From assembly GCF_018987265.1 (NCBI RefSeq), contig NZ_CP076854.1, positions 1,488,001-1,552,000 of the forward strand: a stretch of 64,000 nucleotides of DNA, written 5' to 3'. Positions 1 to 64,000 of the stretch are shown piece after piece (the stretch's first letter is position 1; each line of letters starts with the position of its first letter). Made by a program: the position numbers and the translations under genes. The notes under the pieces are model-generated. The model ran no database searches, was not told the origin of the DNA, and saw only the letters and a list, made by a program, of their open reading frames with translations. The DNA is from Rhizobium sp. WYJ-E13. Its GTDB lineage: Bacteria > Pseudomonadota > Alphaproteobacteria > Rhizobiales > Rhizobiaceae.

Positions 1-798
1 GAGAGCGGAGTGGCGCGCGAGCATGTCCTCGTGGCCGCTATCGCAACCCCTGGCGTCGTTGAACCCACGACCGGCGCATTGTCGATGGCCCCGAACCTTG
101 TCGACCTCGACAGCATCAATATTGCCAGGACGCTCGCAGATCGGCTTGCATGTCCAGTGGTCTTGGAGAATGACGTCAACGCAGCCGCCATAGGCGAGTC
201 TTGGCAGGGCCACGCCGTCGCGGTTGATACGGTGGCATTCATTTCGCTTGGTACCGGTATCGGCCTTGGCGTGCTTCAGGACGGCAAACTGATGCGTGGC
301 GCGAGCGGCGCAGCAGGCGAGATTTCCTACCTGCCGTTCGGAGCCGATCCCTATGCCGAGGACAGCCTGGAACGCGGGGCGTTGGAATGCGCCATTGCAG
401 CGCAAGGAATCAGCGACTTCTACCAGCGTTCAGGTGGCGCAAAGGACACGTCCGTTCGAGATATCCTAAGGCTTGCCGAAGAGGAGGATCCGATTGCAGC
501 CAAGGTTATCCGGAAAGTCGGAGACATTGCGGCGCTATTGATCGTGTCCGTGAACGCCATCGTTGATCCTACCATCATCATTATTGGGGGCAGCATCGGC
601 CGCCATCCGCTGATGGTCCAGCGCATTCGCGAAGGCATCGCCAAGGCCAGCCGGCGCAGGATAACCGTCGAAGCAAGCGCCCTCGGCAGCCGCGCCACAT
701 TGATTGGAGCGCTCGCCATCGGCCTCAACCACCTGCACAACCTTCTCTTTTCTCCGCAGGCCCTTCCCGAGCAACGGCGCCTCCCCCCGCCGGTCTGA
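1..798 (+). CDS. ROK family protein (NagC-type regulator or sugar kinase), 5' truncated
   Basis: The reading frame is open from the first base, so the gene starts upstream of the window and only the C-terminal 265 or so residues are present. The visible part carries the ROK signature region: the second sugar-binding segment VVLENDVNAAAIGE and the glycine-rich phosphate segment SLGTGIGLGV, then GAAGEISYLP. The Cys-rich zinc motif (CxCGxxGC) usual in ROK glucokinases is missing at the expected place, which favours a NagC/XylR-type transcriptional repressor whose helix-turn-helix lies outside the window. A sugar ABC ATPase follows 200 bases downstream on the same strand, consistent with a sugar-responsive regulator of that transporter. 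The kinase alternative cannot be excluded without the N-terminus. Confidence 0.8.
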   Translation, partial: ESGVAREHVLVAAIATPGVVEPTTGALSMAPNLVDLDSINIARTLADRLACPVVLENDVNAAAIGESWQGHAVAVDTVAFISLGTGIGLGVLQDGKLMRGASGAAGEISYLPFGADPYAEDSLERGALECAIAAQGISDFYQRSGGAKDTSVRDILRLAEEEDPIAAKVIRKVGDIAALLIVSVNAIVDPTIIIIGGSIGRHPLMVQRIREGIAKASRRRITVEASALGSRATLIGALAIGLNHLHNLLFSPQALPEQRRLPPPV

Positions 799-899
799 GG
801 ACGATCCGCAGCCAGGAGCGGCGCGCCCGCCCATCTCATTTGAAAGCGAATCCGGACAGGCGCGCTCTGGATGGAAACATCTGCAAGCGCAAAATTCAT

Positions 900-918
900 G
901 TTCGTCATCTTGACGAAC
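900..918. promoter_or_regulatory. Inverted repeat upstream of ABC ATPase, possible operator
   Basis: Perfect 8-base arms GTTCGTCA and TGACGAAC separated by TCT, lying 85 to 105 bases before the ABC ATPase start. The dyad is operator-sized. The adjacent ROK protein is the obvious candidate ligand, but that is inference. Confidence 0.4.
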
Positions 919-1003
919 TAATTCGTTCCCCGCAAAGTGCCGGCTGAATTATGCCTCGATCAGCGACCTTCGCTTGACATAGCTTACTGGGAGAACAGTG
1001 GAC

Positions 1004-2122
1004 ATGGCCGGTTTGAGATTGAACGATGTCAGAAAAAGCTTTGGCCACCACGGTATTCTGCACGGCATCGATCTTGATGTGAACGAGGGTGAATTCGTTG
1101 TCTTGGTCGGCCCATCCGGCTGCGGGAAATCGACCCTTCTGCGATTGATCGCCGGACTTGAGAACGTCACGGGAGGACGCGTCCTGATCGGCGACAAGGA
1201 CGTTACGCAGGCCGCCCCTGGCGAACGAGAAATTGCGATGGTGTTTCAGTCCTATGCACTTTACCCGCACATGACCGTCGCGAAAAACCTGTCATTCGGC
1301 CTCGAAAACCTCAAAATGACGCGAGCCGAAATTGATGCCCGTGTCATGGAAGCGGCCAGGATGCTGGCGATTGAACCACTTCTTGAGCGGCGTCCAAAAC
1401 AGCTGTCGGGAGGACAGAGGCAACGTGTGGCGATCGGACGAGCCATCGTTCGAAACCCCAAGCTGTTCCTTTTCGACGAGCCGCTGTCCAATCTTGACGC
1501 AGCACTTCGCGTACAGACGAGAGGCGAGATCAGCCGGCTCCACAAGCGCCTGGGCGCAACGATGATTTATGTCACGCACGATCAGATCGAGGCGATGACG
1601 ATGGCGGACCGCATCGTCGTGCTCAATGCCGGCCGTGTCGAACAGATCGGCACGCCCCTGGAGCTTTTCGAGACGCCGGCGAACCGGTTCGTCGCAGGGT
1701 TTATCGGATCCCCCCAGATGAATTTTTTCGAAGGCGAACTGCTTTCCTTTGGCCCCGGGGGGATAGCCCTGCAGGTGCCTGGATTCGGTGCGCTCAACGT
1801 GCCGCTGGAGGCCCCCGATGCCCAGATCGGCCAGGCGGTCACGCTTGGCGTCCGTCCCAGTCATTTCGGATTGGCGCGGGATCAAACCCGCGACGGTCTT
1901 CGCGTTCGCTATCATGTTGACTATGCCGAAAGCATCGGAACGGAAACCTATGTCTATGGCACGGTCGAATCCTGCGAAACCTCTGCGGTTATCCATCTTC
2001 CCGATCATGTGGCGATCACAGACGGATCAATTCTCGAGCTTGTCGTCGAGCAGCATCGTGTCCACGTATTCGACAAGCTTTCGGGCGCGGCATTTACGAG
2101 ACTGAAAGCTGACGCTGTGTGA
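1004..2122 (+). CDS. Sugar ABC transporter ATP-binding protein (UgpC/MalK type)
   Basis: Nucleotide-binding subunit of a CUT1-type importer; hydrolyses ATP to drive uptake of a sugar or polyol at the inner membrane. Seen in order: Walker A GPSGCGKST near residue 37, Q-loop VFQSYALYPH, signature LSGGQRQRVAIGRA, Walker B LFLFDEPLSNLDAALR, switch histidine in VTHDQIEAM, then a C-terminal TOBE/OB region of about 130 residues typical of MalK/UgpC. The ATG at 1004 gives the usual N-terminus MAGLRLNDV; an in-frame GTG at 998 is also possible because GGGAG sits at 989-993. No permease or binding-protein gene follows, so partners probably lie upstream of the window, before the ROK gene. The next gene is on the opposite strand. 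Confidence 0.92.
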   Translation: MAGLRLNDVRKSFGHHGILHGIDLDVNEGEFVVLVGPSGCGKSTLLRLIAGLENVTGGRVLIGDKDVTQAAPGEREIAMVFQSYALYPHMTVAKNLSFGLENLKMTRAEIDARVMEAARMLAIEPLLERRPKQLSGGQRQRVAIGRAIVRNPKLFLFDEPLSNLDAALRVQTRGEISRLHKRLGATMIYVTHDQIEAMTMADRIVVLNAGRVEQIGTPLELFETPANRFVAGFIGSPQMNFFEGELLSFGPGGIALQVPGFGALNVPLEAPDAQIGQAVTLGVRPSHFGLARDQTRDGLRVRYHVDYAESIGTETYVYGTVESCETSAVIHLPDHVAITDGSILELVVEQHRVHVFDKLSGAAFTRLKADAV

Positions 2123-2222
2123 CAGTCCTCGCTCCCGGAGCAAGCCATGACGATCGCAATATCGGCGTCGTCGGAAGCTCCACGGCGCTTGACCGGGTTC
2201 CTGCCCGCATTGTGGGCCGTCC

Positions 2223-2771
2223 CTAGAAGGTCGGGGGCGTGCAGGCGCTGACGACCTCGCAGACAACGGGGCCGACACATCGGAAGCGATGCGGACGACG
2301 GCTCTCGAAATAATAGGCATCACCCGGCCCGAGGATCCGCCGTTCATTGTCGACGGTGACTTCGAGCCGCCCCGAGAGGACGATACCGCCCTCTTCGCCT
2401 TCATGGACGAGGGGCACCTTTCCCGTGTCGGTACCCGGCTGATAGCATTCCTTCAGTATTTGCAGGTGCCTGCCGAACATACTCTCGCCGACCTGCCTGT
2501 ATGAGATGCCGCCCTTGCCGATCTCCACCAGTTCCTCGGCAGCGTAAAAGGCCTTTTTGGGCCTCTCCGGCTCCAGTGCGAAGAATTCCGCAAGCCCGAT
2601 CGGAATGCCATCCAGGATGCGCTTCAACGCGCCGACCGAGGGATTCGAAGCGTTCGATTCGATGAGCGAGATCGTCGAATTTCGCACCCCTGTCTTCTTT
2701 GCCAGTTCACGCTGCGAAAGCTTGTGGGCGGTTCGGACATAGCGAAGACGATTGCCTATATCAAACGACAT
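2223..2771 (-). CDS. XRE-family regulator with C-terminal cupin domain
   Basis: A 182-residue DNA-binding regulator. Residues about 7-62 form an XRE helix-turn-helix (RLRYVRTAHKLSQRELAKKT followed by NSTISLIESN), and the C-terminal half is a cupin sensor domain with HEGEEGGIVLSGRLEVTV and GPGDAYYFES. This is the architecture of PuuR and similar regulators of amine or amino acid catabolism. The ATG at 2771 was chosen because the helix-turn-helix begins almost at once; longer in-frame extensions would run through the intergenic inverted repeat and into the aminotransferase gene. The gene is divergent from the omega-amino acid aminotransferase at 2913, which it probably controls through the inverted repeat at 2808-2829. 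Confidence 0.88.
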   Translation of the reverse strand: MSFDIGNRLRYVRTAHKLSQRELAKKTGVRNSTISLIESNASNPSVGALKRILDGIPIGLAEFFALEPERPKKAFYAAEELVEIGKGGISYRQVGESMFGRHLQILKECYQPGTDTGKVPLVHEGEEGGIVLSGRLEVTVDNERRILGPGDAYYFESRRPHRFRCVGPVVCEVVSACTPPTF

Positions 2772-2807
2772 GCATGCACCGTTTGCGTTGTTCAAAATAC
2801 CGAAAAC

Positions 2808-2829
2808 TTTACGAACACAAGTTCGTAAA
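2808..2829. promoter_or_regulatory. Perfect inverted repeat in divergent promoter region, probable XRE/cupin operator
   Basis: Arms TTTACGAAC and GTTCGTAAA (9 bases, no mismatch) are separated by ACAA. It lies 37 bases upstream of the regulator start and 84 bases upstream of the aminotransferase start, the only long dyad in this divergent interval. Size and position fit autoregulation plus control of the aminotransferase; binding is inferred. Confidence 0.6.
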
Positions 2830-2912
2830 ATCAATAGCTTATGCACCCAATGAAAAAGACTTGTTCGATCAAGGAAATTAGCGGACGTTTGCTGCAGCCA
2901 ATGGAGGACAAG

Positions 2913-4247
2913 ATGGATCAGATCAGCAAGACGAACGCTCCGGTGCTCGACAATTTCTGGATGCCGTTCACGGCAAACCGCCAGTTCAAGGCGGCACCCC
3001 GTATGCTCGCGTCCGCCGAGGGCATGTACTACACCGATCTCGACGGCAACCGCGTTCTCGATGGAACGGCGGGCCTTTGGTGCTGCAACGCCGGCCACGG
3101 CCGCAAGAAAATCTCTCAGGCCGTCGAGCGTCAGCTATCGACGATGGATTTTGCCCCGACCTTCCAGATGGGACATCCGATCGCCTTCGACTTCGCCGCC
3201 AGACTGGCGAAAATTGCACCCGGCGGCGCCGATGCGAAGCTCGACAGGATCTTCTTCACCGGTTCCGGCTCAGAATCGGTCGACACTGCGCTGAAGATCG
3301 CAATCGCCTATCAGCGGGCAATCGGCCAGGGCACACGCACCCGCATCATCGGCCGGGAGAAGGGCTATCATGGCGTCGGTTTCGGCGGGATCTCGGTTGG
3401 AGGCCTCGTCAACAATCGCCGGATGTTCCCGCAGATTCCCGCAGACCACATGCGCCACACGCTCGACGTGGAACGCAATGCCTTCACCAAAGGCCTGCCG
3501 GACCACGGCGTCGAACTTGCAGACGATCTCGAACGTCTCGTTCAGTTGCACGGGGCCGAGACGATCGCCGCCGTTATCGTCGAGCCGATGTCCGGTTCGG
3601 CGGGCGTCATCCTGCCTCCGAAAGGATACCTGGAAAAATTGCGCGCCACGGCCGACAAATACGGCATTCTCCTGATCTTCGATGAGGTCATTACCGGCTT
3701 CGGTCGGCTTGGAACACCATTTGCAACGGACTATTTCGGCGTTGCTCCGGATCTGGTCACGACGGCGAAGGGCCTGACGAACGGCACGATCCCGATGGGC
3801 GCGGTGTTTGCCAGCCGGAAGGTCCATGACGGTCTGATGGTGGGTCCGGAAAACGCGATCGAGCTCTTCCATGGGTATACCTATTCCGGCCACCCGGTCG
3901 CTTGCGCTGCGGGCATCGCCACGCTCGACGTCTACGAGGAAGAAGGGCTGCTCACGCGTGCCGCGGATCTGTCCGACCACTGGCAGGAAGCCCTGCATGC
4001 GCTGAAGGACCATCCCCATGTCACCGACATCCGCAACCTCGGCCTTGTCGGTGCAGTCGAACTCGCACCTCGATCAGGAGCGCCGGGCACGCGTGCCTAT
4101 GACGTCTTCGTCGACTGCTTCAGCAAGGGACTGCTGATCCGCGTCACCGGCGACATCATCGCCCTATCCCCGCCGCTGATCGTCGAGAAGAGCGAGATCG
4201 AAACGATTGTCTCCAAGATCGGCGATGCGCTGAAGCGCGTGGCATGA
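2913..4247 (+). CDS. Omega-amino acid:pyruvate aminotransferase (class III)
   Basis: PLP-dependent class III transaminase, likely beta-alanine (or another omega-amino acid or amine):pyruvate aminotransferase, a cytosolic catabolic enzyme. Seen: GTAGLWCCNAGHGR near the N-terminus, the PLP phosphate segment FFTGSGSESVDTALK, YHGVGFGG, the PLP-ring Asp in LLIFDEVITGFGRLG, and the Schiff-base Lys in TTAKGLTNG. At 444 residues it matches the family. The ATG at 2913 is chosen because GGAGG at 2903-2907 is well spaced; in-frame ATGs at 2841 and 2901 lack this. It is divergent from a PuuR-like regulator, which supports amine or omega-amino acid catabolism. The substrate is inferred from similarity to omega-APT enzymes. 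Confidence 0.88.
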   Translation: MDQISKTNAPVLDNFWMPFTANRQFKAAPRMLASAEGMYYTDLDGNRVLDGTAGLWCCNAGHGRKKISQAVERQLSTMDFAPTFQMGHPIAFDFAARLAKIAPGGADAKLDRIFFTGSGSESVDTALKIAIAYQRAIGQGTRTRIIGREKGYHGVGFGGISVGGLVNNRRMFPQIPADHMRHTLDVERNAFTKGLPDHGVELADDLERLVQLHGAETIAAVIVEPMSGSAGVILPPKGYLEKLRATADKYGILLIFDEVITGFGRLGTPFATDYFGVAPDLVTTAKGLTNGTIPMGAVFASRKVHDGLMVGPENAIELFHGYTYSGHPVACAAGIATLDVYEEEGLLTRAADLSDHWQEALHALKDHPHVTDIRNLGLVGAVELAPRSGAPGTRAYDVFVDCFSKGLLIRVTGDIIALSPPLIVEKSEIETIVSKIGDALKRVA

Positions 4248-4255
4248 ATTCGCCT

Positions 4256-4290
4256 CGGGCTTCCAGAGGAGCCCGGACGCCCGTTTTGTG
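4256..4290 (+). terminator. Probable intrinsic terminator after the aminotransferase
   Basis: Stem from CGGGCTTCC paired with GGAGCCCG (one bulged T) around an AGA loop, followed a few bases later by a TTTT run, starting 9 bases after the stop codon of the aminotransferase. Confidence 0.5.
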
Positions 4291-4366
4291 AGGCGGTTGA
4301 CATTGCTGCCCTTCCCCGAGAATTGTGATACTCTAAAAAATAAGATCGTCCTTGGGGAGGCAGTTG

Positions 4367-4576
4367 ATGGTCGTGCGACGGGACATGACGAACGATGAAT
4401 GGAAGTGGCTGGTGCGGCTCTGCCAGCACGAAGCAGAAAGTGTTCCCCGAACAATCGAGGCGAGGTTGGTCGAGCTCGGACTATCCGGGCCGAATGGCCT
4501 TTCGAACGAAGCGAGAGAGCTGGTTCAACGTGAATTGTTGAGTGAGCGGCGAAATCGGCTGCAGGGCCTTCATTGA
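4367..4576 (+). CDS. Small hypothetical protein
   Basis: A 69-residue soluble, charged protein (MVVRRDMTNDEWKWLVRLC at the start) that I do not recognise. The ATG at 4367 is preceded by a strong Shine-Dalgarno GGGGAGG at 4354-4360. Helical, Arg- and Glu-rich, with no signal peptide or membrane segment and no recognisable motif. It stands alone between an aminotransferase terminator and the two-component system. The ribosome binding site is the main reason to believe it is expressed. Confidence 0.5.
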   Translation: MVVRRDMTNDEWKWLVRLCQHEAESVPRTIEARLVELGLSGPNGLSNEARELVQRELLSERRNRLQGLH

Positions 4577-5039
4577 GTATCGATCGGACTCCGCCGAGCA
4601 TGAGCGTTTCCTTAGGCTCGGCTTCAATGTGGGCAGGATCGTGGACTCCCACCTCGATGGCGGCCGCGCGGCAGGCTATTGTCGATTGCGGCATAGAGAG
4701 CCTTGCTTTCGCCGACGATGTGAGTACAGGCCTTCTTCAGTCGGTCCCCACCCTTACGCGCTTCTCGACCTTCATTGATCAGGTTCGATGACGTTTGTGA
4801 TTGCGCTCTGGCCGGTTGGATGACCGGACCAGGCTCTTCCGGAGCTGCCAGCCTTTCCTAGCCACGCTGCCTCAAGCTGCCGGATCCTCACCAAGGCTGG
4901 GCGCAGGTTGGCGGAAGATGCCCGTCATTGTTCAGCCTATTGTGATCCATGCGATCGTTTCCATCGCGGCTTGCCACAACAATGCTTCAAATCGCAATTC
5001 ACATCAGCCGGATCTGCCTGCGTCAGGAATGGAGCGAAA
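4577..5039. other. Non-coding interval upstream of the two-component system
   Basis: About 460 bases without a convincing gene. A 72-codon frame (4573-4791, TTG start overlapping the previous stop) has no ribosome binding site or recognisable sequence. The promoter of the response regulator at 5040 should lie in the last 200 bases; I cannot point to it. Confidence 0.4.
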
Positions 5040-5696
5040 GTGCGCATTCTGCTTGTTGAAGACGACAGCATTCTCGGCTCATCCCTGAAGAAGGCACTGG
5101 AGAAGCACGCCTATGGCGTCGACTGGATGCGCGAGGGCCAGTCAGGCCTCGAAGCGGCGGAGCATTCGGATTTTGCAGCCGTTATACTCGACATAAACCT
5201 GCCGCTGCTTGGCGGCATAGAGGTCCTGAAAGGCATGCGACGGAAGGGCAACACCGTTCCCGTCCTACTGCTGACGGCGCTCGACGCGATCAGGAGCAAG
5301 GTCGAAGGTCTCGACGAGGGCGCGGACGATTATCTGGTCAAACCTTTCGACCTCGATGAATTGCTTGCCCGCCTGCGCGCGCTCATCCGACGCCGCGACG
5401 GCCGGACAGAAAGCCTGCTGCGATGCGGCGATGTCGAGGTGGATCCATCGGCAATGGTGGCGCGCAAAGGCAATATACAGGTGCATACGACGGCAAAGGA
5501 ATTCCATCTGCTCAAGCTGCTGATGGAGCGCAGCGGTCGCTACGTGACAAAGAACGACATAGAATACGCACTTTACGATGCCTATAGCAGCGTCGAAAGC
5601 AATGCCATCGAAGTGACGATCTACAATCTGCGCAAGAAGCTCGGCACCGAATTCATCAAATCGATCCGCGGCATCGGCTACATGATCGACCGATGA
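5040..5696 (+). CDS. OmpR/TctD-type two-component response regulator
   Basis: A 218-residue DNA-binding response regulator. The receiver domain begins RILLVEDDSILG (acidic pocket), has the phospho-acceptor Asp in VILDINLP (about residue 51), and the conserved Thr and Lys in LLLTALDA and DDYLVKPFDLDELLARLRAL. The C-terminal winged helix (about 125-218) ends IKSIRGIGYMIDR. The GTG at 5040 gives the standard start with the first beta-strand; a longer frame to 4908 adds a non-homologous leader. Its stop overlaps the kinase start by 4 bases (ATGA). It resembles TctD/QseB regulators. The biosynthetic cluster beginning at 7204 on the same strand is a plausible target. Confidence 0.93.
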   Translation: MRILLVEDDSILGSSLKKALEKHAYGVDWMREGQSGLEAAEHSDFAAVILDINLPLLGGIEVLKGMRRKGNTVPVLLLTALDAIRSKVEGLDEGADDYLVKPFDLDELLARLRALIRRRDGRTESLLRCGDVEVDPSAMVARKGNIQVHTTAKEFHLLKLLMERSGRYVTKNDIEYALYDAYSSVESNAIEVTIYNLRKKLGTEFIKSIRGIGYMIDR

Positions 5697-7069
5697 GCCC
5701 ATCAACCCTCACGCGCAAGCTCTTCCTAAGGATCGCCCCTGTCGTCGTGGTGACGATCATGGTCATCGCCGCTTTCGCCTTCAACAGCGCCACACGCGAG
5801 ATCGACAACATCTACGACGCGCAACTCATCAACGATGCGAACGTGTTGTGGGGACTGTTGCATAACCGGCTGCGGCATTCGCCGGAGCACACGCCGCAAC
5901 AGGTCGACGACATCGACTTCAGCATGGACAATCAACTCGCCTTCAACGAGGACGCAGACGACTACGCCGATGCGCATATGTTCCGTGCCTGGGTGAACGG
6001 CAAAATCATGTTCTATAGCAGCACGGCCTTTCTCTCCGATGTGCCGTATCAGAAGGCGGGCTTCACAGACCTTGCCTATCGCGGCGAGGACTGGCGCGTC
6101 TATTCGCTGCCGATCCCGGCTTCCGGCATTGTCATGGAAGTCGGCGAAAAGATTTCCCTGCGCCAGACGCTGGTCTCCAACATCCTTCTGAACCTGTTCT
6201 TTCCGCTGCTCGTGCTGGTCCCCGTGATCGGCCTTTTGATCTGGCTCGGAATTCATAACGGTCTGCGGACCATCCACGGACTTGTGCGCCAGATCCGCAC
6301 CCGTTCGCCGGACGATCTTTCTGCCATTGCTGTTGGGGATCTACCGAAGGACCTCCTGCCTCTCGGCCGGTCGATCAACCAGCTTCTCGAAAAGCTCGGC
6401 CGATCCCTGACCCTGGAGCGGCGCTTTTCCGATCTGGCCGCCCATCAGCTGCGCACGCCGCAGGCAAGCGTCAAGCTGCTGCTGCAGATGCTGGCGAGCA
6501 CCGATGACCAGCAGGAGCAGAAGGCGATCATCTCGGATCTGGTGACCAGCAACAACAGAGCCACTCATCTCATCGAGCAATTGCTGCGCCTTGCCAGGGT
6601 CAGCCACCATCCGCTCAACCCGATGCCGGTTCCGCTCTATCACATGATCGCGACGACCCTGGCGGACTTCGGCAATATCATCAATAGCCGCAACCTCGAC
6701 GTCTCGCTGGAAGGCCCCGAATCGGCGGAGATCAGGACGGATGAATCGCTGCTGCAGATGATGATCAGCAACCTTTTGGACAACGCCATCAAATATACGC
6801 CGGTCGGCGGCAGGATCGAGGTCATCCTCGCCTCCGAGGGCGAGTTCTGGCTGATATCGATCAGCGATAGCGGACCGGGCATACCGCCTGAGGAGCGGGA
6901 GGCCGTTTTCAACCGCTTCTATCGCCTCGACACGCTGAATGCCGAAGGGGCAGGCCTCGGGCTTGCAATCGTTGCCGATACGGCGGACCGGCTTGCCGCT
7001 TCCGTACAGCTTTCCACACCGTCCCGAGGTAGCGGCCTGCGGGTCGAGCTGCGACTACCCAAGAACTGA
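5693..7069 (+). CDS. TctE/QseC-like sensor histidine kinase
   Basis: A 458-residue inner-membrane sensor kinase, partner of the upstream regulator. Seen: a first membrane segment at about residues 9-30, a periplasmic 2CSK_N-like sensor region (31-160), a second membrane segment (about 165-190), a HAMP-like linker, the HisKA box LAAHQLRTPQAS with His about 251, N-box NLLDNAIKYTP, G1 box DSGPGIPP and G2 box GAGLGLAIV. The HQLRTP variant of HELRTP is common in TctE-like kinases. It is translationally coupled to the regulator. The ligand is unknown. Confidence 0.93.
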   Translation: MSPSTLTRKLFLRIAPVVVVTIMVIAAFAFNSATREIDNIYDAQLINDANVLWGLLHNRLRHSPEHTPQQVDDIDFSMDNQLAFNEDADDYADAHMFRAWVNGKIMFYSSTAFLSDVPYQKAGFTDLAYRGEDWRVYSLPIPASGIVMEVGEKISLRQTLVSNILLNLFFPLLVLVPVIGLLIWLGIHNGLRTIHGLVRQIRTRSPDDLSAIAVGDLPKDLLPLGRSINQLLEKLGRSLTLERRFSDLAAHQLRTPQASVKLLLQMLASTDDQQEQKAIISDLVTSNNRATHLIEQLLRLARVSHHPLNPMPVPLYHMIATTLADFGNIINSRNLDVSLEGPESAEIRTDESLLQMMISNLLDNAIKYTPVGGRIEVILASEGEFWLISISDSGPGIPPEEREAVFNRFYRLDTLNAEGAGLGLAIVADTADRLAASVQLSTPSRGSGLRVELRLPKN

Positions 7070-7147
7070 CGTGGCACGGACAGCCGCGATCCCAGCCAGC
7101 GGCAACGGCTCCGTCATTTTTCATTTTCGCATCATTTTCCTCTCAGG

Positions 7148-7188
7148 TCTGCCTCATCGGCCGTCGGTAAACACGACCGCAAGGCAGA
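7148..7188 (+). promoter_or_regulatory. Stem-loop in the 5' leader of the HAD-aminotransferase operon
   Basis: Arms TCTGCCT (7148-7154) and AGGCAGA (7182-7188) enclose a second short pair GTCG/CGAC. The structure ends just before the GAAGGA ribosome binding site of the first gene of the cluster at 7204. It could influence translation or be incidental. Confidence 0.3.
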
Positions 7189-7203
7189 TCGAAGGACTAT
7201 TTG

Positions 7204-7887
7204 ATGCAGGTATTTTCTGATTTTGACGGCACGATTTCCATTCAGGACGTGACGGATGTCGTGCTGTCCTGTTTTGCCGAGCCCGAATGGGAAGACATCG
7301 AGCGGCATTGGAAAGACGGTCTGATCGGATCGGCAGAGTGCATGCGCCGCCAGGTCGCCCTCATCCGGGCAAGCCGCCGCGAACTCGATGCGATCCTCGA
7401 CACCGTGGCCATCGATCCCGGCTTCCCTGCATTCCGCAACTACTGCCGCCTCAACGACATGGCCCTGACGATCGTCAGCGACGGCGTCGATTATTTCATC
7501 CGCCATGTGCTCAGGCGCAACGGCATCACCGATCTGCCCGTCGTCGCCAATCTGCTTCACAGTAGCGTCGTCGGCGGCCTTGAGACTTACACCCTCGCCC
7601 CCGCCCCGAACGCGGCCGGCTGTTCATCCGGCTCGGGCGTGTGCAAATGCCGGGTCGTCGCCGGCATGGAGCCGCAGGTCTACATTGGCGACGGACGGAG
7701 CGATTTCTGCGTCGCTGGCAGAGCTGACCTTGTCTTCGCCAAGGACAGGCTCGCCGACTACTGCGGCGACAAGAACATCCCCTTCATCGGCTTCGATGAT
7801 TTCACCGACCTGCTTTCCAAGATGAAAGCCGTCATTCCAGGAATCGCGCGTCAGCACCGCGCGGTGCTGCAATCCAAAATCGCCTGA
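7204..7887 (+). CDS. MtnX-like HAD-IB family phosphatase
   Basis: A 227-residue cytosolic phosphatase of the phosphoserine phosphatase/MtnX branch of the HAD superfamily. Motif I FSDFDGTIS carries the nucleophile and acid/base Asp at the extreme N-terminus, motif II is the Ser of TIVSDG, and motif IV is YIGDGRSD. A CxxG-type Cys cluster (CSSGSGVCKC) sits in the cap/insertion as in many MtnX-like proteins. GAAGGA precedes the start; ATG 7204 is preferred to the adjacent in-frame TTG. First gene of a dense operon with an aminotransferase 25 bases downstream, so it probably dephosphorylates a pathway intermediate. Its substrate cannot be read from sequence. Confidence 0.85.
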   Translation: MQVFSDFDGTISIQDVTDVVLSCFAEPEWEDIERHWKDGLIGSAECMRRQVALIRASRRELDAILDTVAIDPGFPAFRNYCRLNDMALTIVSDGVDYFIRHVLRRNGITDLPVVANLLHSSVVGGLETYTLAPAPNAAGCSSGSGVCKCRVVAGMEPQVYIGDGRSDFCVAGRADLVFAKDRLADYCGDKNIPFIGFDDFTDLLSKMKAVIPGIARQHRAVLQSKIA

Positions 7888-7912
7888 ACCAGAAGAGCAA
7901 GAGGCCCACCTT

Positions 7913-9334
7913 ATGAACATTGTGAACGTCGAAACCTTCAACGAAAAGAGGCTGCTGTCCGAGCGATCGGAAGCCGAGTTGCGCTTGCTGGAGGAGACCT
8001 ATTGCTCGCACGGCGATACGGTCCACTATATGGCGGAACCGAAATTCTTCGAAGAATGCGAAGGCTCCTACGTCTACGACGCCAAGGGAACGCCGTTTCT
8101 CGATCTGCAGATGTGGTATTCCGCCGTTAATTTCGGCTATCGCAACGAAAGACTGAATGCCGCCGTTCATCGCCAACTCGACCGGCTGCCGCAGGTCGCT
8201 TCGCAATATTTGCATCGCGAGAAGGTCGAACTGGCCGCCATGATCGCGCAGGACGCCGAACGCAAATTCGGCCACAGGGGACGCGTTCATTTCAATGTCG
8301 GCGGATCGCAGGCGATCGAGGATTCGCTGAAGCTGGTGCGCAACTATACCGGCGGCAAAAGCCTGATGTTTGCCTTCGAAGGCGGCTATCACGGCCGCAC
8401 ACTCGGCGCCTCGGCGATCACCTCCAGCTATCGCTATCGCCGCCGCTTCGGCCATTTCGGCGAACGGGCGCAGTTCGTCGAGTTTCCCTACCATTTCCGC
8501 GGCCCGAAAGGCATGACGAAGGAGGAATATGGCGAGCAATGCGTGCGCAAGTTCGCCCGTCTCTTCGAAAGCGAATATAACGGCGTCTGGGATCCGAAAG
8601 TCGGCAGCGCCGAATACGCGGCCTTCTATATCGAACCGATCCAGGGCACCGGCGGTTATGTCATCCCGCCGATGAATTTCTTCGCCGAACTCAAGAAGGT
8701 TCTCGACCAGCACGGCATCCTGCTCGTCGTCGACGAGATCCAGATGGGGGTCTACCGGACTGGTAAACTCTGGTCGATCGAACATTTCGGTGTCTCACCC
8801 GACGTTCTCGTCTTCGGCAAGGCGATCACCAACGGGCTCAATCCGCTGTCGGGCGTCTGGGCCCGGGAAGAAATGATCAATCCGACGATCTTCCCGCCCG
8901 GTTCCACGCATTCCACCTTCGCCAGCAACCCGATGGGCACGGCCGTAGCGCTCGAAACCATGAAGATGCTGGAAGAGGAGGATTTCGGCGCAACGATCAT
9001 GGCCAAGGGGGCGTATTTCCTCGATGGCTTGAAACAGCTCCAGAAACGCCATGCGATCATCGGCGACGTCGACGGGCTTGGATTGGCGCTCAGATGCGAG
9101 ATCTGCAAGGAAGACAGCTTCACGCCGGACAAGGCGACGATGGACTGGCTGTGCGACGAGGGAATGAAGGGCGATCTCAGGGTTGGCAACAAAACCTATG
9201 GCCTCGTTCTCGACGTCGGCGGCTACCACAAAAACGTCATTACGCTGGCTCCGAACCTGCTGATTACCCGCGAGGAGATCGACCTGGCGCTGACGCTGCT
9301 CGACCAACTCTTCACGCGCGCGGTCCGGAGGTAG
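7913..9334 (+). CDS. Class III aminotransferase of uncharacterised cluster
   Basis: A 473-residue PLP-dependent class III (ornithine/acetylornithine-type fold) transaminase. Seen: WYSAVNFGY near the N-terminus, the PLP-phosphate loop FNVGGSQAIEDSLK, EGGYHGRTLGAS, the cofactor-ring Asp in LLVVDEIQMGVYRTG, and the Schiff-base Lys in VFGKAITNGLNPLSG. It has longer insertions than standard omega-transaminases (for example residues 185-215 and the cysteine-containing segment RCEICKEDSFTPD), suggesting a specialised substrate. It is followed by the arginase-like gene after a 1-base gap. The role in the pathway (installing or removing an amine) is inferred. Confidence 0.85.
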   Translation: MNIVNVETFNEKRLLSERSEAELRLLEETYCSHGDTVHYMAEPKFFEECEGSYVYDAKGTPFLDLQMWYSAVNFGYRNERLNAAVHRQLDRLPQVASQYLHREKVELAAMIAQDAERKFGHRGRVHFNVGGSQAIEDSLKLVRNYTGGKSLMFAFEGGYHGRTLGASAITSSYRYRRRFGHFGERAQFVEFPYHFRGPKGMTKEEYGEQCVRKFARLFESEYNGVWDPKVGSAEYAAFYIEPIQGTGGYVIPPMNFFAELKKVLDQHGILLVVDEIQMGVYRTGKLWSIEHFGVSPDVLVFGKAITNGLNPLSGVWAREEMINPTIFPPGSTHSTFASNPMGTAVALETMKMLEEEDFGATIMAKGAYFLDGLKQLQKRHAIIGDVDGLGLALRCEICKEDSFTPDKATMDWLCDEGMKGDLRVGNKTYGLVLDVGGYHKNVITLAPNLLITREEIDLALTLLDQLFTRAVRR

Positions 9335-9335
9335 A

Positions 9336-10292
9336 ATGGTGCAGCTCCTCCTCCTTCATCTCGACGATGCTTTGGAGTTGCAGCCGGACTTCGTGCGCGC
9401 CTGCACGCTTGCGGGCGCGTGCCACCATGTCGACAAGTTGAGCGGCAAGGCGATCAGACTGTGGGGCAGGCAGAAGATGCTTGCCGAACTCGGCCGGGAC
9501 ATAGCCAGATCGCTGCCGCCGCGCGCCAGAGGGCCGCAGCTTGCCTTCATGGGCTCGGGCGATTTCCACCATGTGACCGCCCTGCTGCTCGATGCCGCTC
9601 TCGAACGGCGACCGGTTTCGACCACGCTCGTTCATTTCGATAATCACCCCGACTGGGTGAACTTCGAGGGCGGCATGCATTGCGGCTCATGGGTCAACAG
9701 CGCACTTTCAAACCCCAATATCGAAAGGGTCGTTACCGTTGGGGTTTGCAGCCGCGATCTGCGCAATCCCGAGCGCAAGGGAGCCAATCTCGGCTGGCTG
9801 AGGCAAGGCAAGCTGGAGCTTTACCCTTACGAGCATCCGCCGAGCCGCGTGAAGGCCGACTTTGGCAGCGGCGCGAGCTACCGCCAGGACAATGGCGCTC
9901 TGCACTGGAATTCCATCTCCGAGATCGGCGAGGACAATTTCATCGACCGGATCCTCAGCCGCATAGGTACCGAAGCAGTCTATGTCACAATCGACAAGGA
10001 CGTGCTCGCTGCCGATGACGCCGTAACCAACTGGGATCAGGGGCGCATGCGGTTGCCCTATCTGATGGCGCTGATCAGCGAGATCGGCAGCCGCCATCGC
10101 ATCATCGGCGCCGATGTCATCGGCGATTATTCGGTGCCGAGCTATGCCGGCGGCTTCACCACCCGCCTGCTCAAGCAGGCCGAAATCTTCATCGATCAAC
10201 CGCGTCTGCGGCAAGCGGCCGATGCGGTGCGAAATATCAATAGCGCTGCAAATCACGCATTGCTGGAAATCCTGGCGGAATCGATGGGATGA
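9336..10292 (+). CDS. Arginase/agmatinase-fold (ureohydrolase-like) protein
   Basis: A 318-residue protein with the three metal-ligand stretches of the ureohydrolase superfamily in altered form: GSGDFHHV in place of GGDHS, HFDNHPDW in place of DAHxD, and VTIDKDVLAADD in place of SxDxDxxDP. The overall order and spacing fit arginase/agmatinase/formimidoylglutamase, which are manganese enzymes splitting guanidino or related C-N bonds. Because ligands differ, the reaction could be another amidino or amide hydrolysis. CGGAGG precedes ATG 9336. It overlaps the next gene by 4 bases (ATGA), so it belongs to the same operon as the aminotransferase. Confidence 0.75.
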   Translation: MVQLLLLHLDDALELQPDFVRACTLAGACHHVDKLSGKAIRLWGRQKMLAELGRDIARSLPPRARGPQLAFMGSGDFHHVTALLLDAALERRPVSTTLVHFDNHPDWVNFEGGMHCGSWVNSALSNPNIERVVTVGVCSRDLRNPERKGANLGWLRQGKLELYPYEHPPSRVKADFGSGASYRQDNGALHWNSISEIGEDNFIDRILSRIGTEAVYVTIDKDVLAADDAVTNWDQGRMRLPYLMALISEIGSRHRIIGADVIGDYSVPSYAGGFTTRLLKQAEIFIDQPRLRQAADAVRNINSAANHALLEILAESMG

Positions 10293-10642
10293 CCAGCAGC
10301 CTTACACTGCCGATGCTCGGCCTGATCCTCTTCTGCGTGCTGGCGGAAACGGTGCGCGAGGTCTGCTTCAAGCAGGCTGCCAGCGACAGCCCCGTACTGG
10401 CGACGCTCACCAAGCCGCTGACCTGGCTCGGCATCGTCTTCTGGGCCATCGAACTGCTTGCCTGGACGGCGGTGCTTGCCAGCGTGCCGCTCACCATCGC
10501 CTTTCCGCTGATGGCGCTGAGCTATGTGGCGACTGTCGTCGCCGGCGCCGTCATCTTCAGGGAAAATATCAACCTTCGTCACGCGACGGGCGTGTTTCTC
10601 GTTACCGCCGGCGTGGCCTGTGTCGGAGCAACCGGACTATGA
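10289..10642 (+). CDS. Half-size EamA/SMR-type membrane transporter, subunit 1
   Basis: A 117-residue protein with four hydrophobic segments (about residues 5-25, 43-63, 68-88, 95-115), the size of small multidrug resistance or ArnE/ArnF-like subunits. A Glu in the first helix (AETVREVCFKQA) occupies the place of the proton-coupling Glu of EmrE. It is coupled on both sides by ATGA overlaps. A second half-size protein closes the cluster at 13442, so the two may form an antiparallel heterodimer exporting or flipping the cluster product. The substrate is unknown. Confidence 0.75.
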   Translation: MTSSLTLPMLGLILFCVLAETVREVCFKQAASDSPVLATLTKPLTWLGIVFWAIELLAWTAVLASVPLTIAFPLMALSYVATVVAGAVIFRENINLRHATGVFLVTAGVACVGATGL

Positions 10643-11511
10643 AGATCTTTGCTCATACCAGGTGGGATGCTGCCCCCGTGCTTGCCGCCGTGGCGCATCT
10701 CGTTTTCGACGTCTACCTGATCGCCGGCTTCCAGAGCCGGCCGCTCTGGGCCTCATTGATCCTGGGCTGCCTCTATGCCGTGTCGATATCCTGGAACATC
10801 AACAGCATCTCGCATAATTTCATCCATACCCCCTATTTCAAGCCGCGCTGGATGAACTACGCCTTCAGCCTGATGGAGTCGGTGGCGATCGGCTTTTCCC
10901 AGACCTATTACCACTGGGTGCATATGCGCCATCATTCCGGCAACAGTGACCGGCCGGACGAGAAGGGCGAGACGATCGATCTTCTGTCGATCTATCGCCA
11001 CGGCCGGAACGGCGAGCCGGAAAACGTCTGGTCCTATACGCTGAAGAGCTTCTTCCGCGACAGTCTCGGCGATATCCACAAGGCCATCGCCAAGCGGCGT
11101 CCCTTCGATGCCGCATGGGGACGTTTCGAGCTTTTGGCCTTTCTCGGCCTGGCGGCGATTGCGCTGACCTACGACTGGAAGGCCGTACTGTTCTTCATAC
11201 CCTTCTATTACGCCGGCAACTGCCTCTCGTCGCTCAACGGCTATTATGAGCATCTTCACGGTGATCCGGACGAACCGATTGCCTGGGGTGTGAGCAGCCA
11301 CAAGCCCTTCTACAACTGGCTGTGGTTCGGCAATGGCTATCATGCCGAACATCATTACCGGCCACGCATCCACTGGACGAAGCTCTCGGCCCTGCACGAG
11401 CAGATCAAGGACGAGCAGGAAAGGGCCGGCACCCACGTGATCAGCACCTGCCATGCATTCGGCTTCATGGCCCCGGAAAACCGCGAGCCGGAGCTTCGCC
11501 ATGAGGTCTGA
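10639..11511 (+). CDS. Membrane fatty acid desaturase/hydroxylase family protein
   Basis: A 290-residue integral-membrane di-iron oxygenase. Three histidine boxes are visible: HNFIH (about 53-57), HMRHHSG (about 95) and HAEHHYRP (about 238), matching HxxxH, HxxHH and HxxHH of acyl-lipid desaturases and related hydroxylases. Hydrophobic stretches flank them (about 15-55, 75-95, 163-200). ATG 10639 overlaps the preceding stop (ATGA). The position inside an aminotransferase/hydrolase/transferase operon suggests it acts on an acyl chain or other lipid-linked intermediate of that pathway and not on bulk membrane lipids; this is inference. Confidence 0.85.
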   Translation: MKIFAHTRWDAAPVLAAVAHLVFDVYLIAGFQSRPLWASLILGCLYAVSISWNINSISHNFIHTPYFKPRWMNYAFSLMESVAIGFSQTYYHWVHMRHHSGNSDRPDEKGETIDLLSIYRHGRNGEPENVWSYTLKSFFRDSLGDIHKAIAKRRPFDAAWGRFELLAFLGLAAIALTYDWKAVLFFIPFYYAGNCLSSLNGYYEHLHGDPDEPIAWGVSSHKPFYNWLWFGNGYHAEHHYRPRIHWTKLSALHEQIKDEQERAGTHVISTCHAFGFMAPENREPELRHEV

Positions 11512-12316
11512 GGAATTGAGTTTCTTCCTGGAAGGCACGAATGGCAAAGGTGTGCTGCTGATCCACGGCCTGACCGGAGCGCCGGCCGAAATGAAGCTTG
11601 TCGCCCGCCAGCTCAATCGTCGTGGCTACAGCGTCCATGCGCCGCTGCTGGCCGGTCATGGTGAGGATATCACGACATTGCGCCGGACGCATTGGGAAGA
11701 CTGGCTCACAAGTGTGATACAGGCCTCCGAATTCCTGGCTCAGAGAACGCAGGAGACATTTGCGGCCGGCATCTGCGTCGGCGGCAAACTGTCACTGCTT
11801 GCCGCCGAACAGCGGCCGGACCTGATCAAGGCGGTCGCTATCTATTCGCCCTGCTTCCGCTATGACGGCTGGGATGTTCCCAGACACTATACGCTGCTAT
11901 CACCGCATATCGGATGGTTGTCGCGCATTCCTTTCCTCGACCGTCTCAATTTCAGGGAGAATGGCTCGCTCGGCATCAAGGACGAGCGGATGCGGCGCAT
12001 GGTCGAAGGCATGGCAGGCGAAGGCATGCTCGAGAAGTTCCCCGGACGCGGCATCGTCGAAATGTACCGGCTGGGCAAGGCGCTTCGCGGAACCCTGCCG
12101 CAGATCCAGACACCGACGCTGATCCTGCATGCGGAAGAAGACGATCTCAGCAATCCGAGGCACGCCCGCTACATTTGCGAGCATATTGGCGGGCCGCACG
12201 AGCTCAGGTGGATCAAGGATAGCTACCACATGATCCATCTCGATCGCCAGCATCGGCAGGTCGCAGCGTTTACGGCGGATTTTTTCGAGGCAAGCCATGC
12301 TGCAATTCGCGCATAA
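11501..12316 (+). CDS. Alpha/beta hydrolase with Cys nucleophile
   Basis: A 271-residue monoglyceride lipase/carboxylesterase-like hydrolase. The oxyanion segment is LLIHGLTGAPAEM, the nucleophile elbow reads AGICVGGK, the acid is in HAEEDDLSNP and the catalytic His in SYHMIHLD. The elbow has Cys (about residue 92) where esterases have Ser (GxSxG), an arrangement known from dienelactone hydrolase and some acyltransferases. It overlaps the desaturase gene by 11 bases and the next gene by 20, so it is tightly embedded in the operon. It could act as a hydrolase or as a thioester-type acyl transferase. Confidence 0.82.
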   Translation: MRSEELSFFLEGTNGKGVLLIHGLTGAPAEMKLVARQLNRRGYSVHAPLLAGHGEDITTLRRTHWEDWLTSVIQASEFLAQRTQETFAAGICVGGKLSLLAAEQRPDLIKAVAIYSPCFRYDGWDVPRHYTLLSPHIGWLSRIPFLDRLNFRENGSLGIKDERMRRMVEGMAGEGMLEKFPGRGIVEMYRLGKALRGTLPQIQTPTLILHAEEDDLSNPRHARYICEHIGGPHELRWIKDSYHMIHLDRQHRQVAAFTADFFEASHAAIRA

Positions 12317-13442
12317 ACGTCCCTTTCCCGGGAGCGCCGAGCCGGTCACACAGGTCTACGACACGATCCGCGCCATCGGCCGCGAGGCGTGGAACGCCTG
12401 CTTCCGCGGTCATGTCGAGGATTATGATTGCCTTCTGGCAATAGAAGGCGCCGGCATCGGCGACTTCGAGTGGCGTTACCTGACCGTCGTGGAAGACGGA
12501 AAAATAAGCGCCGCCATGCCGGCGTTCCTATGCCCTTACCCGCTGGATACCACGCTGGAAGAAGGCATGCCGCGCCGGCTCATACGTCGCGTGCGGCAGC
12601 ATGCATCGGGTTTTCTCGTTCTGCGGCTTGCCTGCCTTGGCTCGCCTTGCACCGAAACCGGCGCGATCGGCTTTCACGCCGACGTGCCGGAGGAGCGCCG
12701 CCAGGCGCTTTTTGGCGAATTGCTCACCGCCTTCGAGGCCCTTGCGGCCGAAGAAGGCTGCGCGCTGATGGGGATCAAGGATATTCCGGCACCGGTTGCC
12801 GCCGAATTCGGCGCGCTATTTTCAAAACGCCGTTATGCTGCCATCGGCGGCCTGCCGTCCGCCTGGCTCGATATCGATTTCAGGACCATCGACGACTACA
12901 TGGGCCGGCTGTCGGCCGGCACCCGAAAGGACATGCGGCGAAAACTGAAATCCTTTGATGCCGTCAGGGTCGAAATCAGGACCGATATCGGCGATCTGCT
13001 GCCCCGTGTCATGACGCTCTATCATGACACGCGCAATCGCAGCGAATGGCAGTTCGAGGAGCTGACCCTGGCCTATTTTGAGGGGATTCTCACCCATATG
13101 GCGGGCCGCTCGTTCTGCGCCCTTTATTTCGTCGGCGACGAGCTGCTCGCAGCCAACCTGATCGTTCATGACGAGCGGCTTGCGATCGACAAGTTCTTCT
13201 GCATGGATGGCGAGAAAGGGCGGCTCTACAACCTCTATTTCCTCAGCTGGTTCACCAATCTGCGCTATTGCCTCGATCATGGCCTTCGCCGCTACCAGAG
13301 CGGGCAGGCCTATTATGAAAACAAGGTGCGGCTCGGCAGCCGGCTCACGGCAAACACCATGTTCTTCCGCCACCGCAATCGGCTGCTGCAGGCGCTGTTA
13401 CGGCTGGTCTCCCCGCTCTTTTCGCAGGAGGAGGCCAAGTGA
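12297..13442 (+). CDS. FemAB/GNAT-fold (DUF482/BioF2-like) transferase
   Basis: A 381-residue protein resembling the GNAT/FemAB superfamily annotated as peptidogalycan biosynthesis proteins. The C-terminal half has the GNAT-like pattern: SAGTRKDMRRKLK, then FCALYFVGDELLAANLIVHD, LYNLYFLSWFTNLRYCLDHG and RYQSGQAYYENKVRLG. Family members transfer acyl or aminoacyl groups to amines. The start overlaps the hydrolase gene by 20 bases; the stop overlaps the next start. In context it probably joins an acyl or amino acid unit to the product of the pathway. Neither donor nor acceptor can be assigned. Confidence 0.75.
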   Translation: MLQFAHKRPFPGSAEPVTQVYDTIRAIGREAWNACFRGHVEDYDCLLAIEGAGIGDFEWRYLTVVEDGKISAAMPAFLCPYPLDTTLEEGMPRRLIRRVRQHASGFLVLRLACLGSPCTETGAIGFHADVPEERRQALFGELLTAFEALAAEEGCALMGIKDIPAPVAAEFGALFSKRRYAAIGGLPSAWLDIDFRTIDDYMGRLSAGTRKDMRRKLKSFDAVRVEIRTDIGDLLPRVMTLYHDTRNRSEWQFEELTLAYFEGILTHMAGRSFCALYFVGDELLAANLIVHDERLAIDKFFCMDGEKGRLYNLYFLSWFTNLRYCLDHGLRRYQSGQAYYENKVRLGSRLTANTMFFRHRNRLLQALLRLVSPLFSQEEAK

Positions 13443-13870
13443 TGACGTCGATGCGACTGATATGGCTCGCCGTGCCTGTGCTCAACACGCTGTTCCAGAT
13501 TTTCACCAAGCTTGGCGTGACGCAACTCGGCAATACCGAGGGAGCGACCTGGCTAGAGGATGCGCTGACCTCGCACTGGATCCTGGCAGCCGTTGTCGTC
13601 GAGATCGTCTGCTTCTTCATCTGGATGACGGTGCTCGCCGAACTCGACCTCAGCAAGGCCTTTCCGCTTTCCGGCATCAGCTACGTGCTGATCATTGCCG
13701 CCGGTTGGTTCGCTTTCGGTGAACCGATCGTCGGCCTTCAGATCGTCGGCAGCGGTCTGATCCTCGCCGGTGTCTGGCTGATCGCCGGCGCATCGGAAAA
13801 AACGGGCTCCGTCAGTGACAATGATGTTGAACCGATCCTGCCGCATGCAAACGCCGACAAGGATGGGTGA
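13442..13870 (+). CDS. Half-size EamA/SMR-type membrane transporter, subunit 2
   Basis: A 142-residue protein with four membrane segments in the first 120 residues and a polar tail of about 20 residues. The pattern SKAFPLSGISYVLIIAAGWFAF matches the EamA/SMR repeat (compare TIAFPLMALSYVATVVAGAV in the other half-size protein at 10289). ATG 13442 overlaps the previous stop by one base; an adjacent in-frame GTG at 13439 is possible. It is the last gene of the cluster and a likely partner of the first subunit in a heterodimeric exporter or flippase. Confidence 0.75.
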   Translation: MTSMRLIWLAVPVLNTLFQIFTKLGVTQLGNTEGATWLEDALTSHWILAAVVVEIVCFFIWMTVLAELDLSKAFPLSGISYVLIIAAGWFAFGEPIVGLQIVGSGLILAGVWLIAGASEKTGSVSDNDVEPILPHANADKDG

Positions 13871-14009
13871 TGCGGCCAACGCAAAATCTCATTCTCCGCC
13901 ATGGTAAGGCGGCTGCGTCGGTGTTCAGCAATTGGGTCCTGGAGCGTGCACTCACGCATCGTCACCCGCGGTTGCCTCAACGACACCACATCCAATGAGC
14001 CGTAGCTTT

Positions 14010-14230
14010 CCTTCAGCGACGGATCCGACGGAAAGCGCTTCCTGGCGCGCCGGCAAGAGGCTTCCGCACATTACGACGAACGCTTCTGCCGCATGTGGGA
14101 ATTCTACCTTGCAAACGCCGAAGCCGCGTTCCACTACGAAGATCTGGTGGTTTTCCAGATCCAGTTAAGCAAGCCCAACGATGTCATTCCCGTGACGCGG
14201 GACTATATCGGCCAGCATGAGAAAGCGACA
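14010..14230 (+). pseudogene. Remnant of cyclopropane-fatty-acyl-phospholipid synthase (3' end)
   Basis: In one frame this stretch reads FLARRQEASAHYDERFCRMW and, directly after, EFYLANAEAAFHYEDLVVFQ, which is the C-terminal end of cyclopropane fatty acid synthases (YDERFxRMWEFYLAxxEAAF). The N-terminal three quarters, including the methyltransferase domain, are missing: upstream sequence back to the transporter stop at 13870 is not recognisable. It ends close to the 3' end of the convergent MipA gene. I read it as a decayed gene end left by a deletion or rearrangement between the desaturase cluster and the envelope genes. Confidence 0.65.
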
Positions 14231-14239
14231 GCGCAGAGC

Positions 14240-15064
14240 TCAAAAGCCGATCTGGAAGGAGCGGTTGAGCGTGATACCGATGACGTTCTGATCAGCTGAG
14301 CCAAGTCTAGAGGTGATCGGACTGTCGGCAGCATCGCCCACCAGGCGGCTATATTTGTCGTAGATCTGCACGCTCCAGGCCGGTGAGAGCGTGTAGGTGG
14401 CGGCCACTGTGAAACCGATGGATTTGAGACCGCCATTCGCGTCGAACGCCTCGACGCGACCACTATTGGCGGCTTCCTCGGCGGAAACCGCGAAATTGTT
14501 GCGTATATAGGTGCCGTTTGCCAGAGACAGGCGCGGACCGGCAGACAGCAGCCAGCGATCGCCGACCGGCTGGAACCAATCGAGATAAAGATCTGCAAGC
14601 AGACCGTCGCCGCCCCACAGCGCCTGACGTGTTTCCGCCCGCACACGCAGGCGATCCTCTATCGGCCAGTATTGCGCAAAGACCCCGGCGTCCAGATTCC
14701 ACTGGACCGGATGTAAACCCTGCAGTTCAGAATCGTCGAATGCCGACCGTCCGCCTCTCAGGCCGACGACGGGGCCGATTTCCACGCCGCCGATTTTGAA
14801 CAGCCCGTAGTCGATATTATCGTCCGGCGCGCTGTACTCAGGCGCTTCGCCGAGGCGCCTGAAATCGAAAGACGGCATCCCGCTGAAGGAAAGGTGCTTC
14901 GATCCTTCGAAAGAGGGACCGTACTCGATGGAACCTCCAAGTGTTATGATCCACTGGCTTTTGGAGGATTTCGCATCCTGGCTCGAGGCAGGGTGAAAAC
15001 CCATAAATATCAGCGGCAACGATACCGCCGCCACGCGAAATGATGCCCTGCCCGACGAGACCAT
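14240..15064 (-). CDS. MipA/OmpV family outer-membrane protein
   Basis: A 274-residue outer-membrane beta-barrel. A signal peptide occupies about residues 1-27 (hydrophobic FRVAAVSLPLIFMGFHPASS), followed by WIITLGGSIEYGPSFEGSK, typical of the MipA/OmpV N-terminus, alternating strands, the conserved GDAADSPI segment and a C-terminal aromatic (NRSFQIGF) expected for barrel insertion. The ATG at 15064 places the signal peptide at the start; the frame is open to 15163. A paralogue lies at 60935-61792. The family scaffolds murein enzymes or mediates envelope stress and antibiotic phenotypes; the specific role here is unknown. Confidence 0.85.
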   Translation of the reverse strand: MVSSGRASFRVAAVSLPLIFMGFHPASSQDAKSSKSQWIITLGGSIEYGPSFEGSKHLSFSGMPSFDFRRLGEAPEYSAPDDNIDYGLFKIGGVEIGPVVGLRGGRSAFDDSELQGLHPVQWNLDAGVFAQYWPIEDRLRVRAETRQALWGGDGLLADLYLDWFQPVGDRWLLSAGPRLSLANGTYIRNNFAVSAEEAANSGRVEAFDANGGLKSIGFTVAATYTLSPAWSVQIYDKYSRLVGDAADSPITSRLGSADQNVIGITLNRSFQIGF

Positions 15065-15297
15065 ATACGCCCTACTCCGCGCTTCAAGCGTCAGCGACAA
15101 TCCCTTTTCGGAAGGGCACTGCTGCTGCCTTTTAACGCAATTTCTCTTTCTTGCCAAAGTCAAGAGTTCACCGGTGCACGATGAATGTCAGGAAGTTGCG
15201 GCGAGATCCGTGGCCGGGCCGACATGGATTTCCATCTTCGTCCGGACCTTGCCACAATTGGATGGCAGGTGAAAATCAAAAGAGAGTTGCAACATAT

Positions 15298-15669
15298 ATG
15301 CCTGCCAATATTTACCGAGTAGCGCTCGTCTGTCTGATCGTGATCCCAGCGCTCAATGCTTGTTCTCACTCCGAGCCTCTCGAAACAGCGATCACGTCAC
15401 CGGTCGTCTCGAAGGCCGTTCCGCAAACCGACCAAGCGGTAATTGCGGACGCGGTTGGCCAGGGGACAGTTGGCTCAAGTCCTCTCGCTTGGGCGAATCC
15501 TTCGACGGGCAGCGCCGGCGTCATTGATCAGATCGATGCTAGCAGCGATGGTGGGCAGGGATGCCGCAGCTTCGTCACCAGTCAGCAAACTCTTGATGGA
15601 ATGACACGTTTTGTCGGCGTGGCGTGCCGCTCAGGAAATTCCTGGAAGATGAGTAGCGTGCCCCAATAG
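15298..15669 (+). CDS. Surface-antigen-like lipoprotein (RT0821/Lpp0805 type)
   Basis: A 123-residue probable lipoprotein. The N-terminal hydrophobic segment ends in a lipobox, PALNAC, so Cys 22 would be lipidated. The C-terminal part, GQGCRSFVTSQQTLDGMTRF followed by VGVACRSGNSW, resembles the end of the 17-kDa-type surface antigen family in alphaproteobacteria and keeps its Cys pair. ATG 15298 is chosen because the signal sequence begins there. It is divergent from the MipA gene and free-standing. Confidence 0.7.
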   Translation: MPANIYRVALVCLIVIPALNACSHSEPLETAITSPVVSKAVPQTDQAVIADAVGQGTVGSSPLAWANPSTGSAGVIDQIDASSDGGQGCRSFVTSQQTLDGMTRFVGVACRSGNSWKMSSVPQ

Positions 15670-16068
15670 TCTCAGCTGAGGCATCAAGGGTGAGTGGCGG
15701 TGCAGTGGCGTGTCCTTTGGGTCTTCGGCCATGATCGGCAGACAACCACTACTCAGATGACAAGCAATCGGACTACAGTTGCGGGACTAGCCACGGTTTT
15801 GGTCCCTCTTGCGTGGTCCGCGCGGTGTTCACTGTGGCTGATCGCCAGATCGAACTCACCAACCCATTCTGAACGCGGGCGAAACTGCCAACGCTCCCCC
15901 TAGAGCTGCGCGCGTTTGGTTGGTCGCTACCGGAGAATATGTTACGACCTTTTAGTGTGGCAGCCTCTCCTGATTGCAGAATTGCTAAGCGTTAACCTTT
16001 CATTAACCATGGCTCCTTAGCGTCCGGAAAGTGAACAATATTGTCCGGCTATTTTCGAGGAGGGTGCC
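15670..16068. other. Interval without a recognised gene
   Basis: About 400 bases. A 10-base palindrome CTCAGCTGAG lies just after the lipoprotein stop. A 69-codon frame (15694-15903) has no ribosome binding site and reads as noise. The AT-richer end (from about 15940) probably holds the promoter for the small gene at 16069. Confidence 0.4.
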
Positions 16069-16323
16069 ATGTCGCTCGTAACCGTGCCCGGTAAAATTCG
16101 CCTCTATGGCGGTCACGCTATCCTGATCATGACGGAAGGAAACCTGCACCAGGCAGTATGCATCACCGACGATGCAATGCCTGCCGGTGAAGGCGACGTT
16201 ATGCAAGGGCTCCTTCAGTATCTTCATGTTTATGAGGATATCGCCGATCGCAAGTTCTCAGACGGCGAACTGGCATATGATGGACGGGTGTGGATTACCT
16301 CCTCCGACATCAAGCCACACTGA
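16069..16323 (+). CDS. Small conserved-looking hypothetical protein
   Basis: An 84-residue soluble protein beginning MSLVTVPGKIRLYGGHAILI. GAGGAGGG at 16057-16064 is a strong ribosome binding site for the ATG. Mixed alpha/beta composition, acidic, no signal peptide or membrane segment; I do not recognise a family. It is convergent with the sensor kinase at 16445. Codon use is like its neighbours, so I believe it is a real gene. Confidence 0.65.
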   Translation: MSLVTVPGKIRLYGGHAILIMTEGNLHQAVCITDDAMPAGEGDVMQGLLQYLHVYEDIADRKFSDGELAYDGRVWITSSDIKPH

Positions 16324-16444
16324 AGAGCGGAGCCGATTTCGACTTCGCCAGTTATAAATGAATCTCTGGCGCGGGAGCGACAAGGTCACCTCCTTCGTCG
16401 AGGAGCAATCTCGTTCCCGCCGGACGCCACGACGCCAACCGTCA

Positions 16445-17773
16445 TCACGGAAGGAGGATTCGGGCCTCGAATCCATCCACCCGACCGCTTGCAGGCGATT
16501 GAAGCTCGAGTACCCCGCCCATCTGCCGGACGATCGTGTCGGCGATCGCGAGGCCAAGCCCCGAACCCTTGGCGGAGGTCGCACCGCGACGAAACCGCAA
16601 TTTCAAGCCTTTGAGATCGGTCGGAGAGAGCGCCGGACCGTCGTTGGCGATGCCAATGATACCTTCATCGTCGACGGAAATCCTGATCCGGCCACCCGGC
16701 TCTCCATGAACAACTGCGTTTTCGATGAGATTGCTTACGACAATGCCAAGCGCGTCAACATCGACAGCACGCATCAGTGGTTTGGTCGAACTTGCGTAAA
16801 CGAGCCGCTGCGTCGTTGCTGAATCGTGCCTGTAGTCGCCTATGATCAGATCGAGCACATGCCGGATGTCGGTCATGACCGCGGTCTGCCCAAGGCCGGC
16901 CTCCGCCCGTGCGAGCTGCAAGAGCTTTTCGGACGTGTGTCCAAGCTTGGTGAGTGCTCGCTCTATATTGCGCGCCCGCGCCTTCAAGGCCCCGTCCGGC
17001 AGCTCCGCCAGAAGCCTTTGCGTCTGCGCCAAGGCTCCAGCCACAGGCGTACGCAGTTCGTGCGCGCTGTGGGTGGCAAACTCCCTTTCGGCATCGATCG
17101 TGGCACGCACTCGCTGAAGCAAAAGGTTGACCGACTGGGCGATCGGTTTCAGTTCTCGAGGCGTCGTCTCAGTCTCGAGCGGCGACAGGTTTCCCCCGTT
17201 CTTTTCCGAGATCGCTTCGCGCAGCTTATTGATAGGGACCACCGCTCTTCCTGTAATCCACGCCATCAAGAGCAAGCTGAGCGGCAGCAAGACGGCAAGG
17301 GGGATGAGCATAGTCACCGCACTTTCGCGGACTGCTTCGCGCCGATTGCTGAACTTGTCGGCGGCCTGCAGGAATATCGCACCATTTGTACTGGCAGCCG
17401 TGTAGAAACGGTACTTTTCGGAATCATGAAAGCCGACCGTCAGCGGCACGTCGAAGGGCTCCGCGGGAGCGTCTTTCGAGCGGAAGAGAATGTGCCCATC
17501 TGCTGCGCGCACGTGATAGACTAGATATTCTCGGGCGGGAGGGGTCGCCGGCGCCCGCTCTTGCTGATCGCTGTCCTGAATATCCGGAATCCGCCCCTCC
17601 TCGACGATCGCCAACAGTCGTTCGGCAGTTTCCTCGAGCGCATTATCGAAGACCTCGTCAAACTCCGAGCGCATCACATGGATGCCAAGTCCGATGGCCC
17701 CAAGCCAGAAAGCGACCATGACGCCCGAAAGCGCGGTCATGAGCGGCCAGATGATGCTGCGGTTTTTCGTCAT
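16445..17773 (-). CDS. Sensor histidine kinase (OmpR-class partner)
   Basis: A 442-residue inner-membrane kinase. It has a membrane segment at about residues 10-33, a periplasmic region of about 120 residues, a second membrane segment (about 150-172, MLIPLAVLLPLSLLLMAWIT), a HAMP-like linker, HisKA box FATHSAHELRTPVAG, N-box VSNLIENAVVHGEP, and G2 box GSGLGLAIA. The first G-box is degenerate (GIANDGPALSP). The start overlaps the stop of the response regulator gene by 4 bases. The signal is unknown; nearby envelope genes suggest envelope sensing. Confidence 0.92.
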   Translation of the reverse strand: MTKNRSIIWPLMTALSGVMVAFWLGAIGLGIHVMRSEFDEVFDNALEETAERLLAIVEEGRIPDIQDSDQQERAPATPPAREYLVYHVRAADGHILFRSKDAPAEPFDVPLTVGFHDSEKYRFYTAASTNGAIFLQAADKFSNRREAVRESAVTMLIPLAVLLPLSLLLMAWITGRAVVPINKLREAISEKNGGNLSPLETETTPRELKPIAQSVNLLLQRVRATIDAEREFATHSAHELRTPVAGALAQTQRLLAELPDGALKARARNIERALTKLGHTSEKLLQLARAEAGLGQTAVMTDIRHVLDLIIGDYRHDSATTQRLVYASSTKPLMRAVDVDALGIVVSNLIENAVVHGEPGGRIRISVDDEGIIGIANDGPALSPTDLKGLKLRFRRGATSAKGSGLGLAIADTIVRQMGGVLELQSPASGRVDGFEARILLP

Positions 17774-18429
17774 TCAACCACCAGCATATAGCCGATGCCG
17801 CGCGCTGTCCTGATCTTCTCCATCCCGATCTTCTTGCGCAGCCTGCTGATGTAGACCTGCACCGTATTGCTCTCGACTTCCTCGCCGAACGCATAGAGGG
17901 CTTCCTCGATCCGCTTCTGCGTCACTAACTTTCCCGGCCTCTGGACAAGCAGATCGAGCAACGCCCATTCGCGTGGGGTCAACTGAACGTCCTGTCCGCT
18001 GACTGTTATCGAATGGGTTGCTCGTTCAATCACGATGTCAGCAACTTGAACGATGTTTTGCGGACGTCCCTCGTAGCGACGACGGACGGCAAGGATCCGT
18101 GCCTCGAGCTCATCGAGGTTGAACGGCTTGATCAGATAGTCATCAGCGCCTGCGTTAAGACCGGCGATGCGGTCGGAAATCTGATCGCGCGCAGTCAGGA
18201 CGATTACCGGTGCATCGCCTCCCCGCGCCCGGAAGTGCTCCAGGAGAACGAGCCCGTCGCCGTCGGGAAGCTGCAGATCGAGGAGGACGAGGCCGTACTC
18301 GACAGATTTGCTCGCGGCCTCGGCATCGACGATCGTGCGGACCCAGTCCGTCGCATAGCCGGCCGTGTTGGTGTGGTCTCGGACGGCCTCGCCGATGAGG
18401 TCGTCGTCTTCGACCAAGAGTATGCGCAC
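17770..18429 (-). CDS. OmpR-family response regulator
   Basis: A 219-residue regulator: receiver domain beginning RILLVEDDDLIGEAV, phospho-acceptor Asp in GLVLLDLQLPDGDG (about 51), Lys in DDYLIKPFNLDELEARILAV, and a winged helix with TPREWALLDLLVQRPGKLV ending ARGIGYMLVVE. A GTG start at 18429, preceded by GGGGG, gives the standard N-terminus; the frame extends 28 codons further without homology. It is transcribed first, followed by its kinase with an ATGA overlap. Confidence 0.92.
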   Translation of the reverse strand: MRILLVEDDDLIGEAVRDHTNTAGYATDWVRTIVDAEAASKSVEYGLVLLDLQLPDGDGLVLLEHFRARGGDAPVIVLTARDQISDRIAGLNAGADDYLIKPFNLDELEARILAVRRRYEGRPQNIVQVADIVIERATHSITVSGQDVQLTPREWALLDLLVQRPGKLVTQKRIEEALYAFGEEVESNTVQVYISRLRKKIGMEKIRTARGIGYMLVVE

Positions 18430-18648
18430 GATCCACCCCCTTAGTTCAATGTAGAGCGCGCACGGTGCCTGTGTCGATGGACCGGCTTTGGACCCGCGAG
18501 CGCCTCCGGACAAGCTCGCGCAAACCTTATGTTGGTCTGCAACGCGACAGACAGCATGGAGCCAACGCCTTACAAGAACTTAAGCCGCCGTCAGATATCG
18601 CCAAGAGCGACCAACGTGCGGAGGTCACGGCTGTCCGCGCCATATAGA

Positions 18649-19329
18649 CTACCAGTGGTACGAGATACCGACGTTGACCGCGTTGGTGACGATGTTCGTC
18701 TTCAGGCGGTCGCCGCTGTCGATCGGAACGTCGACGCGCGAATAGGTGCCCTTGTATTCGACGAAGGTCGACCAGTTGTCGGTGATGCGGTAGTCGACGC
18801 CGGCCTGCGCCTGGAAGGTCATGCCGCCGAATTCGTAGTCGAAGGTCGTGCCCTGGGGACGGGTGACTTCGACATGCGGAATGTTCACGCCGACACCGGC
18901 ACCGAGATAGGGTGTCCAGGGCCGCGCCGGGTCCTTGAAGCGGTAAAGGCCGTTGACCGTCACAAGGTTCAGGCCGTCGGTGAATTCGAAATGCGTCCAG
19001 CCCGGCGAACGCGCCATGGTTTCGTCGTCGGCATAGACCTTGTCATGGGTGTAGTCGAGCGACACGCCCCAGTTCGGCAGGTTGAAGTCGCCGAGCCACC
19101 AGGTGACACGGCCGCCGTAATAGGGCGGGCTGCCGAAGGACTTGCCTTCCCAGCCGGCGCTGAAGGATGTGCCGTCGGAAACGTCGACGTGGCTGTGCGG
19201 TGCCGTCTGGTAACCGCCGTAAATGGAAAATTCCAGATCTTCGGCGGAAGCCGTGCCGGCAATCGATACAAGAGCGGAAAACGCAAGGCCTGCCAGAAGC
19301 GAGGTGGAAAGGCGCAAGTCGGGTCTCAT
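18649..19329 (-). CDS. lpxQ: Outer-membrane beta-barrel, probable lipid A oxidase LpxQ-like
   Basis: A 226-residue protein with a signal peptide (cleavage after ASA, about residue 29) and an eight-stranded-barrel-like sequence ending in the aromatic NVGISYHW. From memory it strongly resembles rhizobial LpxQ, the outer-membrane enzyme that oxidises the proximal glucosamine of lipid A to 2-aminogluconate; segments such as IYGGYQTAPHS, GKSFGSPPYYGGR and PYLGAGVGVNIPHVEV recall it. Without a search the enzyme assignment remains tentative; a non-enzymatic OmpA-like barrel is the alternative. Its ATG overlaps the stop of the upstream methyltransferase gene by 4 bases, so it is the third gene of a coupled operon. 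Confidence 0.65.
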   Translation of the reverse strand: MRPDLRLSTSLLAGLAFSALVSIAGTASAEDLEFSIYGGYQTAPHSHVDVSDGTSFSAGWEGKSFGSPPYYGGRVTWWLGDFNLPNWGVSLDYTHDKVYADDETMARSPGWTHFEFTDGLNLVTVNGLYRFKDPARPWTPYLGAGVGVNIPHVEVTRPQGTTFDYEFGGMTFQAQAGVDYRITDNWSTFVEYKGTYSRVDVPIDSGDRLKTNIVTNAVNVGISYHW

Positions 19330-20090
19330 TGAATACCTTCAGTCTTGATTTCTTCAAATACACCACGCTTTTTGAAGGCACTGACTAATCCCGTGAGGGC
19401 GAGAACCGCCCCAAAAAGCAATCCCAGCACGATTGCAAAGGCTCGTTCCTGTTCCGTAATCGAGCCGAGTGCGACCCTATAAAACTCGGTTGCCAACAGC
19501 GCGATAAAGGTTGACGACACCGTGGAATAGTCTTTTGCCACGACCCGTTTCAGATTGAACGCCATCCCTCTCGTCGATTCGTCGAAGGCGTCGAGCTTCA
19601 ATCCCCATCGCGGGACATCTCGGCAGTAGGCTTTGTAAGCGGCGCCGAACTTATCGTGCAGGAACGCTTCTTCGGCGTAGACAATGCACTGATAGATAAA
19701 GGCAAAGAGAGTGCATCCGACCGCGATCACGAACGGATTGCCGTGGAAGACAAACAGTCCGACGTAGATCAGCATGTTGCCCACGTAAAGCGGATTTCTG
19801 CAGACGCCGAACATGCCCTCGGTGACAAGGTCATCGGCATAGACACGTTTGTTCAAGCCGCCCCGCCTGATGTAGGCATAGCCAATGACGCTCGCCCTCA
19901 AAATCAGCCCACTGAGCACGATGAGCAGGGCCACCATGTCCTTCGGCAGTTCGAGAGCAGGATTTCCCAATGGCGCGGTCGAGGGCGGCACAGCGGCAAA
20001 GAGTGCGATAATGATCAGTGGGAAAGCCTGATTGCGATATTTGAAGAAGAACGTGCCGATCCTCAGCATAAAGTATTTCATGATGCTCAC
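19326..20090 (-). CDS. ICMT/PEMT-type integral-membrane methyltransferase
   Basis: A 254-residue membrane protein with five or six hydrophobic segments. The central part has the isoprenylcysteine carboxyl methyltransferase/phospholipid methyltransferase signature: LVTEGMFGVCRNPLYVGNML (usual form G-x-RHPxYxG), then AEEAFLHDKFGAAYKAYCRD (usual ExxLxxxFGxxYxxY) and VPRW. The family binds S-adenosylmethionine and methylates a lipid or prenyl-linked acceptor. It starts at 20090 through an ATGA overlap with the CmoA-like gene and is itself coupled to the LpxQ-like gene. The acceptor is unknown; the C-terminal extension of about 70 residues with two membrane segments is unusual. Confidence 0.75.
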   Translation of the reverse strand: MSIMKYFMLRIGTFFFKYRNQAFPLIIIALFAAVPPSTAPLGNPALELPKDMVALLIVLSGLILRASVIGYAYIRRGGLNKRVYADDLVTEGMFGVCRNPLYVGNMLIYVGLFVFHGNPFVIAVGCTLFAFIYQCIVYAEEAFLHDKFGAAYKAYCRDVPRWGLKLDAFDESTRGMAFNLKRVVAKDYSTVSSTFIALLATEFYRVALGSITEQERAFAIVLGLLFGAVLALTGLVSAFKKRGVFEEIKTEGIQ

Positions 20091-20848
20091 TTGATTGCGA
20101 CGATCCCGCAGAAATTGTACCAGCGGAAAAAGACCTCGGTGCTTTTGAAGCCAGCCTCACGAAGAAGCTGGATGTTTTCGTCCAACCGGTAAGGAATAAG
20201 GACATTTTCCAGCGCCTCCCGCTTCTTCGAAATTTCGATTGTGGAGTAGCCGTTCCGTCGCTTGAAATCATAATAATGCTCTATGAACAGGCGGTTGAAT
20301 GTCGTGTCTTCGCTGGTTAGCTTTTCAACCAGGAGCAGGCACCCCTGCTCGTTGAGCCCGTCGTAAATTGTCCGCATGACCCGCTCGCGGTAGAGAGGCC
20401 GAACAAACTGCAGCGTCAGCACCATCGTTACGACGCTTGCCTTCTCAATCGAGAATCCGCGATGGAGGTCGACCGTGTGAAGATCGATGGAGCGGTTGGT
20501 TCCGGACTCCGCGATCTTTTCTGCAGCTTTCTTCAGCATCTCCGGAGCATTGTCGATTCCGACGAAATCGATGTGATTGTCAACTTCACGGTCCAGCGCC
20601 AGAAGGGTCGTGGCCGTGGAGCAGCCGATATCATAGAGCTTCGACTGGGGCTGCGCGAAATCCCTGGCAAGCTCGCAGACCATCCGTTGCATCTCGCCAT
20701 AAAAAGGAACCGATCGGCTGACCATATCGTCAAAGACATTCGCGACGGTCGAATTGAACGAAAAGTCGGCAACGGAATCGTGTTCTTCGGCGAAAACTTC
20801 GTCTCGCGAATTGGTATGCAATATTAGACGGTTAGACTGTTCGGTCAT
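20087..20848 (-). CDS. CmoA-like carboxy-S-adenosylmethionine synthase
   Basis: A 253-residue class I methyltransferase-fold protein that aligns along its length with E. coli CmoA: VANVFDDMVSRSVPFYGEMQ, YDIGCSTATTL, FVGIDNAPEML, TLQFVRPLYRERVM, HYYDFKRRNGYSTIEISKKR and ALENVLIPY. The Arg of ISKKRE corresponds to the CmoA Arg (about 199) that contacts the carboxylate of carboxy-SAM, suggesting it may make carboxy-SAM from SAM and prephenate. ATG 20848 follows GGAGCGGAT; an upstream in-frame TTG lacks a site. No CmoB lies nearby; instead it is coupled to a membrane methyltransferase and an LpxQ-like barrel, an unexpected context for a tRNA-modification enzyme. Confidence 0.78.
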   Translation of the reverse strand: MTEQSNRLILHTNSRDEVFAEEHDSVADFSFNSTVANVFDDMVSRSVPFYGEMQRMVCELARDFAQPQSKLYDIGCSTATTLLALDREVDNHIDFVGIDNAPEMLKKAAEKIAESGTNRSIDLHTVDLHRGFSIEKASVVTMVLTLQFVRPLYRERVMRTIYDGLNEQGCLLLVEKLTSEDTTFNRLFIEHYYDFKRRNGYSTIEISKKREALENVLIPYRLDENIQLLREAGFKSTEVFFRWYNFCGIVAIK

Positions 20849-21314
20849 ATCCGCTCCGGTGTTCAATGAATGGAAATCGGGCGCGTCTTTCCCCGGCCCA
20901 TTGCGTCACAAAACGTTAACATCGAATCCTGACAATAGGCTGAAGGCTCCACAGCATCGCTCCACCAGGAACCGTCGATGCTTTCGGTTAGCGAGGCTGC
21001 CGAGGCGCTCCAAGTCAGCGTCAAAACGTGAGAATGAGATGATCTTCTCACCGCGCAGATTGTCGATGCCGATCTTGCTCTTGACGCCTGCGATCACGGA
21101 GGCCGTAGGCTCCACACCGTGCCGGTTGTCGGCGAGGCTGCCGCGAATACCAAAAGAGGTAAAACCCTCTGATGGCATTGACAAAACTCTCTTGCGCACA
21201 ATGTTTGGGCCTTGAGGTGGTTAAGTTGAAATGACTTTTCCGAATTTTCATTGAATATCCAATCTCGAATAAGGCTCCTTTTGTCGTTGAATACTGCATA
21301 TCTCAGGAGGTGGG
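20849..21314. other. Divergent intergenic region between CmoA-like operon and glycosyltransferase gene
   Basis: About 465 bases that must contain both divergent promoters. Minus-strand frames of 60 to 97 codons occur (for example 20906-21199) but none has a clear ribosome binding site or recognisable sequence. The AT-rich stretch 21225-21300 is the likeliest promoter region for the glycosyltransferase. Confidence 0.4.
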
Positions 21315-23108
21315 ATGTCGGTTCCTATACGCAGCAAGGCCATATACCTGTTTACGGATGCGCGAATGCTTCCGGCAGCCTGCTGCGCGCTTCTGTCTGT
21401 CGGACGCAACAGTCAAAGGAACGATATCAAGCCGGTCATTGTCGGCATCGATTTGCCTGAGGACCAGAAAGCTCGGATTGCGACCTTCAACGCCGTCAAC
21501 GGCATCGATATCGACGTCGTCGATTTCACCTTTCCCACCGATACGCCCGAGACGGCAGGCCGCTGGCACAAGTCGACGCTTGCGCGCCTCTATCTCGACA
21601 AGCTGATGGGCGAGGAACTCGAGCGCGTTCTTTACCTTGACGCGGATATATTGGCCGTCGCCAATGTCGATCCACTCTTCGATGTCGATCTCAATGGCAA
21701 GGCGATCGGCGCGGTTGACGACTACCGCATTGCCTTCCCCGACAAGATCAGACAGCTGGAGCGGGAGCTTGGCCTCGACCCGGGGGCGGGATATTTCAAT
21801 GCCGGCGTCCTTCTCATGGATTGCGCCGCCATCCGGGCCGGCGGCTTTTTCGAGATGGCGCGTTCCCTGCTCAGATCAGGGCGATCCTTTGCCTCCAACG
21901 ACCAGGATATTCTCAATATTGCCTTTCGTGGGATGTGGCAAAGGCTGGACAACCGCTGGAATGTCCAGACCGGTATCATGCCGTATATCCACAATGCTGT
22001 GCTCCTGCATTTCACCGGACGTCGCAAGCCGTGGCATCTTTCGGTGCAGGCTGGACAGTCGGACTATGCCGATATTTATAAGAACATGCTTTCGAAAACG
22101 CCGTGGTCGGGATTTGTTAGCCAGCGCAGTGGCTTCCGAAAGGCAGCCGACCATCTCCTGGCGCTCGGCAAGCGCGCCGGCGCGATGAACCGCGCACGAC
22201 AACTGAAAGCACATTTTGGCGCGAGTGAGGTCCCTAGTGCTGACAGGAGCCCCGGATCCGAAAATTCCGGAAGCCCCGTCTTTCACACGCAGGGCGCCGA
22301 TGCGTGGCGCGCATTCTTCAATCGCTACTCGCACATCGTTCTGGTCGCCAATAGCGAGGCGCTCGATCCGCAGTCGATGCGGACGGAGTTTCCCGGAGAT
22401 ACGTTGTTCGTCTTCTTCAACAAGGTCTACAAGGTTCTCGACGACAGTTTTCCCGGGCATGCCATTCTTGTGGCGCGCAGCGGAATGATGGGCGCCAATA
22501 TCGTCCATCGGCGAGAGGTGGACGAGGTCCTGAAATTCTTCACGTCTGACAAGTTCCTCGGCGTTCTGAATATCCGTACGGCACCCGAGGAACGCTTCAG
22601 CCCGGTCGGCGCATTCAAGGGTGCGACAGTCATGTACAGTGATCTCGAGATGCTGATGTCGGGGCACTATCCGCCGGACAAGATTCCGACGAGCGGCTTT
22701 GCGCTGGTTGTGTGGATGCGCGAGCTTGAGGTGACACCAAAGATCGTGCTCGCCGGATTTTCCGGGAAACGGAGTGCGCGCTGGAAGGTCTTCGACGTTC
22801 ATGACTGGACATTCGAGCGGATCTATTTCGGGATTCTGGCGCGAAGAGGTATCATCACCAGCGCCGAACATGCCGGGCCGTCACGCTTCGATCTTCTGAC
22901 CCGGCAATTTCCGGATGCGGAAAGCGAGGAGATCCAGAGGGCGATCAACGACGCACTTTCGACGCGTCTCGATCACGCGCTGACCCTCATCGACGGCCTG
23001 ATGTCGCTAACCAAATGGCAGCGGGCGCTCGATCAGGCCTTCCGCAAGGCGCGGCCAAAGACCCGCAAGCAGCGCGCACTCGACCGCCAAAAGAAGCAAG
23101 CTTCCTGA
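21315..23108 (+). CDS. Two-domain glycosyltransferase, GT8 domain plus C-terminal domain
   Basis: A 597-residue cytosolic protein. Residues about 8-265 are a GT8 (retaining, LgtC/glycogenin-type) glycosyltransferase: AIYLFTDARMLPAACCALLS, the DxD metal site VLYLDADILAVAN, GYFNAGVLLMD, and the terminal HFTGRRKPWH. Residues about 330-520 form a second domain (IVLVANSEALD, FVFFNKVYKVLDD, IVLAGFSGKRSARWKV, HDWTFERIYF) that vaguely recalls bacterial GT families acting on LPS core such as WaaZ; that resemblance is weak. GGAGG at 21307-21311 is rather close to the ATG. The tail is basic and Lys/Arg-rich. It lies next to a second glycosyltransferase, so the pair probably decorates LPS or a surface glycan. 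Confidence 0.8.
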   Translation: MSVPIRSKAIYLFTDARMLPAACCALLSVGRNSQRNDIKPVIVGIDLPEDQKARIATFNAVNGIDIDVVDFTFPTDTPETAGRWHKSTLARLYLDKLMGEELERVLYLDADILAVANVDPLFDVDLNGKAIGAVDDYRIAFPDKIRQLERELGLDPGAGYFNAGVLLMDCAAIRAGGFFEMARSLLRSGRSFASNDQDILNIAFRGMWQRLDNRWNVQTGIMPYIHNAVLLHFTGRRKPWHLSVQAGQSDYADIYKNMLSKTPWSGFVSQRSGFRKAADHLLALGKRAGAMNRARQLKAHFGASEVPSADRSPGSENSGSPVFHTQGADAWRAFFNRYSHIVLVANSEALDPQSMRTEFPGDTLFVFFNKVYKVLDDSFPGHAILVARSGMMGANIVHRREVDEVLKFFTSDKFLGVLNIRTAPEERFSPVGAFKGATVMYSDLEMLMSGHYPPDKIPTSGFALVVWMRELEVTPKIVLAGFSGKRSARWKVFDVHDWTFERIYFGILARRGIITSAEHAGPSRFDLLTRQFPDAESEEIQRAINDALSTRLDHALTLIDGLMSLTKWQRALDQAFRKARPKTRKQRALDRQKKQAS

Positions 23109-23143
23109 AGGCAACACAGAATTCGTCCCACGGAGAAATTGAT

Positions 23144-23830
23144 ATGACCGATATCGTCAACATCTATGTTGGTTTTGATTCAAAGGAAGTTGTCGCCCAT
23201 CACGTGCTATCACAGAGCATTCTGGAAAAATCGAGCGTGCCGGTGAGGATCACGCCGATCTACCTGCACAATATCGCAAGCATATTCACGCGTGAGCGCA
23301 ACGCCCTGCAGTCGACGGAGTTCTCCTTCTCACGCTTCCTGACGCCCTATCTCAGTCGGTATGAGGGATGGAGCTTGTTCATGGATTGCGACATGCTTGC
23401 GCGCGCGGATATTGCCGAGCTCTGGGTGCTGCGCGATGAGCGCTATTCCGTCATGTGCGTAAAACACGATTACCAGCCGAAGGTCGAAACGAAATTTCTC
23501 GGCCAGGTACAGACGAAATACGAAAAGAAGAATTGGTCGAGCCTGATCCTCTTCAATAACGCGAAATGCAGGGCGCTGACGCCTGATTATGTCAACACCG
23601 CGACCGGGCTGCAGTTGCACCAGTTCAAGTGGCTCGACGGCGACGATTTGATCGGCGAGCTACCCATTATCTGGAACTATCTCGTCAACGAATATGACAA
23701 ACGCGATGACGCCAAGATCGTGCATTTCACAGATGGCGGACCCTATTTCGACGAATACAGGAACGACGATTACGCCGAGGAATGGTTCGCGACACGCGAG
23801 CGCATGCTACACGTCCAGCAGCGTGGCTGA
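23144..23830 (+). CDS. Glycosyltransferase-like protein (GT-A fold)
   Basis: A 228-residue protein starting MTDIVNIYVGFDSKEVVAHH. It has a DxD site in WSLFMDCDMLARADI, an N-terminal strand-turn like GT8 enzymes, and an end IVHFTDGGPYFDEY resembling the metal-binding HxxGxxP region of GT8. ATG 23144 is preceded by CGGAG; the frame extends upstream but overlaps the previous gene without homology. It lies 35 bases after the two-domain glycosyltransferase, so the two are probably co-transcribed. The sugar donor and acceptor are unknown. Confidence 0.75.
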   Translation: MTDIVNIYVGFDSKEVVAHHVLSQSILEKSSVPVRITPIYLHNIASIFTRERNALQSTEFSFSRFLTPYLSRYEGWSLFMDCDMLARADIAELWVLRDERYSVMCVKHDYQPKVETKFLGQVQTKYEKKNWSSLILFNNAKCRALTPDYVNTATGLQLHQFKWLDGDDLIGELPIIWNYLVNEYDKRDDAKIVHFTDGGPYFDEYRNDDYAEEWFATRERMLHVQQRG

Positions 23831-24127
23831 CCTGCAGCAGCAAGGCTGGGCTGACTCCGCCTGAGGCTCGCCGAGCGGCCGAGGATCATCACGAGAAGCT
23901 GAAGGAACTTCGCGGTCGACGACGGCCGTCGACGGCGATAGGAGGGCGCACCATACTTCAGATACTGAAGCCATTGCTGCGATGCGCGAAATTTGGAGAC
24001 GCGCCGAATCACCTTTGATGAGGCATCGGCCGTACCACATCAGCCTAACGATTCAGGGTTGCAGCTTGTAAACTTTTCGCGGAAGATGGGTGGCGACCTA
24101 TGGCGCAGCGAGCGTGGAGGTTCAATC

Positions 24128-24373
24128 GTGAACGATGGAAACCCCTTTATTGAAGTTGTGCTGGACGGCTTGGTAGCCGTCGTTATCTTCCTCAGTGCGG
24201 CAACCGTAGTCGCGATGGCAGCAGCATTTGCCTCCCTCATCAGTCATGTTGCTGGAATTGTGGAAGAACCAGGCGCGACAGGTTCTCTAATTGCAACATC
24301 CTGCATTCTTTTACTGTCAACTCTCTTGTCGGTTCTCGCCTCAATAGCGGCTCAACGTCTCAGCTTAGGCTGA
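24128..24373 (+). CDS. Small two-helix membrane protein
   Basis: An 81-residue protein (GTG start at 24128, GGAGG at 24116-24120) with two hydrophobic segments, about residues 10-40 and 55-75, separated by an acidic turn (VEEPGATG). Family unknown. The stretch before it (23831-24127) holds only short frames without support. Confidence 0.5.
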   Translation: MNDGNPFIEVVLDGLVAVVIFLSAATVVAMAAAFASLISHVAGIVEEPGATGSLIATSCILLLSTLLSVLASIAAQRLSLG

Positions 24374-24455
24374 TGGGCGATGTCGATTTTATCCCGATTG
24401 TGGTTTCTGACACCAGCTTCAGCACGAGAGAGAATTGCCTGCCTGATTTGTCAGT

Positions 24456-25808
24456 TCATGGATAATCGCCTGCGGTCGCGTCGAGCGTGAGAGGTCCTTC
24501 TGCCTCCAGCTTTACCCGACCTCTTCCGACGCGAACGAGGCGTATGGGCGCCTGCTTCTCTTCGAGGCGGCGACGCAACAGCAGGAGCCGGGTTTCGAGA
24601 TTGTCCTTGATCTCCGGCATGCGGGCACCCGCCGCGAGCCGCATTTCCCGGTTCGTGAATTCGCTTCTGCCGTCGCTCAGATGCCAATCGAGCATCAGCC
24701 GCAGCAGGGTGCCGGCAACGCCCTTCACTATGTAGGCACCGTCGACGAAAACGCTGTCGTCGAAGCGGTGATGAACGACGCGGACTTCTCGCCCAGCGGC
24801 AGCAGGTTTGGACAAACTCACCACCGGTTTCAATTCGGCGGCTGCCGCCTCCCGTTCGCTGTCCCTGAGGGCGCGGGCGGCCTGTCCCACCAGAATTTCG
24901 AGAGCAGCCTCGTCCTCTTCGCGGAAGGCGAGCCGCTCCGTGCTCTCGACGAAGAGTACGCCCGTCACCGTGCCGCGGACGGTCATGGGAACGGCAATCT
25001 GGCTCATAGCCGTCGGCAATTGTGGGAAAGCGACGATGCGCGTGACATTTTCAGCCCCGTCCGCCTCCAGACCGATCGCTTCGCCGAATCGACGCACGCG
25101 GCTCATATCGCTGACCTTGATCGTCTGGCCACTCGTTGCCGCAGCGCCGATCAATCCCTCGCTGCCGGCGATTTCCGATCCGAGGCCCGAGCGCTCGTAG
25201 CCGATGCTGCCGGTCGTGGTGAGGCAGCCGCGATGGTTGTCATGGATCAGCACGAGCGCATTATCGTATCCGAGAACGTGCTGGACGCCGCACAGCAGGC
25301 TTTCGATGATCTCATCGGCCTCCGCCTTTCCCTCGATGGCCTTGATCGCCTCGGAAAGGGCGGGAAGGCTGACAGGCGCGCGGCCGGTCATGGGCGGAGC
25401 CGTTTCCACCGGCGAGGGAATCTTTTCGATCCCGTGCACCCGGAAAATATCGGCGCTCCTGAGCCGCATGACATCCGACATGCCGACCTGCGCGCTGCTC
25501 GCCTTGAGCTGGCGGGCGATCTTGTCGAACAGTGCGCCGGCATCGACGGAACGCACAAAACCGATATCGAGCAGGAACTGATCTCCAGTGAACCCGTCGA
25601 CGACGATCAGCGTGACCTTGGGATTGGCGCGCACATTCGCCGCCGTCTTGGCGAAAAACTGGTTGGAGAGCGCGACATGCTCCTCATCGACCCGCACCAC
25701 ATGGGAGAGATAGGATATGTTCGGCATGCCATCGGCCGAGGCCGTGGCGATGATGGAGGGAATGACACCCTCGAAGCAGGCGGAAAGATCGGAAAGCCGC
25801 AGGTTCAT
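24456..25808 (-). CDS. PNPOx-like / GAF domain protein with winged-helix-like C-terminus
   Basis: A 450-residue cytosolic protein. Residues about 10-130 resemble a pyridoxamine-5'-phosphate-oxidase-type flavin-binding split barrel (IPSIIATASADGMPNISYLS, VALSNQFFAKTAANVRANP). Residues about 165-325 form a GAF domain (ALVLIHDNHRG, SQIAVPMTVRGTVTGVLFVE). The last 100 residues (GTLLRLMLDWHLSDGRSEFT, NREMRLAAGARMPEIKDNLE, TRLLLLRRRLEE) look like a helical or winged DNA-binding output domain. The combination suggests a sensor coupling a flavin or small ligand to transcription. It overlaps the upstream PNPOx-family gene (25805) by 4 bases. Confidence 0.75.
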   Translation of the reverse strand: MNLRLSDLSACFEGVIPSIIATASADGMPNISYLSHVVRVDEEHVALSNQFFAKTAANVRANPKVTLIVVDGFTGDQFLLDIGFVRSVDAGALFDKIARQLKASSAQVGMSDVMRLRSADIFRVHGIEKIPSPVETAPPMTGRAPVSLPALSEAIKAIEGKAEADEIIESLLCGVQHVLGYDNALVLIHDNHRGCLTTTGSIGYERSGLGSEIAGSEGLIGAAATSGQTIKVSDMSRVRRFGEAIGLEADGAENVTRIVAFPQLPTAMSQIAVPMTVRGTVTGVLFVESTERLAFREEDEAALEILVGQAARALRDSEREAAAAELKPVVSLSKPAAAGREVRVVHHRFDDSVFVDGAYIVKGVAGTLLRLMLDWHLSDGRSEFTNREMRLAAGARMPEIKDNLETRLLLLRRRLEEKQAPIRLVRVGRGRVKLEAEGPLTLDATAGDYP

Positions 25809-26290
25809 TGAGACCTCGCGCCAGCCTGCGTGCCTGCCAGCATGCCGGCGAGCGGGCCGGGCGTCTGGACGTAGATTTCACTGATCACCAGCCGGGCGAC
25901 CCGCGCTTGGCGCGCCGTCAGCCAAGGCGCGATAAGGCGTCGCGGCACGCCGAGGGATTCGAGCTCGTCCGTCGCCGCGGTCATAAAACGATCGGCACGA
26001 TCGAGGTCGGGTGTTTCCGTTTCTCGCATCTCGGCGGACCCTTTCAGCTGAAAACTGACGTAATCCGACGGGCTGACGAAGGTGGCCGCGATCCGCCCGG
26101 TCTGCCGGATACAGGATTCGAGCCGTGGCCACTTCCAGGCAGAAAAGATGACGTCGATTGTCTCGCGGTCTTCCAGCAGATGGAAGCCGACGCCGCGTCC
26201 TGCCGAAGGACGGCCGGTCTCGTCAGCCACGGCGATGATGCACATCAGCGGCCGATTGAAAAAATCGAGCAGCCTGTCGTCGACCTTCAT
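25805..26290 (-). CDS. PNPOx-like split-barrel protein
   Basis: A 161-residue pyridoxamine-5'-phosphate-oxidase-family protein: MCIIAVADETGRPSAGRGVG at the start of the barrel, DVIFSAWKWPRLESCIRQTG, RIAATFVSPSDYVSFQLKGS. Members bind FMN, F420 or haem. It is the first gene of a two-gene unit with the PNPOx/GAF protein (ATGA overlap) and probably acts with it. The enzymatic reaction is not assignable. Confidence 0.75.
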   Translation of the reverse strand: MKVDDRLLDFFNRPLMCIIAVADETGRPSAGRGVGFHLLEDRETIDVIFSAWKWPRLESCIRQTGRIAATFVSPSDYVSFQLKGSAEMRETETPDLDRADRFMTAATDELESLGVPRRLIAPWLTARQARVARLVISEIYVQTPGPLAGMLAGTQAGARSQ

Positions 26291-26565
26291 AGCCGTCCCC
26301 TGTTGCCTATCCCTGGTCTTCTTAGCAAACTTTTAGGATATTCGGCACGGCTTGCACATTCATTTAGGAACGGCGGTTTTCGCGGTGCGCTATAGAAGCG
26401 CCGCACCGGCTGGACGGCCTCAAAATCATCATCTGCCCGTCGTCAGCGGCCTCGTGCCATCAGGCGAAAGACATCGGCGCACCGCCCGCATACCGGAGCG
26501 CGGCACGGATTTCTACGTCGCATCACCAGAACCTGAACAACGGTCCATCGAAAGGAGACCGAAGG

Positions 26566-27411
26566 ATGACACATGTCCCTTCGAATGAAAACGGAATGAC
26601 CCTGACAGCAACGCAGCTCGATGCCTATCTGGCCCGGATCGGGATCGAGCGCCCGTCGCGTCTCGACATCGGCAGCCTGTCGCAGCTGCACCGCGCCCAT
26701 CTCATGAGCTTTACATGGGAGACGCTGGACGCCTTCATGGGATGGCCCTCCGCGATCACCCCGGCTGCGGCCTTCACCAAGATGGTCGAGGGGCGGCGCG
26801 GCGGCTGGTGCTACGAGATGAACGGCCTCTTCGGCGCCGCGCTTGCAGCACTCGGCTTCCGTGTGACCCGTCTTTGCGGCGGCGTCGACCGGGAAAAGCT
26901 TGGCGACATCGCCATCGGCAATCATCTGACGCTGCGTGTCGACCTCGACCGTCCCTATCTCGCCGAAGTCGGCGTGGCGGACGCCATCGTCGAGCCGGTG
27001 CCGATCGCCGCCGGGCCGATCAGCCAGCGCGGTTTCGACTTCTCGATCATGCCGGCGGACGGTCGCTGGCTGCGCTTCAACAATCACGTGCGCGGCATCG
27101 CGAAAAGCTTCGACTTTCAGCCCGAATATAGCGATGAAGCCGCGATGGCCGCAGCGCATGGCTGGCTGATGCAGGATCCCGGCTCGCCGTTCACAAATGC
27201 GCTCGCGGTCCTGCGGCACACGGCGGACGGCTATGTCGCCCTTCAGAACGACCGCCTGCGCCGGGTAACGGCAAACAGCCTCAGCGAGCAGCGCATCACG
27301 AGCGCCGACCATCTCTGCGACACGTTCGAGACCGTATTCGCCCTCGACATTCCACAACCCGACCGCGTCTGGGAGCGCCTCCAGGCCATCAGCCGCGACA
27401 AGGCGGCCTGA
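26566..27411 (+). CDS. Arylamine N-acetyltransferase (NAT family), atypical acid residue
   Basis: A 281-residue NAT, which transfers acetyl from acetyl-CoA to arylamines or hydrazines. The catalytic Cys is in RRGGWCYEMN (about residue 82) and the His in IGNHLTLRVD (about 120). The third residue is normally Asp in the motif (V/D)DVGFG; here the aligned segment reads LAEVGVADAIVEPVP, so Glu (about 134) replaces Asp. The N-terminal helix LDAYLARIGIERP is typical. GGAG occurs about 12 bases upstream of the ATG. Possibly co-transcribed with the YceI gene 38 bases downstream; divergent from the PNPOx gene. Confidence 0.88.
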   Translation: MTHVPSNENGMTLTATQLDAYLARIGIERPSRLDIGSLSQLHRAHLMSFTWETLDAFMGWPSAITPAAAFTKMVEGRRGGWCYEMNGLFGAALAALGFRVTRLCGGVDREKLGDIAIGNHLTLRVDLDRPYLAEVGVADAIVEPVPIAAGPISQRGFDFSIMPADGRWLRFNNHVRGIAKSFDFQPEYSDEAAMAAAHGWLMQDPGSPFTNALAVLRHTADGYVALQNDRLRRVTANSLSEQRITSADHLCDTFETVFALDIPQPDRVWERLQAISRDKAA

Positions 27412-27449
27412 GCCGATACCCCGCAACATTCCACGCCTGAGGAAACTCC

Positions 27450-28061
27450 ATGCTTCGCATAACTGTATTCGCCCTTGCTCTTGCCTTGAGCACGATCCCC
27501 GCCCTTGCCACCGATCCGGCGCCGGGCGGGGCCTATAAGACCGACCCCTCGCATTCGAGCTTCAGCTGGTCGTTCAACCACTCCGGCCTGTCGCGCTACA
27601 CCGCGCGCTTCACCAAAGTCGATGCGCGGCTCGACTGGAAGCCGGAAAAGCCGGAAACCTCCACGCTCTCCGTTACAATCGATCCGCTCTCGGTCCGCAC
27701 CGACTATCCCTGGCCGAAAAAGGTCGACTTCGATGCGGAAATCGGCAGCGGGGAGGCCTTCCTGGCAGCCAAGCCGATCACCTTCGTCTCCAAGACGATC
27801 CACGTGACGGGCGAGAAGACCGGCACCGTCGAAGGCCTCCTCTCCTTCCGCGGTGAGACGCACCCGGCAACGCTCGACGTCACGTTCAACGGTTCAATGG
27901 CCGAGCACCCGATGATGGGCGTCCCGAAGATCGGTTTCTCGGCGACCGGCAGGATCCGCCGCAGCCAATGGGGAATGGATTTCGCAATACCCGAACTTGG
28001 TGACGTCGTCACCTTCGCCATAGAAACGCAGATGGTGCCCGCTGATTACTCATTCCAGTAG
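27450..28061 (+). CDS. YceI family periplasmic protein
   Basis: A 203-residue secreted protein with a signal peptide (about 1-20, ending TIPALA) and a YceI lipocalin-like barrel: YKTDPSHSSFSWSFNHSGLS, an internal VDARLDWKPE, VTGLL-like strands (TVEGLLSFRGETHPATLDV) and RIRRSQWGMDF near the C-terminus, which is the conserved FxRSxxGM motif. The family binds isoprenoid-type or other hydrophobic ligands in the periplasm. It follows the NAT gene at 38 bases and is probably in the same transcript. Confidence 0.9.
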   Translation: MLRITVFALALALSTIPALATDPAPGGAYKTDPSHSSFSWSFNHSGLSRYTARFTKVDARLDWKPEKPETSTLSVTIDPLSVRTDYPWPKKVDFDAEIGSGEAFLAAKPITFVSKTIHVTGEKTGTVEGLLSFRGETHPATLDVTFNGSMAEHPMMGVPKIGFSATGRIRRSQWGMDFAIPELGDVVTFAIETQMVPADYSFQ

Positions 28062-28443
28062 AAACGAAATGAGATGCAGATCCGGCGAGACATGTGTCTC
28101 AATCCCGGCGGCCTGGTTGTGGTCGACAGCCAAAGCTGGCCCTATGCGGAACTGCGGGTCGACTGGCTGGACGATGGCTGCCCGGTGGCTGCTGTTGGAC
28201 GCGCTTGGGAAAGCTGTCAGCCACAGGCGAGCGCCTGTGTCACCCGCGCGCTGGCCCCTTCGGCAGCGCCGTCCTATGGCATCCCAGGCGACGAATGAGG
28301 ATCAAGGCCGGTGGCTTGCTGGGTGGTGTCACGTCGTCTGCGGCTTAACGATCGAAGGGATAAAGACGACGTGACATCACCTTAGCTCACAGTTCATCAG
28401 TCTCTCGACTGAGCCTTGGACCAGGCCGGAGAATGGTTCGTTT
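28062..28443. other. Convergent intergenic region
   Basis: About 380 bases between the convergent YceI and permease genes. Short frames (28069-28374, 28074-28298) overlap one another and lack support. The notable content is the long inverted repeat at 28322-28381. Confidence 0.4.
28322..28381. terminator. Long inverted repeat between convergent genes, possible bidirectional terminator
   Basis: Arms of 17 bases (28322-28338 and 28365-28381) match at 16 positions around a 26-base loop; the core is GTCACGTCGTC/GACGACGTGAC. It lies between convergent genes, where a bidirectional transcription stop is expected, but there is no T-run, so an operator or repeat element is also possible. Confidence 0.4.
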
Positions 28444-29289
28444 TCAGCTCTTCACCGATCCGGCGGCCATTCCCGCGAGAAAGTAGCGTTGCGCAATCAG
28501 ATACAGGACCAGAAGTGGGAGCGATCCAAGCACGCTCATCGCCATCATCTGGTTCCACTCAAACGCATGTTGGCCCATGAGCAATTCGATGCCGATGGGA
28601 ACAGTCCGCATGTCCATCGACTTCGTCAAAGTCAGGGCAAAGAGGAATTCGTTCCATGCCAACAGAAACGTATAGACGGCAGTCGCCACGATGCCAGGCA
28701 CCGACAAGGGGATGATCACACGCCACAGCGCCGTCCAGCTTGACCCGCCATCGACAAGCACTGCCTCATCGAGCTCCCTTGGCAGGGTATTGAGATAGCC
28801 GGTCATGAGAAGAATTGCATAAGGCAAGGTGAAGACCATGTAGGTCAAAATCAGCGCAAAATAGGTGTTGAAGATACCGAATGCGACGACCATGCCGAAA
28901 TAGGGGATCAAAAGCGTGATCGGCGGCACGGTCTGCGTGCTGATGATGAACACATTCAGCGTTTTCTTGAGCCGGAATGAATACCGGCTGAAAGCATAGG
29001 CCGTCAGGATGGCGATCAGCACGGTCAGAACCGTTACCACTCCTGCGACGAGATAACTGTTGAGAAAGAAGCGAACCTTCGTTGGGTCGTTGAAGATCGC
29101 AAGATAGGCGACGCTGGTGAAACGGTCGGGCAGCAGCCGCGGCGGGAGGGCAAAGATCTCGGTGTTCGACTTCAAGGACGTGAAGAACATCCACAGGATC
29201 GGAAAGCCCGCGAAGACCAGCCCGACCGCCAGCCCGAGATATGTCAGCAGGGTCGGTACGATGGTGCGACTGAGAGAGCGTTTTGCCAT
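28444..29289 (-). CDS. Sugar ABC transporter permease (MalG/UgpE type)
   Basis: A 281-residue inner-membrane permease of the CUT1 family with about six membrane helices (for example 12-32, 77-98, 108-130, 140-162, 185-207, 243-265). The EAA loop that contacts the ATPase reads PRELDEAVLVDGGSSWTALW. It pairs with the MalF-type permease 6 bases upstream in the operon; the binding protein and ATPase genes lie further upstream on the same strand. Substrate not identifiable, presumed sugar or polyol. Confidence 0.92.
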   Translation of the reverse strand: MAKRSLSRTIVPTLLTYLGLAVGLVFAGFPILWMFFTSLKSNTEIFALPPRLLPDRFTSVAYLAIFNDPTKVRFFLNSYLVAGVVTVLTVLIAILTAYAFSRYSFRLKKTLNVFIISTQTVPPITLLIPYFGMVVAFGIFNTYFALILTYMVFTLPYAILLMTGYLNTLPRELDEAVLVDGGSSWTALWRVIIPLSVPGIVATAVYTFLLAWNEFLFALTLTKSMDMRTVPIGIELLMGQHAFEWNQMMAMSVLGSLPLLVLYLIAQRYFLAGMAAGSVKS

Positions 29290-29295
29290 TGCCGG

Positions 29296-30234
29296 TTACC
29301 TGGCCTTCTGATGTTTGATGTAGAAATATGTGGCGCCCATCGAGATGATCAGAATGAAGATTGCACTCGCCGACGCGCGCGAAAATTCGTAACTCGAAAA
29401 CGCCAGTTTGTAGGTGTAGGTGCTGAGTACCTCGGTCGCATAGATCGGACCGCCTCCCGTCGTCATCCACACGAGGGGGAAGACCTGCATTGTCCAGATG
29501 AAATCAAGCAAGGCGATACTGATGATGATCGGCATCAGTTGCGGGATGGTGATGTAGCGGAATTTCTGGAACTCATTGGCACCGTCGATGCCGGCGGCCT
29601 CATAGAGATCCTTGGGGATGCCCTGAAGACCAGCGAGAAGGCTGACCATGTAGAGCGGGTATCCTGCCCAGATATTCGCAAAGGTCAGCGCATGCAGCGC
29701 GGTTTTCGTCGAAGAGAACCACTCGACCTTGAAGTCGATGATATGCAGCGTCATCAGGATACTGTTGACGACGCCGTTGGGATCCAGCAGCAGCCGCCAG
29801 ATGATGGCGATGATGACAGCTGTGAAGAGCCACGGCAAAATGTAGAGAACCCGCAGAATGCTTCTGATCAGCGGATCGACACGCTGGCTGTTGAGCAAAA
29901 GGGCGAAGGCCAGACCGATCAGCAGATGGAAGATGACGCTCATCACCGTGAAGTAGAGGGTCTGCCCGACCGACTGCCAGAAAACCGGATCTCTGAAGAT
30001 CGTCACATAGTTCTGCAATCCGACGAAGGACGCGTCCTTTTTCGTGATCGCTCCGTCCATCAGCGAATAGCGCAGAACGGTGATCATGGGAAACAGCATC
30101 AGGAGGCAGAATAAAAACGTCGCTGGGGCAACATAAAAGTAGGGAACCAGCCTCTTTCTTACTTTGTAAGAGAGTAGGCCGTGCTTGCGCGTTTTTGATT
30201 GCGTCCGGATCATGGTTTCTGTGGCGAGGCTCAT
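29296..30234 (-). CDS. Sugar ABC transporter permease (MalF/UgpA type)
   Basis: A 312-residue CUT1 permease with six membrane segments; the first (about 30-52) follows a basic cytoplasmic tail. EAA loop: KDLYEAAGIDGANEFQKFRY. ATG 30234 is chosen because the frame upstream runs through the intercistronic hairpin at 30283-30318; an internal ATG at 30213 is an alternative. It lies between the solute-binding protein gene and the MalG-type gene, the usual order. Confidence 0.92.
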   Translation of the reverse strand: MSLATETMIRTQSKTRKHGLLSYKVRKRLVPYFYVAPATFLFCLLMLFPMITVLRYSLMDGAITKKDASFVGLQNYVTIFRDPVFWQSVGQTLYFTVMSVIFHLLIGLAFALLLNSQRVDPLIRSILRVLYILPWLFTAVIIAIIWRLLLDPNGVVNSILMTLHIIDFKVEWFSSTKTALHALTFANIWAGYPLYMVSLLAGLQGIPKDLYEAAGIDGANEFQKFRYITIPQLMPIIISIALLDFIWTMQVFPLVWMTTGGGPIYATEVLSTYTYKLAFSSYEFSRASASAIFILIISMGATYFYIKHQKAR

Positions 30235-30282
30235 GAGAGGTAATTTTCTCCCTGGTCGTAACGCATTGCTTCGTCGCGATGC

Positions 30283-30318
30283 GGCGGCAGCGTGACAAAA
30301 GTCTGTCACGCTGCCGCC
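30283..30318 (-). other. Perfect intercistronic hairpin after the binding-protein gene
   Basis: Arms of 15 bases (30283-30297, GGCGGCAGCGTGACA, and its exact complement at 30304-30318) with a 6-base loop lie just downstream of the solute-binding protein stop and before the permease gene. Such hairpins are known between binding-protein and permease genes, where they stabilise the upstream mRNA or attenuate readthrough so the binding protein is made in excess. Confidence 0.6.
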
Positions 30319-30332
30319 ACCGTCTTGGGAGA

Positions 30333-31586
30333 CTACTTGCTAAATTCGACCAACCATTGCTTCTGCGTATTGGCAGCCGCGTCCTTTGCGGTCTGCTGAC
30401 CGTCGAACATTTTTTGAACTTCGACGTTCATCTGGCGCATGAGATCTTCGGCCACCGGCAATCCGACGAATTCGTTGGCCAGCTTCCCGCTTTGGAATAT
30501 CTTGAAGGCTTCTTCAAACAGCGGGTCCGACTTGGAGAAATCGGGTTTGGCGTGGATATTGCCCGGGAAGGCGTTGGCGATCGACACGAGGCGGCTGTTC
30601 ACTTCCGGGCTCATCAGATATTCGACGAGTTTCCAGGCTTCCGCCTTGTGCTCGCTTTTGTCGCTGATGCCGATACCCCAGGAAGCATAGGGCAGCCCGC
30701 GCTTGCCGGTATAGCCGTCGATGGCCGGAAGGGCGGAGATGCCGAACTTCAGATCAGGGTTTCGCTGGCGGATGAGATTGATGTGAGCCAACGAGTCGAT
30801 CATCATGCCGACACGCCCGTTGACGAATTCTTCGACCTTGTCCTGCTCCTTCTTGGCAAAAATACCGGGCGAGATGACGCCGGCGTCCTGCAGCGACTTG
30901 ATGTATTCAAGTGTGCCGACGACGGAGGCATTTTCCAGATCGGGCTTGCCATCCTTCAGCATGGATGCTCCAGATGCCCAGACCCAGGACATCACGTCAT
31001 TCTGGATGCCGCCGGGATTTTGCAGCGACAGCGGCAGCACCCAACCATATTGGTTCTTGTCCGCATTGGTCATCTTCTTTGCGGCAGCGGCGAACTCCGT
31101 GCGGTTCGTCGGCATCTTTTCGACGCCGGCGGCCTTTGCCAGATCGAGGTTGACGAAAACCGGATAGACGAACGAGGCAAGCGGGAACATGACGCTTTGC
31201 CCGTTGACCTTGATGATGTCGGCGATCTGGCTCTGATCATATTTGGCATCAGCCATCAGGCTGTCCATCGAGGCGATTGCACCCTGCTTTGCCAAGCCGT
31301 TCACCCATGCGCCGTCGAGGCCGACGACGTCGCTGAGTGTCCCGGACGCCGCACCAACGACGATCTGATCATGGGTGGCAGAATAGGGACCGCTGACGAG
31401 CGTCACCTTGATGCCGGGGTTTTTGGCTTCAAAGTCGTCCATGATGCCTCTCAGAGCACCGGCGGGCATTTCTGGCTCCCACCATTGGATAAACTCGAGA
31501 TTGGTCTGGGCAAAGGCGCAGGTGGCGCATAGTGCCCAGGCGGCTACAGCCGATTGAGCCGCCACGATAAATCTTCTGACGTTCAT
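30333..31586 (-). CDS. Extracellular solute-binding protein (family 1)
   Basis: A 417-residue periplasmic sugar-binding protein. A signal peptide with cleavage after CAFA (about 26) precedes TNLEFIQWWEPEMPAGALRG; family features include FEAKNPGIKVTLVSGPY, GTLSDVVGLDGAWV, TEFAAAAKKMT and the C-terminal hinge segment KAEAWKLVEYLMSPEVN. It delivers the substrate to the two downstream permeases. It is probably transcribed from its own promoter in the 570-base gap upstream as well as from the kinase operon. Confidence 0.92.
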   Translation of the reverse strand: MNVRRFIVAAQSAVAAWALCATCAFAQTNLEFIQWWEPEMPAGALRGIMDDFEAKNPGIKVTLVSGPYSATHDQIVVGAASGTLSDVVGLDGAWVNGLAKQGAIASMDSLMADAKYDQSQIADIIKVNGQSVMFPLASFVYPVFVNLDLAKAAGVEKMPTNRTEFAAAAKKMTNADKNQYGWVLPLSLQNPGGIQNDVMSWVWASGASMLKDGKPDLENASVVGTLEYIKSLQDAGVISPGIFAKKEQDKVEEFVNGRVGMMIDSLAHINLIRQRNPDLKFGISALPAIDGYTGKRGLPYASWGIGISDKSEHKAEAWKLVEYLMSPEVNSRLVSIANAFPGNIHAKPDFSKSDPLFEEAFKIFQSGKLANEFVGLPVAEDLMRQMNVEVQKMFDGQQTAKDAAANTQKQWLVEFSK

Positions 31587-32156
31587 GTTTCCCTCCCTGA
31601 AAACGATATTTCACTCGATCCTCCCGATCGAGACCAAAGTAGGTTCCCTTAGGGGTCTGGCTGTCAATGAAGAACTGCAATCGGTAAAAGCAAGAAGGCT
31701 GCAGGAGCAAGAAAAATTAAGATAAGCTATTGATTAAATTGGATTTTAACCTCAGACTTTGAGATGTTTTTTCTTTCTAAGACATTTTCTCGTGTCTCAT
31801 TTTTTCTTTACTTTCGTAAACAAATGAAAGCTGCGGCGCCCAAAGGAAAACAAATGAAAGGCTTGGCGGGCGACGAAAAGGGGGGCCAAGCTGCGTCGTG
31901 CTCGCCGTCGACATACGGCTTTAAAGCTGCATTCAGGCACCAACGAGCACCAGGGGAACCTGGCCTATGGCTGCACGGTCACAAGGTTACGAGACGGTGC
32001 GAGATCTTGCGATCTCGATACGAGAGCGCGCCAAGCCGCTACGCAAAAAGCAAGGAGCTTGGCGACGAATACGTCCGAGCAACGAAGCAAGCGTGCGATC
32101 TTGCGATCGCCACCGACCAGCTCCGCTATCGCGGTTCATCCTGGAGCGTTTCCGGG
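31587..32156. promoter_or_regulatory. Regulatory gap upstream of the binding-protein gene, with 13-base direct repeat
   Basis: About 570 bases without a convincing gene. The part from 31700 to 31860 is AT-rich and contains AAACAAATGAAAG twice, at 31818-31830 and 31848-31860, exactly 30 bases apart; the first copy forms a loose dyad with CTTTC at 31811. The CTTTCGT core recurs in the DeoR-gene promoter (35258-35264). This is a plausible site for the DeoR regulator and the promoter of the binding-protein gene. The part 31870-32150 shows nothing recognisable. Confidence 0.4.
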
Positions 32157-33302
32157 TTAAATTGCCAAATGCGTCCGGGGGTCGAAGAAGTGCAACTTGG
32201 ACGTATCGATCGCCAGGTTGATCATTGCGCCCGGCTGGACCGGGCTGACGGCTTCGAACTTCGCTACGGCGTTTGCCGCACCGCTCAAGTCCTCGACGGC
32301 ATCGGGATCGCCGGAATCGATCCGCACCGCGTCGATCTTCAAATGAACGATCAGTTCAGAGCCCAATTCCTCGATCGATTTTACAAGGGCCGGTATCGTC
32401 GGGTAGCGTGATCCCGATTCCAGACCGCTGTCGTAAAGATCTTCCGGGCGAATGCCGAAAATGATCGTTTGGCCCTCGAATGCCGCCAGACCGGGAGAGT
32501 GCTCAAATGCACTTGTCGCGACCGGTATGGAAAAGCTCGGCAGATCGATCCTGCCGTTCTGCAAGCGGCCTTCGAACAGATTCATGGACGGCGAGCCGAT
32601 GAAACCCGCAACGAAGGCGTTGACCGGCCGGCTATACAATGTCTTTGGCGTGTCGACCTGCTGAAGGACACCGCCCTTCAAGACCGCAACCCGGTCGCCC
32701 ATGGTCAAGGCTTCGGTCTGATCATGTGTCACATAGATCGTCGTCACACCGAGCTGCCTTTGCAGGCTGACGATTTCGGCGCGCATTTGCACGCGCAGCT
32801 TGGCGTCGAGATTTGACAGGGGCTCGTCCATGAGAAAGGCCGCCGGTTCCCGCACCATTGCGCGTCCCATGGCAACCCGCTGTCGTTGGCCACCGGAGAG
32901 CGCTGCCGGTTTGCTGTCGAGCAGCGTATGCAATTGAAGGATCTTTGCTATTTCGTGGACCCGCTTCGTGCGCTCGTCCTTGCTCTTACCCGCAAGCTTC
33001 ATCGAAAAGGCAATGTTGTCGAACACTGTCATATGCGGATAGAGCGCATAGTTTTGAAAGACCATCGCGATATCCCGGTCCTTCGGCGCGAGGTCCTCGA
33101 CATTCTCTCCGCCGATGCTCAGGGTTCCGCTGCTGATCTCCTCCAGCCCTGCGATCATGCGCAATGCCGTCGATTTTCCGCATCCCGAAGGGCCCACGAG
33201 GATGAGGAACTCACCATCGTTTATCGTCAGGCTAAGATCCTTGATCGCGTGGAATTTCGTTCCAAAGGTCTTGCAAATCTTGTCCAATACAACAACGGCC
33301 AC
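32157..33302 (-). CDS. Sugar ABC transporter ATP-binding protein (UgpC/MalK type)
   Basis: A 381-residue CUT1 ATPase: Walker A GPSGCGKST, Q-loop VFQNYALYPHMTV, signature LSGGQRQRVAMGRA, Walker B AFLMDEPLSNLDAKLR, VTHDQTEALTMGD, and a C-terminal TOBE/OB domain (about 240-381). With the binding protein and two permeases downstream on the same strand it completes one importer. It lies 130 bases after the PfkB kinase gene. It is a paralogue of the ATPase at 1004-2122 but serves a different transporter. Confidence 0.93.
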   Translation of the reverse strand: MAVVVLDKICKTFGTKFHAIKDLSLTINDGEFLILVGPSGCGKSTALRMIAGLEEISSGTLSIGGENVEDLAPKDRDIAMVFQNYALYPHMTVFDNIAFSMKLAGKSKDERTKRVHEIAKILQLHTLLDSKPAALSGGQRQRVAMGRAMVREPAAFLMDEPLSNLDAKLRVQMRAEIVSLQRQLGVTTIYVTHDQTEALTMGDRVAVLKGGVLQQVDTPKTLYSRPVNAFVAGFIGSPSMNLFEGRLQNGRIDLPSFSIPVATSAFEHSPGLAAFEGQTIIFGIRPEDLYDSGLESGSRYPTIPALVKSIEELGSELIVHLKIDAVRIDSGDPDAVEDLSGAANAVAKFEAVSPVQPGAMINLAIDTSKLHFFDPRTHLAI

Positions 33303-33433
33303 GGCACTTCCTCCCTTATTGTCACCGCCATCCCATCCTCAGGACAGCCCCTCCCCGGCACCGCTTCAGATCGAACCGAAACCGTCATCTGCGCAGCGCT
33401 AGGCCGATCGTCCAGGACACCGGTGATGAACTC

Positions 33434-34372
33434 TCAGTCTGCTGGCGCAATCGCTCTAGGCACGGGCGCATTTTCCTTGACCATCCATGCGAGACAAGCG
33501 CTCTGATCCGGCAGGGCCATGCGGCCACCGGGGCCAGTCACCGAGATCGCGGCTGCGGCAGTTGCATAGACGGCGCAATCGACAGGCTGCTTTCCCCGTG
33601 TCAGCGCAAAGGCATAAGCGCCGTGAAAGCAATCTCCGGCGCCCGTCGTGTCGACCGCTTTGACCTCGTAGGCCGGAACGTGCCACAAAACGGCGTCTCC
33701 CGTCTGCCTGATATAGGATCCTCGCTCACCGTCGGTTAGAACGACTGCGCTACGGTCGTCAGACCACAGCTTGCGCAGGATCGACGTCGGATCGGTTTCG
33801 CAGGAATAGGCCTGCGCAAATTTCAATGGCAATACCAAGTGGTTGGACAGGCTCATCAATCGTTCGGTTGCCGGCCCGATCGTCCATTCAATGTCTGCCA
33901 CCACTGCCAAGCCCAGCTTGCGGGCGCGCGCAACGATCGTATCGGCGTGGGTGGCATAACCGTCGATCAAAAGCACCTGGGCCTGCGCAAGAATGCTGTC
34001 GGCCAGCGACTCCGAGGTTCCGTGCGGCACGTCGTCGTCATAGGCGATAAACCTGTCGCCTTCAGGCCCGACCATGATCACCGACCGTATTGGCTTGGCA
34101 TCGGGACGGTGCGGCGCAAAGGATATATCGACCCCGTGCCGTTCAAGCTCGCGGGCGCTGATATCGGTGAGAGGCTGATCACTCAGCCAACCGATGAAAC
34201 CGGCCCGCCCCCCCAGCTTTGCGACCGCGACAAGGGCCGTCGCGACATTGCCGCCGTGATCCTGGGTACGATTTGTCACTTTCCCCTTGCCGGCACTCAG
34301 TGGGCGGTCAACATAGATGATATCGTCGATCGCCAAGGCCCCGAAGCCCAGAACCTGAAGGTTGTGTGCCAC
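33434..34372 (-). CDS. PfkB-family sugar kinase
   Basis: A 312-residue ribokinase-fold kinase. N-terminal substrate signature GGNVATALVAVAKLGGRAGF and the C-terminal ATP/anion-hole motif VDTTGAGDCFHGAYAFALT with the catalytic Asp. Phosphorylates a sugar or sugar phosphate in the cytosol. Four bases separate it from the aldolase gene upstream; the ABC ATPase follows. With a class I aldolase and a DeoR regulator it resembles the logic of the tagatose 6-phosphate route (LacC, LacD, LacR), so a keto-sugar phosphate is a reasonable guess, not a finding. Confidence 0.9.
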   Translation of the reverse strand: MAHNLQVLGFGALAIDDIIYVDRPLSAGKGKVTNRTQDHGGNVATALVAVAKLGGRAGFIGWLSDQPLTDISARELERHGVDISFAPHRPDAKPIRSVIMVGPEGDRFIAYDDDVPHGTSESLADSILAQAQVLLIDGYATHADTIVARARKLGLAVVADIEWTIGPATERLMSLSNHLVLPLKFAQAYSCETDPTSILRKLWSDDRSAVVLTDGERGSYIRQTGDAVLWHVPAYEVKAVDTTGAGDCFHGAYAFALTRGKQPVDCAVYATAAAAISVTGPGGRMALPDQSACLAWMVKENAPVPRAIAPAD

Positions 34373-34375
34373 CTG

Positions 34376-35176
34376 TCAACCGCCCGCCGCAGCGAGCGCC
34401 TCTTGCGGCGCCATACCGCCGTGAATGACGAGCTTGAAGGCGCGTGCCGCCATCGTCGTGTCGCCGTGCCCCCAAAGGTTTCGCCCCACCACGGCACCCT
34501 TTGCCCCCGCACGCAAGGCATCGAAGGTTTGCGTCAGAGCACCGAGCAGATCTTCCGTTTTCGGACCGCCGGCAATAACGATGGGAACCGGGCAAGTGGC
34601 AACGGTTTCCCGAAAAGAATCGAAGTCCCCGGTGTATCCGACCTTGATCACGTCAACGCCGGTCTCAAACCCGATCCGCACGGCATAGGCGATTTCATCG
34701 GGGGTGAAGACGATCTTGCCGCCGTTTGAATAGTCGCGGGGATAGACATGGGCAACGACCGGCATTTCAAAGCGAGCGGCGGCGTTGACGGTATCGGTGA
34801 GCCAGCGAATATATTCGCCTTCCGTATTGCCGCGCACCGGAATGGCAACGGCCAGAGCATCGGCACCGTAGCGCACGGCATCCTCAGGGGTCGCGATCAA
34901 CTGACGGATTCGGTCGTCCGGCGTAAAACAGCCGGCTTGAATGACCAACGCGGCCTTGCCGGCATAGGCGGGCCACAAGTGGCGCGCAGCACCAGGCTGA
35001 ATGCTGATATAGTCCGGCTCTCCGGCCATCACCCGCTTTAGAGCGCCCGGCAGATCCGCCAGGCCGCCCTCACGGACGTTGCCATAACCAACGAAGTGGT
35101 CGACCGCGCCACCGAACAAATGCCCCGACGGATGTGAAAACAGCCGTGACAGGCGAATTTTGGTTCCAAGGCCCAT
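34376..35176 (-). CDS. Class I aldolase, LsrF/DeoC/LacD type
   Basis: A 266-residue TIM-barrel aldolase. Seen: HLFGGAVDHFVGYG near the N-terminus, ADALAVAIPVRGN, PVVAHVYPRDY, the Schiff-base Lys in VDVIKVGYTGD (about residue 178), PIVIAGGPKTED and GAVVGRNLWGH (phosphate-binding glycine segments). The family includes LsrF (autoinducer-2 breakdown) and fructose- or tagatose-bisphosphate aldolases. It is the first gene of the minus-strand unit, divergent from the DeoR regulator. The kinase next to it presumably makes its phosphorylated substrate. LsrK-type (FGGY) kinase is absent, so an AI-2 role is not favoured. Confidence 0.85.
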   Translation of the reverse strand: MGLGTKIRLSRLFSHPSGHLFGGAVDHFVGYGNVREGGLADLPGALKRVMAGEPDYISIQPGAARHLWPAYAGKAALVIQAGCFTPDDRIRQLIATPEDAVRYGADALAVAIPVRGNTEGEYIRWLTDTVNAAARFEMPVVAHVYPRDYSNGGKIVFTPDEIAYAVRIGFETGVDVIKVGYTGDFDSFRETVATCPVPIVIAGGPKTEDLLGALTQTFDALRAGAKGAVVGRNLWGHGDTTMAARAFKLVIHGGMAPQEALAAAGG

Positions 35177-35224
35177 ATCGATGCTGTCCCTCTACAAGTT
35201 TGATTTCGCGCTGAGACCCTAACT

Positions 35225-35262
35225 CGAAAATAAACGAATGTTCAATATTTCGATTTCTTTCG
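35225..35262. promoter_or_regulatory. Imperfect inverted repeat in aldolase/DeoR divergent promoter, probable DeoR operator
   Basis: CGAAAATAAACGAA (35225-35238) and TTCGATTTCTTTCG (35249-35262) are inverted copies matching at 11 of 14 positions, 10 bases apart, followed by a further TTTTGATTT. DeoR/GlpR regulators typically bind TTCG-containing repeats of this kind. It sits 50 to 85 bases from the aldolase start and 140 to 180 from the regulator start. Confidence 0.5.
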
Positions 35263-35402
35263 TTTTGATTTAAGATGGCTGTAATGTGGGCCGGACATAT
35301 GCTGATACCGCCCTTCATCGCGTCTTTTGACCACAATGGTTGCCGTGTATTTTCGATTTTCGAAAGCTCCGGTACCGGCACTAAAGGAATTCGAGGTAAG
35401 AC

Positions 35403-36164
35403 ATGCTTGCGGAACAACGGCGACATCAGATCATGCTGGAACTTCAGCGGACCGGCCAAGCGCGCACGACGCAGCTGGCGGAAAACTTCGGCGTCTCCGA
35501 GGTGACCATCAGATCCGACCTGGAAATTCTGGATGCCAAGAAGCAGCTCATCAAGACACATGGCGGCGCGATCGCACTGCCGGCCAGTTCGCCCGCGGCA
35601 GCCTTCGAAGAACGGATGAACCGCAATTTCGATGCCAAGCGACGCATCGCGCAGATGGCGGCGCGCCAGATCATCGACAACCAGTCCGTGGTGTTCGACA
35701 GCGGCTCGACACTGCTGCAGGTCGCCATGCAAATGCCCCCGGTCAACAATGTCGTGGTGGCCACAACCGCCATGAACATCGCCCAGCATCTGATGTATCG
35801 GCCGGGACTGGACGTGCATATGATCGGCGGCCGGGTCTTTCCCAGTACAGTGAGCACGATCGTCTCTGATTCCGACAAGGCCGTGGGCGGCCTTGTCGCC
35901 CACCAGGCGTTCCTCAGTGCTCATGCCATCGATCACGCATTCGATGTCGTCGATGTCTCGGAGGACATTGCGCGCACAAAACGTAATCTGGTCCGAATGG
36001 CGAGGCGTGTCATCCTCGTGGCGGATTCCAGCAAGTGGGATATTGGCGCCTCGTCCAAGGCATTTTCGCTTTCACGTGTCGATCTGATCATCACCGACAC
36101 CGGTATGCCACATGGGATTCGCAGTCGGCTGGACAAGCTGGGGGTCGAAGTGCGCTACGTGTAG
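35403..36164 (+). CDS. DeoR/GlpR-family transcriptional regulator
   Basis: A 253-residue regulator. N-terminal helix-turn-helix (AEQRRHQIMLELQRTGQART, VSEVTIRSDLEILDAKKQLI) and a C-terminal sugar-phosphate sensor domain with VVFDSGSTLLQVAMQM, IGGRVFPSTVSTIV, and LVADSSKWD (the Lys/Asp pocket). Divergent from the aldolase-kinase-ABC unit, which it presumably represses until a phosphorylated sugar appears. The start is the first in-frame ATG; AAGGAAT and GAGGTAAG precede it. Confidence 0.92.
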   Translation: MLAEQRRHQIMLELQRTGQARTTQLAENFGVSEVTIRSDLEILDAKKQLIKTHGGAIALPASSPAAAFEERMNRNFDAKRRIAQMAARQIIDNQSVVFDSGSTLLQVAMQMPPVNNVVVATTAMNIAQHLMYRPGLDVHMIGGRVFPSTVSTIVSDSDKAVGGLVAHQAFLSAHAIDHAFDVVDVSEDIARTKRNLVRMARRVILVADSSKWDIGASSKAFSLSRVDLIITDTGMPHGIRSRLDKLGVEVRYV

Positions 36165-36320
36165 GGCGCGGCTACGCTGCCGTTTGTGCTTCACGTAACA
36201 AAAAATTTTGCGCATGCGACATTGTCAGGCTACAACGCAATTCGAAAGCCCTCACACTGACCGCCTTTGCGATATCGGCTGACACAGACGATCCTTGGCG
36301 CAGTGCAACCAGAATTGCCA

Positions 36321-37355
36321 ATGGCCAAGATGACGATCAAAACCATGGACGATTTCGCCCGGTCCTGTGGCGTTTCCCGTCCAACGCTTTCGAGGTATTT
36401 CGATGACCCGAACAGCGTAAAGGCGGTGACGCGTAAACGTATCGAGGAGGCGCTGTCGGCATCGGATTACCGTCCTAATCTCTATGCGCGCAACCTCAAT
36501 CGCAAGAGGACACGGAACATCGGCATTCTCGTGCCCGTCATCACAGATCCATTCTACGCCGAAATGGTCAACCGTCTGGAATTGCTCGTCCGTGGTGAAG
36601 GTTACTGGCCAATCGTCATTTCGTCCCACGGCCTGCCAGATCTTGAAGCCGAGGCTGTGAACACGCTTCTGTCCTTGAAGGCTGCCGGCGCGATCATCGC
36701 GCCTCTGGGGCTTTCTTCTGAGCCTGGCATCTTCGAAAAACTCCGGGAGAGCATTCCCATCGTCTATTTCGATACGTTCATCGAAGGCGACACGCCCTTC
36801 ATTGGCAATAACAACGCTCAAAGCGTTGCGACCATTGTCGACTATCTCTGCCGATCGGGCGAGCCGCCTGCATATTTCGACATTCCGCATGTCAATCACA
36901 ATTCCGGAGAGCGGCTGGCGAGCTATATCGCCACGATGGGGTCGCTCGGTTTCGAACCGGTCGTATTTGGCGACACCGAGAGTTACGGCTGGGACTTCGA
37001 ACATATGGGATATGAGCAGACCGACGCAATGATCGCGGCTGGTACGCTTCCGGGTAGGACGATCCTCTGCGCGAACGATCGCCTCGCCTTTGGTACGATG
37101 GCAGCCGCCCATTCGCGCGGCCTTCACATCGGCCGCAGGAGTGACAGCGATCTGCGCATCGCCGCCCATGACGACCACCCCCTCAGCCGCTATACCTGCC
37201 CGCCGTTGACCACGATGGCGCAAGACTTCACCGCCATGGCGCGCAGCAGTGTCGACACACTGCTTTCGATGCTGGACGAAGACGATGACACCACGCAGGT
37301 CGTTGCACGAAAAATCATCCTCGACGGTACATTGGTGATGCGTCAGTCGGCGTGA
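36321..37355 (+). CDS. LacI-family transcriptional regulator
   Basis: A 344-residue repressor. Helix-turn-helix TMDDFARSCGVSRPTLSRYF followed by hinge helix KRIEEALSASDYRPNLYARN and a periplasmic-binding-protein-like sensor domain (IGILVPVITDPFYAEMVNRL onward; GRTILCANDRLAFGTMAAAH). ATG 36321 gives the usual short leader; an upstream frame to 36267 has no homology. It overlaps the convergent esterase gene by 13 bases. The surrounding Gfo/Idh/MocA and isomerase genes are the probable regulon. Confidence 0.9.
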   Translation: MAKMTIKTMDDFARSCGVSRPTLSRYFDDPNSVKAVTRKRIEEALSASDYRPNLYARNLNRKRTRNIGILVPVITDPFYAEMVNRLELLVRGEGYWPIVISSHGLPDLEAEAVNTLLSLKAAGAIIAPLGLSSEPGIFEKLRESIPIVYFDTFIEGDTPFIGNNNAQSVATIVDYLCRSGEPPAYFDIPHVNHNSGERLASYIATMGSLGFEPVVFGDTESYGWDFEHMGYEQTDAMIAAGTLPGRTILCANDRLAFGTMAAAHSRGLHIGRRSDSDLRIAAHDDHPLSRYTCPPLTTMAQDFTAMARSSVDTLLSMLDEDDDTTQVVARKIILDGTLVMRQSA

Positions 37356-38296
37356 TCGATGAGCCTGCGCCATCCGGCAACCGCCTCTTCCACCGCCCGC
37401 CGCGCCGCCGGAATGTGCCGCCCCATGGAAACGAAGCCATGGATCTGATCCTGCCAGCGCCGCAGGATTACAGGGACCCCCGCCTCGGCAAGCCGGCGGG
37501 CATAGGATTCGCCTTCGTCTGCGAGGATATCCTGGCCCGCAATCGCGACGAAGGCTGGCGGCACACCCGCGACATTTCCGACGCGCAGGGGAGAGACGCG
37601 CCAATCAGCGATATCGGCCGCGTCGCGGACATAATGATCGCGGAACCAGCGCATCGTCGAGGCCGTCAAACCGTATCCTTCCGAAAACCTGACAAAACTG
37701 TCGGTCGTCTGCCCGGCATCGGTGTTGGGATAGAGCAGAAGTTGCGCCGAGATTTTCCGCGCAACGCCATCGCGCGAGAGAAGCGATAGGACAGCAGCCA
37801 GATTGCCGCCGGCACTATCGCCCGCAACCGCGATCCGTTCTGGATCGATACCGAGCGCGCTTGCCTGCTCCACTACACAGGCTAGCGCCGACAAGCAGTC
37901 TTCCAGTCCGGCCGGGAACTTGTGCTCGGGCGCCAGCCGGTAATCCGGGCAAAATACGATACAGGCGCCGATATTTGCAAACCAACGGCAGATCTCGTCA
38001 TGGGATTCAAGCGTACCGACGACCCAGCCGCCGCCGTGAAGATAGAGAAGTGCCGGCGCATCCTTAGTCGGAGCGCCCACGCCTCGGTAGATCCTGACAC
38101 GGATCGGGCCACCCGTCCCAGCGATCGTTTTGTCCTCGATGGCCGCGACCGGCTCACGATCGCCCTGCAATGTCGGGCAACCCAAGTCATAGGCAGCGCG
38201 GGCCTCGTTTACTGTCCCCCGCTCAAAGGGCGGCTGGTTTGCGGCGCGACCGAGCGCCAGGACATGCGCGGCGCCGGGATCCAATCGATCTTTCAT
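37343..38296 (-). CDS. Hormone-sensitive-lipase-family esterase (Aes-like)
   Basis: A 317-residue alpha/beta hydrolase. Oxyanion motif LYLHGGGWVVGT, nucleophile Ser in AVAGDSAGGNLAAVL, acid Asp in AGQDILADEG and His in DQIHGFVSMG: the complete HSL signature. Acts on short-chain esters, such as acetylated sugars or lactones. It lies 9 bases after the dehydrogenase gene at 38306 and is probably co-transcribed with it, which suggests deacylation of the sugar substrate. Confidence 0.9.
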   Translation of the reverse strand: MKDRLDPGAAHVLALGRAANQPPFERGTVNEARAAYDLGCPTLQGDREPVAAIEDKTIAGTGGPIRVRIYRGVGAPTKDAPALLYLHGGGWVVGTLESHDEICRWFANIGACIVFCPDYRLAPEHKFPAGLEDCLSALACVVEQASALGIDPERIAVAGDSAGGNLAAVLSLLSRDGVARKISAQLLLYPNTDAGQTTDSFVRFSEGYGLTASTMRWFRDHYVRDAADIADWRVSPLRVGNVAGVPPAFVAIAGQDILADEGESYARRLAEAGVPVILRRWQDQIHGFVSMGRHIPAARRAVEEAVAGWRRLIDHAD

Positions 38297-38305
38297 CGCT
38301 TCACC

Positions 38306-39454
38306 TCAAGCAAGCAGGCTGCGAGCTTCATCGTCCCCAAGCAGCGGCGGTTGCGTGACTGTTCCCGCAATCGCAATCGCGCTCCTCGCCTCGCTGGATG
38401 CCAGGGTCGCCTCCATGATCTCGAGAACATGAAGCGCCAAATCGCCGGAGGCGCGCGGCGCCCTGCCCTCGCCAAGCGCGCGGACGAGATCGGCAACGCC
38501 CAGCATGCGATAGTTGGCGCGGTCGGGAGCGCTATACGGCCAGTTCAGGGCGCCATACAGCTCGCATTCGCTCTCGAAATCCTTCCATTCCGCGCCGCGC
38601 TCGGAAAGCGAGACCGTTCCGCCGAATGTATCGGGATCAGGCAGGCGCAACGAACCCTCCGTGCCGTGCAATTCGATCGGATGATTGGAATGCCGGAAGA
38701 CATCCCACGACGTACCGAAATTCACCGTCGCGCCCGACTGGAACTCGAGAAGCGAGAGCACGTTCGTCGGCGTACCCACTTTGAACGTCGTGTTCTTGAA
38801 GGGGCCATCAGCCGTTATCAGCCGTTCTTCCTGGCCTTTCGTCGCCATCGCCATGACGCTTTTCACCGGGCCAAGCAGATTGACCAGCATGGTCAGATAA
38901 TAGGGACCCATGTCGAACATCGGCCCGCCACCGGGTTGATAATAGAATTGCGGATTGGGATGCCAATGCTCCATGCCGCGGCCGAACATGAAGGCGGTAC
39001 CGCTGACCGGGCGGCCGATCGCACCTGCATCCATCAGGCCTCGCGCCCGCCGGCCGGCGGCGCCGAGGAATGTATCGGGAGCCGAACCCAACAAGAGATC
39101 GCGACTTTTGGCCTCGGCCACAAGCTTCCGTCCCTCAGCGGCCGACGTCGCGAGCGGCTTTTCGGTGAAGACGTGCTTGCCTGCGGAAAGCGCCGACATC
39201 GTCACGTCGAAATGGACGGCAGGGATCGTAAGGTTCAGGACAAGATCGACCCCGGGGTCTGCCAGGAGCGCATCGACCTCCATTGCCCGGATGCCATATT
39301 CCTTCGCCCTCAGCGCCGACACGTCGGATGAGATGTCGGCACAGGCCCTCAATTCGACCCCGGCAAACAGGGCGGCATTACGTAGATAGGTCATCGAGAT
39401 ATTGCCACAGCCGATGACACCGATGCCCAGCCTGGTTCCCGGATATGCTCTCAT
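38306..39454 (-). CDS. Gfo/Idh/MocA-family oxidoreductase
   Basis: A 382-residue NAD(P)-dependent sugar dehydrogenase. Rossmann motif GIGVIGCGNISMTYLRNA, the EKP motif in HVFTEKPLATSAAEG, and a C-terminal alpha/beta domain with GGGPMFDMGPYYLTMLVNLL (Asp and Tyr near the active site where the family usually has a His). GGGGAGG precedes ATG 39454. It is divergent from the isomerase operon at 39707. Such enzymes often oxidise C3 or other positions of glycosides or inositols. Confidence 0.9.
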   Translation of the reverse strand: MRAYPGTRLGIGVIGCGNISMTYLRNAALFAGVELRACADISSDVSALRAKEYGIRAMEVDALLADPGVDLVLNLTIPAVHFDVTMSALSAGKHVFTEKPLATSAAEGRKLVAEAKSRDLLLGSAPDTFLGAAGRRARGLMDAGAIGRPVSGTAFMFGRGMEHWHPNPQFYYQPGGGPMFDMGPYYLTMLVNLLGPVKSVMAMATKGQEERLITADGPFKNTTFKVGTPTNVLSLLEFQSGATVNFGTSWDVFRHSNHPIELHGTEGSLRLPDPDTFGGTVSLSERGAEWKDFESECELYGALNWPYSAPDRANYRMLGVADLVRALGEGRAPRASGDLALHVLEIMEATLASSEARSAIAIAGTVTQPPLLGDDEARSLLA

Positions 39455-39706
39455 GAATTGGCCTCCCCACCAATTTCAGATGTTTCGCCCATCATCGACA
39501 GGCATCGCTGCCGCCACAACCGCTATAGAACATTTTATTTGTTGACGCGCGATAAATTTTTATGAACCATGCGGAAATAGCGATCCGACGTCACATGCGG
39601 CTTGCCAGGGGAGGTTCGCCACTCCACCGCCATGCCAAGAATGCAGTCATGCGGGTCCGGCGGCATATCAACGAAGGCCTACGCAAGACGAAGTCAAGGA
39701 ATGGGC

Positions 39707-40528
39707 ATGAGTATCAAAAACCTGAAAGTCGGCTGCCAGACATTCACCTGGGAAATGCTCGGGAAAAACTGGAATGGCGGCCCGGACGATCTGCTGGAGG
39801 CCATTGCGGAGGGCGGCTATGCGGGCATCGAGATTACCGACACGATGATCGGCCGCTACGCGGATCATCCCGATCATTTCGCCGCGAGCCTGAAGAAACA
39901 TGGCCTGATGCTCGTATCTTTTGCGATGGGATCCAAAAGCGGCTTCACCCTCAGGCAAGAGATCGAGAATGACCTCAGGACCACACAACGCTGGATCGAT
40001 TTCGCGGCCGCCATTTCCGGCGCCCTCGTTTCGATCGGTTCGGCGACGGTTGTCTCTGAAGGGCCTCGGGAAGCGAAATTCGAAATCGCCGCGGAGTTCT
40101 ACAATCGGGCCGGCGAATTGGGCAGATCTTCCGGCGTGGATATCGCTATGCATCCGAGTTCGCACCACAATACGCTGCTGTTCGACCGTGCCGATTATGA
40201 CCGGATCTTCTCGCTTATCGACAAGAACCTCGTCGGCTGGGTGCCGGATACCGGCCATATCCTGCGCGGCCACGACGATATTCTGGATACGCTGCGAACC
40301 TATCAGGACCGTATCCGCTATCTGCACCTCAAGGACGTCGATGCAGAGGGCAAATGGGCCATGCTTGGCAAAGGAGTCTGCGATACGCCCGCCGTGATCG
40401 ACATCGTCGCTGCCGCGCCGCGCTTCAATGGCTGGCTGGTCTTGGAAGAGGAATCAGACACGGCCGCTGCCGACCCTGCGACAGCCGTCAGGACGAACCG
40501 CGAAACGATGCGCCGCTACGGCGCCTGA
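39707..40528 (+). CDS. Sugar phosphate isomerase/epimerase family TIM barrel
   Basis: A 273-residue xylose-isomerase-like (AP endonuclease 2) TIM barrel. Metal-ligand candidates: Glu in YAGIEITDTM, His in IAMHPSSHHN, Asp and His in GWVPDTGHIL, His in RYLHLKDVD and Glu in WLVLEEESD. ATG 39707 is preferred to 39701 because AAGGA at 39696-39700 is correctly spaced. It opens a six-gene operon and lies opposite the dehydrogenase gene at 39454. The family includes inosose dehydratases (IolE), keto-sugar epimerases and 3-keto-glycoside eliminases. Confidence 0.88.
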   Translation: MSIKNLKVGCQTFTWEMLGKNWNGGPDDLLEAIAEGGYAGIEITDTMIGRYADHPDHFAASLKKHGLMLVSFAMGSKSGFTLRQEIENDLRTTQRWIDFAAAISGALVSIGSATVVSEGPREAKFEIAAEFYNRAGELGRSSGVDIAMHPSSHHNTLLFDRADYDRIFSLIDKNLVGWVPDTGHILRGHDDILDTLRTYQDRIRYLHLKDVDAEGKWAMLGKGVCDTPAVIDIVAAAPRFNGWLVLEEESDTAAADPATAVRTNRETMRRYGA

Positions 40529-40537
40529 GGAAGAGAT

Positions 40538-41614
40538 ATGATCCGTAAGGAAGACCGACGGCTGCGTGTGGGTGTGCTCGGCTGCGGCCCGATCGCACAG
40601 TTCGCCCATCTCGAATCCTGCGTGAAGGCTGGGAATGCCGACCTTTACGCCATCTGCGACGCAGCACCTGACCTGCTCGCGCGCATGGGCGCGACATACG
40701 AGCCTCAGAAGATGTACGCCGATTATGACGCGATGCTCGCCGATCCCGAGCTCGAAGCCGTCATCATCGCCACGTCCGATGCCTATCACGTACCGATGTC
40801 CATCAAAGCGCTCGATGCTGGAAAGCATGTGCTCTGCGAGAAGCCCACCGGTGTTACGGTCGAGGAAGGCCAGGCGCTCGCCGACGCCGTCAAGCGCTCC
40901 GGCAAGGTGCTGCAGGTCGGTCACATGAAGCGGTTCGACCCGGCGCTGGAGGCTGCCCGGGATTTCGTCCGTGACGATATCGGCGAGATTTTCGCGCTGA
41001 AGGCCTGGTACTGCGACTCCACCCACCGCTACACCAATACCGATGCGGTCCAGCCGCTGCCGATCACCAGCAAATTCGCCAGAAAACCCTCCGGAAATCC
41101 CAAGGCTGACCTGCGCCAGTATTTTATGCTGGCGCATGGCTCGCATCTCGTCGATACCGCCCGTTTCCTTTGTGGCGAGATCGTCGCGGTGCGAGCCCGC
41201 CTTCTCGAGCGTGCCGGCACCTATTGCTGGTTCGTGGAAACCGAATTCGCCAATGGCGCGCTCGGTCATCTCGATCTGACGGTCGCCGTCCGCATGGACT
41301 GGCATGAGGGTTTTCAACTCTATGGCGAACATGGTTCGGTGATCGCCAAGACCTTCAATCCCTGGTACTTCAGGGCGAGTGAAGTCGAGATCTTTCACGA
41401 AAAAGACGCAACGACCCGCAAGCCGCTCGGAGCCGACGGGCACTTCTTCCGCCGGCAGTTGGAAGGGCTTGCCGATACCGTGCTGAACGGCGCGCCGATG
41501 CGCGGCGCCGATATAGAGGACGGCATCGCCTCCATCCGCGCCATGGTCGCCATCGCCCGCTCGGTCGAAACGGGCGAACGTGTCGAACTCGCAACCGTCA
41601 CGGGATCGGTCTGA
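40538..41614 (+). CDS. Gfo/Idh/MocA-family oxidoreductase
   Basis: A 358-residue dehydrogenase: Rossmann motif VGVLGCGPIAQFAHLES, EKP motif HVLCEKPTGVTVEEG, then QVGHMKRFDPALEAA and the substrate-domain HGSHLVDTARFL, with Asp and His-type acid/base residues in the usual place. It begins 9 bases after the isomerase gene and its stop overlaps the next start. It is a different subfamily from the enzyme at 38306; the two may act in sequence or on different anomers. Confidence 0.9.
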   Translation: MIRKEDRRLRVGVLGCGPIAQFAHLESCVKAGNADLYAICDAAPDLLARMGATYEPQKMYADYDAMLADPELEAVIIATSDAYHVPMSIKALDAGKHVLCEKPTGVTVEEGQALADAVKRSGKVLQVGHMKRFDPALEAARDFVRDDIGEIFALKAWYCDSTHRYTNTDAVQPLPITSKFARKPSGNPKADLRQYFMLAHGSHLVDTARFLCGEIVAVRARLLERAGTYCWFVETEFANGALGHLDLTVAVRMDWHEGFQLYGEHGSVIAKTFNPWYFRASEVEIFHEKDATTRKPLGADGHFFRRQLEGLADTVLNGAPMRGADIEDGIASIRAMVAIARSVETGERVELATVTGSV

Positions 41615-42435
41615 TGCAGCTTGGCATCTTTGCAAAGACCTTCCCCGGCACCGATCCCCGGCAAGTGCTTTCGGCCGTGCGTAACAGCGGATTTGCGACG
41701 ACTCAGTTCAATCTCGCCTGCGTCGGTCTGCCATCGATGCCGGATGCAGTGGCGCCGGAAACGATTACAACGATCCGGGCGGCAGCCGAAGTGGCCGGCG
41801 TTTCGCTCGCGGCACTTTCAGGCACCTATAACATGGCCCATCCGGACAAATTCGTGCGGGAAAGAGGGCTCAAACAGCTTGGCGTGGTGATCGAAACGGC
41901 AGCGGCTTTGCAGATTCCGCTCGTGACGCTCTGCACCGGCAGCCGCCATGCCCAGGACCAATGGATGTATCATCCGGACAATGCGCTTCCGTCCGCCTGG
42001 GCCGATATGGCTGCCGAAATGGAAAAAGCGCTGGAACTTGCCGAGCGGCACGACATCGATCTCGGCATTGAGCCGGAACAGGCAAATATCGTCACCTCCG
42101 CCGCCGATGCGGTGAGGCTGATCGGAGAGATGGGTTCGAGGCGCCTGCGCATCGTGCTTGATCCAGCGAACCTCTTCGAGCAGGCGACACCGGCCGAAGT
42201 GTCCGACATCGTCGCCAAGGCGATCGATATCTCGGCCGGGTACGTGACGATGGCCCACGCGAAGGATCGTTATGCCGATGGCCGCTTCGCGACGGCGGGT
42301 CAGGGCATCGTCGATTTCCCCGCCTTCATCGACGGCCTGCGCGCGACCGGTTTTAGCGGTGCATTCGTCACGCACGGTCTTACGGCAAAAGAAGCACCCG
42401 CCGTCGCCAGATTTCTTTCGGATCTGATCCGATGA
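41614..42435 (+). CDS. Sugar phosphate isomerase/epimerase family TIM barrel
   Basis: A 273-residue AP-endonuclease-2-fold protein. Candidate metal ligands: Glu in LGIEPEQAN, Asp in IVLDPANLFE, His and Asp in VTMAHAKDRY, consistent with the family pattern; the N-terminal strand is LGIFAKTFPG. Coupled to the dehydrogenase (one-base overlap) and to the following hydrolase (ATGA). Probably isomerises, epimerises or eliminates a keto-sugar made by the dehydrogenase. Confidence 0.87.
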   Translation: MQLGIFAKTFPGTDPRQVLSAVRNSGFATTQFNLACVGLPSMPDAVAPETITTIRAAAEVAGVSLAALSGTYNMAHPDKFVRERGLKQLGVVIETAAALQIPLVTLCTGSRHAQDQWMYHPDNALPSAWADMAAEMEKALELAERHDIDLGIEPEQANIVTSAADAVRLIGEMGSRRLRIVLDPANLFEQATPAEVSDIVAKAIDISAGYVTMAHAKDRYADGRFATAGQGIVDFPAFIDGLRATGFSGAFVTHGLTAKEAPAVARFLSDLIR

Positions 42436-43265
42436 AAACGCGCCTCGCCTTCAGACGAGACGATGCCGACCTTTCAGTCTACGACTGCGGAACAGGCAAA
42501 GCCTTGCTCTTTCAACACGGCCTCGGCGGCAATGAGGCACAGGTCGCACAGGTTATCCCCGAGGCGCTCGACTGGCGGCGGATCACGACCGAGTGCCGCG
42601 GGCATGGCAGCTCGACGCTCGGCACGAGACGCCCCTTCTCGATTGCGATGTTTGCTGCCGACGTCATCGCCGCAGCAGACGAAAAGGGAGTAGACCGCTT
42701 CATCGCCGGCGGTATCTCCATGGGCGCAGCCATCGCGCTTCATCTGGCAAAAACGCACCCCGAGCGCGTTGCCGGCCTCATCCTGGTCCGCCCGGCCTGG
42801 TCTTTTGCCCGCGCCCCAGCCAATCTCGCGCCGATCCGCGAGATCGCGGCATTGCTTCGATCTCATTCGCGTGCCGATGGCCAGACACTTTTTGCCAGAT
42901 CGGCGACGGCGGAACGTCTGCGGATGGACGCGCCAGACAATCTCGCTTCCCTGCTCGGCTATTTCGAACGCCCGGATGCGTTAGCCTTTGCCGACGTGCT
43001 TGACGACATCGCCTCGGATGGCACGGGCGTTTCGCAAGAGGACGCGGCAAAACTTGCTGTTCCCGCTCTCGTCCTCGGCAACCGGCAGGATGCCATTCAC
43101 CCTCTCACCGTCGCACAAGTGATGGCTGACACACTACCAAACGCGCATTTCCTCGAAGTGCCTGCGAAGGCAGCGGGTGCGCAAGCGCATTTCGCCGCTG
43201 TCCGAGCGGTCGTCCTGCAATTCCTCGACACAGAATTCAAACATCGGAGCATCGCTCAGCCATGA
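42432..43265 (+). CDS. Alpha/beta hydrolase (enol-lactonase-like)
   Basis: A 277-residue hydrolase of the 3-oxoadipate enol-lactonase/haloperoxidase group. Oxyanion segment LLFQHGLGGNEAQ, nucleophile Ser in FIAGGISMGAAIALHLA, acid Asp in VLGNRQDAIHPL. The terminal catalytic His would be in AGAQAHFAAVRA. Inside a sugar operon, with ATGA overlaps on both sides, a sugar lactone or acyl ester is the likely substrate. Confidence 0.85.
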   Translation: MKTRLAFRRDDADLSVYDCGTGKALLFQHGLGGNEAQVAQVIPEALDWRRITTECRGHGSSTLGTRRPFSIAMFAADVIAAADEKGVDRFIAGGISMGAAIALHLAKTHPERVAGLILVRPAWSFARAPANLAPIREIAALLRSHSRADGQTLFARSATAERLRMDAPDNLASLLGYFERPDALAFADVLDDIASDGTGVSQEDAAKLAVPALVLGNRQDAIHPLTVAQVMADTLPNAHFLEVPAKAAGAQAHFAAVRAVVLQFLDTEFKHRSIAQP

Positions 43266-43984
43266 CATCGAAAACTCTTCCGGGCGGCGTCATCGCCGCA
43301 TTACCCCGGCACAGACTGCTCGGCGAGTTTTCGCTCTGGTCCGCAGATCTTGCCAATATGGAGCGCGACCTTCACCGCATCGAGCCCTATGTCGATCTCC
43401 ACCATATCGACGTTGCCGATGCACGCTTCACGCCCGGCTTCCTGTTTTTTCCCGATTTCGTCGCCCGCATCGCCAAGCTGACGGCAAAACCAATTCATGT
43501 GCATCTGATGGTCGAGGCCGAGATCGTCGAGGCGCAGACACGCCAGTTCATCGAGGCGGGCGCCGATCTCATCAGCGTCCATGCCGAGAACGGCGAAGCC
43601 GGCCTGCGCGCCGTGGCACTCGCAAAGGAGCTCGGCGCCGAAGCCGGCGTCGTTCTGCGGCTGGAAACTCCGGTCGCCGAGGCAGAACCGTTCCTCGCAG
43701 ATGTCGCCTTCTTCACGCTGCTCGGGACCTCGATCGGCGTCAAGGGACAAAGCCTCTCGGATAAAGCTTGCGACCGGCTGCGCGAGGCGCGGTCGCTGAT
43801 GAAGCGTATCGGACGCGAACAGGAGATTGTTCTTGCAGCAGATGGCGGCATCCGCGAACAGACGGTCCCACTGTTGCGGGCAGCAGGCGCCGAGACGGTT
43901 GTGCTCGGATCGTTGGCGTTCGGTGACACGGATCTGCCGGGCCGTATCGCCTGGCTGCATGCTCTGGAGACTGAGCCCCGATGA
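43262..43984 (+). CDS. Ribulose-phosphate 3-epimerase-like protein
   Basis: A 240-residue TIM barrel of the Rpe family. Seen: FSLWSADLANMERDL (usual SxLSADF), LHHIDVADARFTPGF (usual HxDVMDG, with Asp kept and Met-Asp-Gly changed), IHVHLMVEAE (HLM motif), VLAADGGIREQT (DGG phosphate/Asp motif). The altered second motif suggests a specialised epimerase such as an allulose-6-phosphate type enzyme, not housekeeping Rpe. Coupled by ATGA to both neighbours, followed by a ROK kinase, a pairing like AlsE/AlsK of D-allose metabolism. Confidence 0.82.
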   Translation: MTSKTLPGGVIAALPRHRLLGEFSLWSADLANMERDLHRIEPYVDLHHIDVADARFTPGFLFFPDFVARIAKLTAKPIHVHLMVEAEIVEAQTRQFIEAGADLISVHAENGEAGLRAVALAKELGAEAGVVLRLETPVAEAEPFLADVAFFTLLGTSIGVKGQSLSDKACDRLREARSLMKRIGREQEIVLAADGGIREQTVPLLRAAGAETVVLGSLAFGDTDLPGRIAWLHALETEPR

Positions 43985-44925
43985 GCAGGATTGCGCTTGC
44001 ATTTGATCTGGGTGGAACGGAGTTGCGCGCAGCATTGGTTGGCGACGGCGGCAAATTGCTGGCCTTCGCGTCCGTGCCAACGCTCGCCAGGGATGGACCG
44101 AATGCGGTCATCGAGCAGATCGCGATGCTTGCGGAAAAAATCTGCTCGGACGTTCCCGACGCCAAGCCGCTCGGCATTGGCATCGGAGCGCCCGGCCCGC
44201 TCGATCCGGTCGCTGGCATTCTCACCGCACCACCGACCCTCTCGGGCTGGCGTGAAGTACCCCTGGCGCGCCTTCTTGAGGACCGCCTGAACCTGCCGGT
44301 GCGGCTGGAGAACGATGCGAACGCCGCCGCTCTCGGCGAATGGCGTTTCGGCGCCGGCCGCGGCGCGGCCTCGCTGGTATTCGTCACCGTGTCCACCGGC
44401 ATCGGCGGCGGGGTGATCTCCGATGGCCGAATCGTGCATGGGCGCCGTGGGCTCGCAGGCGAAATCGGCCATATGACCATTACGAGCGAGAGCGAACGAT
44501 GCCTTTGCGGGGCGGTGGGCTGCTTCGAGGCGGTGGCGTCAGGCACGGCACTCGGCCGGCGTGCGACGGCTCTTACAAGAACAGGCGACGGCTCGGCGCT
44601 GCGAATGCTGTCCCACGACGGCGAGGTGACCGGTCGACATGTTGTCGAGGCGGCGCGCGCCGGCGACGAAACGGCACTCGCGCTGATGGACCAGGAAGCC
44701 CGTTGGCTGGGCATCGGCTTTACCAATCTGCTCCATCTCTATTCGCCAGACATGATCGTCATGGGCGGTGGAATTTCCCACGGATACGATCTCCTTCGGC
44801 GAGCGATTGAGACTACCATTCACGAGCGAGTGATGCCCGCTTATCGCGACGTGCCCGTGGTGCCGGCGCAACTCGGGAGCCATGCTGGATTGATAGGCGC
44901 CGCAAGCCTGATTTTTTCAATTTAA
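43981..44925 (+). CDS. ROK-family sugar kinase
   Basis: A 314-residue kinase. ATP-phosphate motif AFDLGGTELRAALV, sugar-binding LENDANAAALGEW, STGIGGGVISDG, catalytic and zinc region LAGEIGHMTI followed by the zinc motif CLCGAVGCFEAVASG, and IVMGGGISHG. All kinase features are present and no helix-turn-helix, so this is an enzyme. Last gene of the operon, 4-base overlap with the epimerase-like gene. It probably phosphorylates a hexose (allokinase or glucokinase type). Confidence 0.9.
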   Translation: MSRIALAFDLGGTELRAALVGDGGKLLAFASVPTLARDGPNAVIEQIAMLAEKICSDVPDAKPLGIGIGAPGPLDPVAGILTAPPTLSGWREVPLARLLEDRLNLPVRLENDANAAALGEWRFGAGRGAASLVFVTVSTGIGGGVISDGRIVHGRRGLAGEIGHMTITSESERCLCGAVGCFEAVASGTALGRRATALTRTGDGSALRMLSHDGEVTGRHVVEAARAGDETALALMDQEARWLGIGFTNLLHLYSPDMIVMGGGISHGYDLLRRAIETTIHERVMPAYRDVPVVPAQLGSHAGLIGAASLIFSI

Positions 44926-45394
44926 CATGCAATGAAACCGCAGTTTCCCATCATGAATTACACTCGCGATTGCTCATGCCCTTGCGCGTGAGCACAGCCG
45001 AACCTCGAAACGTTGGCCCGATCTGATCATTCAGAACTGCAGCGAGGCGCTCACGAAAAACAGATCCCACATGTTGGAATCGGCGGTGCTCTTGAAGATG
45101 TGGGAATATCCAAGGTCGGCGCTGACCGTCCCGCCCGAAAGCCGGCTTCCAATTGTCCAGGGCAATGTCACCGCTTTCAATGCCGAAACGCGCTTCCTCA
45201 AATACATGGCCGTAATCGATGCCGGACAGGGACGCAACTCGCCCAGCCTGTCGGCGAGCATCCTATTGCCTGCCCGTGGCTGCGTGCGCCAGACGATTTC
45301 GTTGCGCGTGAAGACACCGTTATTAAAGTTTGAGTTGACCGTTTCCGATGGCGAGGCGACATTCGCAACCTGTGGCAAGGCAGGAGGAAAAACG
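44926..45394. other. Interval with a possible outer-membrane protein remnant
   Basis: No intact gene. A minus-strand frame (45031-45462) ends SADLGYSHIF and, later, FFVSASLQF, as barrel proteins end; a second frame in the same DNA reads SLSGIDYGHVFEEARFG, also protein-like. This could be a frameshifted 3' fragment of an outer-membrane protein gene. I cannot name the family. Confidence 0.3.
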
Positions 45395-45700
45395 ATGGGC
45401 GAGTCGGACAGTTGGCGCCATATGGCAAGCGCACCAAAAGACGGCAGTCGAATCCTCGTCACGATACGCCCATCCGAACAGGGGCCGGCAGAAGTTGACC
45501 TCGCGTATTGGTCGAAAGGCGATCAATTTGCTGGAGAAGGCTGGCGCGCATCGGATTCCTCGCCCGGACAGGTCATCGAATATGCCGAGCCGGAATTGAA
45601 GTGTTGGATGCCCATGCCGTCGGCCAACCTCAATCGCACCTCAATGCCCTCACCCTGGGAAGGCGATGACGACCAGAACCTCGACGGGTCAGGGATTTAG
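45395..45700 (+). CDS. DUF551-like small protein
   Basis: A 101-residue protein beginning MGESDSWRHMASAPKDGSRI. The pattern W-x-x-M-x-(S/T)-A-P-K-D-G, a central Trp in LAYWSKGD, and the ending LKCWMPMPSA match the DUF551 type found in phages and proteobacteria. AGGAGG at 45382-45387 fixes the ATG at 45395. Function unknown; monocistronic. Confidence 0.7.
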   Translation: MGESDSWRHMASAPKDGSRILVTIRPSEQGPAEVDLAYWSKGDQFAGEGWRASDSSPGQVIEYAEPELKCWMPMPSANLNRTSMPSPWEGDDDQNLDGSGI

Positions 45701-45933
45701 AGATCGCCCCGCATGACAATGGTTCCTGCCTCCGCGAAGACCGCTGAAGGTGACGATGACGTTCGCCGTAGTCAGAAGTCGATCCAGAAATCTGCCCGTT
45801 TGGACCGAAGAGGCCAGTGATCGGTAGCGACATCAGCGTTCGTGTTCGCACGAGGCGCTGCAGGGCTCAAGGCTCCGTCCACCTTGCACGGCGCGGCTCC
45901 CAAGACGGCTGCGCAGTTTACAGACTTTGGATG

Positions 45934-46794
45934 CTATGCCCGCCCTGTTGGGCTGGTTCCAAAGCTCTCGCGAAACCGGCGCGAGAAGTGCGAGCGCGAC
46001 ACGTAGCCCGCAGCCTCGGCGGCGGCAATTGCCGTCGCGCCGGATGTGATTGCATGTTGCGCAGCCTTCAGACGCTCGCGCCGCAAGATTGCACGGAAGG
46101 AGGTGCCGTCTGCGGCCAATCGACGTCGCAGGGTGGACGCTCCAATTCCGAGTTTTCCTGCGACATCATGAACGTTCCAAGCCTGCGAAGGGGCCGTTGC
46201 GATCAGCCAGGCGATGTCGTCCGACAGGCTTTGTCTAAAGAGTGGTCGTGCCTCGGCAAGTGGCCGCAACAGCGCCAGAACCTCCGTCAGCCTGAGCCGT
46301 TTGATCGTTTCGCCGACGCTGACGTCAGCGATCGTGGATGCAGCGTGGCCAATCGTCTCGACGAGATCGATGCTCAGCGGCACGGCGTCGAGATCGACGG
46401 CACTATGGGCGCGCTCCGCAACGGACAGCGGTGGGATGCCCTCCGGCAGAAGCGGCACGTCGAGCCGCAACGCTGCGTAGACGCCCGTTTTATCGTCTGG
46501 AATGTTGACGACGTCCATCGGCACACCACCGGGCAACACGAAGAGCGAGCCGGCCGGGAAGGACCGGGTGCGATCGCCAAGCCACACGTCCTTTTGGCCA
46601 TAAAGCACGACGCAGATCATGGGACAATCAAGCCGAAGAGCCGCCACCCGTTCGCGGTCGAAGCAGCAATAGGCGAAAAGCTGCTCGCCATAAGGATGCA
46701 TTCCCACATCGAGCTTTCCCGCCACCATGGGGCGGAGCCGATCGAGCAGGCGGCGAGAAAGCTCGGAACGTCGGTCGCGTATCATCATGTTCAT
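45934..46794 (-). CDS. AraC-family transcriptional regulator
   Basis: A 286-residue regulator: N-terminal AraC_N-type sensor domain (CPMICVVLYGQKDVWLGDRT, FPAGSLFVLPGGVPMDV) and C-terminal double helix-turn-helix (VHDVAGKLGIGASTLRRRLA, then AAEAAGYVSRSHFSRRFRES). Divergent from the secreted MBL-fold hydrolase gene at 46930, its likely target. The first of three nearby ATGs is used. Confidence 0.9.
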   Translation of the reverse strand: MNMMIRDRRSELSRRLLDRLRPMVAGKLDVGMHPYGEQLFAYCCFDRERVAALRLDCPMICVVLYGQKDVWLGDRTRSFPAGSLFVLPGGVPMDVVNIPDDKTGVYAALRLDVPLLPEGIPPLSVAERAHSAVDLDAVPLSIDLVETIGHAASTIADVSVGETIKRLRLTEVLALLRPLAEARPLFRQSLSDDIAWLIATAPSQAWNVHDVAGKLGIGASTLRRRLAADGTSFRAILRRERLKAAQHAITSGATAIAAAEAAGYVSRSHFSRRFRESFGTSPTGRA

Positions 46795-46929
46795 GAGCGC
46801 AATGTATGAGAAGGCGCGGCAAGAAAAAATACCGCGGGTGAGCGTTTCGGGCTCAAGTGATCACAAATCCGGCGCATAGCGTGCGACGGAGGACGGCACA
46901 AGGAGGGTCTTCAAGACAAGGAGACCTTC

Positions 46930-47778
46930 ATGAAGACCTTCAAATTTGCGCTTGCGATCGGGGCAACGGTCGCATCGCTGTCTTTCGCCTCCACGCCGAC
47001 ACGCGCTGCTCCGGACCTGGAGCTCTGGCGTCTGGATTGCGGCGATGTCGTCGTCAAGGATTTGTCGATGTTTTCGGACACCTTCGCTTCTGCCGGCAAG
47101 AAAGGCGTGCTGACGGATAGCTGCTACGTGATCCGCCACGGCGGTGACTACCTGCTATGGGACACCGGGCTTCCTGCCGGCCTCATCGGCAAGGCACCGG
47201 ATCAGGATGCACAGATCGGCGTCTCGCTCAGAAGCGACATCCCGACCCAGTTGAAAGAGATCGGCATCAAACCGGAGCAAATCGCAACCGTCGGCATCAG
47301 CCACAACCATTTCGACCATCTCGGACAGGCCGCGACCTTTTCGAAAGCCACGCTGATGATCGGTGCTGCCGATTGGCAGACTTTTCACGACAATCCTCTG
47401 CCCTTCGCGGTCGTACCGGATCTCGTCAAACCCTGGCTCGATGGCAAGGCGAAACTCGACCTCGTGAGCGGCGACCGTGACGTCTTCGGCGACGGTTCCG
47501 TGATGATGCTGTCGATGCCCGGTCATACGAAAGGGGAAGCCGCCCTCCTGGTAAAGCTTGCAAAGATGGGGCCGGTCCTGCTTTCCGGCGATGTCGTGCA
47601 TTTCGAGGATAATCTCGTCACTCGCGGCGTGCCGGGTTTCAATGAAAACCGTGCCGACACGCTCGCATCGATGGAACGGCTCCAGGCGATTGCAGCCGGG
47701 CTGAACGCAACGCTCGTCATCCAGCACGATCCTACCCATATCTCCCGCCTGCCGGCCTTCCCCGAAAGCGCAAGATAA
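46930..47778 (+). CDS. Secreted metallo-beta-lactamase-fold hydrolase, AHL-lactonase-like
   Basis: A 282-residue protein with a signal peptide (about 1-26, ending TPTRAA). MBL metal motif SHNHFDHLG (HxHxDH), later ligands in MPGHTKGE, LLSGDVVHF and VIQHDPTH: the full two-metal set. LWDTGLPAG and the spacing resemble the N-acyl homoserine lactonase group (AiiA/AttM-like), but export to the periplasm is unusual for it, so another lactone or ester may be the substrate. AAGGAG precedes the ATG. Divergent from an AraC regulator. Confidence 0.82.
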   Translation: MKTFKFALAIGATVASLSFASTPTRAAPDLELWRLDCGDVVVKDLSMFSDTFASAGKKGVLTDSCYVIRHGGDYLLWDTGLPAGLIGKAPDQDAQIGVSLRSDIPTQLKEIGIKPEQIATVGISHNHFDHLGQAATFSKATLMIGAADWQTFHDNPLPFAVVPDLVKPWLDGKAKLDLVSGDRDVFGDGSVMMLSMPGHTKGEAALLVKLAKMGPVLLSGDVVHFEDNLVTRGVPGFNENRADTLASMERLQAIAAGLNATLVIQHDPTHISRLPAFPESAR

Positions 47779-47813
47779 GCGACACGGTTGCCATTGGCAC
47801 AAGGTCACAATTT

Positions 47814-47837
47814 CCACCGGGGTTAAGAAGCCGGTGG
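47814..47837. terminator. Hairpin between convergent genes
   Basis: CCACCGG and CCGGTGG (7 bases) around a 10-base loop, between the convergent hydrolase and dehydrogenase genes. No T-run, so terminator function is only suggested by position. Confidence 0.3.
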
Positions 47838-47916
47838 CAGCAACCCGGTTGAACTCGTCAAGATCGTTCCCCCGTGTCTCGTCCGTCGGCAGTGTCGCGC
47901 AATTGCTCCCACGATT

Positions 47917-48795
47917 TCACTGCAGTTCCGTGATCAGACTGTAGAGACGTGCGACCGAGGCATCATCGTCTCGCTCCATTCCCGCAGCGGCCGTCATCAG
48001 AAATAGCTGCAGGGCCTCTGCTGCCATTGGCGTCGGGAACCGCAATTCTCGGGCGATGTCGCCGACGATGCCGAGATCCTTGGTGAATATGCCGACGGCG
48101 CTGCGCGGCGCATAGTCCTCTTCAAGCACATGGGGGATGCGGTTTTCAAACATCCAGGAATTACCGGCCGACTTGGTGATGACCTCGTAGACTTTCGTCA
48201 GATCCAGACCAAGCCTCTTGGCAAAGGAGATGGCCTCACATGCCGCAGCAATATGCACGCCCGCCAGAAGCTGGTTGACGATCTTGAACGATGTTCCGAT
48301 GCCCGCCTCGTCACCGAGCGTGTAGACGGTTTCGGCGACCATATCGAGTGCCGGTTTTGCCGCTGCGAAAGCCTGCGGAGATCCGGACGCCATGACCGTC
48401 AGCCTGCCTTCCGCCGCCTTCGCGGCTCCCCCGCTGATCGGCGCGTCGAGATAGTGAAACCCTTTTTCCTCAACCCTTGCGGCGAAGTCTCGCGCATCCT
48501 TCGGCGCGAGCGTAGCACAGGCGACGATCACCGCGCCTTTGCTCAAATCCTTGACGATGCCATCAGGGCCAAAAATCACCTCTTCGGTCTGTTTCGCGTT
48601 GACGAGAACCAGGAAGACAACGTCTGCGTCCCGAACCACGCTCGCCAACGTGTCGCCGGTCCTTCCTCCTGCGGCCTCGAAGGCGGCCCGGACGTCTGCT
48701 CGAATATCGTAACCGCGTATGGAGGCTCCATGCGCCAGAGCCGATCTGGCCATGCCCATTCCCATCGAGCCAAGGCCCACAACAGCAATATCCAT
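47917..48795 (-). CDS. 3-hydroxyisobutyrate-dehydrogenase-family oxidoreductase, L-threonate dehydrogenase-like
   Basis: A 292-residue NAD-dependent dehydrogenase. N-terminal Rossmann motif VVGLGSMGMGMARSA, substrate motif DAPISGGAAKAAEGRLTVMA, catalytic Lys in GTSFKIVNQLLAGVH. The CATLAP segment and overall similarity suggest the L-threonate dehydrogenase (LtnD) group. The usual partners of that pathway (LtnE-type kinase, aldolase, isomerase) are not adjacent, so the substrate is uncertain; other beta-hydroxyacids are possible. Monocistronic here. Confidence 0.82.
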   Translation of the reverse strand: MDIAVVGLGSMGMGMARSALAHGASIRGYDIRADVRAAFEAAGGRTGDTLASVVRDADVVFLVLVNAKQTEEVIFGPDGIVKDLSKGAVIVACATLAPKDARDFAARVEEKGFHYLDAPISGGAAKAAEGRLTVMASGSPQAFAAAKPALDMVAETVYTLGDEAGIGTSFKIVNQLLAGVHIAAACEAISFAKRLGLDLTKVYEVITKSAGNSWMFENRIPHVLEEDYAPRSAVGIFTKDLGIVGDIARELRFPTPMAAEALQLFLMTAAAGMERDDDASVARLYSLITELQ

Positions 48796-49099
48796 TGAAT
48801 CATCCCTCCGTATTCTGACGTTCGAATTTCCCGCCGAATGCCTGAACCCGGTGGCTTGCAGTCAGAACTGGGAAACCCGAACCGCGATCACTGAAAACCA
48901 GCTGCATGCCGCTGCCGCAACGGCCACTTTGATGAGTGGTATCAGATCGATTGCCGAACGGTCGACGGAAAAAACCAGCGAATAGGAGGGGCATTTCCCC
49001 GCATCCGGGCTGCGCACGTCATTGTCGATATCATGCGAGGGCAGCGAGCATCGAACGGAGGCCGAGGCGCTCCATTGCGTGCCGCCGATGAGCATCCGA
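48796..49099. other. Intergenic region, no gene seen
   Basis: About 300 bases between the dehydrogenase start and the 3' end of the giant gene pair. It must contain the dehydrogenase promoter. No dyad or gene that I can support. Confidence 0.4.
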
Positions 49100-52000
49100 T
49101 CAGGTGCCTGTTTCGAACAGCGCGGCATAAACCAGCCGTTCTTCGATCACCCGGCGATTGAAGACTGCATTGCCGCGCCGTTCCGGAACGGTGCTGTCGG
49201 TGTAATAGCGTTCGAATTCACGCAGCATCAGCCGCGCCGGTTTGCCGCCGGTATTGGGCAGCGTCAGCGAAACCGACCATATTTCCGGATCGAGGAAGCC
49301 CGGGAGCATGATGGTAGGGTCAAGCACTGCAACTGTTGCTGCCGAAAGGTCCAGCGACGACGACAGCGAGATGGCGCTGCCTGCACGCGGCTCCACCGTC
49401 CGCGCGCCAGGTGCGGCAGCGGCCGGAAGGGCAAAGATGCCGCCCGGATTGATGCCTGGCGTCACCAACGGGTTGTCGCTCGCGTCGCCACCAACAATCG
49501 CGCTCGCCAGGACGCTTTGGTCGCGCCAGGCCAGATCGGAATCGATCTCGGGTTCACGGGTTTGAAGCACCAGTTCGACGCGGTTGCGTCCGGTCTCGTG
49601 GACGCCGCCGATGAACGATATATTTGTGTACTCCGAATCGACCGGAAACTTCATCGGTCCAAAATGAGGCACCCTGCCCGTGAGCTTGAGGCTGATCTGG
49701 TTGCCGGTCATTTGCAGGCTGGCCTTGCGTCTGGGCAGAACCTGGGCGAATTCGGTCATCACCACTTTTGAAATCTTGGCGGATGACAACGCGTTGGGTT
49801 GATAGCGCACCAGCGCAAGCCGCACAAAGGGCGTATAGGCAATGCCGGGATCGAGTTCGATATCGCAATACCACAGGTGCCGGTCTGCATCCCAGTGGAC
49901 CCGATGGCCGATCACTTCGACAAAGGTGCCGTCCGGATGTTCCTGAAGCTTGAGCTGCTCGGACGCCACCCGTGCTGCGAAATCGCTGGCACTTGTCTTG
50001 GTCTTCGGCAGATCGGTATCCCAGATCGGGTCCAGGCCCCATTGGGTCACGACCGGCTGCATCTTGGCCGGAATGTCTGTGAAGCGGGCATTCTCGCCAA
50101 AGATGACGACGCCGAGAAGTTCACCGTCTCCGGAGCTGAACCAGGGGCGGTCGAGCCAGACGCGTAGGCCGTTGCCGATGCGGGTAATCTGCTGAGCGCT
50201 ACCGGAACCTGTGCGGGTCCAGCGGAACGTCGGCACGACATAAAGCACACGCGGATCATCGGGTGGCGCACTGGCGAGTACGAGTGTCTGGCCGGTATCG
50301 CCTGCCGGATCGGTCAACACAGGAGCACCCGCATCGTCGTCAGCGGCAAGCTTGACGGGTGCGCCGGTGGCGATCGGGCCAAGGCGGCTGACAAGATCGC
50401 GCACGGCATAGAGCGACGGCGGCAGATATTCGCGGAAGCGCGTCGTGGCGCGCAGGCGATAATGGATCAACCGGAATTTCGTGTCGCCGAACTCATGGCG
50501 GTTCGCCGGGGCTCGCGGCCGAGCCGGATCATGGATCTGGCTATTGACGGCATCATCGAGATTGAATTCATTGTCGTGGTTCTCAGCAAGCTGGATCTCG
50601 CCGAGCTGGCCCTTGCCGACAATCCGCTCCGGTGCGGGCTTGCTGAGGTCATCGACCCATTCGTGCCAATCCGCCTCGATCTCGAACTTGCCGGTCGAAG
50701 GCCCGTGCAGGCGAACGATACGGGAATGCAGATCGGTGAATTTCGAGCCCGGTTCTCGAAAGTTGGAGAACGCAATGAGTTCGGGCAGGCAGACCGGCTG
50801 CTGCGTGGCATGCACCATCACCAGATTGCGGAACGGCGTCAGGAGCCAATTGGCACCCATGACGGCCATGCCGGAAACGAATTTGCGCTCCGCCGTGCTC
50901 AGCGTCCAACGGGGCACACCGAACGTTTCGATCAAATGGGGATCCGCAAAACTCGAATAGACGAGCCGCACGATCCGTCCCTTGGCAACAAAAAACGTCA
51001 GCGTTCTCTCGTTCTCGTCCCATTTCGGCGCGCCGTCGTCAAGGAATGCTTCCTTGCAGGGCAATTCCGTCAGATCCGCCTTTCTCTCCGCAACAATCAG
51101 GCGGAAACCGCGGCTGTGCGGCCAATCCTCCTGGTTCGCCACCATGAGCACCAGTTCCTGATTGGGAGCGCGGCGCACGACGCAGCTTGGCCCGAGGATC
51201 ATTTCGGTGGCGACGCCAGGCAGCGCGTGTCCGGCCGCGGCCCGCAGCGCGATACCGGCCGCCGCCGCGTCCGGCAGATAAGGGGTTTCAACCGTTGCTT
51301 CACGATGAATGACATATTGGCCGGCGGAAAGGCGGTCGCCTTCGGGATTGTCCGGCCCGGGCAGTGCCGGCGGCACGGCGTTGGTCTTGGCAATTTCGGT
51401 AAGTGAGGTCGGTGTGATCAGTTCGACCTGTGCGCCGGCTTCGGCATCGTAAAGCGTACCTGCTTCGCGAGCCGCGATTTCGTAGCCTTTCTTGATGGTG
51501 AGGGGGTCGGCAAAGAAGGGGTCGAAAAGACCGTGCTGCTCGCATTGCTGCTGCGAGGATTTCGGCGGCACCAAGTGACGCTCGTTGCGTGCTCTATATT
51601 CGAAGTCCTGCGATTCCGGCTTGGCGATGGCCGCGGAAAAATCCGCCGTGCCGAGATAGGCAGCCGTATCGCTGTCGAAGTTGCTGCGGATCACCATGCG
51701 TTCGAGAGATTCACCTTCGCTCACCCGGTGACGCTGCACCAGCGCCGGCGGATCGATGGGCTCGAAGCGCCAGTAACCGACGGCATCGGTTGCCTGTTCG
51801 AGTTCACCAAGGGTCGGATCGTCCTTGTCGAGGCTGTTACCGGCGCTGTCGACGAGACGAGCCCGGAAACGATAGAGCTGGCCGAACCGCAGCTTCGGCA
51901 ATGAGCCCCTGGCGGCCTTGAACTGGGCGGCGATCCCATTGCCGTCGGCTGCCTCGTCGGTGATCACGGCGTGCTGCTCACTTTGCAGCTGCGTATCCTT

Positions 52001-53809
52001 GACCGGAGCGGATCGCAGCACCAGGCCCGGACGCGGGGCGCTGAGGCTCCAGCCGGTCCAGCGAAACAGCGACTCGTGCAGATAATGATCGTCGGGATTT
52101 ACTCCGTCGCTCGCAGTGCTTGTTGTCGACGCGCCTGAGACATAACCTTCGTCTGGAGGTAGAGGCAGCGACGTACCGGATTTGATCAACCGGTAGTCGC
52201 CGACGCGGGCGCAAAGCGAGAACCATTTGCCCGGGGTAACCTCATCCTTGACGGGAGAGACATCGACCCGGAAGCCGCGTATCACGTCCTCTGCAAAAAA
52301 CACGATTCTGTTGCCATTGGCAGATTCGACAGCCTGATTTTTCAGGGCGGCGGCGGCGGCATCGGCGGCAACTTGTGCCGCCCGGCCGTGACGAGACACG
52401 CCGAGGCCGCCGGAGCGCAAGGCAGCAACAGCCTGCTTGTCGCCGGTCGTATAGGTCACCTCGCCATCGATCTGGCGCAGGCTGAGACTTTTGCCGACAA
52501 GGTTCTGTGCGCTGAGAGTGAAGCCCACCGTCTTGTGCACGGCCCCATCCGGATCGACCTGATAGACGTCGAACAGGCCGGGCTTGTCCTTTTCAACCAG
52601 ACCCCAGTTATCGTCGGAGGCCTCGAGCCTGAGCAGGCCGCGCTGGAAGTCACTGCTGCGCGGCCGGGTGAAGAAGCGCTCCTTGTCGTCCTGCCAGGCC
52701 GTGCGTGGCGTGGTATCGTCATTCGGGTCGTGGCCGCCCGGCAGACTGACCAGCAGCGACATCAGCCCCTTGCCAATGCCGCCGCCGGCGGCGATGGCCT
52801 GGTCGAATGGCTCATCGTCTTCGATCACGCAATCGATCAAAAGCCCGAGCGCACGCAGCAGGGACGGATAGTCTGCATACGAAGCGACGATCCGGTGAAA
52901 ATCGAAATCGGGCACTTTCGGCGGTGCCGGAATATCGGCATAGGACGGACGGCGCATGGCGCGCTCGGCCGCACTCGGCGGTTCACGGTTGTAAAAACGA
53001 TTGGCTTGATAGTAGGCATATTCGTCCGCGCTGGCGAACTGATCCATGAGCGAAGCGTCCGGCGCGCCGACAAGCGGCGTGTTGGGTCCGCCGGGCCGTG
53101 GGTTGAACCAGTCGGCCGGCAGGGTACGCCGCACGACTTGCCCGGCCACTGAAGGACTTCCGGTTTCCTCTGCATCGATCGCGGCAACCGGGGTGCGATA
53201 TTGTCCGCCCGGTCCGAAGACCGCGTCATTCAGGAAGCTTTCGATCGATCTTCCGTTTTCGGCCTCGCCGAAAAAGCGCGAAAATCCGGGCAAGGCAACT
53301 TCGATCGGGCGATCGCCCAGATTGAATTTCTGCGTTCGCGTGCCAATGCCGGTCAGCATGTCCTTGAGGTCGGGATGTGCGTCTTTCCAGGGCAGCAAGG
53401 TCGGATGGTTCGAGGCCGCCTGCACCGCAAGCCGCCCATAGTGGCGTCGGAGGAATTTGAGCACGTTGCGGACCTGGAACGAACGCAGATTGACTTTGCT
53501 CATGTCCTTGAACTGGAAACCCGCCACCGGGGTCGCGGTACCGAACAGTTGCTTCCAAAGATCGGAATCGCCCAGATTCAAGGGTCTCAGGGGAACCTCG
53601 GCAGGCCCTACCCTAAGCCCGAATTTCGCATCCGCCATCAGCGCCGGCCAGTCGAGAAACTCCGGAAACGCCTTGAGAACCTGCTCGTCGGCTGCCTGCG
53701 GCCGAAGCCTTGGAGAAACGGATATCGTCACCCGGCGCCTGCCGGCATTCGGCCCGTCGGTAAAACGCCCATGAGGCAGAACCGTCCAAAGAAGTGTCTG
53801 GGTTGCCAT
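49100..53809 (-). CDS. Giant protein of unknown function (about 1569 aa)
   Basis: A single open frame of about 1569 codons. The ATG at 53809 is preceded by GGGGAGG, and the frame starts MATQTLLWTVLPHGRFTDGP; no signal peptide and no membrane segment are seen, so it is probably cytosolic or exported by a non-Sec route. Composition is beta-rich, acidic and proline-containing with few cysteines; recognisable landmarks are EFLDWPALMADAKFG near the N-terminus, HEFGDTKFRLIHYRLRATTR in the last third, and RGNAVFNRRVIEERLVYAAL at the end. I recognise no domain. It is the second gene of a two-gene operon, 16 bases after the other giant gene, and shares its codon use, so the two products probably work together. 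Confidence 0.85.
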   Translation of the reverse strand: MATQTLLWTVLPHGRFTDGPNAGRRRVTISVSPRLRPQAADEQVLKAFPEFLDWPALMADAKFGLRVGPAEVPLRPLNLGDSDLWKQLFGTATPVAGFQFKDMSKVNLRSFQVRNVLKFLRRHYGRLAVQAASNHPTLLPWKDAHPDLKDMLTGIGTRTQKFNLGDRPIEVALPGFSRFFGEAENGRSIESFLNDAVFGPGGQYRTPVAAIDAEETGSPSVAGQVVRRTLPADWFNPRPGGPNTPLVGAPDASLMDQFASADEYAYYQANRFYNREPPSAAERAMRRPSYADIPAPPKVPDFDFHRIVASYADYPSLLRALGLLIDCVIEDDEPFDQAIAAGGGIGKGLMSLLVSLPGGHDPNDDTTPRTAWQDDKERFFTRPRSSDFQRGLLRLEASDDNWGLVEKDKPGLFDVYQVDPDGAVHKTVGFTLSAQNLVGKSLSLRQIDGEVTYTTGDKQAVAALRSGGLGVSRHGRAAQVAADAAAAALKNQAVESANGNRIVFFAEDVIRGFRVDVSPVKDEVTPGKWFSLCARVGDYRLIKSGTSLPLPPDEGYVSGASTTSTASDGVNPDDHYLHESLFRWTGWSLSAPRPGLVLRSAPVKDTQLQSEQHAVITDEAADGNGIAAQFKAARGSLPKLRFGQLYRFRARLVDSAGNSLDKDDPTLGELEQATDAVGYWRFEPIDPPALVQRHRVSEGESLERMVIRSNFDSDTAAYLGTADFSAAIAKPESQDFEYRARNERHLVPPKSSQQQCEQHGLFDPFFADPLTIKKGYEIAAREAGTLYDAEAGAQVELITPTSLTEIAKTNAVPPALPGPDNPEGDRLSAGQYVIHREATVETPYLPDAAAAGIALRAAAGHALPGVATEMILGPSCVVRRAPNQELVLMVANQEDWPHSRGFRLIVAERKADLTELPCKEAFLDDGAPKWDENERTLTFFVAKGRIVRLVYSSFADPHLIETFGVPRWTLSTAERKFVSGMAVMGANWLLTPFRNLVMVHATQQPVCLPELIAFSNFREPGSKFTDLHSRIVRLHGPSTGKFEIEADWHEWVDDLSKPAPERIVGKGQLGEIQLAENHDNEFNLDDAVNSQIHDPARPRAPANRHEFGDTKFRLIHYRLRATTRFREYLPPSLYAVRDLVSRLGPIATGAPVKLAADDDAGAPVLTDPAGDTGQTLVLASAPPDDPRVLYVVPTFRWTRTGSGSAQQITRIGNGLRVWLDRPWFSSGDGELLGVVIFGENARFTDIPAKMQPVVTQWGLDPIWDTDLPKTKTSASDFAARVASEQLKLQEHPDGTFVEVIGHRVHWDADRHLWYCDIELDPGIAYTPFVRLALVRYQPNALSSAKISKVVMTEFAQVLPRRKASLQMTGNQISLKLTGRVPHFGPMKFPVDSEYTNISFIGGVHETGRNRVELVLQTREPEIDSDLAWRDQSVLASAIVGGDASDNPLVTPGINPGGIFALPAAAAPGARTVEPRAGSAISLSSSLDLSAATVAVLDPTIMLPGFLDPEIWSVSLTLPNTGGKPARLMLREFERYYTDSTVPERRGNAVFNRRVIEERLVYAALFETGT

Positions 53810-53825
53810 CGATTTTCCTCCCCGC

Positions 53826-56800
53826 TCAGGCAAAAGCTTCGCAATGGTCGCGCCATGCATATTCAGTATCGGCATCGATCTGGCCGAGTTCCTGATCCAG
53901 CGGGACAGTGGGATTAAAGCCGAGCATTTCGCGCAGGCTCGGATCGCCATTGGCGCCCGAGAATTTGCGTTCGCAGGTTATCGTTACGCTACCGGAGAAA
54001 ATGAACACCGATATCTCGATCGTCAGTTGCGCCTTGCCGACGCATTTGCCCGACTGGAACTCGTAACGAAGCTCCAGATAGAGTTCGAGCGACGCCGTGA
54101 TGATGCCGAGCACGCTCACATGGCCGCCGAGCCGGAAATAGCCGGTCAGCGAGGCGGCGTCCTGCTCCATACGGAAATAAATCCCGGCCATCACATGCAC
54201 GCCACCCGAGGCGACACCGAGATCGATGGAAATGCTGGCGCCGAACTCGAACGACGCTTCGAGGATCTGGACGCCGTGCGGATCGATGGTGACTCCGAAG
54301 AAGCCGCCGCCGCCGAACATGTAGACCGTAAGGCAGAACGGCTGCTCACGGGTGCAGAAATTGAAGCGGACGCTGAGCGGCTGACCGATGAAGGGCACGG
54401 TAAACCCGGCGCCAAGCCCCAGATTGCTGAGACTCATCACCCCGATGCTGATGCTGGGCAATGTGACCGAGAAGCCGGCATCGATGCCCTTGGTCGAGAT
54501 ATCGAGATAGGGCGGGTCGCTGAAACCATCGAGTGGGATGAGGTCGCGCAAGGTTTCGACAAAACTTAACGGACCGACGAACTTGATGTCGTTGAGCAGC
54601 ACATCGACATCCATCTTGGCGGCACTGTCGATGGAAAATTCAATTTTCTCGAAGTTCAGCTCGAGAAAGCTGGCCGGCGCAATCAGCACGAGATCAAAAT
54701 GCTTGAGGCCGCAGGAGACACTGATCTTGGGTGCCGAAGCACCGTTTTTCTTGACCTTGGCTTCCACGGCAATCAGGAAACCATGTTTATCGTTGGCTCG
54801 AAACAGCGCCTTGTCAGGCGTGTGTGCCGTTCCCGGCAGCCACCAGCTGTCAATTTCCGGGTTCCAGTCGAAGCGAATTGTCAGCTCTTCGCCGACAAGC
54901 CCCTCTATCAGTTTGAGCAGATCGGCAATGCCACCCAGGACCTCTTCGACGGCGGTCATCGCGTCGACAATGACCTTGCGCGGGGCACCGTCAAGCAGAT
55001 CGAAGCCGCCCACGGTCGTCTTGAGCGGACCGATCGCAGCAGCCACCGCCTCGACCCGGGTTTTCAGCGTCGCCGGATCGGAGAACAGGGCTTCGATCTG
55101 GCTTGGATCGCCAACGATGGCATCAAGCGCATCGAACAGCGCCTTTCCCTGTGCCACGAGCACGGGCAGGGTCTGAAGGTCTTCAAGAACCGCGTCGAGC
55201 TGGGCAACAAAGCCGAGAAGGCTCTGGCGGATACCCGATGGCAGATTGACGCCGCCGATATTCGCGTTAGCCGCGGTCTTGAGGTCGGCTAGGTGCGAAC
55301 GGGCCGTCGCGATGCTCGCCGGGATATTGGTGAGATCCGGAGCTGTGGCGGCTCCGTTGACGACGAGCGAGGCGAGAGCCTGCAATTTGACTGCGACATC
55401 GTTGAGCGCCGTCATCAACTGGTTGGCGGCTGCCTCTACAGGGGCAATTTGCGCGGCAGCATAGGCCTTTGCCTGCGCAAGCAGGTCGTTCAGCGACGCC
55501 TTGAAGGCCGACATTGCAGCATTGCCGATGCTGCTTGGCTGCGAAGCGATGCCTTCAATGAACGCATAGAGACGCACCAGGCCGTTGATGAAGGATTCGA
55601 CCTGGGTGCTGGCTTCGCTGCCGAACTTCGGAATTTTTTCCGGCGAGTCGACGAGATTTGCAACGGCCTCGATGACTTCGCCGAGCGGAATGCAGCCGAA
55701 GAGCAAAGGCAAAGGCAGATCGCTGATCGACGTCGGGAAGCCACCGCCGGCAGGCACTTTGCCGTCGATAAACTGGCCGACATCTCCCATGACCGGACCG
55801 GCAAAACGGGACAAGGCGTTCGGCTTCAAATTGGGCTGGACAAAACCGCCCGACCGATCGCCCTGCGACGAAAAGTCGAGCTTGGCCATATTGGGATCGT
55901 TCTTTACGTCGGCAAAGATCTCGCCGACATTGGTGTCGAAGCCCTTCTTGAGATAGAACGCGTTCCAGACCAGGGCGTTCGATTTGGTGCTGCCACTGAG
56001 ATGGGCGAGCGCACCGATGCGAGCCCGTGTCTCGGAGACCTTGGGGAAAAATACGGGCCGGTTCAGCCCGTTGCTGAAATTGCGCAGTGTCTGGTTGTTG
56101 GCCTCAACCTCGCCGCCAAAATCGATCTCCTCGACCTGGACCGATGTATCGCCGGCCTTGACGCTCGTGGCCATCGCAACACGCTGCAGATTGAGCGTCG
56201 CGGTATGTTTGGCGCCGGCATTGGCATAGTCCTGGTTCGCGATGGCCGCATTGGTCTCCGCAGCGGCGAAATCGGGAACGAGCTTGGTGCTGCCCGGGTT
56301 TAGAATCCGCGGACATGCCAGGGTGTTGTCCATGAAAATCATCGGCAGATCAAAGGCCACGCGCCGCCCATCGAGATCGGTTGCGACGAACTGGAATTTG
56401 AATGGCTGGCCATTGACGTTGGGCCAGAACATAAGCTGCCCGAATCCGGCGACGTCCGAAGCCGTTGGCTGATCGAGATTTGGCGTTACCTGCGTGAGAA
56501 CCCGTATGCTGGTGAATGGGAACTGGCGGGAATAGAACACATTGCCCGCATTGTTTCGCAGCTGATCTGCACCAGGCTCCACATAATTGCGCTCGCGTTC
56601 TCGTACGATGAGAAACAGGCGTTGACGCAAATATGCAGCATTGCCCGGCATCTGCTCGATGACCGGTTTGCCCTCACCGTCCTTGGCGCCGTTGTGGAAC
56701 TTGCGCTCGCTGACTTTGACCAGGGAAACACGATGGCCAAAGGGGAACAGGAAGCCGCGATAAACGACGCGCACATAGTGGTCTCGCCCCATGCTGGCAC

Positions 56801-58154
56801 GATGACCCCACTCCTCGACAGAAAGACCCGACGGATCCCAGTTGCCGCGTGATTCAAGCCAGCCGCCAAGTGCCGTCAGCATCATCAGATTGGTATCGAC
56901 GGGCTGTGGCGTGTAGTTCGACACCGAGAAGTTCGATGAAAGATGCGCAATCTGGAACCGATCGTAATCGTCGAGCGGCATACGGAAGGGAGCGGTGCTC
57001 GGCGCGGGCAGTGCGGCGGCAACAGGGACGGGCCAGCCGCTTTGCATGGACTTGGTCGAACCTTCGCCGCTCAGCGCCCAAATGGCCCGCACGGTGCGGT
57101 TGGGATCGTCATAGGGCGGCTCGATCGTCTTGCCGTCGGCATCAGGAGCGACGAGCCTGGAATGCCAGAGTTCGGTGCGGCTTGTCGCCGGGGAGGTTGC
57201 AGGAGCTGTGGCGTGGCGCCATTTTTCCGCTGCATGAGGCGACAGGATCAGCCGCCACGGCAACTCGATCGACGTCGTTAGCGCCGACGGCAACACAGGA
57301 CGAGGCGCGCCCGGCCTGGACGGCACGACAACATCGAGATCGAAACGATCCCGTGGCAACGCCTTAAGCGCGGTGCCACCCGAAAACTGGCGCGCTCTCA
57401 ATGTTGCGAAATCACTTTGGACGGCGGCAATCTGAGTGCTTCTGATGGCGAAACTGGCCAAGGCGGCGCGTTTTGCGGCCGGCAAGGCGGCCAATCTGCG
57501 GCTATCGAATAGATCGGTCGTGGTGAATGCGCGCCGCCCCGCCCCGCGAGGTCCCGCATTTGCCGCCACTTTTAGACTAAGAGCCTGACAGGCGTCGAGA
57601 ACGCCCTCCAAAGTATAGGGAACATCAAAGCCATCCGGCACCTGGAACACCAGTCGCGATTCCCCGGCAATGCGTGCCCGGATCGGAGGCGTGCGCGGAG
57701 TTTCGGAACCACCCGCGGGGTCTTGCTTGACCTGTTCGTCAGGCCGCTGCGCGGCAGGATTTTGAGTTCCGGAGGGCCGGGTCTCGAAAAACGTTTCCTC
57801 GGTGATCGACTGGGGCGGAAAATGCAAGATTATGTTGGCAGCTCCCGAAGCCTGCTTTTTCAGTCGGGGCGGAGTTCCTGCAACGATCGTCAGATTGCGC
57901 GTCTCGATACGCAGCGCAACCAGGTCATCGGGTCTGACAACCGCATCGCCCGGCCGGTTTTGCTCAAAGAGATTGCCGACAAAATCGAGCGGGCGCGGGA
58001 CGAATATCGTGCCCAAATCAATACCGGTCACGGGGCCGACGATTGTGCCTGGCGCACCCGTCAGCACGCTCGTGCTGGCGTCCAGGCCTTCCGCACGTAT
58101 TTGAGTGAGAGACGGAGACTGCGCTCCCGCCCTGATCGGTCGTTTTACCATCAT
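53826..58154 (-). CDS. Giant protein of unknown function (about 1442 aa)
   Basis: One open frame from ATG 58154 (a second ATG follows at once; GGGGAGGG lies upstream). No signal peptide. Three parts are visible: an N-terminal mixed region (about 1-810, with LPWRLILSPHAAEKW, YVRVVYRGFLFPFGHRVSLV and other beta-type segments); a helical Ala-rich region (about 820-1085, for example SLNDLLAQAKAYAAAQIAPV); and a glycine-rich, strand-rich C-terminal part (about 1090-1400, for example VYMFGGGGFFGVTIDPHGVQ and SLELYLELRYEF) that alternates polar and apolar residues as amphipathic strands do. No catalytic motif is seen. It precedes the other giant gene by 16 bases. Structural, fibre- or assembly-type function is a guess. 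Confidence 0.85.
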   Translation of the reverse strand: MMVKRPIRAGAQSPSLTQIRAEGLDASTSVLTGAPGTIVGPVTGIDLGTIFVPRPLDFVGNLFEQNRPGDAVVRPDDLVALRIETRNLTIVAGTPPRLKKQASGAANIILHFPPQSITEETFFETRPSGTQNPAAQRPDEQVKQDPAGGSETPRTPPIRARIAGESRLVFQVPDGFDVPYTLEGVLDACQALSLKVAANAGPRGAGRRAFTTTDLFDSRRLAALPAAKRAALASFAIRSTQIAAVQSDFATLRARQFSGGTALKALPRDRFDLDVVVPSRPGAPRPVLPSALTTSIELPWRLILSPHAAEKWRHATAPATSPATSRTELWHSRLVAPDADGKTIEPPYDDPNRTVRAIWALSGEGSTKSMQSGWPVPVAAALPAPSTAPFRMPLDDYDRFQIAHLSSNFSVSNYTPQPVDTNLMMLTALGGWLESRGNWDPSGLSVEEWGHRASMGRDHYVRVVYRGFLFPFGHRVSLVKVSERKFHNGAKDGEGKPVIEQMPGNAAYLRQRLFLIVRERERNYVEPGADQLRNNAGNVFYSRQFPFTSIRVLTQVTPNLDQPTASDVAGFGQLMFWPNVNGQPFKFQFVATDLDGRRVAFDLPMIFMDNTLACPRILNPGSTKLVPDFAAAETNAAIANQDYANAGAKHTATLNLQRVAMATSVKAGDTSVQVEEIDFGGEVEANNQTLRNFSNGLNRPVFFPKVSETRARIGALAHLSGSTKSNALVWNAFYLKKGFDTNVGEIFADVKNDPNMAKLDFSSQGDRSGGFVQPNLKPNALSRFAGPVMGDVGQFIDGKVPAGGGFPTSISDLPLPLLFGCIPLGEVIEAVANLVDSPEKIPKFGSEASTQVESFINGLVRLYAFIEGIASQPSSIGNAAMSAFKASLNDLLAQAKAYAAAQIAPVEAAANQLMTALNDVAVKLQALASLVVNGAATAPDLTNIPASIATARSHLADLKTAANANIGGVNLPSGIRQSLLGFVAQLDAVLEDLQTLPVLVAQGKALFDALDAIVGDPSQIEALFSDPATLKTRVEAVAAAIGPLKTTVGGFDLLDGAPRKVIVDAMTAVEEVLGGIADLLKLIEGLVGEELTIRFDWNPEIDSWWLPGTAHTPDKALFRANDKHGFLIAVEAKVKKNGASAPKISVSCGLKHFDLVLIAPASFLELNFEKIEFSIDSAAKMDVDVLLNDIKFVGPLSFVETLRDLIPLDGFSDPPYLDISTKGIDAGFSVTLPSISIGVMSLSNLGLGAGFTVPFIGQPLSVRFNFCTREQPFCLTVYMFGGGGFFGVTIDPHGVQILEASFEFGASISIDLGVASGGVHVMAGIYFRMEQDAASLTGYFRLGGHVSVLGIITASLELYLELRYEFQSGKCVGKAQLTIEISVFIFSGSVTITCERKFSGANGDPSLREMLGFNPTVPLDQELGQIDADTEYAWRDHCEAFA

Positions 58155-58497
58155 CCGCCCTCCCCGCAGTGATAGAATAACATATGCCCGGGCAGTTGCG
58201 CCCGGAGCCACCAATTCACGAAAAAAGAAAGACAATTCGACCACAAAGAAAAAGATAGGAAAGAATAGTGACCTTCTCGCCAAACAGCAGCGAGAAGGCG
58301 AATGTTCTATTTCTTTTTCTATTGCCGCCCTGGCCAACAACATAAATCCGACGGCAATCTACACCAAATATTAGCATAATTGCGAATGCGCTTTGGCTAG
58401 CGGTAACGAATTCCTATCAACGACAACTGAACCAGCGAGAATGTTTCAATTTGGCTCGCAACAGCAACGGCTTTTAAGGCCTTGCAACGAGCTCGCA
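58155..58497. promoter_or_regulatory. AT-rich upstream region of the giant-gene operon
   Basis: About 340 bases, clearly richer in A and T (58210-58390) than its surroundings, directly upstream of the giant operon on the minus strand. It should hold the operon promoter. I cannot assign -35 and -10 boxes with confidence. Frames here are low-complexity (Phe-rich) and unconvincing. Confidence 0.4.
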
Positions 58498-58659
58498 TCA
58501 CAACCTGACGCTCACACTTCCGCCGCGTGAGACACCGAGCACGACACCTTTGTCGTGGGCCCATAGATCAAGGAGCAATTGATCTTCAACATCGAGCATG
58601 CACGTCGGATGGCGATCGTTGAAGAACCTTCGACAGCAGATCACCGCTTCATCCTTCAT
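58498..58659 (-). CDS. Small ORF coupled to the sensor kinase stop codon
   Basis: A 53-codon frame starting MKDEAVICCRRFFNDRHPTC whose ATG overlaps the kinase stop (ATGA at 58656-58659) in the same direction. It ends GVVLGVSRGGSVSVRL. There is no membrane segment; a CC pair lies near the N-terminus. The overlap is of the kind used throughout this window for real coupled genes, but no homologue is known to me and a decayed gene end is possible. A 7-base hairpin (58540-58557) lies inside it. Confidence 0.4.
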   Translation of the reverse strand: MKDEAVICCRRFFNDRHPTCMLDVEDQLLLDLWAHDKGVVLGVSRGGSVSVRL

Positions 58660-59966
58660 TTCGGTATCGCGACAACAACGCTGAGGCCAGCCGGATTGCG
58701 CTGCCGCAGCTCCAATGTGCCTTGGTGGGCGTGAACGATATCTGCGACGATCGATAGACCAAGGCCAAAGCCGCCTCCAGCACGAGACTGGTCCGACTTG
58801 AAGAACGGCTCAAGGACCCGCTCTCTAAATTCCTGGGGAATACCGGGGCCGTCATCTTCAACGATGATCAGTACGGTTTCCGGCCGCTCTGCCATCGTCA
58901 CCTCGACCTTGCCCGCAAATTTAACGGCGTTGTCGCAAAGATTGGTGACCGCGCGCGTGATGGAAAGCGGCCGGCACCTGGCCAGAAGCCGGTTCGGCCC
59001 AGTGTATCGGACGGCGTGGCCGATATCGGCAAACTCGCTGCAGACCGTCTGCAGGATGCTCGCGACGTCTACGAGCTCGATCATCTCGGTCGCATAGTCG
59101 TTTCTAAGATAGTTCAGGCTCTCCACCAGAAGGCTCTCGATCCGATCGATGTCGGAAAGCAGGGCGTCTTTCTGACCGCCGTCGCCCATCCGCTCCACAC
59201 GCAGTTTCAGTCGCGTCAGCGGCGTGCGCAGATCGTGGCCGATGCCGCGCAGCATCCGGGTCCGGCCTTCGATCATCAGACGGATGCGCCGACGCATGCC
59301 GTTTAGCGCCCGGGCCAATGCAACGATCTCGATCGTTCCCCTCTCCTCGAAAACAGGCGAACCGGTGGTGATATCGGAAACCGCCGCCGCATGGGCAATG
59401 CGCTGTATGGGTTCCGTGATCGCTCTGATTGCGAATATGAAGAAAAAACCGATCAAGACGAAAAAAGCGACGAAGTAATAGGGGCCGCGTCCCAGGAACG
59501 CGCTGCTCAGCATGGAATCCGGAAAACCCGACGTGATGACGATCGTGCCGTCGTCGACACGCGCGGCAATCACCCGCCGGTCATCGAGGAAGGTCTGCCA
59601 ACCGCCGATGGGCGGCTCGTTGTCTGGTGGAAACAACCGCGCGGTGACGATGTCAAGAAAGCTCTGGTGGCTCGAAGATTGTACAAACCGGCTCGCGGTC
59701 GCCGTCGGCGTGAGTTCGATGTCCCAGCCGGCGTGACGTGCGTTGGCGAGGATGATCTGCCGGTCTTCAGGCGAGGCGGGTCCGAGAAGCTCGGCGATGG
59801 CGTTCAGCTTTTCGGCGATATTCTCGAGATCCGGGGCGGCAAGATCTTCCCTGGCCCAGCGCTCCACCGCATCGCCCATGGTGATGATCGTCACCAGCGC
59901 AACCAGAATGATGATGGTGATCTGGCCGCGGATCGTCATCGTGACACGATGCAGGCGCTTAAACAT
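58656..59966 (-). CDS. Sensor histidine kinase (EnvZ/AdeS-like)
   Basis: A 436-residue inner-membrane kinase. First membrane segment about 13-33, a periplasmic region of about 130 residues, second segment about 180-202 (YYFVAFFVLIGFFFIFAIRA), HAMP domain, HisKA box LRGIGHDLRTPLTRLK, N-box VTNLCDNAVKFAG, G1 DDGPGIPQ, F-box region EPFFKSDQS and G2 GGFGLGLSIV. ATG 59966 overlaps the regulator gene by 8 bases; the frame extends to 60116 but inside the regulator gene. Probable control of the divergent MipA and RND efflux genes. Confidence 0.92.
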   Translation of the reverse strand: MFKRLHRVTMTIRGQITIIILVALVTIITMGDAVERWAREDLAAPDLENIAEKLNAIAELLGPASPEDRQIILANARHAGWDIELTPTATASRFVQSSSHQSFLDIVTARLFPPDNEPPIGGWQTFLDDRRVIAARVDDGTIVITSGFPDSMLSSAFLGRGPYYFVAFFVLIGFFFIFAIRAITEPIQRIAHAAAVSDITTGSPVFEERGTIEIVALARALNGMRRRIRLMIEGRTRMLRGIGHDLRTPLTRLKLRVERMGDGGQKDALLSDIDRIESLLVESLNYLRNDYATEMIELVDVASILQTVCSEFADIGHAVRYTGPNRLLARCRPLSITRAVTNLCDNAVKFAGKVEVTMAERPETVLIIVEDDGPGIPQEFRERVLEPFFKSDQSRAGGGFGLGLSIVADIVHAHQGTLELRQRNPAGLSVVVAIPK

Positions 59967-60708
59967 CGGCCTCTTCCACCCGCGCGGTAAACACGTAACC
60001 GCCAAGCCGGACCGTCTTGATGAGGAGCGGATCGCGGGGATCCTTCTCGATCTTCTGTCTGAGCCGGCTGATATGCACGTCGATGCTGCGCTCGATCGGA
60101 CCGGCGAGCCCCGCATGCGTCACGGCAAGCAGCTGCTCGCGCGTCAGAACCCGGCCGGCATTGCGGCAAAAGGCAAGGAGCAGATCGAACTCGTGGGTGG
60201 TCATGGCAATCCTGGCCTGGGCCGGATCGTGGACCTGGCGCCGGGCCGGATCAATCCGCCAGCCCTCGAAACGCAACAATCGCGGCGCAGGTCTCGCCTC
60301 CCGCTGTGCCGACAAGCCCGACCGGCGCAGGAGGCCTTTGATCCGGGCCAGGAGCTCACGCAGAACGAAGGGTTTGGTGACGTAGTCGTCCGCACCGATC
60401 TCCAGCCCAACGATCCTGTCGATGTCGGTGCTCAAGGATGTCAGCATCAGGATTGGGATGCCGCCACCTGCGCGCAGGCGCCGGCAGAGACTGAAACCGT
60501 CTTCGCCCGGCAGCATGACATCGAGGACAACGAGATCGAAGGGCATCGCCCGCATCTTCGCATCCATCGCTGCGCCGTCGCCTGCGAGCTCCGCATCCAT
60601 ACCCTGCTCGAGGAGACTGTCCCGCAGCATTTCGGCAATCTGACGATCGTCCTCGACGATCAGGATCCTCGGCCGTTCGACGGCCGCTCGTGCGCGCTCA
60701 TCAACCAA
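59959..60708 (-). CDS. OmpR-family response regulator
   Basis: A 249-residue regulator: ILIVEDDRQIAEML acidic pocket, phospho-acceptor Asp in DLVVLDVMLPGEDG, Lys in DDYVTKPFVLRELLARIKGL, winged helix with MTTHEFDLLLAFCRNAGRVL and SIDVHISRLRQKIE. It has a 12-residue N-terminal extension before the receiver. First gene of the two-component operon, divergent from the MipA/OmpV and RND genes (about 225 bases to the MipA start), a layout common for efflux control. Confidence 0.93.
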   Translation of the reverse strand: MVDERARAAVERPRILIVEDDRQIAEMLRDSLLEQGMDAELAGDGAAMDAKMRAMPFDLVVLDVMLPGEDGFSLCRRLRAGGGIPILMLTSLSTDIDRIVGLEIGADDYVTKPFVLRELLARIKGLLRRSGLSAQREARPAPRLLRFEGWRIDPARRQVHDPAQARIAMTTHEFDLLLAFCRNAGRVLTREQLLAVTHAGLAGPIERSIDVHISRLRQKIEKDPRDPLLIKTVRLGGYVFTARVEEADV

Positions 60709-60934
60709 TCACGCCACCTCCGTTCTTCGGCTCCATCCTTACCATGAAGGGCGAGGCCTTCCTCTCCCGCGATTTATGAAGAATTGTTTCCATGGCGCAG
60801 TGCGGCCCGCCCAAGCAGAAACAATTCTTAACAACATCCAACACGCAATGCCCGTCGTGCATGGCACTGCTGAGGCGTGGCGTGCTTCCAGGTCGGTTTC
60901 GGGGGATGCGCGCGAAGTCAACCTCGGAGCATTC

Positions 60935-61792
60935 ATGTCTGCCTCTAACAAACTGGCCGTCGATCGGTCCCGGCTGCTTTCCATCGCCGTGGCGTCGCTG
61001 TTCTTATCGCCCTTTGCCGCGCAAGCCGCCGACTTCACAAGCGACGGGCAGACCGCGCAGGAACCGCCACCGCCGGACCCGGAGCGTTTCGGCCCGGTCC
61101 GCCAGGCGTTGCACGATTGGCACGTCGTCATCGGCGCCGGCGCTGCCTTCAAACCGAAATATGAGGGAAGCGACGAGTTTGAAGTCTCGCCGTTCCCGTT
61201 CATATCGGCCGAATTCTTCGACCGGATCACCATCGATCCAAGCGGCATCGAGATAAACGCCTTCGAGAAGGATGCTTTCCGGTTCGACGTCAATGTCGGC
61301 TACGACTCGGGCCGTAACGAAGACGATGCCGACGCGCTGCGCGGCATGGGCGATATCGATTTCGGCGTGACGGTCGGCGGCAAAGGCACCTACACGTTCG
61401 GGCCTGCCAATCTCTTCGTCTCGGTCGACAAGACGATCGGCGGAAGCGACGGCCTGCTGGCAACCGCCGGCGCAGCAATCTCGCAGCCCCTGTCGGAGCA
61501 TCTCATCCTCGGCGCCGAGGCCTCTGCCACCTTTGCGGACGACAACTACATGGAAGCCTATTTCGGTGTCGACGCGGCCCAATCGGCCCGTTCCGGCCAT
61601 CCGCAATACAAGGCCGGGGCTGGGATCAAGAGCGTCGATCTCTCCGCCTCGGCCACCTACCTGATCAACGAGAACTGGGTGGTCAGGGGTGAGCAAGGCG
61701 TGGGCTTCCTGGTCGGAGACGCGGCAGACAGCCCAATCGTCAAGGAAAAGATCCAGTCGAAAACCATGCTGATGCTGGGTTACCGGTTCTGA
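60935..61792 (+). CDS. MipA/OmpV family outer-membrane protein
   Basis: A 285-residue barrel protein with a signal peptide (about 1-31, ending AAQAAD). DWHVVIGAGAAFKPKYEGSD is the MipA/OmpV start motif; later VGDAADSPI is shared with the paralogue at 14240-15064; it ends in the aromatic MLMLGYRF. ATG 60935 follows GGAG and places the signal peptide at the N-terminus; an upstream frame to 60776 is not supported. It is followed 100 bases later by an RND efflux pair and lies divergent from a two-component system. Confidence 0.88.
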   Translation: MSASNKLAVDRSRLLSIAVASLFLSPFAAQAADFTSDGQTAQEPPPPDPERFGPVRQALHDWHVVIGAGAAFKPKYEGSDEFEVSPFPFISAEFFDRITIDPSGIEINAFEKDAFRFDVNVGYDSGRNEDDADALRGMGDIDFGVTVGGKGTYTFGPANLFVSVDKTIGGSDGLLATAGAAISQPLSEHLILGAEASATFADDNYMEAYFGVDAAQSARSGHPQYKAGAGIKSVDLSASATYLINENWVVRGEQGVGFLVGDAADSPIVKEKIQSKTMLMLGYRF

Positions 61793-61893
61793 CCTCGGCC
61801 GGTCAAAGCATCCTGTTCAAAACCCGAAGGGTCGCCGACGCGGCGGCCCTGAACATCCGGCAATCAAACAAGAATCGCGCAGGGAATGAATAG

Positions 61894-63138
61894 ATGACCT
61901 CCTTCATGCCGCTCTCTCGCACGCTCTGCCTGTCGCAGGGCGACCGACCGTTCCAAAACTCCAGAACGGGTCGCCTGGTATCGATCGCCCTGCTGTCTGC
62001 GACCGCGGGGCTGCCGATCGACGGTTTCGCCGCTGACATGGAGGCGCCGAAAGTGTCGGTCATCGCTGCGAGAGCCCAGGTTCTCGAACAGAGCGTTTCC
62101 GTCGTCGGCACGATCGTTGCGATGGAAACGACGCTCGTCAATACCGATCTGTCCGGAGCCCGGATAGTCTCGATCGCCGCCGAAGAAGGCGATCTTGTCA
62201 GCCGCGGACAAGTGCTCGCGACACTGGATACATCAAGGATCGATGTCGAGCTTATGCAAAACGACGCGCAGGCGGCGAGCGCGGCAGCACAACTCGGGCA
62301 GGCCTCAAGCGCGCTCGACAATGCCTTGATTTCGCAGGAGGAAGCAGAGGCAGATCTTACGCGCGCGCAAAAGCTCGTTCCCAAGGGGTTGATGTCGCAA
62401 GAAGCGCTTGAGCAGCGACAAAAGGCGCTCGCGCGCGCAGAGGTGACGGTGCGAGCCAGCGGGCAGGCTGTCCAGTCGGCAGAAGCAGCCGCCAAAACTG
62501 TCGCAGCGGAGCGCAAGGATATTGAATTGCGACTGAGCTATGCGAGAATTGTCGCGCCTGTCGCCGGCCGGATCATCAACCGGTCCGCCAAGGTCGGTGC
62601 AACCGCTTCCTCATCCAGCGAGCAGCTCTTCACCATCGCAAATGACGACCAGCTCGAACTGGAAGCGGAAATCCCGCAGGCCCAGTTCGATGTCGTACCC
62701 GTCGGCGCCGTCGCTCATGTTTTTCTCGGCGACGGTCGTGATGGTTTGACAGGCATCGTCCGTTTCGTCGCGCCGGCGCTTGCCGACCGGACACGGCTCG
62801 GACGCGCCCGGATCACCCTGCCCGGTGGATTGGCGGCCCCGATCGGCGCCTTTGCCTCTGCACGTGTCGAGATCGGAAGCAGCAAAAGCATATTCCTGCC
62901 CGCCTCGGCGATTGCCGGTTCCGGCGAGGAACCGTCGATCAAGATCCTCAAGGACAACAGCATCGAACGAAAGCCGGTTTCGCTCGGTTTTCGCCAAGCC
63001 GGTTTCGTTCAGATCCGCTCCGGCGTCGACGAAGGCGACCTGGTGGTGACGAAGTCGGGCGGCTTCATGGAGGCCGGCGATCACGCAGTCCCGGTCGTGG
63101 TGCAGACCGATGCAGGCCCGGTTTCCGAAAGCAACTGA
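61894..63138 (+). CDS. RND efflux periplasmic adaptor (membrane fusion protein)
   Basis: A 414-residue adaptor. After an N-terminal export signal (about 28-47, LVSIALLSATAGLPIDGFAA) come the lipoyl half-motif ARIVSIAAEEGDLVSRGQVL, a long coiled-coil hairpin (about 110-210, AQAASAAAQLGQASSALDNA onward), the second lipoyl half (IVAPVAGRIINRSAKVGATA) and beta-barrel and membrane-proximal domains. It links the inner-membrane pump gene 10 bases downstream to an outer-membrane channel that is not encoded here. Confidence 0.9.
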   Translation: MTSFMPLSRTLCLSQGDRPFQNSRTGRLVSIALLSATAGLPIDGFAADMEAPKVSVIAARAQVLEQSVSVVGTIVAMETTLVNTDLSGARIVSIAAEEGDLVSRGQVLATLDTSRIDVELMQNDAQAASAAAQLGQASSALDNALISQEEAEADLTRAQKLVPKGLMSQEALEQRQKALARAEVTVRASGQAVQSAEAAAKTVAAERKDIELRLSYARIVAPVAGRIINRSAKVGATASSSSEQLFTIANDDQLELEAEIPQAQFDVVPVGAVAHVFLGDGRDGLTGIVRFVAPALADRTRLGRARITLPGGLAAPIGAFASARVEIGSSKSIFLPASAIAGSGEEPSIKILKDNSIERKPVSLGFRQAGFVQIRSGVDEGDLVVTKSGGFMEAGDHAVPVVVQTDAGPVSESN

Positions 63139-63147
63139 GGTTATCCG

Positions 63148-64000
63148 ATGAACATCTCCGCATGGGCGATCCGCACGCCGCTGCCCGTCATCCTCCTGTT
63201 CGTCATCCTCACGGGCCTCGGGCTGAAGAGCTACGCAACGCTGCCGATCACCTATTTTCCGGCCATCAATGTCCCGGCAGTGGGTGTGACCGTCGAAGAG
63301 ACCGCGGCAGCACCCGATCAGATCGAAATCCAGATCACCAGGCTTATCGAGGACAGCGTCGCGGCCCTTCCCGATATCAAACATATCGAGTCCACAATTT
63401 CGGAAGGTCGATCGGAGACCAAGGTCGAGTTTGAAATCGGCGTGCCGGTCGACCGGGCCGTCTCCGACGTCAGGGACGCGGTCACGAAGATCCGTGATCG
63501 GCTGCCGGCGGCCATCGATGAACCTGTCATCGACAGGATCGATCCCGAAAACCAGCCGGTCGTCACCTACTCGGCCCATAACGGCTCGATGTCGGCGGAA
63601 GATCTGTCCTTTTTCATCAGCGACGTCGTCGTGAGAAAACTCCAGGGACTGGCCGGAATTGGCCGCGTCGAACTCGTCGGCACCGTCAATCGGGAAATCC
63701 ATGTTCTCCTGAAGGCGGATAGGCTCGCCCCTCTCGGCCTGACGGCTGCCTCGGTCAGCGATCAGATCGCCGCAAGCCAGTTCAATCTGCCGTCCGGGCG
63801 CGGCAGCGTCGATACGCAGGACATGACGGTGGCAACCAAGGCGGCCGTTTCTTCCCTCGACGAGCTCAGGGCCATTCGTCTTGCCTTGCCGCAGGGAAAG
63901 AGCGTCTCTGTCTCCGATGTCGCTGCGGTTGCCGACACGAGAGAGAAGCGGCAGGATTTCGCGCGCGTCGACGGCGAGCCGGCGATCGGCTTTACGGTCT
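63148..64000 (+). CDS. RND efflux pump inner-membrane transporter, 3' truncated by window end
   Basis: The first 284 codons of an AcrB/MexB-class proton-driven pump. N-terminus MNISAWAIRTPLPVILLFVI with the first membrane helix (about 10-28), then the porter-domain hallmarks TLPITYFPAINVPAVGVTVE, DQIEIQITRLIEDSVAALPD, and GIGRVELVGTVNREIHVLLK. The gene runs off the window. ATG 63148 lies 9 bases after the adaptor stop, so the two are co-transcribed. The substrate is unknown. Confidence 0.92.
   Translation, partial: MNISAWAIRTPLPVILLFVILTGLGLKSYATLPITYFPAINVPAVGVTVEETAAAPDQIEIQITRLIEDSVAALPDIKHIESTISEGRSETKVEFEIGVPVDRAVSDVRDAVTKIRDRLPAAIDEPVIDRIDPENQPVVTYSAHNGSMSAEDLSFFISDVVVRKLQGLAGIGRVELVGTVNREIHVLLKADRLAPLGLTAASVSDQIAASQFNLPSGRGSVDTQDMTVATKAAVSSLDELRAIRLALPQGKSVSVSDVAAVADTREKRQDFARVDGEPAIGFTV

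Follow-up and report, generated by a model that had tools for sequence, protein, structure and literature searches.

In the window (the 64,000-nt stretch of Rhizobium sp. WYJ-E13 DNA analyzed here), two adjacent giant genes, B and then A, form what is, as judged by sequence comparison, a self-contained cassette that is transferred horizontally with both genes together. Our preferred reading, to which we assign a probability of about 0.37, is that the two encoded proteins constitute a two-protein assembly that engages lipid or membrane.

Layout and conservation of the gene pair

Two intact giant frames of 1569 and 1442 codons, 16 bases apart on the same strand, had been read from the DNA in the earlier note, and their coordinates, 49100-58154 on the minus strand, were confirmed (Table 1). 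The start of B is preceded by GGGGAGGG and that of A, within the 16-nt gap, by GGGGAGGA. An automatic ORF list places both starts further 5' (B, 1505 aa; A, 1616 aa); the shorter starts (B, 1442 aa; A, 1569 aa) are preferred because homolog alignments back them. The DNA 5' of B aligns between loci in a noncoding manner, with indels, and the conserved stretch there is probably a promoter or regulatory region. Among the relatives, the B-A spacing ranges from -4 to 42 nt (19 of the 24 close-clade loci measured, with L009, L010, L015, L017 and L018 omitted).

Table 1. Coordinates in the window of the gene pair, the cassette and the modeled protein regions
Feature	Coordinates	Strand	Remarks
Gene B (transcribed first)	53826..58154	-	ATG 58154 to stop 53826; 1442 aa
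Gene A (transcribed second)	49100..53809	-	ATG 53809 to stop 49100; 1569 aa
B/A spacer, 16 nt, with ribosome binding site of A	53810..53825	-	Sequence gcggggaggaaaatcg
Conserved noncoding stretch 5' of B	58155..58459	-	Within the block common to L001 and L060; probable promoter/regulatory stretch
Putative self-contained cassette	49093..58459	-	All that the window shares with L001 and L060
B residues 851-1085, ten alanine-rich helices	54900..55604	-	AlphaFold2 model
B residues 1090-1398, amphipathic antiparallel beta-meander	53961..54887	-	AlphaFold2 model, conservation, porin-like structural matches
A residues 1003-1569, Ig/FN3-like beta-sandwich region	49103..50803	-	With long C-terminal beta-hairpin

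Homologs span the full length of both A and B, and dN/dS against two relatives was 0.090-0.096 for B and 0.096-0.100 for A, so that the pair is unlikely to have arisen by chance; the selection previously claimed for the pair takes the form of purifying selection on A and B as one unit (dN/dS ∼0.1). The distances among loci for A correlate with those for B (r = 0.96; L014, with its A cut by a contig end, was left aside). The C-termini of both proteins are conserved (blocks of 0.63-0.77), the C-terminal meander of B ranking among the most conserved regions of its family, and the blocks of poorest conservation lie inside the proteins (B 268-292; A 1445-1519). In the model of A, a low-confidence, poorly conserved stretch is located at about 1443-1517.

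At 48 of the 50 loci read, a second giant gene directly follows B on the same strand, and it matches A by sequence in 42 of these 48 (G982 and the plasmid matches H4, H6, H8, H10, H11, H13 and H14 were omitted). The other two loci are ambiguous: G916 is a marginal match (E = 9e-4, a 621-aa frame) in which neither B nor A was recognized, and L061 (Paraburkholderia sabiae) holds a fragmented copy, the search there being limited to B. Among the 50, neither gene was clearly seen to occur alone, and the co-occurrence survey that the earlier note had called for did not reveal homologs that normally stand alone. The pair is distributed over Pseudomonadota, Streptomyces (including plasmids) and metagenome-assembled genomes from two further groups, probably Gemmatimonadota and Acidobacteriota.

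Comparison of the window by blastn with L001 and with L060 returned exactly 49093-58459 in both cases, and the block common to L001 and L060 is longer than this by ∼130 bp at its upstream end and by 13 bp at its downstream end. Thus, the DNA common to three Rhizobium backgrounds is the A/B pair with ∼300 bp upstream only. Among the 24 close-clade loci, the most widespread flanking ORFs match 7 other loci at most, and neither a recurring third gene nor a recurring lipid-metabolism neighbor was seen; the family scan of flanking genes covered those of the window itself. The downstream flank, used as a query for an empty site, had matches in 79 of 100 genus genomes; with the genome itself set aside, the matches listed extend to position 693 of 1176 at most and so do not show an empty junction.

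Searches for known families

Database searches, each scoring ∼8000 candidates, returned 1572 homologs of B and 310 of A, an imbalance that may reflect the limited candidate set, quicker divergence of A or the occurrence of B without A. No functional name was present among the 120 listed homologs of B or the 120 of A, and no Pfam domain among the 120 listed for B. A and B of the window had no match above the cut-off in Pfam, NCBIfam, PHROGs, PADLOC or PDB sequences, four members had no match to PADLOC defense models, and sequence comparison gave no relative of solved structure. The earlier description of the two genes as being of unknown family is supported, as neither protein fits a family in these collections, and the search for strong matches to known unrelated families yielded none for A or B. 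The profile of A had no match among PDB sequences; that of B gave 59 rows, nearly all on its helical part, which were taken as composition matches, as were weak Baculo_PEP_C matches on the same part. Profile comparison of A with B detected no domain in common. DUF6603, a candidate relative, was absent from the Pfam results. Literature searches turned up no paper on the pair among the entries listed.

Predicted architecture and export signals

The AlphaFold2 models cover residues 243-1442 of B and 370-1569 of A. B is predicted to have a beta-rich N-terminal half followed by alanine-rich helices and an amphipathic beta-meander, in agreement with the earlier description of the first-transcribed protein (a helical middle rich in Ala and an amphipathic C-terminus rich in strands). 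The ten modeled helices comprise 9-29 residues each (17 or more in 8 of the 10), and the helix-prone span, delimited by a composition rule in 12 proteins, varies with the clade from 120 to 883 residues. A is predicted to be largely beta, with Ig/FN3-like sandwiches at its C-terminal end, which likewise fits the earlier description of the second protein as beta-rich throughout.

In the meander of B (pLDDT of 38-83 in blocks of ten), the hydrophobicity difference between the two faces of the 13 C-terminal strands averages 3.15 (0.42-5.27), a value that 1000 random placements within B 243-810 did not reach (maximum 1.97). Across the 10 relatives scored in frame, two from Streptomyces among them, 11-13 of the 13 strands have their hydrophobic side on this same face (L073, with its alignment row out of frame, was excluded). 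A fairer control, limited to modeled strands of 7 or more residues, was weaker: the meander scored 3.31 (14 strands) versus 1.96 for the N-terminal part of B (14 strands; Mann-Whitney p = 0.063) and versus 2.17 for A (26 strands; p = 0.035), and the odds of the lipid reading were slightly lowered because of this. The last modeled strand is followed by 44 residues, B ending in ...EAFA.

In a Kyte-Doolittle scan, the 19-residue mean peaked at 1.52 for A and at 1.73 for B, and thus no clear membrane segment is apparent by hydropathy, as distinct from a trained predictor; a hydrophobic N-terminus was absent from both proteins, consistent with the earlier claim that neither carries a signal peptide or membrane segment. 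The 240 listed proteins were checked by the same kind of scan, again not a trained predictor: the first 45 residues contain no hydrophobic N-terminus in 117/120 B (that of the window included) and 119/120 A, and a 19-residue stretch with mean hydropathy of 1.9 or more occurs in 20/120 B and 1/120 A. From sequence, A and B appear to lack recognizable export signals.

Comparison with known systems

The three top-ranked Foldseek matches of B were MTP (6i7s, E = 2.3e-5), lipovitellin (1lsh, 4.3e-5) and MTP (8eoj, 1.9e-3), and the best 50 also included honeybee vitellogenin (9enr, 0.083) and ApoB100 (9e9r, 0.2). The five alignments span 1094-1327 columns, that is, the order beta domain, helical region and amphipathic beta-sheet that the model of B has in common with the large lipid transfer proteins. 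In the latter, a beta-barrel, a helical superhelix and amphipathic beta-sheets enclose a lipid cavity, and neutral lipid or phospholipid is bound or transferred. The matches have probabilities of 0.05-0.54, TM-scores of 0.06-0.08 by query length and rmsd of 30-35 Å (0.06-0.07 and 31-35 Å for the top three chains), and they therefore do not establish a shared three-dimensional fold. No Vitellogenin_N or LPD_N match was found in Pfam-A at E up to 1 for the window B and two distant B proteins, or in Pfam at E up to 0.01 for 16 diverse members. Unlike the large lipid transfer proteins, the A/B system is bacterial, lacks a signal peptide and includes a second giant protein encoded next to B; furthermore, B has long helices, those known in the superfamily being shorter.

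VIA-align, which effectively covered A 1003-1569 and B 842-1400, favored outer-membrane barrels for B, with porin-like matches to its C-terminus and no lipid transfer protein among the 50 rows listed, and the modeled meander is no less similar to membrane barrels than to the lipid transfer proteins. In contrast to such barrels (CymA, OmpG, porins, LptD and SprA), B lacks a signal peptide (by hydropathy, as do 117/120 B and 119/120 A) and a C-terminal beta-signal ending in an aromatic residue; its strands lie inside a 1442-aa protein rather than at the C-terminus, and relatives exist in Streptomyces, a genus that lacks an outer membrane. Tc toxin complexes similarly consist of several very large proteins that come from neighboring genes and have no Sec signals, as is the case for A and B. 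However, the Tc toxin chain XptA1 was matched by B at Foldseek rank 42 only (E = 0.18), and Pfam gave no toxin domain, RHS and TcB included, for A and B of the window or for 16 diverse members. Consecutive very large genes are also described for Giant1-5 of Apilactobacillus kunkeei (PMC12863079), a likeness at the level of description; their products are described as surface proteins located outside the cell, with 3,000 to 8,000 aa, unlike A and B (1569 and 1442 aa).

Interpretation

Of the possible roles, the evidence leans toward lipid or membrane handling more than toward those listed in the earlier note (particle, surface factor or toxin-like pair). Under the lipid reading, the mobile cassette would yield two giant proteins without recognizable export signals that jointly act on lipid or membrane as a single assembly. 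In B, the helices and the hydrophobic side of the sheet would hold lipid or insert into it, by analogy with apoB, MTP and lipovitellin, and A would serve as scaffold or partner; lipid storage, lipid movement or membrane remodeling are possible outcomes. This reading is supported by the Foldseek ranks, the one-sided strands, the missing N-terminal signals, the occurrence on Streptomyces plasmids, the low dN/dS, the pairing and the r of 0.96, and is weakened by the weakness of the matches, the lack of a Pfam vitellogenin match, the long helices, the weaker strand-matched control, the likeness of the meander to barrels, its pLDDT and the lack of a lipid-related neighbor. A far more specific joint claim, that the pair is the equivalent in bacteria of the lipoprotein systems of animals, a cross-phylum cassette of an apoB/lipovitellin-like B with clade-tuned helices and a lipid-holding sheet plus a constant Ig-like A, in at least Pseudomonadota and Actinomycetota and probably Gemmatimonadota and Acidobacteriota, is distinctly unlikely.

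The main rival, which we consider possible though rather doubtful, has the two proteins form a pore or translocation complex, synthesized in the cytoplasm and freed by lysis or another route, the meander or helices of B entering a target membrane and A acting as a binding or shell part. Against it stand the low rank of XptA1 with no toxin domain, the lack of a third gene recurring in the close clade (flanking ORFs match ≤7 other loci), the low dN/dS, and the conserved C-termini with internal variable blocks, unlike the tip of a polymorphic toxin. A and B could also form an intracellular particle, shell or storage body that has no specific lipid-binding role, which would account for the pairing, the lack of an export signal in both window proteins, the chains of beta-sandwiches in A and the ruler-like, clade-specific length of the helical region. 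We consider it unlikely, given that the one-sided hydrophobic sheet exceeds the apparent need of a soluble shell (less so in the strand-matched control) and that no shell or capsid family was matched, apart from one distant member that hit a phage tail tube model (E = 0.009). That hit, in 1/16 members, and four weak tape-measure matches of one distant B (best phrog_167, E = 5e-4) would fit a phage remnant or cargo with a tape-measure-like protein; such an origin is nonetheless highly improbable, with a B relative in 0 of 50,697 phage records and none in an IMG/VR alignment scan (26 pattern matches, none confirmed), no PHROG in A or B of the window and no flanking ORF in >7 other loci. Finally, an outer-membrane or surface-anchored factor with Sec-independent export would suit the porin-like matches of the B C-terminus, the Ig/FN3-like domains of A and the hydrophobic stretches in 20/120 B and 1/120 A; it is quite improbable in view of the N-termini, the 44 residues past the last modeled strand of B and the relatives in Streptomyces.

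More than 1500 homologs of B exist, yet the 120 listed carry neither a functional name nor a Pfam domain. A pair of ∼9 kb that moves between distant bacteria under strong purifying selection must repay its cost. Both the lipid and the pore readings are directly testable because the system consists of only two genes. Should the pair prove to be a pore complex that is released, a new class of such complexes would be at hand; if it handles lipid, bacteria would gain a kind of large lipid assembly that, to our knowledge, has been known from animals only.

Conservation of the gene pair

Two long frames on one strand, a short spacer apart and each with a ribosome binding site, had been read from the window as one operon, and that layout holds: purine-rich sites precede both the first-transcribed gene, B, and the second, A. 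The host genome comprises 6.9 Mb in 3 contigs, and the window sits on the 2.15-Mb contig. The closest named copy of the pair, from Rhizobium sp. BK316, is 97% identical, and the DNA around it stays collinear with the window, at 95% identity, between 45324 and the window end. The window neighbors of the pair are ordinary genes.

Features of the window and of distant loci carrying the pair (L and G are handles of such loci)
Feature	Locus	Coordinates	Strand	Remark
Gene B	window	58154-53826	minus	1442 aa
Spacer B-A	window		minus	16 nt
Gene A	window	53809-49100	minus	1569 aa
EnvZ-like histidine kinase	window	within 58656-63138		upstream of pair; model below its cut-off
OmpV-like protein, RND adaptor, L-threonate dehydrogenase	window	within 58656-63138 and 46930-48795		L-threonate dehydrogenase downstream of pair; OmpV model below its cut-off
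AHL-lactonase-like metallohydrolase	window	46930-47778		model below its cut-off
Lysozyme-M23 gene	G606	L045:8536-11190		near pair
M23 gene	G073	L034:16084-16494		near pair
M23 gene	G1399	L121:5704-6384		near pair
Extensin-like_C gene	G247	L048:7157-8941		near pair

The homologues, too, occur as a pair: in 48 of the 50 loci read, a giant second gene lies directly 3' of B on the same strand. In the close clade, A directly follows B in all 24 relatives from a search of genome contigs, again on the same strand, and the gap spans -4 to 42 nt at the 19 loci measured. The order is kept in 9/9 distant loci with a B-like frame (G056, G040, G073, G049, G618, G606, G632, G689, and G247, where B is cut by the contig start), in five of six other matches fetched (G870, G774, G763, G922, and G816, where A is cut by the contig end; the sixth, G916, is without this arrangement), and in 5/5 further fetched loci (G663, G1533, G1399, G986, and G1058). 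Of six further plasmid records, five also carry the pair, three of them from Streptomyces and the other two from C. metallidurans CH34 and R. ruizarguesonis; the record from P. sabiae holds fragments. Duplicates by record length and gene layout (Diaphorobacter L058 and G763; G192 and L003) were counted once. By sequence, 42 of the 48 second genes match the A family. At the remaining six loci (G073, G049, G247, G663, G1533, and G1399), the giant gene in this position has no direct BLASTP match to window A, and these six second genes are linked among themselves. The distance matrices of A and B correlate at r = 0.965 (171 pairs; 18 loci plus the window).

Sequence family and selection

Among ∼8,000 scored candidates per query in the protein database, at least 1,572 homologues of B and at least 310 of A were found (E ≤ 0.001). 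No Pfam domain or functional name is attached to the 120 B and 120 A homologues listed; where names are given, they are “hypothetical,” “uncharacterized,” or “coiled-coil domain-containing.” Scans of window A and B against Pfam, NCBIfam, PHROGs, PADLOC, and PDB sequences yielded no fitting family, the sole row being Baculo_PEP_C (E = 0.14, below its cut-off). For 16 diverse relatives, Pfam gave zero families and NCBIfam one row, a phage tail tube model in one member (E = 0.009). All Pfam rows of two distant B proteins were sub-threshold (best, Baculo_PEP_C, E = 1.1e-4), and one distant B gave four weak tape-measure matches in PHROGs.

A hydrophobic N terminus is absent from 117/120 B and 119/120 A listed proteins, and a 19-residue stretch with mean hydropathy of ≥1.9 is present in 20/120 and 1/120, respectively; the window maxima are 1.73 in B (residues 817 to 835) and 1.52 in A (residues 1488 to 1506). 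NG86 dN/dS is 0.096 for both genes against L001, the R. leguminosarum Vaf-46 locus, and 0.090 (B) and 0.100 (A) against locus L002, indicating strong purifying selection. The earlier note's claims that the giants fall in no named family and, as intact paired frames, are under selection are upheld; on hydropathy, neither appears to have a signal peptide or a clear membrane segment, in agreement with the note.

Distribution and mobility

B was detected in 5/100 genomes of relatives and 3/289 of the class sample, and A in 5/398 of the phylum sample, each count including the window genome; distant queries gave 7/200, 4/349, and 4/347, each including the query's own genome. Fourteen of 72,556 plasmid records match, partial matches counted, and 6 of these are predicted to be conjugative. 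No B relative was found in phage records, and none was confirmed in viral contigs. The DNA that the window shares with L001, and likewise with L060 on R. ruizarguesonis plasmid pRlX2, is exactly 49093-58459; between L001 and L060, the common DNA is again limited to this block, extended by ∼130 bp on the upstream side and 13 bp on the downstream side. This is one cassette in three Rhizobium backgrounds, with no transposase inside the shared block. In the B tree, the gammaproteobacterium Thiosocius pairs with a Longimicrobiales MAG (support, 99/97), and Phyllobacterium groups, with weaker support (85/67), with a Vicinamibacterales MAG; the labels of the MAGs may reflect mis-binned contigs.

Several copies are irregular. 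On pRlX2 (L060:10082-14324), the annotation gives A as one full-length ORF and splits B into two consecutive ones, through either a frameshift or a sequencing error. At L124 (G1058:C1:639125-640066), one in-frame TAG lies inside the match to the C-terminal part of B; G1058 has B-like (1,184 aa) and A-like (2,314 aa) frames, and the locus is possibly a decayed copy. On the Paraburkholderia sabiae plasmid (L061:11565-14011), the B-like match spans three small ORFs with transposase genes nearby, and ∼10 kb away is a gene that the annotation assigns to the cytolethal distending toxin subunit B family. Very long antisense open frames cover A and B at L009, L010, L017, L018, and L075 (up to 3,075 aa, in L017) and are a trap for automatic gene calling. 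In G247, a BREX-like defense cluster (BrxC/D, methylase, and a sub-threshold PglZ; L053:3502-19900) lies ∼7 kb downstream of the pair.

Proposed function

Structural matches to barrels, from predicted models that cover A 370-1569 and B 243-1442, are in keeping with a released pore or translocation complex, the main alternative. Genes for proteases or peptidoglycan-degrading enzymes, present close to 4 of the 13 loci with partly scanned flanks, point the same way; at L045 (G606), the last 4 nt of A overlap a trypsin-like gene. In the 24 close-clade loci, however, no flank ORF matches more than 7 other loci, and we consider such a complex rather unlikely. Five features in combination fit a lipid-holding or lipid-shaping protein somewhat better than they fit an ordinary porin or a polymorphic toxin: no visible export signal, occurrence in Streptomyces, a genus that lacks an outer membrane, a conserved one-sided sheet beside alanine-rich helices, conserved C termini, and strong purifying selection. 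Our tentative reading, to which we assign a probability of about 0.37 and which leans on the predicted models, is that B would hold or shape lipid, and that A, adjoining B, would act as its scaffold.
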